The notes under the pieces were generated by a model, which saw nothing but the letters and a program-made list of their open reading frames with translations, searched no databases and was not told the origin of the DNA. The translations under genes and the position numbers were made by a program. 37,697 nucleotides of DNA from Gammaproteobacteria bacterium. Its GTDB lineage: Bacteria; Pseudomonadota; Gammaproteobacteria; UBA4575. Positions 1 through 37,697 of the stretch are shown piece by piece. Each line of letters starts with the position of its first letter. Positions within the stretch are counted from its first letter, which is position 1. Location: contig JABDMD010000027.1 of NCBI GenBank assembly GCA_013001685.1, positions 1 through 37,697 on the forward strand, given 5' to 3'.

Positions 1-1104
1 CATGGAGTGAAGGGTGGTTTAATCGCAGGCATTTTATTTGTACTGCCTTCCTTGTTTATTCTCATCGCACTTACCTGGGTTTATTTAGAATACGGCAACA
101 CACAAATTGTTGCTGGTGTGTTGTACGGGGTTAAGCCTGCAGTCACGTCGATTGTATTATTTGCAGCCTATCGAATCGGTTTGCGTGCACTTAAAAATAA
201 TGCTCTACGTGCCATGGCGTTGCTCGCCTTTATTGCCATTTTCTTTTTTCATATTCCATTTCCACTCATTGTAATTGGCGCAGGCGCGTTGGGGTTTATT
301 GGTTCCAAAGTTGCACCGCAATATTTCACTGGCAAGCTACATGTAAGTGAGGAATATGCATCTTATGGTCCTGCAATAATTGATGACAACACACCTTTGC
401 CGAGTTATGCGAAATTCAGTTGGGCCAGACTGATTGCATTTGTTGTGGTGGGAGTAGGCATGGGTGTGGCGGCATTAGCAGCACTTAATTTTAATTTTGG
501 TTGGGACAATCCACTAACACAGATGGGTGTCTTTTTTACCAAAGCGGCATTGGTAACTTTTGGGGGTGCGTATGCGGTATTGCCGTATGTGCATCAAGGT
601 GGTGTAGATCAATTTCAATGGCTCACCACGACCCAAATGATAGATGGATTAGCATTGGGTGAAACCACGCCAGGGCCACTGATTATGGTAGTAACTTTTG
701 TTGGGTTTGTAGGCGGTTGGACGAAAGAATTATTCGGCCCAGAAATGTTGCCACTCGCAGGCATTGTTGCCGCTTGTGTAGTCACATTTTTTACTTTTCT
801 GCCTTCGTTTTTATTTATTTTTATTGGTGGCCCGGCCATTGAAGCTACACGGGGTGACCTACACTTTACCGCACCATTATTAGGTATCACGGCAGCCGTG
901 GTAGGAGTGATAATAAATCTCGCCGTATTTTTTGCGTACCACGTGTTATGGCCAACAGGGTTTGAAGGCAACTTTGATTGGATATCTTTATTGATCGGTG
1001 TGGTAGCGTTCATAGCGTTGTTTAAATTTAAGATTGATATTGTTAAAGTGATTTTAGGTTGTGCATTATTAGGATGGGCTTTAAGTATAGCTGGAGTTTC
1101 TTAA
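1..1104 (+). CDS. chrA: Chromate transporter, CHR family (5' truncated by window)
   Basis: This is an inner-membrane chromate/sulfate-type antiporter of the CHR family, expected to expel chromate. The reading frame is open from base 1. The GTG at base 7 lies inside conserved protein sequence (HGVKGGLIAGILFVLPS), so the true start is upstream of the window and about 368 codons are seen of a family length near 400-450. Several hydrophobic segments are visible. The C-terminal CHR domain carries the characteristic FGGAYAVLPYV and GETTPGPLIMVVTFVGF motifs. A copy of the palindromic repeat described at 1107 follows directly. The family call is firm; substrate specificity for chromate over other oxyanions is inferred from the family. 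Confidence 0.93.
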   Translation, partial: HGVKGGLIAGILFVLPSLFILIALTWVYLEYGNTQIVAGVLYGVKPAVTSIVLFAAYRIGLRALKNNALRAMALLAFIAIFFFHIPFPLIVIGAGALGFIGSKVAPQYFTGKLHVSEEYASYGPAIIDDNTPLPSYAKFSWARLIAFVVVGVGMGVAALAALNFNFGWDNPLTQMGVFFTKAALVTFGGAYAVLPYVHQGGVDQFQWLTTTQMIDGLALGETTPGPLIMVVTFVGFVGGWTKELFGPEMLPLAGIVAACVVTFFTFLPSFLFIFIGGPAIEATRGDLHFTAPLLGITAAVVGVIINLAVFFAYHVLWPTGFEGNFDWISLLIGVVAFIALFKFKIDIVKVILGCALLGWALSIAGVS

Positions 1105-1106
1105 TA

Positions 1107-1131
1107 TCTGCTTACGACCCAGAGCGGACAT
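1107..1131. repeat. Interspersed palindromic repeat, copy A (diverged)
   Basis: The right arm AGCGGACA and a left arm TCTGCT form an imperfect stem around TACGACCC. It shares the ...GCGGACAT end with the copies near 2185 and 2507. It lies 2 bases after the chrA stop codon, so it might act as a 3' mRNA structure. Short elements of this TGTCCGC/GCGGACA type are, as far as I recall, scattered widely in gammaproteobacterial genomes. Confidence 0.5.
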
Positions 1132-1169
1132 AGGCTAGTATTTATATGTTTAACTCTTACATGATTCAT

Positions 1170-1754
1170 TCAATCATTAAGGAAATTTGTATGCAGACCT
1201 ATAGGACCAATTACCTCTACTTTATTGCTCGGTAAATATTTAGTTAGATTAACGACCGATTTCGCAAGTTGATTAAGATGATCTAATACATCGCTAACAT
1301 TAAAACTATCTTCTGAAATTTGTCTATTATTTATGTATACCGTTCCTGGTATAACAAATGCGTAAAAAAACGTTAATAAAGGCCTCAATTCTTGTTCGAG
1401 CGCTAAATAATGATGATTACTCCCGCCTGTCGCGATTAAGCCAACTGGTTTTCCCATTAGTGCATTATTGGGGAGAATATCAAATACATTTTTAAGCATT
1501 CCAGTGTAAGATCCTCTATACATCGGTGTGCCGATTATTAGCGCATCTGCGTCATCAATTTTTTCTATTACATATTTAGCATCTCCACCATATTGAGCTG
1601 GATCTCTTCCATCGCAAAATGGAATGTCATATTCACTAATATTAAGTGCTTCGATGGTAATTGAATTGTCATATCGATATGCAAACTCTAATGCTTTTTC
1701 AATTGCAACAATTGTATGCTGGCTCATGCCACCTGATAGACCAAGTAATTTCAT
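1170..1754 (-). CDS. NAD(P)H-dependent FMN reductase, SsuE/MsuE-like flavodoxin fold
   Basis: This is a 194-residue flavodoxin-like reductase predicted to reduce FMN with NAD(P)H in the cytoplasm. The N-terminal LLGLSGGMSQHT is the phosphate-binding loop. GTPMYRGSYTGMLKNVFDILP and the later ATGGSNHHYLALEQELRPLL match the SsuE/MsuE pattern. I start at the ATG at 1754 because AGGAGG/GGAGG sits 8 bases upstream; an in-frame GTG at 1769 overlaps that ribosome site and is unlikely. It is transcribed divergently from the dodecin gene across about 116 bases, suggesting a shared flavin theme. No sulfonate genes are adjacent, so an SsuE role in alkanesulfonate use is not supported. Confidence 0.88.
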   Translation of the reverse strand: MKLLGLSGGMSQHTIVAIEKALEFAYRYDNSITIEALNISEYDIPFCDGRDPAQYGGDAKYVIEKIDDADALIIGTPMYRGSYTGMLKNVFDILPNNALMGKPVGLIATGGSNHHYLALEQELRPLLTFFYAFVIPGTVYINNRQISEDSFNVSDVLDHLNQLAKSVVNLTKYLPSNKVEVIGPIGLHTNFLND

Positions 1755-1870
1755 TATATGATCCTCCACATAAAATATATTATTGAAATTAAATCAAGAT
1801 ATATGTAATTTTAAATTAATATTAAAATAGATACATCCATAAAAACAATATTATAACGTAGGAGGAAATT

Positions 1871-2080
1871 ATGAATGATCCAACTTACAAGTACATTGAA
1901 GTTGTAGGCACATCTAGTGAAGGGACTGATGAAGCAGTTCGTAATGCCATTAAAAAAGCATCAAAAACAATTAAGCATATGGATTGGTTTTTCATTCACG
2001 ATACACGTGGATTAGTTGAAAATGGAAATGTTTCGTCTTGGCAAGTGACAATTAAAATTGGATTTAAAATAGAAGACTGA
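1871..2080 (+). CDS. Dodecin, flavin-storage protein
   Basis: The 69-residue protein matches dodecin along its length: KYIEVVGTSSEG at the N-terminus, a helix with AVRNAIKKASKTI, MDWFFIHDTRG, then SSWQVTIKIGFKIE. Trp39 is at the position whose aromatic ring stacks on flavin, and Gln58 is at the isoalloxazine-contacting position known from the family. Dodecins form hollow dodecamers that sequester flavins and limit flavin-driven photochemistry. A strong ribosome site (GTAGGAGGAAATT) precedes the ATG. It is divergent to the FMN reductase, which would supply reduced flavin; that functional link is inference. Confidence 0.93.
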   Translation: MNDPTYKYIEVVGTSSEGTDEAVRNAIKKASKTIKHMDWFFIHDTRGLVENGNVSSWQVTIKIGFKIED

Positions 2081-2183
2081 CCTTCTTATAGCAAGCAATC
2101 TAGAAATTATTTTAGGTTGACGTTTACTTATTATAAATATGCTAGTTCTATATTAATTTATTTAATTGTATGCGGAAAATTGA

Positions 2184-2480
2184 ATGACCGCTATTGGGCC
2201 AAAGCGGACATTCGGTTATGATCAATTATTTAGAAGTAATCGTATTACGGGAAAATTTGATAATACTTTTTGTCCAGCAATTAGAGATTTTAAAGGGAAT
2301 ATAAATAAAGATAGTTTTGGATTTGAAATAAAGGGCCAAACAAACCCATGTGTTACAACAAAAATAACTGCCAAGCTGTTTAGAGAGAAGAATGGAGAAT
2401 TACTGTTGAAGGGCAGGTTTGTACATGATGTTTTTCAAGGGGCAGCTTATCACGAGAAAGGCTCAATTATTTGCAGATAA
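2184..2480 (+). CDS. Hypothetical protein, 98 aa, start doubtful
   Basis: I do not recognise this ORF. Its first dozen residues (MTAIGPKRTFGY) are a translation of the palindromic repeat at 2185-2210, a frequent artefact in annotated hypothetical proteins, so either the start is wrong or the repeat has supplied one. The rest is a plausible soluble protein with two cysteines in the middle, a lysine-rich stretch (TTKITAKLFREKNGELLLKGRF) and a short C-terminal tail ending CR. There is no clear ribosome site before the ATG. It is bounded by repeat copies on both sides, so it may be a small inserted or orphan segment. Coding is possible, not certain. Confidence 0.35.
   Translation: MTAIGPKRTFGYDQLFRSNRITGKFDNTFCPAIRDFKGNINKDSFGFEIKGQTNPCVTTKITAKLFREKNGELLLKGRFVHDVFQGAAYHEKGSIICR
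2185..2210. repeat. Interspersed palindromic repeat, copy B
   Basis: TGACCGC (2185-2191) and GCGGACA (2204-2210) form a 7-base stem with one mismatch around a loop TATTGGGCCAAA. It is nearly identical in layout to copy C at 2507-2532 and overlaps the start of the 98-residue ORF. Confidence 0.65.
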
Positions 2481-2506
2481 AGATTGAAGATAATTTCGTA
2501 CATTAA

Positions 2507-2532
2507 TGTCCGCAATTGGCCGAAAGCGGACA
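2507..2532. repeat. Interspersed palindromic repeat, copy C
   Basis: TGTCCGC (2507-2513) and GCGGACA (2526-2532) form a perfect 7-base stem around AATTGGCCGAAA. It lies in the spacer between the orphan ORF and the DUF899 gene, 297 bases downstream of the end of copy B. Confidence 0.7.
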
Positions 2533-2598
2533 TAAAGGAATCAATGGGTCAGACCATTTAATTCTGCTATTTTTATCTAGAGTTTCAGGAGTATAAAC

Positions 2599-3284
2599 AT
2601 GGGTAAATTACACGAAAAATGCTTCCCAAATGAAAGTGATGATTATAGAACTGCTCGAAATAAGTTATTACAGGCAGAGATTCATCTGAAAAAAATATTG
2701 AAGAAATTGCAGCACTAAGGCGCGAGTTTCCCTTGGGAGGTGAATTAAAAGAAGACTATAGCTTTGTGCAAGGATTAGAATCGCTTGATGAACTAACATC
2801 AGAAAAACAAATTCGTTTTTCAGAATTATTCTCAAAAAATAAAACTACGCTTGCTATCTACAGTTTCATATACGGGCCTTATACGGAAAAAGTCTGTCCT
2901 TCATGCACATCCATTCTTGATGGGCTTAATGGTAGTGCTTTGCATATAGAGCAAAGAATAAACTTTGTAGTTGTAGCTAAATCACCCATACAAAGAATTC
3001 GTGAGTGGGTAAAAATAAGAGGCTGGAATAATCTTTATATGCTCTCATCTGAGAATAATACCTACAACATAGATTATTTTGCTGAAGCAGGAGATGGTTC
3101 GCAAATGCCAATCTTAAATATTTTCTCAAAGAATGATGGTGGTATTTATCATACATACAGTGCTGAATTATTATATGTGCCTTCAGAGGAAGGTCAAGAT
3201 CCAAGGCGCGTCGATTCTTTATGGCCGCTATGGAATATGTTTGATCTAATTCCTGAAGGTCATGGTAAAGACTGGAACCCGTAG
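2599..3284 (+). pseudogene. DUF899 thioredoxin-fold protein gene with a poly(A) frameshift
   Basis: The start ATG at 2599 has a ribosome site (AGGAG) and encodes the typical DUF899 N-terminus (FPNESDDYRTARNKLLQAEIHLKK). Frame 1 stops at 2716-2718. The family sequence continues one frame back as NIEEIAALRREFPLGGELKEDYSF through to GHGKDWNP at 3284. The break falls at a run of seven A (2689-2695); one extra A would restore about 229 codons. DUF899 proteins have a thioredoxin/AhpC-like fold; here GPYTEKVCPSCTSILDGLN keeps a C-x2-C pair. Possibilities are a real frameshift mutation, a homopolymer sequencing error, or slippage during transcription or translation. The downstream half could be read alone only from weak internal starts. 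Confidence 0.82.
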
Positions 3285-3319
3285 TTAGAATATTAAAAAG
3301 TCATTGGAGCAAAAGAAAG

Positions 3320-3925
3320 ATGAATACCATTGAAGCCATCTATAATCGTCGTGCTGTTAAACATTTTGATTCTGATCATCAGCTGACAAAAGAAGAAGAA
3401 AACAAGTTGCTCGAAGCAACGATTCAGGCGCCAACTAGTTTTAATATTCAGCATTGGCGTTTTGTAATTCTTCGTGATCCGCAATTACGTGCCAAAATAC
3501 GCACTGAATTTGGTAATGATCAATCGCAAATGACCGATGCGTCGCTGCTCGTGTTATTCACTGCTGATGTTAAAGCCTGGAATAAAGATCCTGAGCGATA
3601 TTGGAAGAATGCACCAAAAGAGGTTGCAGAATTGCTGGTGAATTGGATGGGCCCATTTCACGCGGAGAAAGAATGGTTACAGCGCGATGAAGCACAACGA
3701 TCCATTGGTATAGCCATGCAAACAATGATGCTTGCTGCACAAGAAATGGGGTATCAATCTTGCCCTATGATTGGGTTTGATCATGAGAAGGTAGCAGAAC
3801 TTATCAATTTACCCACATTTCATGTCATCGGTCCGATGGTTGCGATTGGTAAAGGCACCAAAGAACCTTGGCCGAAACCTGGACAACTTCCGCTTAGTGA
3901 GCTTGTTGTGGAAAACTCGTTTTAG
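3320..3925 (+). CDS. Nitroreductase family protein
   Basis: This is a 201-residue FMN-dependent NAD(P)H oxidoreductase of the nitroreductase superfamily, probably a cytoplasmic homodimer. NRRAVKHF near residue 9 and the APTSFNIQHWRFVIL segment around residue 37 are the FMN-binding signatures; the central AAQEMGYQSCPMIGF and C-terminal VAIGKGTKEPWPKPGQLP also fit. It starts 35 bases after the DUF899 gene on the same strand, so the two may share a transcript. The physiological electron acceptor cannot be read from sequence. Confidence 0.92.
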   Translation: MNTIEAIYNRRAVKHFDSDHQLTKEEENKLLEATIQAPTSFNIQHWRFVILRDPQLRAKIRTEFGNDQSQMTDASLLVLFTADVKAWNKDPERYWKNAPKEVAELLVNWMGPFHAEKEWLQRDEAQRSIGIAMQTMMLAAQEMGYQSCPMIGFDHEKVAELINLPTFHVIGPMVAIGKGTKEPWPKPGQLPLSELVVENSF

Positions 3926-3983
3926 GTAAGACAAGAGAGGCTGGACTCTTTGTATTTCTTAAATGAACGCTGAAGACTGAATT

Positions 3984-4646
3984 ATGAGTTTTTATGAAAA
4001 TCATTGTCTGCCTCATATATTGAATTTTATATGTGGGCTAGACGTTATTCAGAAACAACGAGAAAAAGTGGTTCCTCTTGCGCAAGGCAAAGTATTAGAA
4101 ATTGGTATGGGTTCTGGTTTAAATATTCCTTTCTACAGAGCAGAGAACATAGAGTTAGTTTGGGGGCTGGAACCTTCAGAAGGGATGCGAAAGAAAGCGC
4201 AAAGCAACCTTAAGCAGGCCCCGTTTGAAATTCGTTGGCTTGATTTACCTAGCGAAGAAATTCCTCTAGATAACGATAGTGTGGATACGGTGGTTCTTAC
4301 CTATACACTTTGTACCATTCCAGATTGGAATAGAGCCTTACAGCAAATGCGTCGAGTACTTAAGCCAAACGGGAAGCTTATTTTTTGTGAACATGGTGAG
4401 GCGCCTGATGAAAATATTCGTAGATGGGAAGAAAAAGTAAACCCTATTTGGAGGAAAGTTGCAGGTGGTTGCAATTTGGGTAGACCGATACCGAGCTTAA
4501 TTGAAGAAGGAGGGTTTGTTATTCAGAAACTTGAGTCTGAATATTTAACTGGACCAAAATTTGCTGCTTTTAATTATTGGGGTACAGCAAACTCAAGTAG
4601 TTACACAATAGAAGGTAAGTCAAATCTTAAGCAACAGAATATTTAG
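3984..4646 (+). CDS. Class I SAM-dependent methyltransferase
   Basis: The 220-residue protein has a Rossmann-type methyltransferase domain. GKVLEIGMGSGLN (residues about 35-47) is motif I for S-adenosylmethionine binding, WGLEPSEGM the acidic-loop motif II, and LTYTLCTIPD with RRVLKPNGKLIFCEHG the later core motifs. The N-terminal YENHCLPHILNFICGL and the conserved WRKVAGGCNLGRPIPSLIEEGGF are typical of the METTL7/UbiE-like group. The substrate is unknown; the METTL7 resemblance would allow small thiols or similar, but this is inference. It follows the nitroreductase by 58 bases on the same strand. Confidence 0.9.
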   Translation: MSFYENHCLPHILNFICGLDVIQKQREKVVPLAQGKVLEIGMGSGLNIPFYRAENIELVWGLEPSEGMRKKAQSNLKQAPFEIRWLDLPSEEIPLDNDSVDTVVLTYTLCTIPDWNRALQQMRRVLKPNGKLIFCEHGEAPDENIRRWEEKVNPIWRKVAGGCNLGRPIPSLIEEGGFVIQKLESEYLTGPKFAAFNYWGTANSSSYTIEGKSNLKQQNI

Positions 4647-4724
4647 TTATTTTCACTATCTGTGTTTGCGTTATGATGGTTTTGTGATTGGTATGAGTTA
4701 ACCTCCAGGGCATACGACAAGAAT

Positions 4725-4811
4725 ATGAAAATATTATATGTTATTCTGTTTTTAGCTTGTGGGAATGTTGTAGCTGAAAATTTAGAGATTGAGTTACATC
4801 TTACTTCATAA
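4725..4811 (+). pseudogene. Remnant of a secreted or outer-membrane protein gene
   Basis: In the 340-base spacer before the SRAP gene, an ATG opens a 28-codon frame that reads as a signal peptide (MKILYVILFLACGNVVA) followed by ENLEIELHLTS and a stop. About 20 bases later another frame reads PDVGDNSSAVFTFSLGREI and a stop, which looks like the beta-strand end of a surface protein. This suggests a deleted gene retaining both ends. No family was identified; a chance signal-like ORF is the alternative. Confidence 0.35.
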
Positions 4812-4986
4812 AATCTCGATTTTTTTCCCCAGACGTTGGCGATAACTCTAGTGCTGTTTTCACTTTTTCATTGGGTCGTGAAATTTAGATTCTAGTCTGT
4901 TGTCTTAAATGATTTTATATTTATCACTATTTAATGATTAATTAACAAACCTACTTATCACAAGCAGGTGTTAAAAAAATAATAAT

Positions 4987-5571
4987 ATGTGTGGCCGTTT
5001 TTATTTAGATTCAGTTCCTTTATCTATTGTTGAAGCATTGATTGATGCTGAGATAGCATTTACAGCAAGTGGACAGGTTTATCCAACCAATGAAGTGGCT
5101 GTAGCGATTCGCACCGATGATGGTAATGAAATTGCACAAATGAAATGGGGGTGGGAGCGCTCATTTAGTAAACAACCACTTATCAATACTCGAAGTGAAG
5201 AAGCTTGGGGTAAGAAAACTTGGAGTAAGGCGATGTATGCAAATCGTTGCATTATTCCTGCAAGTGGGTTTTTTGAATGGAATCAAAATCAACCTAAAGG
5301 TAAACGAGATCGTTATAAAATTAGTCCATTTAAAGCCGATGGCTTTGCTTTCGGTGGTTTGTATGAAATCAATAGCGAAACTGGTGAGATGTTTATGTCT
5401 ATACTCACTACAGCCCCGAATAAAAAAATGGCAAAGATACATCATAGAATGCCAGTGATACTTGAACAAGATGAGTTTAATAACTGGTTTGATTCAGAAG
5501 ATCGAGCAGAAGTAGAACAGATGATGCAGCCTGTGGATGATGATGGTATTGATGTAAGATTAGATGCATGA
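4987..5571 (+). CDS. SRAP (YedK/HMCES-type) abasic-site DNA-protein crosslinking protein
   Basis: This 194-residue protein of the SRAP family forms a thiazolidine crosslink with abasic sites in single-stranded DNA to shield them. Cys2 follows the initiator Met (MCGRF), the required arrangement after Met removal. The supporting active-site residues are visible: Asn67 in LINTRSE, Glu97 in GFFEW and His152 in HHRMPVIL. Length is slightly below the usual 210-230 residues. The stop overlaps the start of the next small gene (ATGA), so the two are probably translationally coupled. No LexA-type operator was obvious upstream. Confidence 0.93.
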   Translation: MCGRFYLDSVPLSIVEALIDAEIAFTASGQVYPTNEVAVAIRTDDGNEIAQMKWGWERSFSKQPLINTRSEEAWGKKTWSKAMYANRCIIPASGFFEWNQNQPKGKRDRYKISPFKADGFAFGGLYEINSETGEMFMSILTTAPNKKMAKIHHRMPVILEQDEFNNWFDSEDRAEVEQMMQPVDDDGIDVRLDA

Positions 5572-5759
5572 CTTACGATCACGATCCCAAAACTTTTGAA
5601 TTAAGGCAACGTCTTGAGGCTTCTGAAGAAAGAGTCGGAACGTATCAAGGCCTTTACACCGCTAGCTTAAATAAAATTTATAAACTTGAAGCGCGTGTTG
5701 GTAGATTTAAAGCAGCTCAACGCAGAGCGCATTTACCATTCAAAGGTCTAATTGAGTAA
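5568..5759 (+). CDS. Small hypothetical protein, 63 aa, coupled to SRAP gene
   Basis: The ATG overlaps the SRAP stop codon by 4 bases (GCATGACT), an arrangement typical of translational coupling. The product is charged and probably helical, with LRQRLEASEERVGTYQGLYT followed by KIYKLEARVGRFKAAQRRA suggesting a short coiled coil. No family was recognised. Its overlap with the SRAP gene is the main reason to regard it as real; it might assist that protein, but this is speculation. Confidence 0.55.
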   Translation: MTYDHDPKTFELRQRLEASEERVGTYQGLYTASLNKIYKLEARVGRFKAAQRRAHLPFKGLIE

Positions 5760-5916
5760 CCACTAACAATAAGTGGTTCAGTTAAAACATCGGCTGTATC
5801 AAGCCTAATGTATCTAGTATTCCTGTAGCGGCTTCTGAGAAATTGGAAGTAGATGTAATCAAACGCTTAGTTATTGGGTCTATTTATGTGCGTCATACAC
5901 TTAACAAGGAGAAAAC

Positions 5917-6345
5917 ATGCGAAAGCTTATATTTTTACTTATTCCTATACTATTTGTAGCTCTTTCAACCGTCTCACATGGCGAGGAAAACTCTCCTCCA
6001 GCTAAACCTGCTGTTTACGGTGTGCTTTTTTATGCAGATTGGTGTGGTAGCTGTAAGGCGCTAGATCCCAAAGTGACTCAGGCAAGGGAAGCCGCAAAAC
6101 TGGATACCCAAGATGTATTATTCGTTACCTTAGACCTGACTAATGACACTACTAAGCATCAAGCTGCGATGATGGCGGCAGCACTAGGGATTAGTGATGT
6201 ATATGAGAGTAATGCAGGTAAAACAGGGTTTATGCTTTTGCTTAATGCAGAGAATGGTGAAAAGCTTTCTCAATTGACTAATAAAATGGAAGCAAGTGAT
6301 ATCGCAACACGCATTCAAGAAACGGTCGCAAGTGTTAAGTCATAA
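5917..6345 (+). CDS. Exported thioredoxin-fold protein
   Basis: The 142-residue protein begins with a signal peptide (MRKLIFLLIPILFVALSTVSHG) and is expected in the periplasm. The mature part has a thioredoxin active site FYADWCGSCKALDPKV with the C-G-S-C redox pair near residues 43-46, followed by LFVTLDLTN and a helical segment. It lacks an obvious membrane anchor or additional domain. A good ribosome site (AAGGAG) lies before the ATG. It is likely a disulfide reductase or oxidase of unknown partner. Confidence 0.88.
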   Translation: MRKLIFLLIPILFVALSTVSHGEENSPPAKPAVYGVLFYADWCGSCKALDPKVTQAREAAKLDTQDVLFVTLDLTNDTTKHQAAMMAAALGISDVYESNAGKTGFMLLLNAENGEKLSQLTNKMEASDIATRIQETVASVKS

Positions 6346-6538
6346 TTATTAACTCTAATTAGCAAAAGTTCGCGTCGATATGCACTGTTAGCTATGTTTC
6401 ATCCATAAATGTAAAACAGAATTATTATAAATAATAGTACGCATATTGAGTATGATGTGTTGATAAGATCTCTTCGTCTTTGCAAAATATATCGCTCAAA
6501 TAGAACATTTTTGCTTAGTTTTTTCATTTAAATAGGTT

Positions 6539-6560
6539 ACCCCGCGGGGTTTGGGCGGGG
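6539..6560. repeat. GC-rich inverted repeat in AT-rich spacer
   Basis: ACCCCGCGGGGT (6539-6550) is a perfect 12-base palindrome, and CCCCGC (6540-6545) can alternatively pair with GCGGGG (6555-6560). Two mutually exclusive pairings of the same arm are therefore possible. No T-run follows, so a standard intrinsic terminator is not supported. Confidence 0.5.
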
Positions 6561-6562
6561 CT

Positions 6563-6602
6563 CATGTTTGTGAAGTCTATACTGGAAGAGGCTTCACACA
6601 TG
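6563..6602 (+). ncRNA. Candidate structured RNA hairpin
   Basis: CATG..TGTGAAG (6563-6575) pairs with CTTCACACATG (6592-6602) for 11 base pairs with a 2-base bulge and a 16-base loop that contains GGA. It lies 2 bases after the GC-rich palindrome. It may belong to a small RNA or an mRNA end; the evidence is only the fold potential. Confidence 0.25.
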
Positions 6603-6645
6603 TAAACTGGTTAGCATAGTTAGAACAATTCCTGAACTTCCTACT

Positions 6646-6723
6646 ATGAATAAAATAAAATCTGGTGAAACTATTTTCTTAAGTGTGTTTTTATTTTTAT
6701 CTGCATATATATTTTATTATTAA
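6646..6723 (+). CDS. Possible tiny membrane peptide, 25 aa
   Basis: An ATG at 6646 opens 25 codons: a polar start (MNKIKSGE) then a continuous hydrophobic run (TIFLSVFLFLSAYIFYY) consistent with one membrane span. No ribosome site is visible, and AT-rich DNA readily generates hydrophobic frames, so coding is uncertain. Confidence 0.2.
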   Translation: MNKIKSGETIFLSVFLFLSAYIFYY

Positions 6724-6788
6724 ATGCTTTATATAATTAGCTGGTGGCTAAAAAAGTAACATTCTGTTTTATTTGTGTTACAAAATTA

Positions 6789-6989
6789 TTAATTATTATT
6801 TCTACAGTTTCTATAGTTTTCTGAAATAAATATAGCGGCCCTAGGTTTATAAGTTGTGCGTCTAGTAGCGGCAAACTTTTCTTGGTCATATGGGTTATTG
6901 CAATATATATCCTTAGGTTCTGATCCTGAGAAAGAGTGTTGATGCTGTGCTAGGCGCACAAGTTTCTCAATGTTAAACTTGCTATTCAT
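6789..6989 (-). CDS. Small hypothetical protein, 66 aa
   Basis: The start ATG overlaps the stop of the upstream 33-residue membrane peptide by one base (TAATG), suggesting translational coupling. The product is basic with several Asn and Arg residues (FAATRRTTYKPRA, then NYRNCRNNN). No family was recognised. Support comes only from the coupling arrangement. Confidence 0.35.
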   Translation of the reverse strand: MNSKFNIEKLVRLAQHQHSFSGSEPKDIYCNNPYDQEKFAATRRTTYKPRAAIFISENYRNCRNNN

Positions 6990-7090
6990 TAGAGTTGAAA
7001 AAATTTAAGTAACAAACCAAATAGCAGTGATGCGCCAACTGCAAATAGCATTAATTCTGGATAAAGTATTCTCATCGAAAATTCGTTCAT
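6989..7090 (-). CDS. Single-span membrane peptide, 33 aa
   Basis: An ATG at 7090 is preceded by a good ribosome site (GAGGAATTAATT). The product reads MNEFSMRILYPE followed by one hydrophobic segment (LMLFAVGASLLFGLLLKFF), so it is a predicted one-span inner-membrane peptide. Its stop codon overlaps the start of the 66-residue ORF downstream. No family was recognised; the ribosome site and hydrophobic pattern favour a real small protein. Confidence 0.45.
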   Translation of the reverse strand: MNEFSMRILYPELMLFAVGASLLFGLLLKFFQL

Positions 7091-7165
7091 AATTAATTCC
7101 TCTAGTTATGGTTAAAATAAGTGAACCACTAACAATTCACTTGCTAGATATGTAGCAACATGTAT

Positions 7166-7181
7166 GCCAATTTTTATTGGC
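7166..7181. repeat. Short perfect hairpin
   Basis: GCCAAT (7166-7171) and ATTGGC (7176-7181) pair around TTTT. It lies in the spacer between the YCII remnant and the small membrane peptide gene, both on the minus strand, and might terminate transcription of the former. Confidence 0.25.
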
Positions 7182-7259
7182 TAGTAGTATCAGCAAGTTA
7201 TGAAAACTAACAAACGTGCAGGTAGATTGTTTGCACAGAGCTAGTGCGAGAGCGTTCAA

Positions 7260-7593
7260 TTATTGAGCACAGCGTTGAGGCATTTCCATATGTTCAGAGA
7301 CTACAATGGTAGCGGTGTTCATTTCTAAGAACGGACATGCTTTAGCGATTTCCAGTGCAGTATCCATATCATTTATTTTTACAATTGAAAATTCTGACAT
7401 GGGATTTGCTCCTCCACCATCTGATTTACCATCAGCACTTACGATTTTAGACATACCTGAAGGCGTACCAGGATTGATTGCCGCATCACCCAAGTCACGT
7501 ACCCAGGCATGAAATTTAGCCATTCCTTACGCATCTTTTTTCAGGAATTTCGGGTTTTTTGCCGCCATGGTAGGCCAATATATAGTTAGGCAT
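7260..7593 (-). pseudogene. YCII-related protein gene, frameshifted and with a nonsense codon
   Basis: A family-like start at 7593 reads MPNYILAYHGGKKPEIPEK, with GGGAG upstream. The frame then shifts at a run of six A and, in the frame that continues as GMAKFHAWVRDLGDAAINPGTPSGMSK, there is also an in-frame TAA. The C-terminal part (SDGGGANPMSEFSIVKINDMDTALEIAKACPFLEM) is a clear YCII-like dimeric barrel sequence. The 87-codon frame from the ATG at 7523 could be read only from an AAGGA directly against the ATG, which is too close to work well. Two independent lesions make true decay more likely than sequencing error. Function of the parent family is generally unknown. Confidence 0.75.
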
Positions 7594-7799
7594 GAGGTTC
7601 TCCCCAGTATCTAAATAGTCGTTTGAATGAGTGTCCCTGTATAAGAAAAGACTATTTTAACTCGCATAATTTTTATCAACGGGCTTTCTTTGCAATTAAA
7701 GCGTACACTGTAGTCTCCTTGTCATATCGTTTCTATCGAGTCTGCCGGTAATCCTGCCCTCATCCTCTTGGACGGTTATTAAACCTTTAGGAGGTTACT

Positions 7800-8078
7800 A
7801 TGGGAAAAAAATTATATGTCGGTAATTTACCGTATTCAGTAGATCAAGCCATGTTGCAAGATACATTTGGAAAATGTGGCACGGTTGAGTCTGCAAATGT
7901 AATCATGAATCGTGATACTGGTCAAAGCAAAGGCTTTGGTTTTGTTGAGATGTCTAGTGGTGCTGAAGCACAAAAAGCAATTCAAGAAATAAATGGCACA
8001 AGTCTTGATGGGCGCGCGCTTACGGTTAACGAAGCCAAGCCACAAGAGAAAAGATCTGGCGGCGGCGGTCGTTGGTAA
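7800..8078 (+). CDS. RNA-binding protein with a single RRM
   Basis: The 92-residue protein is one RNA-recognition motif plus a short Gly/Arg tail (KRSGGGGRW), the layout of bacterial and cyanobacterial-type Rbp proteins. RNP2 is LYVGNL (residues 5-10) and RNP1 is KGFGFVEM (44-51), including the aromatic residues that stack on RNA. A strong ribosome site (TAGGAGGTTACT) precedes the ATG. The leader of about 100 bases is pyrimidine-rich and could form structure. Single-RRM proteins often respond to cold in other bacteria; that is family knowledge, not visible here. Confidence 0.93.
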   Translation: MGKKLYVGNLPYSVDQAMLQDTFGKCGTVESANVIMNRDTGQSKGFGFVEMSSGAEAQKAIQEINGTSLDGRALTVNEAKPQEKRSGGGGRW

Positions 8079-8142
8079 GGTTGTTTTGAAACTTTTACCA
8101 ATCAGATTTGAATCTGTGAATGAATTTATCAAGTGAAAATAA

Positions 8143-8442
8143 ATGACAGATGAAGTTCCAGTAATTCGTAAGCTGTATGAGATCAAATCGATCCTTAAAA
8201 CAGAGCCTCCGCCAGGTGCGGAAGGCTCTGATTGGTATCGTTATGAGATTGCTCATGGCACGAATAGTATTTGTGGCTATAAGCAAGGCAACCTCGAAGA
8301 AGTGACGGAAGCCATGGAGGAAAACGTTGTGCAGTTAAACGAACGTCAGTTTGGAAAGCGTGCGGTGGCAACCAAGAAAAAAGTTGAAGTTAAACCTGAA
8401 GAGAAAAAAGAAGAAAATACTGAAAATAAAATGGATAGTTAA
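8143..8442 (+). CDS. Conserved hypothetical protein, 99 aa
   Basis: This is a small soluble protein with a compact N-terminal part (VIRKLYEIKSILKTEPPPGAEGSDWYRYEI, then NSICGYKQGNLEEVTEAMEENVVQLNERQ) and a low-complexity Lys/Glu tail (KVEVKPEEKKEE). I recall similar small proteins in other gammaproteobacteria without assigned function. It follows the RRM gene by 64 bases on the same strand, so they may be cotranscribed. Codons 20-30 form a very strong hairpin (8201-8230). No function is proposed. Confidence 0.7.
   Translation: MTDEVPVIRKLYEIKSILKTEPPPGAEGSDWYRYEIAHGTNSICGYKQGNLEEVTEAMEENVVQLNERQFGKRAVATKKKVEVKPEEKKEENTENKMDS
8201..8230 (+). promoter_or_regulatory. Strong intragenic hairpin early in the 99-aa gene
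   Basis: CAGAGCCTCCGC (8201-8212) pairs with GCGGAAGGCTCTG (8218-8230) around a 5-base loop, leaving one bulged A: 12 base pairs, GC-rich, in AT-rich surroundings. It encodes the TEPPPGAEGS segment. It could slow translation or be an RNA-protein target, or simply reflect the coded residues. Confidence 0.35.
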
Positions 8443-8468
8443 TTTCCTTGTTATTCATCTTGTTTTAT

Positions 8469-8697
8469 TCACCACATCATCACGCCTAAATCTACTTCGC
8501 GGTGTTGCCAGTAAAGTCGCACACGTAAGATATAAGTTCGACCTACGATTAGACGTGCTTTAAAACTCGCGTTGAAGTCAAAGCGACTGTTATCATCTGC
8601 AGTGTAGCAACTTGGTTTTTTATCAATTCCTTCAAACTTTAGTGCTCTTCCCTCCTGATGATACGATTTTAATTTGACATGATACTTAGAAACTTTT
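8469..8697 (-). pseudogene. Remnant of an unidentified gene
   Basis: On the minus strand an open frame of about 75 codons runs from a stop at about 8698 to TGA at 8469 with no good start codon. It reads like real protein: KFEGIDKKPSCYTADDNSRF, then KARLIVGRTYILRVRLYWQH and VDLGVMMW. The alternation of beta-strand residues and the RTYILRVRLY pattern suggest the C-terminal part of a beta-rich protein whose front has been lost. No family could be named with confidence. The 359-base spacer 8443-8801 otherwise holds no gene. Confidence 0.4.
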
Positions 8698-8801
8698 TAA
8701 AAAGTTGCTAGGAGGACTTTTGGGTATAATTATGTATAGTTTAGGCGAATATAAACTAGCATGCCTGGAAATGGTTCTTTTTACAAAAAGAAAAGATATA
8801 A

Positions 8802-9503
8802 GTGACATCAAAAGAACTGAGTAAATGCCTAAGAGAGATAGCGAATCCTGAATATGCGATTCACTCGCAGCGTTTTTTTAAGACCGGGATAGGTGAGTAT
8901 GGGGAAGGAGACAAATTTCTGGGTGTTCGGGTCCCCGTACTTAGAAAATATGCAAAAAAATATAGCGAGCTCTCGCTTACTGAAATACATAAATTACTAA
9001 AATCTGTTTACCATGAGGAGCGTTTATGCGCACTCTTTTTATTAGTGCAAAAATTTGATGATAGTAAGCACGAGAAATCCGTCATCTACAGATTGTATTT
9101 AGATAATACAAAATATATTAATAGTTGGGACTTGGTAGATTGTTCTGCATATAAGATTGTAGGCCCTTATCTGGCGGATAAAAATAAGAGTCCTTTATAT
9201 ATGCTTGCTAAATCAAAAGAGCTATGGGAGAGACGAATTTCAATAATTTCCACTTTGCATTTTATCAAGAATAAACACTATGACGATACATTAGAGATTT
9301 CTAAAAAACTGCTCAATGATGAAGAGGAGTTAATTCATAAAGCTGTAGGTTGGATGCTAAGAGAAGTGGGAAAACAGGACTACAAAGTGGAAAGAAGTTT
9401 TTTATTAAACTGTTATAAGAAAATGCCTCGTATGATGCTGCGTTATGCAATTGAAAAGTTTCCAGAACCAGAAAGAAAGAAATACTTACGCGGCACAATT
9501 TAA
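8802..9503 (+). CDS. DNA alkylation repair protein, AlkD-like
   Basis: The 233-residue all-helical protein matches the AlkD/AlkC superfamily of HEAT-like-repeat DNA glycosylases that excise positively charged alkylated purines. Typical segments are KFLGVRVPVLRKYAKKY near residue 38, EERLCALFLLVQKF, NSWDLVDCSAYKIVG near 107, LWERRISIISTLHFI and the C-terminal HKAVGWMLREVGKQD followed by MPRMMLRYAIEKFPEPER. The start is GTG at 8802; a TAA lies directly upstream in frame, so no earlier start exists. Function as an N-alkylpurine glycosylase is inferred from the family. Confidence 0.9.
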   Translation: MTSKELSKCLREIANPEYAIHSQRFFKTGIGEYGEGDKFLGVRVPVLRKYAKKYSELSLTEIHKLLKSVYHEERLCALFLLVQKFDDSKHEKSVIYRLYLDNTKYINSWDLVDCSAYKIVGPYLADKNKSPLYMLAKSKELWERRISIISTLHFIKNKHYDDTLEISKKLLNDEEELIHKAVGWMLREVGKQDYKVERSFLLNCYKKMPRMMLRYAIEKFPEPERKKYLRGTI

Positions 9504-9732
9504 TTATTTTTAATGAAACATCATTGGAAATAAGTAGGGTGAAAAAAAGCCACTGGGTTTATAAACTAGCTTGTGACCATTCTCAACATGTGCAGCTTAA
9601 TCCACCCATGGTAGTCGGCTTTGGGCGATAACAGAGTAATGTCTCAAGGAAATGTTAGGATATGAGTTAGATTGTAAAAATGTGACGATTTGGAATTTTA
9701 ATAAAATACTAAAACGATGAGTTAACTGTAAT

Positions 9733-10245
9733 ATGGACATTAAATCTCTTATCCGTGACATACCTGATTATCCTAAGCCTGGTATTATTTATCGTGACGT
9801 CACGACTTTGCTACAAAATTCTGAAGGGCTTAATTATGTGATTGACCATTTTAGTGAGTTATTTTCAGAACAGAAAATTGAATATGTAATTGGTATAGAG
9901 TCGCGTGGGTTTATTTTTGGTGCTCCGATTGCCTATAAACTCGGTGCAGGGTTTGTGCCGGTGCGTAAAGCAGGCAAGCTACCTGCAGAAATTCATTCTA
10001 TTGAATATGAACTTGAGTATGGTTCAGATAGATTGGAAATTCACCAAGATGCTATACAGCCTGAAAGTCGAATATTAATTGTTGATGATTTGATTGCTAC
10101 AGGTGGAACAGCAGCTGCAACTGCAGAGCTAATTAACAAGTTAGGCTGTAAGTTAATAGGCTTTGCTTTCATTATTGAATTACTAGCACTAGAGGGTAGA
10201 GCAAAACTGCCAGACGCGTCGATTCAATCGATGGTGACGTATTAA
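9733..10245 (+). CDS. apt: Adenine phosphoribosyltransferase
   Basis: The 170-residue enzyme salvages adenine with PRPP to AMP in the cytoplasm. The order of motifs fits Apt: [21 protein letters not shown] at the N-terminus, [16 protein letters not shown] near residue 53, [13 protein letters not shown] near 75, and the PRPP loop [18 protein letters not shown] around 113-130. The C-terminal [15 protein letters not shown] is also typical. The gene stands alone, with about 230 bases upstream in which I see no clear promoter. Confidence 0.96.
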
Positions 10246-10459
10246 ATCTATATTAAGTTTTAATCTGGCGTATCAGTTAGATTTATTTATACGTAATTAA
10301 GCCATTCTTAGACAGTTTTTGATAACTATCATTAATGAGCGTCATTCATAGACGTTAATAATTTTCGGTAAAACTTATACAGAAATTTGTAGATTGTTGT
10401 ATCGAAAAGTAAAATAGCAAATAATCACATCAGCTAATTAGCGAGAGAGGTTATTGGTT

Positions 10460-10600
10460 ATGAATACAGTTCATTTTGAGAATAAAGTGCATGATTTTGT
10501 TGAGCACATAAAAGCAAACTGGGCAGAAACTGTAATTCTTGCAATATTTTTTGTTGCACTAATGTGCTTAGTATTGAGTTCTTCAGTCAGCTACGGATAA
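10460..10600 (+). CDS. Single-span membrane peptide, 46 aa
   Basis: An ATG at 10460 follows AGAGG at a workable distance. The product has a charged N-terminal half (MNTVHFENKVHDFVEHIKAN) and one hydrophobic span (ETVILAIFFVALMCLVLSS). It is probably a small inner-membrane protein. No family was recognised. It lies in the 814-base stretch between apt and the CopL-like gene, which otherwise holds only the next small ORF. Confidence 0.5.
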   Translation: MNTVHFENKVHDFVEHIKANWAETVILAIFFVALMCLVLSSSVSYG

Positions 10601-10782
10601 TCAGATAATCACAAGTTAAGCGAATTTAAATATTATAAGCGGCATTTTTGACAATTTGTGTCCCGCTGGTTTTTATGTCCACTAAATTTTAGCTATCGAA
10701 ACGTAAGTAGTTGTTGCGAGTTATCTTTTCTTTAAAATCTAATTAGTCTGTATATAGCTTTCGGCTTACAATCCAACAAGAA

Positions 10783-10932
10783 ATGGATTGGATAACTATT
10801 ACACTAATATTATTATTAATGGCTTCGCTAATAGCTTATTTTAGCGGAGTGCTTCCTTATCCATTTGGATTGCTGATTATTCTCGCGCTATTGCTTGCTC
10901 GGCTTGTAAGTCGATATAACTCTACAGGGTAG
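10783..10932 (+). CDS. Membrane peptide, 49 aa, two hydrophobic stretches
   Basis: An ATG at 10783 opens 49 codons: MDWITITLILLLMASLIAYF, a short SGVLPYPFG turn, LLIILALLLARLV and a polar end. Two adjacent hydrophobic segments suggest a hairpin in the membrane. The ribosome site is weak (AACAAG). No family was recognised. Confidence 0.4.
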   Translation: MDWITITLILLLMASLIAYFSGVLPYPFGLLIILALLLARLVSRYNSTG

Positions 10933-11059
10933 TTATGTTTTTTCCATAGCTGAACTTTCGGTTGTTATATGTTTGTCTTATCGTCTAACTATGACCGTGT
11001 AGTCGTGAATTTTACTGCATGAATATGACAAATTATCTAATTAGGCTTATAATTTAAGT

Positions 11060-11416
11060 GTGAAGCCTTTATCTCTATACTTACTTTTGTTTGTTTTTTT
11101 AGCAAACACAATGATTGCGTCTGTGTGGGCGCAGCCTTGTGTGACGGGTAAAGATTTAATGCCCATGCTATCTGATGCTTCATTGATAGATGAAATGCCT
11201 TGTCATGATATGCAAGAAGATGAATCACAAAATCAAGATCAAAATTGCGAAGAGTTATGCTTATTTCTGAATGTTTTAATTAGCCAAGCATCCATTATTT
11301 CTTCTGATAATTTAAGTGTATCTACTAGTAAATCTATTCATACCTTGACTGATAATGATTCAATCAATTCTATTGAATCACTACCCATTTACCGACCTCC
11401 AATTATTCTTTCTTAG
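11060..11416 (+). CDS. Exported CopL-like protein with cysteine/histidine motif
   Basis: The 118-residue product starts at GTG 11060 and has a signal peptide (MKPLSLYLLLFVFLANTMIASVWA). The mature part carries Cys27, CHDM at 48-51 and C-E-E-L-C at 63-67 in an acidic context, then a Ser-rich stretch and a C-terminal YRPPIILS. The placement directly before an outer-membrane factor and a multicopper oxidase, together with the C/H motifs, resembles CopL/DUF2946-type small periplasmic proteins seen with copper genes. Overall similarity is weak, so copper binding is inferred, not shown. Confidence 0.6.
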   Translation: MKPLSLYLLLFVFLANTMIASVWAQPCVTGKDLMPMLSDASLIDEMPCHDMQEDESQNQDQNCEELCLFLNVLISQASIISSDNLSVSTSKSIHTLTDNDSINSIESLPIYRPPIILS

Positions 11417-11545
11417 GTCTGCAACGCCAGACTTTCGCTATAGTTTTTGACAATCTATTGTCAAAGCATATAGCAATACCATTAGAATTTTATCCGTTAC
11501 GTCAATGGCATAACTACATGATGAGCAGGTATTTAGGAAAGAATT

Positions 11546-13150
11546 ATGAAACTAATTACATACCCAATAGTTGCAGTATTGATACTGCTAACTGGATGTA
11601 CATCGATTCCAGATGATTTAGGGCGAAGTGAAGTAAATATTTTGCTAAGTAAGCGAGGAATTCCTGTGAATGAATCAACTACTGTTACTAAACAAGAACT
11701 TCTTGATTCGCTCACTTCAAAACCATTAACAAGCGAAAGTGCAGTACGCATTGCATTAGTAAATAATCCGCACATGCATGCGACATATGCTGAGTTAGGC
11801 ATTGCAGCCGCTGATGTTTATGAGGCAGGGCGTATGCGTAATCCTGTTTTTCATTTCTCATCGTTGGATACAAATGAGTCAGGTGAGCGCAATCTTACAA
11901 CATTTGGTTTAATCGCATCGTTTACAGATTTGATTACACTGTCTTCCCGCAAACGATATGCGGCAGGTGAGTTTTCTGCTATGAAGCAGTCAGTTGGTGC
12001 CGAAGTATTGGCTATGGCAGCAGAGGTAGAGTCCGCCTTTTATCATTTTGTTGCAGCTAAACAAGTTGCCGCCTTACGTGCGCAAATTGCTAAATCCGGA
12101 GCGATCTCACTTGAGCTAGCGCAACGCTACTATGATGCTGGAAATTTAAGTTCGCGTGAATATGCAATGGAGCATGCAAGCGCTTCTGAACTCCAATTAG
12201 TTTCACTAGAAGCCGAAGCTGATGCGTATGAAAAGCGAACTGAGCTCGCAACCTTGTTGGGTTTGTCCGTAGTTGATGATTGGGATTCACCAGCGCAATT
12301 ACCTGTACCTCTCAAAAATGAAGATGATATTGATGAACTTCTTGAGTTAGCAAAAGATTGTCGACTAGATTTAGCGGCCGCTAATACGCGTGCAGAACTT
12401 CTCGCAAATAAATTAGGGGTTACTAATTGGACGCGATTTTTAGGTGACTTGAATGTAGGTATTGAGCACGAGCGAGAATCTGATGGAGCTGAACTTACAG
12501 GGCCGGCTTTAGAGTGGGAGATCTCAATATTCACACAGAATCGTGATCAGTACTTGAGAGTTAATGCTGAATTGAAAAAAGCGATTGCAGAAGTTCAGTA
12601 CTTAACTGTTGCAATAGAAAATGATGTGCATTTAGCGCACACAGCAACTCAAAATTCTAAAGCTCGCCTAAATGAATACCGTAAAAAATTAATTCCAGCT
12701 CGAATTGAATCCGTTGAACGTGCTCAAGAAGAGGAAAATTTCATGTTAATTGGAACCTTTGAATTGCTGGAAACTAAACGAGAGGAATACGATACCTATC
12801 AAGGTTATTTAGAAGTGGTCCGTGATTATTGGCTTGCACGAACCGAGCTTGCAAATGCAATTGGTACTACTTTGCCTAGCAATGTTCATATCGGTGATGA
12901 GCAATTAGATGTGAAGGAATACATTGCTCCAAAAGATAGCATAATGGATCATTCTGGCCATAACACGCAGCCAGAAGTAGATCACTCAAGTCATGAGATG
13001 CAGCCTGAAACCGATCATTCGGGACATGATATGCAACAAAGTAATGAACACTCTGAGATGCAACATCAAGATAACGAAATGGATCATTCTAGTCATGACA
13101 TGCAGCCTGAAACAAATCATTCAGAACATGATACTCATAGTAGCCATTAA
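11546..13150 (+). CDS. TolC-family outer-membrane lipoprotein with His/Met-rich C-terminal tail
   Basis: The 534-residue protein is an outer-membrane factor. The N-terminus is a lipoprotein signal with lipobox LLTGC (Cys18). Two related halves of helical hairpins follow, e.g. LVNNPHMHATYAELGIAAADVYEAG near 70-95 and the second repeat around 270-300, as in CusC/TolC proteins. The last 68 residues (467-534) are an acidic tail with 14 His and 6 Met in repeated units such as MDHSGHNTQPE, VDHSSHEMQPE and MDHSSHDMQPE, well suited to bind copper or other soft metals. No RND pump or adaptor gene is adjacent; the next gene, 41 bases downstream, is a multicopper oxidase. The metal role is inference from tail and context. 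Confidence 0.9.
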   Translation: MKLITYPIVAVLILLTGCTSIPDDLGRSEVNILLSKRGIPVNESTTVTKQELLDSLTSKPLTSESAVRIALVNNPHMHATYAELGIAAADVYEAGRMRNPVFHFSSLDTNESGERNLTTFGLIASFTDLITLSSRKRYAAGEFSAMKQSVGAEVLAMAAEVESAFYHFVAAKQVAALRAQIAKSGAISLELAQRYYDAGNLSSREYAMEHASASELQLVSLEAEADAYEKRTELATLLGLSVVDDWDSPAQLPVPLKNEDDIDELLELAKDCRLDLAAANTRAELLANKLGVTNWTRFLGDLNVGIEHERESDGAELTGPALEWEISIFTQNRDQYLRVNAELKKAIAEVQYLTVAIENDVHLAHTATQNSKARLNEYRKKLIPARIESVERAQEEENFMLIGTFELLETKREEYDTYQGYLEVVRDYWLARTELANAIGTTLPSNVHIGDEQLDVKEYIAPKDSIMDHSGHNTQPEVDHSSHEMQPETDHSGHDMQQSNEHSEMQHQDNEMDHSSHDMQPETNHSEHDTHSSH

Positions 13151-13191
13151 AGAATTCCAACTTACAAGATTTTAATTATAGGAGAATATCA

Positions 13192-14499
13192 ATGACATCA
13201 CGACGTGAATTTTTGACATACACTGGCGCGGGTGCATTGGCTGCAACAGTTGCACCCAGTGCTATTGCCGAATCTGTAGCAACTGCTTCGACAGGTAATC
13301 TAATGAGTGGCAACCAATTACATGTTCCTGTGCGGACACTTAATGGTTGGACACTGCCTTATAAAATGAAAAATGGAGTAAAAGAATTTCATTTAGTCGC
13401 GGAAGAAATTGAACATGAGTTCGCGCCGGGTAGTGTTGCAAAATGTTGGGGTTATAACGGCACTACACCTGGACCCACACTAGAAGCTGTGGAAGGAGAT
13501 CGTATTCGTATATTAGTAACGAATAGATTAAAGGAACACACAACAATTCATTGGCATGGATTGTTATTGCCGAGTGGTATGGATGGTGTCGGCGGCTTAA
13601 CACAAAAACAAATTGGCCCTGATGAAACCTATGCATATGAATTTACGCTAAAGCAACATGGTACACAGATGTATCACCCGCATGCCGATGAGATGACACA
13701 AATGGCAGTCGGTATGATGGGAATGTTTATCATTCATCCACGAGATGGCGAGAAAATGCCAATCGATCGGGACTATTGTTTCCTTACTCATAACTGGGCC
13801 ATGCATCCGGGCACTTATCGACCTGACCCTTCTGTACTGCAAGATTTTGATTTATGGACATTTAACAGCAAAGTTTTTCCTGAAATTGATCCAGTTGTCG
13901 CACGGACAGGTGAGCGAGTAAGAGTTCGTATTGGTAACTTGTCTATGTGGAATCATCCTATTCATATGCATGGAGTGCAGTTTTGGGTGACAGGTTCCGA
14001 CGGTGGTCGATGGCCAAATTCACGCTGGCGATCTGAAACAACAGAAATTGTAGGTGTGGGTCAAACGCGTGACATTGAATTTATTGCTGAACCTGGTGAT
14101 TGGGCATTTCATTGTCACATGTCACATCACACTATGAATGCGATGGGTCATGGGATTCCAAATACATTAGGTGTAGACCAATCCGGTATCGATAAAGAAA
14201 TTAGAAATATGTTGCCTGGGTTTATGGCTATGGGCGAGCATGGAATGGCGGAGCACCAAGACCATGTGGACATGGGGCACCATCAAGGCCCAGAAAATAC
14301 TTTGGCAATGATGACGGGTAAAGGGCCTTACGGGAATATTGAAATGGGTGGAATGTTTACAACAGTTAAAGTTCGTGACAATTTAAAACCTGGCGATTAT
14401 AACGATCCTGGTTGGTATAACGCGCCTAAAGGTACAGTGGCAGCACGTGTTAGTAGCGATCCTAATTTTGGTAATCCAGTACGCCGTAAGAACACTTAG
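13192..14499 (+). CDS. Tat-exported multicopper oxidase
   Basis: The 435-residue oxidase begins with a twin-arginine signal (SRREFL, then ALAATVAPSAIAES), so it is likely exported folded. All copper-ligand motifs are visible: HWH (120-122), HPH (162-164), HPIHMH (255-260) and HCHMSHHTMNAM (307-318), the last giving type 1 and type 3 ligands. Only two cupredoxin-like domains are apparent before a His/Met-rich C-terminal segment (MGEHGMAEHQDHVDMGHH), so it may be a two-domain oxidase acting as a trimer. AGGAG precedes the ATG. With the upstream His/Met-tailed TolC lipoprotein it suggests periplasmic copper handling; the substrate (Cu(I), phenols, Mn) is unknown. Confidence 0.93.
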   Translation: MTSRREFLTYTGAGALAATVAPSAIAESVATASTGNLMSGNQLHVPVRTLNGWTLPYKMKNGVKEFHLVAEEIEHEFAPGSVAKCWGYNGTTPGPTLEAVEGDRIRILVTNRLKEHTTIHWHGLLLPSGMDGVGGLTQKQIGPDETYAYEFTLKQHGTQMYHPHADEMTQMAVGMMGMFIIHPRDGEKMPIDRDYCFLTHNWAMHPGTYRPDPSVLQDFDLWTFNSKVFPEIDPVVARTGERVRVRIGNLSMWNHPIHMHGVQFWVTGSDGGRWPNSRWRSETTEIVGVGQTRDIEFIAEPGDWAFHCHMSHHTMNAMGHGIPNTLGVDQSGIDKEIRNMLPGFMAMGEHGMAEHQDHVDMGHHQGPENTLAMMTGKGPYGNIEMGGMFTTVKVRDNLKPGDYNDPGWYNAPKGTVAARVSSDPNFGNPVRRKNT

Positions 14500-14543
14500 A
14501 GAATACTTTTTAGTATGACTTGATTACATGTTATAAACAGAGC

Positions 14544-15470
14544 ATGAGTTCTGTTATTTCTGTATCTAATTTATCGAAAGTTTATGCAAGTGGACATCGT
14601 GCGTTAAATGATGTCAGTTTGGATATTCATTCTGGTGAAATTCTGGCCTTGCTTGGGCCTAACGGTGCTGGGAAGACTACTTTAATCTCGATCATTTGTG
14701 GCATTGTGAATGCTAGCGAAGGTTCGGTGACGGTTGATGGTTACGATATCGTTAAGAATTATCGAATTACCCGTAGCATGATCGGTTTGGTTCCTCAAGA
14801 GTTAACTCTTAGTATGTTTGTGAGTGTATGGGACACCATTTGTTTTAGTCGTGGTTTATTTGGGAAGAAGCCTGATCCTGCTTATTTGGAACAATTATTA
14901 AAAGATTTGTCGCTTTGGGATAAAAAGGACAGCGATATTTTGACTTTGTCTGGGGGTATGAAAAGACGTGTATTGATTGCTAAAGCGCTATCACATGAGC
15001 CATCAATTTTGTTTTTAGATGAACCTACGGCCGGTGTGGATGTTGAGTTGCGCAAAGATATGTGGAGCTTGGTGGAAAAAATGAGGCAGTCGGGTGTAAC
15101 CATAATTTTAACTACACATTATATTGAAGAAGCTGAAGAAATTGCAGATCGAGTAGGGGTGATTAGTAACGGTGAATTAATCGTGGTGGATGATAAAGAT
15201 GCCTTGAAGCATAAATTAGGGAAACGTCAAATGATGATTGAGTTGGAGCATACGATTGAATCTATTCCACAATCATTAACACTATGGTCGTTAGAACTTT
15301 CTGATGAGGGTAATCAGCTTACCTATACTTATGATAGTCATAGTGAGCATACTGGTATTGCTGAATTGTTACGCGCGATAGACAGAAGTGGTTTGTTACT
15401 TAAAGATATTAATACGTCACAAAGTTCCCTTGAAGATATATTTATCAATTTGGTGCACAACTCCGAATGA
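14544..15470 (+). CDS. ABC transporter ATP-binding protein, YadG-like
   Basis: The 308-residue protein is the nucleotide-binding subunit of an ABC-2-type exporter. Walker A is GPNGAGKT (38-45), the signature LSGGMK is at 135-140 and Walker B ILFLDEP at 155-161, followed by the usual [14 protein letters not shown] switch region and a C-terminal extension. I start at ATG 14544, where the ABC domain begins; an in-frame TTG at 14520 would add eight unusual residues. Its stop overlaps the permease gene by 4 bases. It lies 44 bases after the multicopper oxidase, so it may be in the same transcript, but a copper link is not implied by the family. Confidence 0.93.
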
Positions 15471-16228
15471 ACATTCAAGCAGTTAAAGTAATTTATAAGT
15501 ACGAGATGTTACGTGCGTGGGATACTATTCTACAAAGCTTTGCATCTCCGGTTATTTCTACCGTGTTGTATTTTGTAGTGTTTGGTTCTGCAATTGGCAG
15601 TCGTATTGAAAATATAGAAGGTATTTTATACGGCGCATTTATTGTACCTGGATTAATGATGTTGGCATTGTTGACACAAAGTGTTTCCAATGCCTCATTT
15701 GGTATTTATTTCCCGCGTTTTACAGGGACTATGTATGAAACCTTATCTGCACCTATTTCTGCAATTGAAATTGTATTGGGCTATGTGGGTGCTGCTGCTA
15801 GCAAGTCATTTATTATTGGTTTAATTATTCTTGCTACAGCAGGATTTTTTGTTGAATTGAAAATTGTGCATCCATTTTGGATGCTTGGTTTTTTGGTACT
15901 AACTTGTATTTCATTTAGCTTGCTTGGATTTATTATTGGGTTATGGGCTGAGAGCTTTGAACAGCTTCAACTGATTCCTTTACTGGTGATAACGCCATTG
16001 GTTTTTTTAGGTGGCAGTTTTTATACCATCGATATGTTGCCCCCTGCTTGGCAGAAGATAAGTTTGTTTAATCCTGTGGTGTATTTGGTAAGTGGTTTTC
16101 GTTGGAGTTTTTACGAAATTTCGGATGTTAGCATTGAAGTTAGTTTGTTTATGGTATTGCTGTTTGCGACAGCTTGTTTAGTTATCGTTTGGTGGATGTT
16201 TAAGACGGGGTATCGTCTAAAACAGTAA
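15467..16228 (+). CDS. ABC-2 type transporter permease, YadH-like
   Basis: The 253-residue membrane protein has about six hydrophobic segments and the ABC-2 permease signature: an N-terminal [48 protein letters not shown] in the middle, and [20 protein letters not shown] with [15 protein letters not shown] near the end. It overlaps the ATPase gene by ATGA and surely forms the exporter with it. The exported molecule is unknown; YadGH-type exporters are poorly characterised. Confidence 0.93.
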
Positions 16229-16251
16229 TTGATGATTTTGAAAGGATTAGG

Positions 16252-16350
16252 CTAGGGGAATACAAACGCCATAATCAATGCATATAACACAATAATTACC
16301 CCTACTGCCAAGGCGATCATGTCATATTTTTTATATTCTTTAGGATCCAT
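16252..16350 (-). CDS. Single-span membrane peptide, 32 aa
   Basis: An ATG at 16350 follows AAGGA by a good distance. The product is a charged start (MDPKEYKKYD) plus one long span (MIALAVGVIIVLYALIMAFVFP). It is convergent with the ABC permease, 23 bases apart. The ribosome site and well-formed topology support a real small membrane protein; no family was recognised. The rest of the 343-base spacer 16229-16571 shows no other gene. Confidence 0.5.
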   Translation of the reverse strand: MDPKEYKKYDMIALAVGVIIVLYALIMAFVFP

Positions 16351-16571
16351 ATCGACGATTCCTTATTGGTTTGCTTTCACTACTAACCTACACATAGAAC
16401 TACTGGTGTGACACTTAAATTTATTTATGGCTAAGGTGCAATTAAATTTATTTGTAAATGTCGGAAAATAATCAATTGTATCTATTCGTCATATCAACTA
16501 TTCGGATTAAGTATAAAGTAATTTTAGGAGTATAATTTTTTATATTAATCTAGAAAATCAGGAGGCTTACA

Positions 16572-16889
16572 ATGCAAACTGATAGCGTTAAAAATATTTG
16601 CTCAGGGCTAATGTACAAAGCTAAAACTGAGCATTTTTTAGAGCATCCAGTAAAAGATATTGAGAAAGAAGCAAACAAATTTGTTGAGGATTTTGCCGAA
16701 GAAAATGGACTTAAGGCACATACATTATCGGCATATAGATGGTATTTTCAATCCGATGATCGTCTATTAGAAGATGGTTTTGTTGAGCTTACCTGTAAGA
16801 CTAATTTCTTAAAACATGAAGGTTCATGCATATTTAGCGTTGTAGATATTGAGGAAATAGATAAAGTTAAGCATTTACACGAAGCTTAA
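16572..16889 (+). CDS. Hypothetical protein, 105 aa
   Basis: A strong ribosome site (AGGAGG, 5 bases before the ATG) supports the start. The product is a soluble, mildly acidic protein with a helical N-terminal half (HFLEHPVKDIEKEANKFVEDF) and a beta-like second half (FVELTCKTNF, then GSCIFSVVDIEEI). Three cysteines are spread through it. No family was recognised. It converges with the DsrC-like gene, 18 bases apart. Confidence 0.7.
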   Translation: MQTDSVKNICSGLMYKAKTEHFLEHPVKDIEKEANKFVEDFAEENGLKAHTLSAYRWYFQSDDRLLEDGFVELTCKTNFLKHEGSCIFSVVDIEEIDKVKHLHEA

Positions 16890-16907
16890 ATTTAATTATT
16901 GTAGACT

Positions 16908-17243
16908 TTAAACTACACTGCCAAATCCTTTATCTGCAGCGCCAGCTGGAGGTTTAAGTCCTGCTAGTCTACAGCCCTGTGCAATTGGGCCGCCTGGAAA
17001 TAAGTTATAGATATGTTTCATTCCGCCTTTATGGTGAAATTTTTCGTCTAATGCATCATGAAGTTCGCGTACATTAATTTTTTTTAACTCATGACGTGAG
17101 TAATATTCTTGTAATGCATGTAGCACTTCTAAATGATCCTTAGAAAGCCTTAGTCCTTCAGATAAAGCCATATTTCGAGCATTTTCTTCAGTCCAGTCTT
17201 CTGGACTGAAGGAATTTTCTGCAATATCGGTTATAGGTTCCAC
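16908..17243 (-). CDS. DsrC/TusE-family sulfur-relay-like protein lacking the penultimate cysteine
   Basis: The 111-residue protein has the DsrC/TusE fold: FSPEDWTEENARNMALSEGLRLSKDHLEVLHALQEYY, then INVRELHDALDEKF and KHIYNLFPGGPIAQGCRLAGLKPPAGA. Cys91 in QGCRLAG corresponds to the inner C-terminal cysteine. The C-terminus ends DKGFGSVV instead of the usual ...GCV, so the penultimate cysteine used for persulfide transfer in DsrC and TusE is absent. Canonical thiol relay is therefore doubtful and a divergent or regulatory role is possible. No dsr or tus partner genes are nearby. Confidence 0.88.
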   Translation of the reverse strand: MEPITDIAENSFSPEDWTEENARNMALSEGLRLSKDHLEVLHALQEYYSRHELKKINVRELHDALDEKFHHKGGMKHIYNLFPGGPIAQGCRLAGLKPPAGAADKGFGSVV

Positions 17244-17312
17244 TGTATAACTCAGCTCTTTAATTAAAACAATTTGTAAAAATTAAATTTATAGGAAAAC
17301 TAGTGAATTGTA

Positions 17313-17326
17313 TTGATAATTATCAA
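17313..17326. promoter_or_regulatory. Perfect 14-base palindrome, possible operator
   Basis: TTGATAATTATCAA lies between the divergent DsrC-like and YbaK-like genes, about 70 bases before the former. The GATAAT/ATTATC half-sites resemble a Fur-type operator core, but in AT-rich DNA such palindromes also occur by chance. Confidence 0.25.
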
Positions 17327-17479
17327 ATAAATAGCATCAAATGTCTCTGTTAAATTTTATTTATAAGCATGCTCATAAAATTAAAAATAAGCTGAAATAT
17401 TTATACTTTAAAATGAGTTAAAGCGGTAGAATAGCAATACAAAGTCTAAACAGTTCTGATTTGAACTAAGGAGGTCACC

Positions 17480-17947
17480 ATGCCAGTAACCAGGTTGACT
17501 AATCTTCTGTCTGATGAGCATATAGACTATGTCACCATTCCTCATACAACTTCGTATACAGCCCAAGAAACTGCTGCATCTGCACATGTACGCGGAATTG
17601 AGTTTGCTAAAACAGTAATTGTTAAAATTGATGGTAAGTTAACGATGGCCGTTTTGCCGGCACAATATAAAATTCATTTGGGTCTTTTGAAGAAAGAAAC
17701 CGATGCAACACGTGTTGAACTTGCTTCTGAAGATGATTTTCGGGGGTTTTTCCCTGGATGTGAAACAGGCGCGATGCCGCCATTCGGGAATCTATATGGA
17801 ATGGATGTTTATGTGGAAGATAGCTTGTTAGATGATGAAGAAATTGCATTTAATGCAGGCTCGCATAATGAAATCATTAAACTTTCATATCATGATTATA
17901 TGAAATTGGTGAAACCTAAGATTGCGAGGTTTACAACGCTGCATTAA
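17480..17947 (+). CDS. YbaK/EbsC-family aminoacyl-tRNA deacylase
   Basis: The 155-residue protein has the YbaK/ProX editing-domain fold that hydrolyses mischarged tRNA or small aminoacyl esters. Visible signatures are HTTSYTAQETAASAHVRGIEFAKTVIVK near residue 22, TMAVLPAQYKIHL near 55, and the conserved GCETGAMPPFGNLYGMDVYVE around 93-113. A perfect ribosome site (AAGGAGGTCACC) precedes the ATG. It stands alone rather than fused to ProRS, so it would act in trans. The amino-acid specificity cannot be read here. Confidence 0.9.
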   Translation: MPVTRLTNLLSDEHIDYVTIPHTTSYTAQETAASAHVRGIEFAKTVIVKIDGKLTMAVLPAQYKIHLGLLKKETDATRVELASEDDFRGFFPGCETGAMPPFGNLYGMDVYVEDSLLDDEEIAFNAGSHNEIIKLSYHDYMKLVKPKIARFTTLH

Positions 17948-17968
17948 TTGTGTGTGTTTATGATGTTT

Positions 17969-18016
17969 CGCTTAAATAAGCGACCTTATATAAAGCATTG
18001 AACCTTTGCTTAGGTT
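17969..18016. terminator. Possible bidirectional terminator
   Basis: Between two convergent genes there are a perfect hairpin CGCTTA-AA-TAAGCG (17969-17982) and a second one AACCT-ttgctt-AGGTT (18001-18016), the latter followed by the T-rich AGATTTTGTTTTATTTT. The stems are short, so strength is uncertain. Confidence 0.35.
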
Positions 18017-18026
18017 AGATTTTGTT

Positions 18027-18557
18027 TTATTTTCTTGTAAAGATAAATTTACTTGAATACTTAACTTCACCACCCTCAAAATAAGCCCATTCCTGTTCGA
18101 AAGTATTTTCATCAAGAATGGTCATCTTCATGCCACCCATATGTCCCGTCTTTTTGCGATCTATGCCGGCACCATCTAAAAATCGAAAATCAAATGCTTT
18201 CCTATCGGTAATTTCTAAGTATAGTCTGGGTTGATTTCCTAGCATGCAGTAATGAGTCATTAATAGTCCATCATTGCCAGAGCCGTGATACATGGTGACC
18301 ATTTCTTGCGGCGTGTTAGCAAATATTCGTTCTTCTACGGCAGTCCCTCCAGAAACGGTTCGGTACACTAAATCTACTTTTTCTTCCTCGCCATCATGGT
18401 TGATATGTGTGCCAATCCATTCGCCTTCAAGTTCAATAAAGTGTTTTAGAGCTTCAGGAGGAGGTTGTGTTTGGTATTTGGGTTCTTCTGCTAAGATGTT
18501 GCTAGAGAGCAATAAGCTAAATAAGAATGTCAAAATAAATAAGTAATTCTTTAACAT
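18027..18557 (-). CDS. Exported hypothetical protein, DUF1579-like
   Basis: The 176-residue protein starts with a signal peptide (MLKNYLFILTFLFSLLLSSNILA) and has a beta-rich mature domain: LEGEWIGTHINHDGEEEKVDLVYRTVSGG, EERIFANTPQEMVTMYH, DGLLMTHYCMLGNQPRLYLE and FEQEWAYFEGGEVKYSSKFIF. This layout resembles small lipocalin-like DUF1579 proteins. A periplasmic location is likely. No enzyme motif or partner gene is evident, so function stays open. Confidence 0.72.
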   Translation of the reverse strand: MLKNYLFILTFLFSLLLSSNILAEEPKYQTQPPPEALKHFIELEGEWIGTHINHDGEEEKVDLVYRTVSGGTAVEERIFANTPQEMVTMYHGSGNDGLLMTHYCMLGNQPRLYLEITDRKAFDFRFLDGAGIDRKKTGHMGGMKMTILDENTFEQEWAYFEGGEVKYSSKFIFTRK

Positions 18558-18597
18558 AAATACTCCTTCAAGCCTACGTTGATGTAGAAGGTATTAA

Positions 18598-18983
18598 TTA
18601 TAAAAGTGTTTGAGCAATTATCATGACGACTACCATTGCAATTACAAAACCAGCCTCTGCTGCAATAGCGTAAGTGCTTTTTTTGGAGAAAAGCTTCCTG
18701 CAATCATTAATATTAAAATGGTAACGGTGATAAGAATCATGGTCTTTAATGTGACACGAGCAGCAGTTACTCCAACAACCCAAGCTAATAAGAATGTAGT
18801 AATGACTTGAGTAAGCATCGCAGCAATAGGCATTCCAGTTGCTGCAGCTAGGTCTACTCCAACGCCTTCTGCCCACTTGGTGCCGAATAAATTGGCTGAA
18901 TACCATAACCAACCCAATATAAAGGCAGCTATTGCACCGACGATGACAGTAATCCAATTTACATTCGTAGTGAGCTCTTCCAG
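18598..18983 (-). pseudogene. DUF1761 membrane protein gene, frameshifted, CTG start
   Basis: On the minus strand a CTG at 18983 sits 6 bases after a perfect AGGAGG and opens a DUF1761-like protein: NVNWITVIVGAIAAFILGWL, WYSANLFGTKWAEGVGVDL and FLLAWVVGVTAARVTL. At a run of seven A (plus strand T 18678-18684) the frame breaks. The natural end, KKSTYAIAAEAGFVIAMVVV... to LL and TAA at 18598, continues in another frame and would be rejoined by one extra A. Without it the frame runs to 18642 with a non-family tail. DUF1761 proteins are small four-span membrane proteins of unknown role. The CTG may be a mutated ATG. Confidence 0.78.
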
Positions 18984-19238
18984 ATGAGACCTCCTATTTT
19001 TGTTATTAGAGTTGTTGTTTCGTATTGTGTTCTAAATTTAATGATCGTGGCTTCAGAAAATTTGATGTCTTTTATAAACAGAATAATATGAAATCTTTGG
19101 AAATTTTATGGGTCTTATTAATTTTAACTAATAAGATGCCTAAGAATTGGCATAGCTAAATTTTTCAAATATTTGCGGCATCCTCAGGAAAAAAGGTACA
19201 ATAAGTAAGGTATTTATATTTCCAGGCAGGTGGTTAAA

Positions 19239-19988
19239 ATGAAAAAACTTAATATTTCTTTGATTTCAACCCTTTTTGTTATTTCAAGTTGGGCAATGGC
19301 TGAAGAGGCTAAGCTTTTAGATACTTATTTAGTAGATCTGCCTAGTTCTAGTACTCCACAAAACACTATCCTCGGCCAGCCTGTTGATATAGTCATAGAT
19401 GAAAATGGTAAATCTCACGAGGTTGTACGCCCACAAGCTGTGCAATACCGTAGGGTAGAGACTGCAGACGGTTCTATAGTCTATGAGGAGGTTCCTATAC
19501 AGTCAGCCACACCAACATCTACCTCGGATTACCAAGTGATCACAGAAACTAAGATGAACTCAGGTGTAGTTGTCAACAACGGTGTAGAGGTTCAGAGCAA
19601 TCAAGATTTAGAGATTATCGAGCTTGAGCCAGAAGATGGAGAGTTTGCAGTAATCGAAGCACCTGAAAACCAAACTACCCAAACTGTTGCAACCACCAAC
19701 AGAACAGCAATTTCTGGTCATGCATTTTGTCAACAAAATCCTTATGCAAGAGAATGTACGCTGTCTAAATACTTAAGCTTGTGTAAGAAAGATCCTCAAT
19801 CTACCGATTGTAAGAGCCAATTGCAGAAGTTTGATAATTTCTGTGGGACTTTCCCCAATGCGTATAAGTGTAAAAAAGCTAAAATTGCTGCTACTTGTCA
19901 AAAAGATCCTTCGAACAGTCAATGCAAGACTTTTTCACAACGTTATTGTCAAAAATACCCGAAAGCTATTTTTTGTAAGTATAACTAG
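19239..19988 (+). CDS. Secreted protein with five tandem C-x3-P-x4-C repeats
   Basis: The 249-residue protein begins with a signal peptide (MKKLNISLISTLFVISSWAMA); I chose ATG 19239 over the GTG at 19230 because AGGTGG lies at the right distance. Residues about 22-160 are acidic and rich in Val, Glu and Thr, without cysteine. The C-terminal 86 residues hold ten cysteines as five identical units C-x3-P-x4-C: Cys164/173, 182/191, 202/211, 220/229 and 237/246, separated by 7-10 residues. This regular spacing suggests five small disulfide-closed loops in the periplasm or outside. No family was recognised. Gene neighbours give no functional hint. Confidence 0.8.
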   Translation: MKKLNISLISTLFVISSWAMAEEAKLLDTYLVDLPSSSTPQNTILGQPVDIVIDENGKSHEVVRPQAVQYRRVETADGSIVYEEVPIQSATPTSTSDYQVITETKMNSGVVVNNGVEVQSNQDLEIIELEPEDGEFAVIEAPENQTTQTVATTNRTAISGHAFCQQNPYARECTLSKYLSLCKKDPQSTDCKSQLQKFDNFCGTFPNAYKCKKAKIAATCQKDPSNSQCKTFSQRYCQKYPKAIFCKYN

Positions 19989-20151
19989 CATCAAGACACA
20001 GTAATACACACGTGCCTGAGGCAAAAGACTATTTGAATAGCGAGCCTCATTTAATCGGTTAAAATTGTCGTTTAGCCCAGGGAAGGGCTTAAATATCCCG
20101 CGTTATGAGGTAACTTAAAGCTTCTACCTATACTCAAAGGGAGTTTGAGTG

Positions 20152-20316
20152 ATGGCAAGCACTATACCGCTACCCACTGACGTCAGATCGAAATTAATGC
20201 GCAATTTTCTGAAGAGAATTGTTAATAACGATCTACGTGCCAAACAAATTTTTAGACTTTATTTCGATCGTAAAGAAATTTCTGAAGAGCAGTTTTACAA
20301 AGCTATTTCAAACTAA
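20152..20316 (+). CDS. Small hypothetical protein, 54 aa
   Basis: An ATG at 20152 is preceded by AAAGGGAG at about 8 bases. The product is basic and helical: MASTIPLPTDVRSKLMRNFL, then KRIVNNDLRAKQIFRLYFDR and KEISEEQFYKAISN. The composition looks like a genuine small soluble protein, possibly nucleic-acid binding, but no family was recognised. It lies alone in the 512-base stretch between the Cys-repeat gene and rapA, which otherwise shows only short hairpins. Confidence 0.55.
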   Translation: MASTIPLPTDVRSKLMRNFLKRIVNNDLRAKQIFRLYFDRKEISEEQFYKAISN

Positions 20317-20329
20317 GCTAAAACAGCTT
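20315..20329 (+). terminator. Weak hairpin at end of 54-aa ORF
   Basis: AAGCT and AGCTT pair around AAAAC, overlapping the stop codon of the 54-residue ORF and followed by TCTCAATTATTTG. The stem is only 5 base pairs, so termination is doubtful. Confidence 0.2.
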
Positions 20330-20500
20330 TCTCAATTATTTGCCTTATACCTTTTGGTACGTATTACTGTCTGCTAATACATTCTAAAATCATCTTTATC
20401 AAGCCTCTTTACATAATTTCGATTATAGATAGAGGTTGTTCTCTAACCTATTGGTTTGTTTTATCCTTTCATAGGATTATTCGTAAATATTAAGGCGTAA

Positions 20501-23404
20501 ATGGATATTCAGTTTGTTCCCGGTCAAAGATGGGTAAGTAATACGGAGTCGGAGCTCGGACTTGGTATTGTAGTTGATACTGCGAATCGACGTGTAACCG
20601 TTAGTTTTCCTGCAGTCGGTGAAAGAAGAACTTATGCGCTAAATAATGCTCCTCTCAGCCGTGTTCATTATACGGTTGGTGAAAAAATCAGTAATTCAGA
20701 TGGTGTGAGTTTCACCATTTCAGAGGTAATCGAGCAAGGGGGCTATTTAATTTATCAAGGTCTAGATGAGGAAGGGAATCAGCATAATCTAGAAGAAATT
20801 GATCTTGAGAGCTTTGTGCAATTCAGTCGCCCACAAGATCGCTTATTTGCAGGCCAAGTAGACAAAGTCAAAAATTTTTCCTTACGTGTAGAAACACTAC
20901 ATCATCAGCATCGTTTACAAAAGTCTCCAAGCTATGGTCTGCTCGGACCGCGTGTTCAGTTGTTACCGCATCAACTTTATATTGCTTCTCAAGTAGCAAA
21001 ACGATATGCACCTAGAGTATTGCTTGCAGATGAAGTAGGCCTTGGTAAAACCATTGAAGCTGGTTTGATATTGCATCAACAACTCATTACTGGCGCAGCA
21101 AGTCGAGTATTGATTGTGGTGCCAGATAGTTTGGTGCATCAATGGTTGGTAGAAATGTCACGTCGCTTTAATCTGCAATTTACAATATTAGATGAAGAAC
21201 GTTGCCAAGCGCTTGATGAGGCTGAGCCCGGCAATCCATTTGAAACTGCACAGTGTGTGTTATGTGCTTTATCGTTTTTGACAGAAAATAAAGAACGATT
21301 TATGCAATCATTATCTGTAGATTGGGATTTATTGATTGTAGATGAAGCGCATCATTTAACTTGGTCTGAGGATAATGTAAGTGATGCTTATCAATGTATT
21401 GAGGCATTAGCTAGAAATATTGCAGGCTTACTTCTATTAACAGCAACTCCTGAGCAACTTGGTGTTGATGGTCACTTTGCCAGATTACGCTTGTTAGATC
21501 CTGATCGATATTATGATTTGGACAAATATAGGCAAGAAGAAAAAAGCTATCAGCCAGTAAATAAGTTGGTGCAAAAGCTTCTTGCGGACGATGCCAGCGT
21601 ACAACTAAGGAAAGACTCTAGTTTATTGGACGAGATTTCAACCTTTTTAGGTGACGAGGTTACGGCAAGCTTTAAGGCTGCACTACAAGACCCTAATCAT
21701 TCGCCAAGAAAAGCAATTGATGATCTGATTCAAACTATTTTAGATCGTCATGGTACCGGGAGAGTGTTGTTTAGAAATACACGCGATGCAGTAGAAGGTT
21801 TCCCACAGCGTGAATTACATAAACATACTCTAGAGGCTTCACAAGATACATTAGATGTAATCAGTAGTGTTCACAGTTTAAATGATGACAAGTTAAAAGA
21901 TGATCTTGTCGCTGCATGCTTGCGTAGTGAAACTCAGCTTGGCGAAAACTGGTTGAAGTTAGATGCTCGAGTTGAGTGGTTAGCTAAGTGGTTACTGGAA
22001 AATCGTGATGAAAAAGTATTGGTGATTTGTGCACTGGCTGAGACAGCTAGTAAATTAGAGGATTATTTAAATCAACAGCACGCAATCCGATCCGCTGTAT
22101 TTCATGAGGGTCTGGATTTAATTGCCAGAGATCGTGCCGCTGCTTATTTCGCAGATGAAGAAGAAGGCGCACAAGTCCTTATTTGTTCTGAAATTGGTAG
22201 CGAAGGCAGAAACTTTCAATTTGCTCATCATTTGGTTTTGTTCGACCTACCATTGAATGCAGATTTGCTAGAGCAACGTATTGGTCGTTTGGATCGAATT
22301 GGGCAATTACATACGGTTCAAATTCATGTTCCTTATTACCAGGAGAGTGCTCAAGAAAAATTAATGCGTTGGTATGACGAGGGTTTAAATGCGTTTCGTC
22401 ATGTGTGCTCTATTGGGCAAGCGATTTATCTGCTCTACTCAGATCGTCTACAAGCATGCTTATTAACTCAACATGACGATGCAGATTTTGAGAACTTAGT
22501 TCAAGAGACTAAAAATAAAGCAGATGAAATGCACTTAGCCTTGCAGCAAGGCAGAGATCGATTATTAGAACTTAATTCATGTAACCCTAGTCAAGCTGCA
22601 GAAGTAGTAGAAGATATATTGAGCTCAACTAATCAATTAGAATTAGCAGACTATATGGAGCGGGTGTGTGATCAGTTTGGAGTGGATCAGCAATATCATA
22701 GTTTGCATAGTGTCGTACTACAGCCTGGTGATCATATGCATGAGCATAGTTTTCCTGGTTTGCCTGAAGATGGTTTGACAGCAACTTATGACCGTACTAA
22801 AGCATTAGTGCGTGAGGATATGCAATTCCATACTTGGGAACATCCTATGGTCACTGGAAGTATGGACATGATTCTTTCAGGCGAGTTTGGTAATGTGACT
22901 TTATGCACACTCAAATTGCAGACATTAAAACCTAGTACGGTCTTACTTGAGTGTATTTTTACTATTCAATGTGCAGCGCCAAAAATACTTAGATTGGATA
23001 ATTATTTTTCTAAAGCCATTATTCGTGTATTGATTGATCATAACCATAATGATTTAGGCAAAGTGTTAACTTCAGAACATATGGATCGTATGGCAGAACG
23101 AGTTAAGAAAAATGTAGCGCAAAGTATTATTAAACATACTCGCCAACAAATAACTGAGTTGATTGAGCATGCAAATGGTATAGCTGAGGCTGAGATGGCA
23201 GAAATTATAAAACAGGCAGCTGATACAATGAAAATTAAACAAGCTGCTGAATTAGAGCGATTGATTTCTTTGTCAAAAGTAAATCCTAATATCCGCCAAG
23301 AAGAAATCGAATATTTAGAATCAACTACAGCGCAAATTGAAGAGTTTATGCAGCATGCACAATTAAAACTTGATGCAATACGGGTTGCAGTTTCACGACG
23401 GTAA
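20501..23404 (+). CDS. rapA: RNA polymerase-associated protein RapA (Swi2/Snf2 ATPase)
   Basis: The 967-residue protein matches RapA in length and order; RapA is an ATPase that recycles RNA polymerase after termination. The N-terminal Tudor-like part reads FVPGQRWVSNTESELGLGIV. The helicase core has GLGKT (180-184) in LLADEVGLGKTIEAG, LIVVPDSLVHQWLVEM, DEAH (281-284) and TATPEQLG, and a second RecA-like domain with ICSEIGSEGRNFQFAHHLVLFDLPLN and QRIGRLDRIGQ. The long C-terminal region continues through to VAVSRR. It is followed 5 bases later by a small gene on the same strand. Confidence 0.97.
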   Translation: MDIQFVPGQRWVSNTESELGLGIVVDTANRRVTVSFPAVGERRTYALNNAPLSRVHYTVGEKISNSDGVSFTISEVIEQGGYLIYQGLDEEGNQHNLEEIDLESFVQFSRPQDRLFAGQVDKVKNFSLRVETLHHQHRLQKSPSYGLLGPRVQLLPHQLYIASQVAKRYAPRVLLADEVGLGKTIEAGLILHQQLITGAASRVLIVVPDSLVHQWLVEMSRRFNLQFTILDEERCQALDEAEPGNPFETAQCVLCALSFLTENKERFMQSLSVDWDLLIVDEAHHLTWSEDNVSDAYQCIEALARNIAGLLLLTATPEQLGVDGHFARLRLLDPDRYYDLDKYRQEEKSYQPVNKLVQKLLADDASVQLRKDSSLLDEISTFLGDEVTASFKAALQDPNHSPRKAIDDLIQTILDRHGTGRVLFRNTRDAVEGFPQRELHKHTLEASQDTLDVISSVHSLNDDKLKDDLVAACLRSETQLGENWLKLDARVEWLAKWLLENRDEKVLVICALAETASKLEDYLNQQHAIRSAVFHEGLDLIARDRAAAYFADEEEGAQVLICSEIGSEGRNFQFAHHLVLFDLPLNADLLEQRIGRLDRIGQLHTVQIHVPYYQESAQEKLMRWYDEGLNAFRHVCSIGQAIYLLYSDRLQACLLTQHDDADFENLVQETKNKADEMHLALQQGRDRLLELNSCNPSQAAEVVEDILSSTNQLELADYMERVCDQFGVDQQYHSLHSVVLQPGDHMHEHSFPGLPEDGLTATYDRTKALVREDMQFHTWEHPMVTGSMDMILSGEFGNVTLCTLKLQTLKPSTVLLECIFTIQCAAPKILRLDNYFSKAIIRVLIDHNHNDLGKVLTSEHMDRMAERVKKNVAQSIIKHTRQQITELIEHANGIAEAEMAEIIKQAADTMKIKQAAELERLISLSKVNPNIRQEEIEYLESTTAQIEEFMQHAQLKLDAIRVAVSRR

Positions 23405-23409
23405 TTATT

Positions 23410-23790
23410 ATGGCTGAGATTCATCTTTTAGAAGAACTTTGTAGTAAAACGCACGATATTTTGCAAGTAGCTACGCAAAACTTACCTATTCCTGCTAAAG
23501 AAAAAGCAAGAGATGTACGTAAAATAATCTCTGTTTTTACTTATAGCTTAATTAAAGAGCTGTCGAGAGACGTAGATGTTCATGAAGACGATATATATTT
23601 ACGTTATTTAATGGGCGGTGGTTTAAGTGCGGAGCAAGGAAGGAATATTGTTAATCGCACGCGCGATGAGTTTACTAAAAGAGAATTTGGTGAAAAATGC
23701 TTACAAGCAGGTAAGCAAGCAGTCAGTAAATGGTTGGCTGGAGATAGAAATATACAATCAGTTTTGAGAGATGTGCTGCATAATTCTTAA
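23410..23790 (+). CDS. Hypothetical protein, 126 aa, directly after rapA
   Basis: The ATG lies 5 bases after the rapA stop, so the two are almost certainly cotranscribed. The product is soluble and mostly helical: HLLEELCSKTHDILQVATQN, KEKARDVRKIISVFTYSLIKEL, then LRYLMGGGLSAEQGRNIVNR and a C-terminal KWLAGDRNIQSVLRDVLHNS. No family was recognised. Its position suggests a function connected with RapA or just shared expression. It overlaps the convergent CitE-like gene by 4 bases. Confidence 0.75.
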   Translation: MAEIHLLEELCSKTHDILQVATQNLPIPAKEKARDVRKIISVFTYSLIKELSRDVDVHEDDIYLRYLMGGGLSAEQGRNIVNRTRDEFTKREFGEKCLQAGKQAVSKWLAGDRNIQSVLRDVLHNS

Positions 23791-24659
23791 TGCAATTGTC
23801 TAATGGCTTCATCTAGTAATAAGGTTCTTCTTGCCCCCTCAACATGTAGACTTTCAATTAATTTTCCATCTACAACTACAACCCCTTCTCCACGTGCACT
23901 TGCTTTTTTATGTGCTTGAATTATTTTCTTTGACCAAGCAATTTCTTCGTTGGATGGAGAGAAAATTTTATTAGCTATTTCAATGGTTTTCGGGTGTATT
24001 AATGTATTACCATCAAAACCTAATTCTCGTCCTTGTCGGCACGAATAATTAAACCCATCGTCATCAGTTAAGTCCAAATGAACTCCATCTATAATCGCTA
24101 CATCTGCTGCACGTGCAGCCATAATACTTATACATAAACTGGTTAGAAATGGTATACGTTCACGTGTATGTAAAGCACCTAAATCTTTTGCAATATCAGA
24201 TGTGCCCATAACAATAGCGCGTATTTTAGCGCTAGCACTGGCAATTTCTTCCGCGTGTAACATACTTCTTGGTGTTTCCATCATGCATCAAATTGCTAGA
24301 TCATCTGGTGCTTGCGCCTCTGATAGCACAAGTTCTGCTTGGCGAACCGTGTCAGCGCTTTCAACTTTTGGCAGTAATACAGCACTTGCGCTGGTTTTTG
24401 CTGCTGCTATTAAGTCGTCATAACCCCAATGGCTGCTCAGTGGGTTTACACGAATAACTATTTGTTTATTGCCATAATTATTTTGAGCTAATACATTCAG
24501 GATATTTTCTCGTGCTTTATTTTTAGCAGAAGGAGAGACAGCATCCTCTAAATCTAGAATAAAGGCATCTGCAGATAAAGAAGTAGTTTTATCAAGCGCG
24601 CGAGTGTTGGATCCAGAAACATTTAAAACACTTCGTAATGCTATGAATGTTCTAGGCAT
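23787..24659 (-). pseudogene. CitE-like (HpcH/HpaI) CoA-ester lyase gene with in-frame TGA
   Basis: From ATG 24659 the frame reads a CitE/malyl-CoA lyase-type protein: RTFIALRSVLNVSGSNTRAL, DAFILDLEDAVSPSAKNKAR, VIRVNPLSSHWG, LLPKVESADTV. TGA at 24288-24290 then interrupts the same frame, which continues CMMETPRSMLHAEEIA, IVMGTSDIAKDLGA, DGVHLDLTDDDGF and GFDGNTLIHPKTIEIAN to the stop at 23787. In relatives the interrupted position is normally Trp (I-W-x-M-x-E-T-P), so TGG to TGA is the simplest lesion. The remaining 290 codons are well preserved, so the event is recent, a sequencing error, or read through. Metal and CoA-binding residues are otherwise present. Confidence 0.82.
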
Positions 24660-24772
24660 GGTAAATTTTAATAATTTACGACATATGAATGATATTTATT
24701 CATAAACTGAATTATAACAAATGCTAGCCTGCTCATTCATGTTAACGTATAAAAAATAAAACATACCCTTTT

Positions 24773-25765
24773 ATGAGCACTCAAAACAACCATCCATTCG
24801 AAGCGTTAACCCCTAGTTTTGTTCTAAATTCAGTCGATCATCACGGGTATATTAGTGATGGCAGAATTCTGGCGTTGAATAGTTATGAAAATCGTGTCTA
24901 TCAAGTAGGTATTGAGGATGAAGAACCCATAATTGCCAAGTTTTATAGACCCGACCGTTGGAGCGATGAACAAATACTTGAGGAACATCAGTTATGTGCA
25001 GAATTAGTTGCGCAAGAACTGCCTGTAGTACCACCATTAATGAAAAATTCAACAACGTTATTTCATTATGGTGATTTCCGTCTTGCTTTATATCCTCGCA
25101 AAGGAGGGCATGCGCCTGAATTAGATAATTTAGACAATTTACTAATTATGGGCCGCTTTTTAGGGCGGATGCATGCGGTAGGCGCAGTTCGAGCATTCCA
25201 GTATCGCCCAGCAATAACATGTAAACATTATGGCTACGAGAGTGCTGCTTTAATTAAAGACAAATTTATGCCTGAGCATATACGTGAATCTTATGATGCA
25301 GTTGTGGATGAAATCTTAAAAATTATTGATAAGATTTATATTGATGGAGAAGATGCCGAATATATTCGTGTGCATGGAGATTGTCATGTAGGGAATATTC
25401 TTTGGCGAGATGATGCGCCGCATTTTATAGATTTTGATGATTCAAGAATGGCGCCAGCTATTCAAGATGTGTGGATGTTGCTTTCAGGTGATCGTGCAAG
25501 ACAAACTGCTCAACTTAATGAAATTATTGAAGGTTATAACGAATTTTCTGAATTTCCTTTGCAGCAAATAAAATATATAGAATCGCTAAGAACATTACGA
25601 ATCATGTATTTTAGCGCATGGTTAGCAAAACGCTGGGATGATCCTGCATTCCCACGAGCTTTCCCCTGGTTTAATACCACTCAGTATTGGGAACAACATA
25701 TTCTTGATTTGCGTGAGCAGCTAGGTGAGCTTAATGAACCTGCTATACAAATATTTGGACAATAG
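24773..25765 (+). CDS. srkA: Stress response kinase A (YihE-type protein kinase)
   Basis: The 330-residue protein is an aminoglycoside-phosphotransferase-fold Ser/Thr kinase; E. coli SrkA counteracts MazE/MazF-mediated death under stress. Motifs visible: LNSYENRVYQVGIEDE in the glycine-loop region, Lys56 in IAKFYRPDRW, the catalytic HGDCHVGNILW (201-211) with Asp203 and Asn208, and FIDFDDSRMAPAIQDVWMLL with the metal-binding Asp220 region. The C-terminus has the typical FSAWLAKRWDDPAFPRAFPWF. It ends 2 bases before the slyX ATG, suggesting one transcript. Confidence 0.95.
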   Translation: MSTQNNHPFEALTPSFVLNSVDHHGYISDGRILALNSYENRVYQVGIEDEEPIIAKFYRPDRWSDEQILEEHQLCAELVAQELPVVPPLMKNSTTLFHYGDFRLALYPRKGGHAPELDNLDNLLIMGRFLGRMHAVGAVRAFQYRPAITCKHYGYESAALIKDKFMPEHIRESYDAVVDEILKIIDKIYIDGEDAEYIRVHGDCHVGNILWRDDAPHFIDFDDSRMAPAIQDVWMLLSGDRARQTAQLNEIIEGYNEFSEFPLQQIKYIESLRTLRIMYFSAWLAKRWDDPAFPRAFPWFNTTQYWEQHILDLREQLGELNEPAIQIFGQ

Positions 25766-25767
25766 TG

Positions 25768-25998
25768 ATGTCAGAAAACGTAACAGAAAAAGAACTAGTT
25801 CAACGAATAATTGAGCTGGAAACGAAGTTGTCTTTTCAAGAAGACTTACTACAAGAGCTTAATTCGCACGTCATAACTCAACAAGCGGACATTGATAAAT
25901 TAACTGAGCTTTGCAAGCTACTGAAAGACCAATATAAAGAAATTGTTTCGAGTTTGCCTGATGCCGCTTCGGGTGATGAGGTACCACCTCACTACTAA
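25768..25998 (+). CDS. slyX: SlyX-family protein
   Basis: The 76-residue protein is a short coiled coil: ELVQRIIELETKLSFQEDLLQELNSHVITQQADIDKL followed by a linker and the typical SlyX end PPHY. I start at ATG 25768; GTG 25765 directly before it would overlap the srkA stop by one base and add one residue. Function of SlyX is poorly defined. It forms a tight pair with srkA. Confidence 0.92.
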   Translation: MSENVTEKELVQRIIELETKLSFQEDLLQELNSHVITQQADIDKLTELCKLLKDQYKEIVSSLPDAASGDEVPPHY

Positions 25999-26742
25999 TC
26001 AATAATAGCTATCAGGCAACCAACCACCTGTGGTTTGCAAAGGTTTTAAATCAGTACCTTGACTAACCCATATTGCTAGACCATACTTTTCGGCACTAGG
26101 TGTAATTTTTTCAGGTAGCGTTACTTCCCATGTTTGGTTTGAGCTAAGATGTTCAGAATGTGATAGAAGGACAAAGTCTTCGGCTAATACGCGATTAGAA
26201 TTTTCTCCAGCTTGAATAGGTGTTTGGAAACCAAAGCCTAAGATGCCAACATTTAAGGTTGCTGTGCTAATTGGATTCGCAGAGTCATATTTTACTTTGA
26301 GGGTGTTGCCGTTCAACGTGGCTTGTAAGTTCCCAGCGTTATTATTACCTAGTGAAGGTGTGCTGCGTCCTAGTCGTCTTTTCCACTCTTTGCCGTTAAG
26401 AAAGAAGCCGGGTGTGTAAACAACTTTTACATTGCCTTGTTTTCTATGTAAGCGTTGCCTACTGGAATATTCTTTTTTAGAAAAGCTGTCTTTCCAGCCC
26501 AGGTAGTCCCAATAATCTACATGAAATGCTACTGGGACAAATTCACTCCATAAGCCAGGTTCATCTTTAAGTTCACTTAACCACTCATCAGCAGGTGGGC
26601 AGCTACTACAGCCTTGAGATGTGTACAATTCCATTAAGGAAACTTGTTTATTACCACTTTTAAATTCTATATCTTGGCTTTGAGCTAGCTGTGTAAAGCC
26701 GAGCAGCATGCATGTTAGTACTAATTGGAATCGCATAATCAT
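25999..26742 (-). CDS. DUF1223 exported thioredoxin-fold protein
   Basis: The 247-residue protein has a signal peptide (MRFQLVLTCMLLGFTQLAQS) and a DUF1223 domain: VSLMELYTSQGCSSCPPADEWLSEL near residue 34, where C-S-S-C is the redox-like pair, and VPVAFHVDYWDYLGWKDSFS near 67, then VYTPGFFLNGKEW. The C-terminal half is beta-rich, ending in GLAIWVSQGTDLKPLQTTGGWLP. AAGGA before ATG 26742 supports that start. It is convergent with slyX with no gap. The family is of unknown function, likely periplasmic. Confidence 0.92.
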   Translation of the reverse strand: MIMRFQLVLTCMLLGFTQLAQSQDIEFKSGNKQVSLMELYTSQGCSSCPPADEWLSELKDEPGLWSEFVPVAFHVDYWDYLGWKDSFSKKEYSSRQRLHRKQGNVKVVYTPGFFLNGKEWKRRLGRSTPSLGNNNAGNLQATLNGNTLKVKYDSANPISTATLNVGILGFGFQTPIQAGENSNRVLAEDFVLLSHSEHLSSNQTWEVTLPEKITPSAEKYGLAIWVSQGTDLKPLQTTGGWLPDSYY

Positions 26743-26934
26743 TAAGTGATCCTTTAATAGTTAAGTGTAAGTATTGAATATTAGAGAGTAATATTAACAA
26801 ATGCAGTATTGCATAAAATATCAGTATCGATATTTAACCTAATTATAAACGTAGTCAGATGGTCTTTGAATAGTTGCATATTTACATTATTCTTAAAAAC
26901 CTACTATTAATAAGACCACAAAGGTTGGCTGATT

Positions 26935-27723
26935 ATGACAGACAAAAATCCGTATCAAACTTCTGACGCAAATCTTGCAGAAGCAAGAAAGAGTTCTGAC
27001 GTTGAATTAGCCATTACAGGTATTAAATCTTTACCCGCTATGGCTGGTCTAGAATGGATTAAAGATGCATTTAATTTATTTAAGATGAATCCGTTGATTT
27101 GGATTGTAATAGTGGCGCTGTGGTTTGTTTTAAATGTAGTAGCGCAGTTTGTTCCTATCATTGGAGGCTTAGCCATGGCACTACTCTATGCAGTATTTGT
27201 CGCTGGTTTTTTACTTGGTTGCGCTGCTCTAGAGCGTGGTGAAAGTCTTGAAATAGGGCATTTATTCGCAGGCTTTAAAAGCAATACTGGTTCACTCATA
27301 GGTCTTGGTGCCTGCTACCTCGCAGCCATTATTCTTTGGGCAATAATTGTCGGTGTATTAGTGTTTAGTGGAGCAGGTGGTTTAGAAATATTTACAGATC
27401 CAGAATCTATAAATCCAACTGCAATTTTTAGTTCAGGTGCTTTAGTCGGTGTTTTGATTAGTCTTTTGTTAATTATACCGATAATGATGATGTTTTGGTT
27501 TGCTCCTGCGCTCATTTCACTCGGTGGTGTACCGCTTATAGAATCATTGAAAATGAGTTTCTCGGGATGTTTGAAAAATATTCTTCCTATGTTTATTTTT
27601 GGCTTGATAATGTCTGTATTGGCAGTACTTGCTTCGTTACCATTTTTCCTAGGTTGGTTAGTGCTCATGCCAATAGGAATGGCAGCTTTTTATACAGCTT
27701 ACCGATCTATCTATACTGACTAG
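26935..27723 (+). CDS. BPSS1780-family membrane protein
   Basis: The 262-residue protein has a short polar N-terminus (TDKNPYQTSDANLAEAR) and about six membrane spans. The WIKDAFNLFKMNPLIWIVIVAL entry, the FVPIIGGLAMALLYAVFVAGF segment and the late WFAPALISLGGVPLIESLKMSFSGCLKN motif match the BPSS1780 family, which is widespread in proteobacteria and uncharacterised. No partner genes are evident. Confidence 0.85.
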   Translation: MTDKNPYQTSDANLAEARKSSDVELAITGIKSLPAMAGLEWIKDAFNLFKMNPLIWIVIVALWFVLNVVAQFVPIIGGLAMALLYAVFVAGFLLGCAALERGESLEIGHLFAGFKSNTGSLIGLGACYLAAIILWAIIVGVLVFSGAGGLEIFTDPESINPTAIFSSGALVGVLISLLLIIPIMMMFWFAPALISLGGVPLIESLKMSFSGCLKNILPMFIFGLIMSVLAVLASLPFFLGWLVLMPIGMAAFYTAYRSIYTD

Positions 27724-27821
27724 ATCAACCTTAAAGCTTGTTTGTGTGTTTAGTAGCTAAGCACTGAGTAGCTTAGAAAACAAAATATTGGGCCCAATAA
27801 GTTATGCAGGGGCCAAAGAAT

Positions 27822-28260
27822 TTAGTCTAGTGGGATTTGGATCTTTTGACCGGGATAGATTAAATCTGGGTCTTTGATTACTTCGCGGTTAGCTTCAAAT
27901 ATTTTAGGGTAATCATTTGTGTTACCATAATACTGTTTAGCAATATTTGACATAGTATCGCCACTATCGATTACATAATATTAGACCTTAACCTCAACTT
28001 CTGATGCTGGGACAATTAGGCCTTTGGTTGAAACTTCGGTTACACCCTTGACATTTCCTGCCATAAAAGTGGCTTTTCCATATACTTCCATGCTAGAGGC
28101 ATTTCAAGCAAGTGTAACTTTTCCATCGTCATAGGCAACATTAAACGGATCAACATCAGGATTGGATTCCAGAATATGTTGAGTAATTTTTTCTGCAACA
28201 TAATCATCTTTGCAAAATAATTTTTTTGCCGATATCTTTTGCAAAATTAAATAAGCCGAT
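27822..28260 (-). pseudogene. LysM/BON-domain protein (YgaU-like) pseudogene
   Basis: Recognisable pieces on the minus strand: GLFNFAKDIGKK at 28260 with ATC where ATG is expected; then VAEKITQHILESNPDVDPFN one frame away, after a run of seven plus-strand T (28221-28227) that seems one base too long; then the BON-like MAGNVKGVTEVSTKGL; and a LysM motif [20 protein letters not shown] with [20 protein letters not shown] to TAA at 27822. In-frame stops lie at 28104-28106 (TGA) and 27981-27983 (TAA). Four lesions make this a true pseudogene. The intact relative is a potassium- or cell-wall-linked small protein in other bacteria. Confidence 0.85.
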
Positions 28261-28412
28261 TTTTAATCCCGCTTTTTAATATTTAGATAGAGTGAAAATA
28301 ATATCTCTATGTGATTACTAAGTTTATGAAATTAGCAATTCATGGATAATGAAAATAGGGTCAAGTAGATTTATATATATAGCTAATATTAGCGATTAAT
28401 TAGGAGATTTTG

Positions 28413-28799
28413 ATGTTTAATCCTCTCAGCATCCCGTTTGGATGTGTAATGTTATACAACGTTGTTAAGCTAAAGGACGGTGTGTCGGATGAAGATGTGC
28501 AACTTGCACTTGGCGAAATGTGTAATGTTGTAAAAAATAAATATGGTGATGATAAAGGTGGGTTTATAGGCGGCCAAGTCTATAAATTCTCTGGTTTCGT
28601 TTCTGATGAAGGATCTATTGCTTCAAAGAAGCAGACTGAAGATCACATTGCAATCGTTACGTATTGGCAATCATTTGAACAACATGAGAAGTCTCATGCA
28701 GATACTGTTTTTAAAGAGAAGTTTGAAGCTTTAAGTTCATATGCAAGGGAAGCTTATGAGATCGGTTACGAAATGTTATGGCAGGGCGAACCAGAATAG
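28413..28799 (+). CDS. Hypothetical dimeric alpha/beta-barrel-like protein, 128 aa
   Basis: A ribosome site TAGGAG precedes ATG 28413 at 8 bases; the TTG just upstream is not needed. The product reads like a monooxygenase-type dimeric barrel domain: CVMLYNVVKLKDGVSDEDV, GGFIGGQVYKFSGFVSDEGS, DHIAIVTYWQSFEQHEKSHA and a C-terminal EIGYEMLWQGEPE. Such ABM-like folds are often stress or heme-related, but no active-site residue can be assigned. Family assignment is moderate. Confidence 0.7.
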   Translation: MFNPLSIPFGCVMLYNVVKLKDGVSDEDVQLALGEMCNVVKNKYGDDKGGFIGGQVYKFSGFVSDEGSIASKKQTEDHIAIVTYWQSFEQHEKSHADTVFKEKFEALSSYAREAYEIGYEMLWQGEPE

Positions 28800-28811
28800 T
28801 ATAATTATAAA

Positions 28812-29363
28812 TTATTTAGGCTCTTGTTTTCGTTTTGATTTTTTCTTTTGCGGTGTTTTTCTTTTGGTTCGTTTTGGGCCAAGAGTAAACCAAAATTCTT
28901 TATCTAGAGCGTGAAAATAATCTGCTTCTTCGATTAATAATTTTGATGTGGTGCTCGGCACAGCTGCTATTTCAACTCGTACACCTTCGGCTTTAAGATG
29001 GCGTACTAGTTCGATAAAATCAGAATCACCTGACATGATGATTATGGTATCCACTTTACTGGCCACTTGTGTGGCTTTAATTGAAAGCGGAATATCGGCA
29101 CTTTTGTGGCAAGGACGGACTGAACCATGATAAAACTCGTGAAGTCTTTCTTTAAGTTTTTGTGATATCTGTTTCCCTTCACGGAAGTATACAAGTCTAC
29201 TTAAGCCACGATTATCTAGTAATCTTGGAATAAGGGTATCAAAGTTGAGCATGGAATTCTCATCTCCAGTCTCACTGTGAATACTGCGTTCAATATTGTT
29301 GCCGTCGATTAATATGGCAACAGATTGGCTTATTAATACGCCTTCATTTTGTGGGGATGCCAT
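28812..29363 (-). CDS. NYN-domain (LabA/DUF88-type) nuclease-like protein
   Basis: The 183-residue protein has a PIN-like NYN domain: VAILIDGNNIERSI near residue 15 with the first acidic residue Asp20, a middle KATQVASKVDTIIIMSGDSDFIELVRHLKAEG with the paired acidic GDSDF, and VRVEIAAVPSTTSKLLIEEADYFH. The C-terminus is a basic tail (KRTKRKTPQKKKSKRKQ), probably RNA-binding. The family are predicted metal-dependent ribonucleases; activity here is inferred. It converges with the preceding gene, 12 bases apart. Confidence 0.9.
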   Translation of the reverse strand: MASPQNEGVLISQSVAILIDGNNIERSIHSETGDENSMLNFDTLIPRLLDNRGLSRLVYFREGKQISQKLKERLHEFYHGSVRPCHKSADIPLSIKATQVASKVDTIIIMSGDSDFIELVRHLKAEGVRVEIAAVPSTTSKLLIEEADYFHALDKEFWFTLGPKRTKRKTPQKKKSKRKQEPK

Positions 29364-29488
29364 TACGGTATTTTAACCTTTTGCGTTAGATTTACATCTT
29401 TTATTATGAATCATACAGGCAGTAATAAGGGCTGTCTTTATATAAATTAATTATACAAGTATTTTGCTGGAGTTTAATTTAAATAATC

Positions 29489-31243
29489 ATGGATGTTTTA
29501 CGCTTAACTAAACAAGAGTTTCATAAAAGATTAGTTTCACACATTGAAAACATCTACGGCAAGGATGCGTCTGATGAAATTGTAACAAATATTTTAAATA
29601 TTTTTAAAGACTTGCAGCCAGCAGATTTTGATACAGACACTGTTGAAATAAATAAAGCATGGGATGAAAATGATGTATATCTGATTACGTATGGTAATTC
29701 TATACTTTCATATTCACAAAAGCCGTTGCAGGTTTTGTATCAATTTTTAATCAAGTATATGAAAGGTGTTGTTAGTACTGTTCATGTGCTGCCTTTCTTT
29801 CCTTATAGTTCAGATGATGGTTTTGCAGTTATAGATTACAGGCAAGTTAATCAAGAATTGGGTGACTGGAACGATATTAAGAGAATTGCTCAACATTTTG
29901 ATTTAATGGCCGATCTGGTTATTAATCATATTTCATCTAAGAGCAAATGGTTTCAACAGTTTATAAAAAATGAAAAGCCAGGCTGCGATTACTTTATTGA
30001 AGCAGATGAGACTGATGATATTGCAAAGGTTGTTCGGCCTCGTGCCAGTAGCTTGCTGCAAGAAATAGATACGTTTGAAGGGAGTAAGAAAGTTTGGTGT
30101 ACTTTTAGTGCCGATCAAGTAGATCTCAATTTTTCTAATTCAGATGTCCTGTTGGAATTTGTGCGTATTCTGCGTTTTTATATGGAGAGTGGAGTTCGTA
30201 CTATTCGGTTAGATGCTGTTGCATTTTTGTGGAAAAAAATTGGCACTAGTTGCATCAATCTGCCTCAGACACATGAAATTGTTAAAGTATTTCGCCTTCT
30301 AATTGAGCGTTATTTTCCTAGAGCGTTATTCATTACCGAAACGAATATTCCTAATATCGAAAATTTAAAGTATTTTGGTAATTCTAACGAAGCACATATC
30401 ATCTATAACTTTAGTTTTCCGCCATTGTTATTGCATGCTATGTGGCAAGGTAGCTCTGACTATTTGGTGAGGTGGTCAATGAGCTTGCCGCCTGCGCCAC
30501 TAGGTTGTACCTATCTAAATTTCACAGCCTCGCATGATGGCATTGGTTTGCGGCCGGCTGAAGGAATATTAAACGATACTGAAATCAATTCTTTAGTCTC
30601 AGGCATGCAGGGATTTGGTGGTGAAGTTACAACAAGAGCGATAAGTGGTTCAGGTCAACGGCCTTATGAAATAAATATAACTTGGATGAGTGCCATGCAA
30701 GGTACTGCAACAGGTGCAGATAGTTATCAAATTGATAGATTCTTATGCTCGCAAATTATAATGCTTGGTCTTGAGGGCATTCCTGCTTTTTATATTCATA
30801 GTTTATTAGCAGGTGAGAATGACTATAAAAAGTTAGCTGCTACTCAACATAAACGATCGATTAATCGAGGGCAGTGGGATTTAGAAGAAGTTGATTCAAT
30901 TTTAAGTGATTACACCTCGAATTCTTGCAGAGTATTTCATGAGTTAAGAAGACTGATCATGATGAGATCTAAGCAAGGTGCTTTTCATCCTAATGCTACG
31001 CAATACACTTTGCATTTAGGCAAATCTATTTTTGGTTTTTGGCGCCAAAGTATTAATCGCGATCAAAGTATATTTGCTATTCATAATGTCACCAATACAG
31101 AACAAGATTTATCTTTATCGAATATAAATTTAATCTGTACGGATACTTGGGTAGACCTTATCGCATGGGATACGCTTAATGTATCGGGCGAAACAATTAC
31201 CTTGAAGCCATATCAATGTTTATGGATTACAAATAAAGCGTAA
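29489..31243 (+). CDS. GH13 sucrose-phosphorylase-like enzyme, probable glucosylglycerate phosphorylase
   Basis: The 584-residue enzyme belongs to the GH13_18 phosphorylases. Catalytic residues are visible: nucleophile Asp242 in TIRLDAVAFLWKKIGT, acid/base Glu284 in FITETNIPN, and stabiliser Asp350 in TASHDGIGLRP. VLPFFPYSSDDGFAVIDY and ADLVINHISSKS are also typical. It lies tail-to-tail with a glucosyl-3-phosphoglycerate synthase gene (3 bases apart) and near its phosphatase. That context favours glucosylglycerate phosphorolysis over sucrose. The acceptor preference is inferred from neighbours, not from residues. Confidence 0.88.
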   Translation: MDVLRLTKQEFHKRLVSHIENIYGKDASDEIVTNILNIFKDLQPADFDTDTVEINKAWDENDVYLITYGNSILSYSQKPLQVLYQFLIKYMKGVVSTVHVLPFFPYSSDDGFAVIDYRQVNQELGDWNDIKRIAQHFDLMADLVINHISSKSKWFQQFIKNEKPGCDYFIEADETDDIAKVVRPRASSLLQEIDTFEGSKKVWCTFSADQVDLNFSNSDVLLEFVRILRFYMESGVRTIRLDAVAFLWKKIGTSCINLPQTHEIVKVFRLLIERYFPRALFITETNIPNIENLKYFGNSNEAHIIYNFSFPPLLLHAMWQGSSDYLVRWSMSLPPAPLGCTYLNFTASHDGIGLRPAEGILNDTEINSLVSGMQGFGGEVTTRAISGSGQRPYEINITWMSAMQGTATGADSYQIDRFLCSQIIMLGLEGIPAFYIHSLLAGENDYKKLAATQHKRSINRGQWDLEEVDSILSDYTSNSCRVFHELRRLIMMRSKQGAFHPNATQYTLHLGKSIFGFWRQSINRDQSIFAIHNVTNTEQDLSLSNINLICTDTWVDLIAWDTLNVSGETITLKPYQCLWITNKA

Positions 31244-31246
31244 TTC

Positions 31247-32458
31247 TTATTTGTTGTCTTCGGCTACCGCTTTATACAAATTAGAGAAGATATCCGGAAT
31301 TGCGCTTACCACGCGTGACCAAGTTGGCATGAACGGTGTTTCCATTGGGTTTGTAAAATACATATCACCAGCATCCATAATATTCTGTGCGAATAATTCA
31401 ACTGTACTTTCTTCTTTATGACGATCTACATGTAACTCATTCATAGCGGCATCATTAGAGTAATTATCAATTAAATCCAGGGCCCGTCGGTAGTATGCTG
31501 CTTTAATGGTTCGAAACTGTTCTTGTGAAAGCGTGATTCCTTGAGTAGCAAGTTTGCGGAATATTATTTTTGAAATGTCGACACTCATTTTGGATAAACC
31601 ACCGCTCTGATCATTCTCAGATAGAATTTGGTGCTTATGGTCATAGCAATCAGCAATATCTACTTGGCAAATGTGTTGATTGGAGTATCTACGATGCATT
31701 TCAGAAAGAATACCAATTTCAAGTCCCCAATCACTGGGGATGCGTAAAGAGTTAACTACATCCGCACGCATAGAAAATTCTCCAGCTAACACATATCGAA
31801 AACTACCTAGAAAATCTAAATAATCGTGTGAGCCTAATGATTGTTTTATCGCAGTGAGAAGGGGTAGGACTAATAAGCGTGATACGCGACCAGAAAAATG
31901 CCCATCATGTGCACGATAGTAATAACCTTTACAAAAAACATAATCGAAAGTTGGGTGAATAACTGGATAGAGTAGTTTTGCAGGGATACTGCGGTCGTAA
32001 GTAAGTACGTCACAGTCATGTAAAGCTACAGCTTTTGACTTTCCTGAAGCAAGAAAATATCCAAGGCAATACCAAACATTACGCCCTTTGCCTAACTGGT
32101 CTGGCGCTAAACTATGTTCATTAATATCTTGGTCAATCTTTTTTAGCCTAGTTCCGTCATTCCATAAGATGACATGATGTTGAGGTAGCTTGCTAAAAAA
32201 TTCTTGAGCATGTTCAAATTCTTCTTTGTTGGCAGCATCTAGGCCAATTATTATTTCTGTGATATAAGAGGCTTTAGATAATTGCTCAATTATATTTTCG
32301 AGTGCTGCTCCTTGCAGTTCAGAATACAAACAGGGAAGGATAAGGGACATAGGGCGTTTTGCGCTCCATTCCAATAACTCTTTTTCTAATGATTCTGTAC
32401 TGCGATCCGTTAAGTTATGTAAGGTGGCGATCACACCGTTTTGAAAAAAATCCGTCAC
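31247..32458 (-). CDS. gpgS: Glucosyl-3-phosphoglycerate synthase, GT81 family
   Basis: The 403-residue glycosyltransferase has a GT-A fold. The metal-binding D-x-D is DCD (148-150) in AVALHDCDVLTYDRSIP; GEFSMRADVVNSLRIPSDWGLEIGILSEMHRR in the middle is characteristic of GpgS. The expected reaction joins glucose from NDP-glucose to 3-phosphoglycerate, the first step to glucosylglycerate, a compatible solute. Its ATG overlaps the phosphatase gene stop by 4 bases (32455-32458), so the two are coupled. A mannosyl version (MpgS) is the main alternative. Confidence 0.87.
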   Translation of the reverse strand: MTDFFQNGVIATLHNLTDRSTESLEKELLEWSAKRPMSLILPCLYSELQGAALENIIEQLSKASYITEIIIGLDAANKEEFEHAQEFFSKLPQHHVILWNDGTRLKKIDQDINEHSLAPDQLGKGRNVWYCLGYFLASGKSKAVALHDCDVLTYDRSIPAKLLYPVIHPTFDYVFCKGYYYRAHDGHFSGRVSRLLVLPLLTAIKQSLGSHDYLDFLGSFRYVLAGEFSMRADVVNSLRIPSDWGLEIGILSEMHRRYSNQHICQVDIADCYDHKHQILSENDQSGGLSKMSVDISKIIFRKLATQGITLSQEQFRTIKAAYYRRALDLIDNYSNDAAMNELHVDRHKEESTVELFAQNIMDAGDMYFTNPMETPFMPTWSRVVSAIPDIFSNLYKAVAEDNK

Positions 32459-33264
32459 TCATTTAACTCCGTAAGTAATGCTAACAATGTATCGTTCCAG
32501 CCTTCTGGTCCAGGTTTTTCAGCGCAGATAAGGTTAGCATGATTATCGACGCACATTTTTGGTGCATGTGGGTTGGGAATAGCTATGCCATAGTCAGCAT
32601 CACGCAGCATTTGAAGATCATTAGGGCTGTCACCTAATGCAATTGAAGTTAAACTTTTGTTCCAATATTTTTCATATTGTTTTATTAACAAAATCATGGT
32701 GGTTGCTTTGTCATGCTTCCCCATTACATGATGAAAGCGACCACCACTAATTAGTCTCAATTCATATTTCTCTAGCTCTTTTGCAAAATCTTGTAATTTT
32801 GTTTCTTCATCTAACCATAATAAAGGTTCAGTGCAGTCACGTTTGTTCGCATAAAGAACCTGTTGTTGGTCTAATCCAGTATGAGAGATAAGTTCGTCTG
32901 CAGTCATCTCGTTAAAGCTTTTAAACTTATATGTGTTTGCTAGCATATCTAGCACTAAGCTGATTTCAGTGCGTGCTTTACCTATTATGGTTTTTATGTA
33001 TTTATTCTGGTTAGATTTATTTGGTGAGAAATAGTTTTCAGGGATGGAAAGTAAGCCGCCATTCTCAGCAATAAACGGGTGATAAAAATTTATTTGTTTG
33101 CATAAATCTTTTACTTCTACTGCTGTTTTGCTGCTTGTGAAGACCAAGGGGATGTTATGTTCGCGAACAAAATTTAAACATGGTTCAGCCGCAGCATAAC
33201 AATAGCTGTCATGGTCTAGGAGGGTGCCATCAAGGTCCGTAAAGATAACGATCGGATTGGTCAT
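32455..33264 (-). CDS. HAD-IIB phosphatase, glucosyl/mannosyl-3-phosphoglycerate phosphatase
   Basis: The 269-residue protein is a HAD-IIB phosphatase with DLDGT at 10-14 (IFTDLDGTLLDHDSYCY), FTSSKTAVEVKDLCKQI near 42 and IAENGGLLSIPENYF near 64, the MpgP/YedP pattern. The C-terminal SIALGDSPNDLQMLRDADYGIAIPNP provides the metal-binding acidic residues. Together with the overlapping GpgS gene it would remove the phosphate to give glucosylglycerate. Known MpgP-family enzymes accept both sugars, so mannosylglycerate cannot be excluded. Confidence 0.9.
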   Translation of the reverse strand: MTNPIVIFTDLDGTLLDHDSYCYAAAEPCLNFVREHNIPLVFTSSKTAVEVKDLCKQINFYHPFIAENGGLLSIPENYFSPNKSNQNKYIKTIIGKARTEISLVLDMLANTYKFKSFNEMTADELISHTGLDQQQVLYANKRDCTEPLLWLDEETKLQDFAKELEKYELRLISGGRFHHVMGKHDKATTMILLIKQYEKYWNKSLTSIALGDSPNDLQMLRDADYGIAIPNPHAPKMCVDNHANLICAEKPGPEGWNDTLLALLTELNE

Positions 33265-33302
33265 TGCATTAAAAGAGCTAGTGGATCTAATCTAGAAAAA
33301 TA

Positions 33303-34124
33303 TCAGGTTTGAATAATTTTGTTGCTATCTAGATACTTCTTAGCAAGACCGAGAAGTTCAAGGCTATTATTCACTATACAATCGGGTTGATGTGGATGCT
33401 TTGTTGTGCCGGGGAAAATTTTATCAATCCAGTCTTGATCCCAGCCAGCACCGTTGTAGAAAATAGCGGTTACTTCCGCTTCTCTGGCAGAAATAATATC
33501 GGTAGTGCTGTCGCCAACATACCAAGCATGTGTGCCTGGTTTGATATCCAGCTCTTCGAGTGTTTTTAATATTAAGTCAGGGTAGGGTTTGCGATGCTCT
33601 ACATCATCACCACACACTACTGCACTAAAAAAGTGTGACCAGTCATGGCCATCTACACAAGTAATTTCTTTCTCCATAAACTCACGCTTTCTGTTGGTGA
33701 TTACTGCGAGAATAATGCCCATCGCTTTGAGGTCATGCAGCACATGTTCAAACCGTGGTTCAAATGAGGTTACTTTGCCAAAATGATTGCGATAAGAAAA
33801 GTCAAAGGCTTTATGGGCAGCTTTCTTAGCTTCTTTATTCGCTCCAAATAAGATTTCAAAAATGTCTGTTCTAGATATTTTACGTGTCTCTTTAATTTTT
33901 GGATGTAGCTTGCGTTGGTCTTTTACATATTTTACAAGTTTTGCATCATCTACTGTTTTACTATTTTCGATATCAATTAGATGCTCGTAAAGTCCAAGTT
34001 CTTCGAGTTTTGGTAATACATCATCAATAGCTAAGTACATTGCATCATGTGTATCGACTAAGGTTGCATGCCAGTCAAATATAATAGTTTCGGGTGCAGC
34101 GTATGGAACGTCTAGTATGCTCAT
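33303..34124 (-). CDS. HAD-superfamily hydrolase with D-W-H active-site variant
   Basis: The 273-residue protein has a HAD-IA-like fold. The nucleophile motif is FDWHATLVDT with Asp17, but the second residue normally Asp (general acid) is His19. The other motifs are in place: VITNRKREFMEKEI (motif II), HRKPYPDLILKTLEEL (motif III) and AWYVGDSTTDIISAREAEV (motif IV). I recall relatives with the same DWHATL start, so this may be a normal subgroup feature. It is 38 bases from the GpgP-like gene and may share its transcript. Substrate unknown; a phosphonatase or sugar-phosphate role is possible. Confidence 0.85.
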   Translation of the reverse strand: MSILDVPYAAPETIIFDWHATLVDTHDAMYLAIDDVLPKLEELGLYEHLIDIENSKTVDDAKLVKYVKDQRKLHPKIKETRKISRTDIFEILFGANKEAKKAAHKAFDFSYRNHFGKVTSFEPRFEHVLHDLKAMGIILAVITNRKREFMEKEITCVDGHDWSHFFSAVVCGDDVEHRKPYPDLILKTLEELDIKPGTHAWYVGDSTTDIISAREAEVTAIFYNGAGWDQDWIDKIFPGTTKHPHQPDCIVNNSLELLGLAKKYLDSNKIIQT

Positions 34125-34513
34125 TTCGGGCTAATGTGCTTTTGCTTCGTATAAATATGTATCAATATAGTGGCACAATAAAACAATATGATTAACAACC
34201 CTAATGCCTCACGCGTTTGCTCAATATGGGGTTTGCTATTGTTCATGGCAAAAAAAATTTCTGCATAAGCATTGTTTTCAATTAAATTGAATACCGCTGG
34301 AATAACTCCCATAAGCATATAAATAGCAAAGATCGCAACCATAATAGTCCAAGCTATTGTGCAAGGAAGACATATTTCTTTATAAGCGATCAATGCGAGC
34401 AGGGCGGTTGTAAGATAGATGCAAATCCATATAGGTGCATCAATATCATTCCATTGCAAGACAGCAAAAAGAACCATCATGAAAAGACAGACTAGATGAA
34501 AACGCTTCATCAA
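34121..34513 (-). CDS. TMEM220-family membrane protein
   Basis: The 130-residue protein has about four hydrophobic segments. LFAVLQWNDIDAPIWICIYLTTALLAL near the N-terminus is the TMEM220 signature (N-D-x-D with a following W-I-x-x-Y). REALGLLIILFYCATILI forms the last span. Its stop overlaps the HAD gene start by 4 bases, so they are translationally coupled. TMEM220 proteins have no known function in bacteria. Confidence 0.8.
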   Translation of the reverse strand: MMKRFHLVCLFMMVLFAVLQWNDIDAPIWICIYLTTALLALIAYKEICLPCTIAWTIMVAIFAIYMLMGVIPAVFNLIENNAYAEIFFAMNNSKPHIEQTREALGLLIILFYCATILIHIYTKQKHISPK

Positions 34514-34581
34514 TAGATGTCAGGCGAATGATTAAATATATTCGCAGCTACAGAATTTTAGCAAGCGAGAAAGTGAACGGG

Positions 34582-35151
34582 TTACCAGGTACGAAATTTA
34601 CCAGTATCAATATGAATAAAGTTGCTTTTAGCATAAAAGCCCACACCACCAGTCTCTAGAGAAATAGCAGCGTCACGTAACTGACTAAGTTTCACATCAG
34701 GTAGTCGAATATCAATGGCCTTACCTTGCATATGTAGGCTTCTTTTTGCTACGCCAGACCCTTGCTGTTGCAATTTTTGATTGGTTTGGGGTGAGCGATA
34801 GCCCGAAATGATATGAAAAGGGGCTTTTGAACTTACGGTTTTATGCAATACATGTAGTAGATCGATCAGGCTTGCATCCATGTCGTAGACTTCATTGGCG
34901 CGGTGATCACGAAGAATATGATTAATTTCATTCAAGCCACTTGGATCATACTCACCATTGGCCCAATAGCAACATCGCAAAGTTTCATCTGTATGTAGAT
35001 TGATAAACTCTAAAGTTCTTTCTGAGGATTTATCAGTATTTGCATGAATTAACTGAGGAAAAGTGCTTGATGCAGCTACTGCCACAGAACACTTTAACAA
35101 GGAACGACGAATTTTACATATAGAGCCTGAGGGCTCAGTAGATCGAGTCAC
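34582..35151 (-). CDS. YcbK/MepK-like murein endopeptidase (DUF882, M15-type)
   Basis: The 189-residue protein has a twin-arginine-like signal (IRRSLLKCSVAVAASSTFPQLIHA) and an M15/DUF882 catalytic domain. Zinc ligands and active residues are visible: His140 and Asp147 in SLHMQGKAIDIRL and His180 in NFIHIDTGK, with IISGYRSPQTNQKL near 114-127. MepK of E. coli cleaves 3-3 crosslinks in peptidoglycan. The gene lies 32 bases downstream of an LdtD-like gene on the same strand, which makes those crosslinks, as in E. coli ycbB-ycbK. A functional pair is therefore well supported by context. Confidence 0.92.
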   Translation of the reverse strand: MTRSTEPSGSICKIRRSLLKCSVAVAASSTFPQLIHANTDKSSERTLEFINLHTDETLRCCYWANGEYDPSGLNEINHILRDHRANEVYDMDASLIDLLHVLHKTVSSKAPFHIISGYRSPQTNQKLQQQGSGVAKRSLHMQGKAIDIRLPDVKLSQLRDAAISLETGGVGFYAKSNFIHIDTGKFRTW

Positions 35152-35183
35152 TAACTAGCCTTTTGTATTGAGTTCTTAACGCT

Positions 35184-36851
35184 TTATTGCGCGGTATTAT
35201 ACAAGCTGCTGGCGATATGGCTATCTTGTTTGTAGATATCTGGTCGAAAATTAATGACGCCTTGCTCATCTGCCCAGGCAGTCATATAGGTTATATGTAT
35301 AGGAATAGGCTTATCTAGTCTAATGATTTTTGTTTTTTTACGATTTGCAAAGTAGTGCAGATCTTCATTAGTCCAAGTTTCACTATTGGATAAAAGTACT
35401 TCTGTCAATTCGAAAGGGTTTTCTACTCGTACACAACCGTGGCTAAATGCTCGTGAACTTTGAGTAAACAAGCTGCGAGAAGGTGTGTCGTGTAGATATA
35501 CTTTGTGTTTATTGGGGAATATAAATTTAATGCGACCCAGGGCATTTTTCTTGCCTGGATCTTGTCTGATTCGCAATGGCGCATTCTCTGTATCGATAGT
35601 GGTCCAATCTACAAATTCAGGGTCAACAAAATAATTTTGATTATTTAGACGTGAAATAATTTTCATGTCATTTTTATATAGATATTCCGGATCTTCTTTA
35701 AGTTTTGGAATGATTTCGTTTTTGGTAATTGAAGTGGGTACATTCCAATATGGGTTTAATACGAATTCAGTTATCTCAGAAGTTAAAACCGGTGTTTTAT
35801 GTTTTTTCTTTCCTACTACTACCCGTGTTTGGTAAATCGTTTTGCCGTTCTCGATTACGTATAACTTATACTCTGGTACGTTTACTAAAATATAGCGATT
35901 ACTACCAAGTTCCGAGATTTTTTTTGCTCGCTCAAGATTAACTTCTAATTGAAGTACTCGTTGTTTGGATGACTTATTAATTTCTTGTACTGTTTTTCGT
36001 CCTAGAACACCATCTGCTTCTAGTCCATGGCGGTATTGAAAATCACTAATAGCTAAAGCAAGTGTTTCATCAAATACTTCGCTAGATAAATCTATGTTTT
36101 TATAATCACCTAATTCAAATAATCTATTTCTTGTTTTAATGATTTCAGGAGATGCATCACCGATAGTAAGAGACTTCTTTTGTAAAATGATTGGTTCAAA
36201 GTCATCACTCAAACTACGATACTTTTCTAAAGCGTTGAGTAACCTGGTATAAGGGTCTTGATTTATAAGTGGTGTCTCGGCAATGCTTTGAATAGCCCCT
36301 GGTTCAATTTCATTGTGTTGAACATCAGTTAAAAATGAATCGTTTGCAAACAAATCATATTTAACTGAAAGGCCATAAGCTGCAGGTTTATTATTGATAT
36401 GGCTAGCAAGCTTTATATATGCATGTGTAAAAGTAATGTCTGACTTACCTAAAATTGTTGGATCGTTAATAGTAGTCTCTAGGAAATATTTAATAATTTC
36501 CAGATCATAATCTGAAGGGTTTAAGCCAAACTTGCGAGCATTTTGGATTGCGTTTAATAAGTCATGCGCTTTACTATTGTATTGTGCGCCATCACTCCAT
36601 ATAAGGTTGTATTCTCTTGATTCATAAAGTTTGGACACTTCGTTAATTAAAGGTAATGAAGAGTTGTTTAAAACAGATTTAAGTTCAATTTTTAATGGAC
36701 TCTTTAGAGCACTCTTATTTTCGGGCTGCGAGGCATTATTAGCGAAGGTAACTGAAGAGCTGACCACAAATACTAAAAGCGCAAAAAAACATGCTCGGTG
36801 AAACCTACCGATGCCTTTTTGTAATACATTAAATGCTTTAATAATAAGCAT
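35184..36851 (-). CDS. ldtD: L,D-transpeptidase, YcbB/LdtD-like
   Basis: The 555-residue exported enzyme has an N-terminal hydrophobic signal (ACFFALLVFVVSSSVTFA), a long alpha-helical region, a peptidoglycan-binding domain near 236-292 (AISDFQYRHGLEADGVLGRK) and a YkuD catalytic domain from about 318. The active-site motif is SHGCVRVENPFEL with catalytic Cys473 and Arg475; YLHDTP at 452-457 is also typical. It forms 3-3 crosslinks in peptidoglycan. A strong ribosome site (AAGGAGAG) precedes the ATG. It is paired with the MepK-like gene downstream. Confidence 0.95.
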   Translation of the reverse strand: MLIIKAFNVLQKGIGRFHRACFFALLVFVVSSSVTFANNASQPENKSALKSPLKIELKSVLNNSSLPLINEVSKLYESREYNLIWSDGAQYNSKAHDLLNAIQNARKFGLNPSDYDLEIIKYFLETTINDPTILGKSDITFTHAYIKLASHINNKPAAYGLSVKYDLFANDSFLTDVQHNEIEPGAIQSIAETPLINQDPYTRLLNALEKYRSLSDDFEPIILQKKSLTIGDASPEIIKTRNRLFELGDYKNIDLSSEVFDETLALAISDFQYRHGLEADGVLGRKTVQEINKSSKQRVLQLEVNLERAKKISELGSNRYILVNVPEYKLYVIENGKTIYQTRVVVGKKKHKTPVLTSEITEFVLNPYWNVPTSITKNEIIPKLKEDPEYLYKNDMKIISRLNNQNYFVDPEFVDWTTIDTENAPLRIRQDPGKKNALGRIKFIFPNKHKVYLHDTPSRSLFTQSSRAFSHGCVRVENPFELTEVLLSNSETWTNEDLHYFANRKKTKIIRLDKPIPIHITYMTAWADEQGVINFRPDIYKQDSHIASSLYNTAQ

Positions 36852-37210
36852 ATCGCTTCTCTCCTTGGGTCGGATTCAACATCCATGTGAATACGCGTAT
36901 TAATTTTATGGCATAAGTTAATATGCTTCTTTGTTCTATATCACTACTATGGTGAAAATTTGTTAAAAATTAATTGACCTCCTTCTAATATTTCAATGAC
37001 AGATCCAATTACTTCAATCAGCCATACTTTTGTCAGTAAGTTATTAATTAATCCATGTTTATTAGCACAAAACAGCATACTCTAGATATAAGACCTAGAA
37101 ATCATTGAAAAACTGACCTTAAATGATTTGTAAACATGCATCTCATGCTATAACCATCTCTTTTCTGGTGTTATATTTGCGCCAACATAGGGATTAAAAA
37201 TTACTAGCTA
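36852..37210. other. Divergent intergenic region between ldtD and cysS
   Basis: This 359-base spacer separates two divergently transcribed genes and should hold both promoters. I see no ORF with a convincing start and no hairpin of note. TTGTAA at about 37127 with TATAAC about 15 bases later is a weak promoter candidate for cysS. Confidence 0.4.
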
Positions 37211-37697
37211 ATGAATATACAGATCTACAACACGCTATCGCGTGAAAAAGAGGAATTTATTCCTGAAGATCCTAAACGTGTAACGATGTATGTATGTGGC
37301 CCTACGGTCTACAGCCATCCTCATATTGGTAACGCACGACCCGCTGTGGTTTTTGATACATTCTTTAGGCTCTTAACGTACGTATTTCCTAACGTGATCT
37401 ATACAAGAAATATTACCGACGTAGATGACAAGATCAATGCATCTGCGCTAGCGGAAAATACTACTATCGATGCCATCAGTAAGCGTTTTACTGAGGTATA
37501 CCACCAAGATATGGGTGAGCTTGGTGTTTTGCAACCTACCATAGAACCACGTGTAACTGAACACATGCCTCAAATCATCGACATGATTCAGCGCTTAATA
37601 AAAAGTGGCCATGCTTATGAGGCAGAAGGACATGTGCTTTTTCATGTGCCGTCTTATTCTGAATATGGAAAATTATCTGGACGTAACCAAAAAGAAA
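37211..37697 (+). CDS. cysS: Cysteinyl-tRNA synthetase, 3' truncated by window
   Basis: The first 162 codons of a class I aminoacyl-tRNA synthetase are visible. NTLSREKEEFIPEDPKRVTMYVCGPTVYSHPHIGNARPAVVFD contains the zinc-binding Cys in MYVCGPTVY and the HIGH-type signature (HIGN). RNITDVDDKINASA and HVLFHVPSYSEYGKLSGR follow in the expected order. The rest of the enzyme (typically about 460 residues in all) lies beyond the window end. Confidence 0.97.
   Translation, partial: MNIQIYNTLSREKEEFIPEDPKRVTMYVCGPTVYSHPHIGNARPAVVFDTFFRLLTYVFPNVIYTRNITDVDDKINASALAENTTIDAISKRFTEVYHQDMGELGVLQPTIEPRVTEHMPQIIDMIQRLIKSGHAYEAEGHVLFHVPSYSEYGKLSGRNQKE

Follow-up and report, generated by a model that had tools for sequence, protein, structure and literature searches.

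What kind of protein ends in ten cysteines placed at strictly regular intervals, and what might such a protein do? The question is raised by a gene at positions 19239-19988, on the forward strand, of the stretch of gammaproteobacterial DNA considered here (37,697 nucleotides in all, the window). Translation gives 249 codons (19239-19985) followed by a stop (19986-19988), and the sequence offers a likely ribosome-binding site on the same strand, AGGTGG (19228-19233), 5 bases 5' of the ATG at 19239. A scan for promoters and terminators gave no signals above those of shuffled sequences, and a search of Rfam gave no match. On inspection, residues 1-21 (19239-19301) have the character of a Sec-type signal peptide, ending in A-M-A and without a lipobox Cys; the aligned homologues likewise have signal-like N-termini, ending in AxA or SA. 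There follows a Cys-free acidic region, residues 22-163 (19302-19727), with a computed net charge of about -16, probably disordered to judge by its charge, low pLDDT, and faster evolution. The C-terminal 86 residues, of net charge +11, contain the ten cysteines as five units of the form C-x3-P-x4-C, with linkers of 8, 10, 8, and 7 residues between them. A preliminary description had reported these units, the Pro at +4 in each of the five Cys pairs, and the signal peptide and Cys-free acidic region ahead of them; the translation bears out every residue it named.

Equal spacing across all five successive pairs arose in only 3 of 200,000 random placements of 10 Cys within 86 residues, a test that scored spacing alone, the Pro at +4 being not yet demanded. 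The units had been called identical. Their spacing is, but in sequence they are of two alternating kinds. In units pooled from the family, those in even positions have Asp or Asn before the Pro and Ser two residues after it in 15 of 19 cases ([DN]-P-x-S), while those in odd positions have His, Phe, Tyr, or Asn before the Pro ([HFYN]-P). Translation and comparison of units thus place in the odd kind unit 1 (CQQNPYAREC, Cys164/173, 19728-19757), unit 3 (CGTFPNAYKC, Cys202/211, 19842-19871), and unit 5 (CQKYPKAIFC, Cys237/246, 19947-19976), and in the even kind unit 2 (CKKDPQSTDC, Cys182/191, 19782-19811) and unit 4 (CQKDPSNSQC, Cys220/229, 19896-19925). Also, in the proteins called type II below, modules 1 and 2, each of two units and 38 residues, resemble each other to a degree matched by 0 to 2 of 20,000 shuffles that keep Cys and Pro (≤0.0001). 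Since the kinds alternate and the two modules are alike, the building block is a module of 38 residues with four Cys and two predicted helices, clearest in the type II proteins, and this two-unit module is the period of the repeat. In the window protein the first even unit is missing, whether lost or never present.

The gene is present in a single copy in the window genome, and homologues were found in 8 of 19 genomes of one small gammaproteobacterial order. A further genome (G010) has a decayed copy, at about 8000-8300 of L038, which is a type II gene remnant with frameshifts and stops. Profile or protein searches of 369 genomes of the class and 398 of the phylum gave no homologue outside the order beyond chance matches (the weak matches in G555, G195, and G028 being such), nor did collections of plasmid, phage, and viral sequences. 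When the 369 class genomes were scanned for the exact DNA pattern of three units, the only true cases among the matches listed were in the window genome (G000) and G005; the other listed matches resemble short tandem DNA repeats. The members are built in two ways. Type I proteins, which combine the acidic region with five units, occur in the window genus (g1) and in g4; type II proteins, in g3 and g5, have a signal peptide and six units in about 142 residues, with no acidic N-terminal region. An NCBIfam match to PtrA was confined to the signal peptide, and Pfam matches of type II proteins to MLD, DUF6862, and the like, all below cut-off, were taken as the noise expected of low-complexity charged helices. 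We found no description of the family in the literature. It would be an undescribed, order-restricted protein family, in which two architectures can be defined.

In an alignment of eight homologues, the ten aligned Cys are invariant in all eight, at identities as low as 23-24%. Four of the five unit prolines are also invariant, and the remaining one is kept in seven of the eight. Between type I copies, dN is 0.08-0.26 within the repeat and 0.21-0.74 upstream of it, with dS near or at saturation, and the Cys codons vary between TGT and TGC. Because the cysteines are invariant while their codons vary, and because dN is lower within the repeat, the spacing of the units is selected, as the preliminary description had supposed. 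By these sequence comparisons, the repeat is under purifying selection and the acidic region under looser constraint.

No neighbouring gene offers a functional link or a target. The type I gene adjoins rapA and a conserved ORF of 55 residues, which in the window lies at 20149-20316, has no Pfam match, and is conserved next to rapA. The type II gene adjoins a monooxygenase-like gene, joined in two of three cases by a gene for a truncated globin. Since the 55-residue ORF and slyX are found near both, the comparison suggests that type I and type II loci came from one ancestral locus. Elsewhere in the window lie a copper-handling cassette (11060-14499) encoding a small exported protein, an outer-membrane efflux protein whose tail (DHSGHDM) is rich in His and Met, and a multicopper oxidase; a gene for a DsrC-like protein (16908-17243), a hint of sulfur metabolism; and, on the minus strand, a gene for a DUF1761-like membrane protein (18642-18917) whose score falls just below cut-off. 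Nothing corresponding to the cassette was seen in the syntenic regions of the relatives examined.

How might the cysteines be paired? The structural model of the window protein is of low confidence (mean pLDDT 45, with 52-71 in the repeat and mostly 25-45 in the acidic region), and in it helices start at 171, 189, 209, and 227, on or close to the Pro of each of units 1-4. For the type II protein of G015 in its mature form, AlphaFold gives a model with a mean pLDDT of 90.2 and a pTM of only 0.59, as helices at 7-14, 21-36, 41-54, 59-74, 79-92, and 97-113. Its Cys pairs (14/23, 34/43, 52/61, 72/81, 90/99, and 111/120) are each predicted to span a turn between two helices, and neighbouring Cys on the same helix lie 9-11 residues apart. 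Since the latter are too distant to bond and the former flank the turns, intra-unit disulfides are the only simple local pairing the model allows, and the disulfides should close within units. The five disulfide-closed loops foreseen in the preliminary description therefore gain support from the invariant cysteines, the confident helical model of the type II protein, and DsbB, which was found above cut-off in the window genome; the draft genome G006 encodes the repeat protein, yet no DsbB was found in it. Searches by fold of the PDB and BFVD gave nothing above noise (best PDB match E 3.1, TM 0.23; best Z 2.9).

The preliminary description recognized no family in these units. There is, however, a protein that bears comparison. 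CP12 is a regulator of the Calvin cycle in plants and cyanobacteria. Its C-terminal Cys pair is defined by the signature CxxxPxxxxC (PMC9406205), and one disulfide forms inside each of its Cys pairs (PMC9406205, PMC3906501). Arabidopsis CP12 carries the loops CAGDPVSGEC and CKDNPETNEC, which share with the even units an acidic residue or Asn before the Pro and Ser or Thr two after it. CP12 is the best match of the window protein in Pfam and of the family profile in the PDB, yet below the cut-off for Pfam membership: PF02672 gives the window protein 18.3 bits, in a match that takes in unit 2, and matches all eight members, the best scoring 22.3 bits against a gathering cut-off of 22.7. Against the PDB, the family profile ranks CP12 sequences first to fourth (E 0.004 to 0.3), with Arabidopsis CP12 first and entry 6gfo fourth, and the next match has an E of 1.8. 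None of eight shuffles with Cys and Pro left in place matched CP12, and of ten in which the residue before the Pro was kept as well, one did, at 10 bits; therefore the likeness exceeds the placement of Cys and Pro.

One might then take the units to descend from CP12, as a divergent true relative now in the cell envelope with its redox switch kept. The matches in every member, the ranking in the PDB, and the shuffles all speak for descent, but the match is local, mostly to one loop, the scores stay below cut-off throughout, and the Cys pairs of CP12 lie about 32 residues apart rather than 7-11. The AWD_VEEL core of CP12 was seen in none of the eight aligned members, although it is missing also from some CP12-like classes of cyanobacteria (PMC3906501). 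All members have by inspection a signal peptide, whereas CP12 resides in the cytosol or plastid stroma. Searching whole genomes across the order with PF02672 gave no match over cut-off, a CP12 match in G011 is ascribed to chance, and no RuBisCO was found in the window genus or g4. RuBisCO is patchy across the order (e.g., L040 and L041), with strong matches of about 440-450 bits in g6 and weak ones of 42-85 bits in g2, g3, and g5. By core, score, and location, the exported protein is not a CP12. Since it is predicted to be exported and the window genus has no RuBisCO, binding to GAPDH and phosphoribulokinase is unlikely. The likeness is short, and as a comparison of sequences it cannot separate descent from convergence; on balance we consider it unlikely that the units descend from CP12 and keep a redox switch, with an ordered oxidised state and a disordered reduced one.

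Perhaps instead the cysteines remain reduced, holding metal or shuttling electrons in a periplasmic metal-binding protein or thiol redox buffer. Ten to twelve Cys in one small exported protein would suit such a role, as would the His before the Pro in odd units of type II and the weak binding of Cu2+ and Ni2+ by CP12 (PMC9406205). But the His is not retained in type I, C-x8-C spacing around a Pro turn matches the disulfide loops of CP12 rather than the common C-x2-C metal sites, and the copper genes upstream are missing from the syntenic regions of relatives, which leaves this reading quite improbable. The least probable of those weighed is that the protein is a secreted Cys-rich effector or adhesin aimed at another organism: the signal peptide, the stable stapled fold, the fast-evolving acidic region, and the loss or decay of the gene in some species are what one would expect, but no homologous locus has adjacent genes for secretion, adhesion, or host interaction, and no known effector family was matched.

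The protein is thus probably an exported, disulfide-stapled helical repeat, a structural or binding module of the periplasm or the cell exterior. According to this model, the N-terminal signal peptide would direct Sec export, a helix would begin at each Pro, and each unit would form the turn joining consecutive helices, as the structural model of type II indicates. The DsbA/DsbB pathway would oxidise the exported repeat, and a bond between the two Cys of each unit would staple the turn as in the C-terminal loop of CP12. The type I product would then be a rigid, protease-resistant basic rod on a flexible acidic N-terminal tether, and the repeat would most likely serve for binding or as a stiff spacer. 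Whether it represents a new exported architecture, putatively with an envelope or extracellular role, in which the CP12 disulfide loop became the turn of a tandem two-helix, four-Cys, 38-residue module confined to one order, we regard as an even call. If so, the turn that a disulfide closes in CP12 is a portable structural unit, used in tandem beyond the regulation of photosynthetic carbon fixation by the Calvin cycle, through descent or convergence, and nature has provided a modular disulfide-stapled helical repeat that should be easy to test in the periplasm of E. coli.

The family may be set beside three known systems. In twin CX9C (CHCH) proteins, short helices are linked by disulfides between regularly spaced Cys, much as predicted here. 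However, the Cys of CHCH proteins sit within the helices, nine residues apart, and pair two antiparallel helices of one hairpin, whereas in the exported family they are separated by eight residues with Pro in the turn, and no CHCH match was found in Pfam. CP12 is like the exported family in its C-x3-P-x4-C loop, in the helices that flank it (predicted here), and in the intra-unit disulfide, published for CP12 and predicted for the repeat; it differs in having one or two units rather than five or six in tandem and no alternating second kind, and the exported family occurs in bacteria without CP12 of the usual kind. The Sel1-like and Hcp alpha-solenoids are also built of tandem two-helix modules, with disulfides in each module in Hcp; Pfam gave no Sel1 or TPR match and the PDB no fold above noise, and the likeness lies in the tandem arrangement of two-helix modules of about 38 residues.
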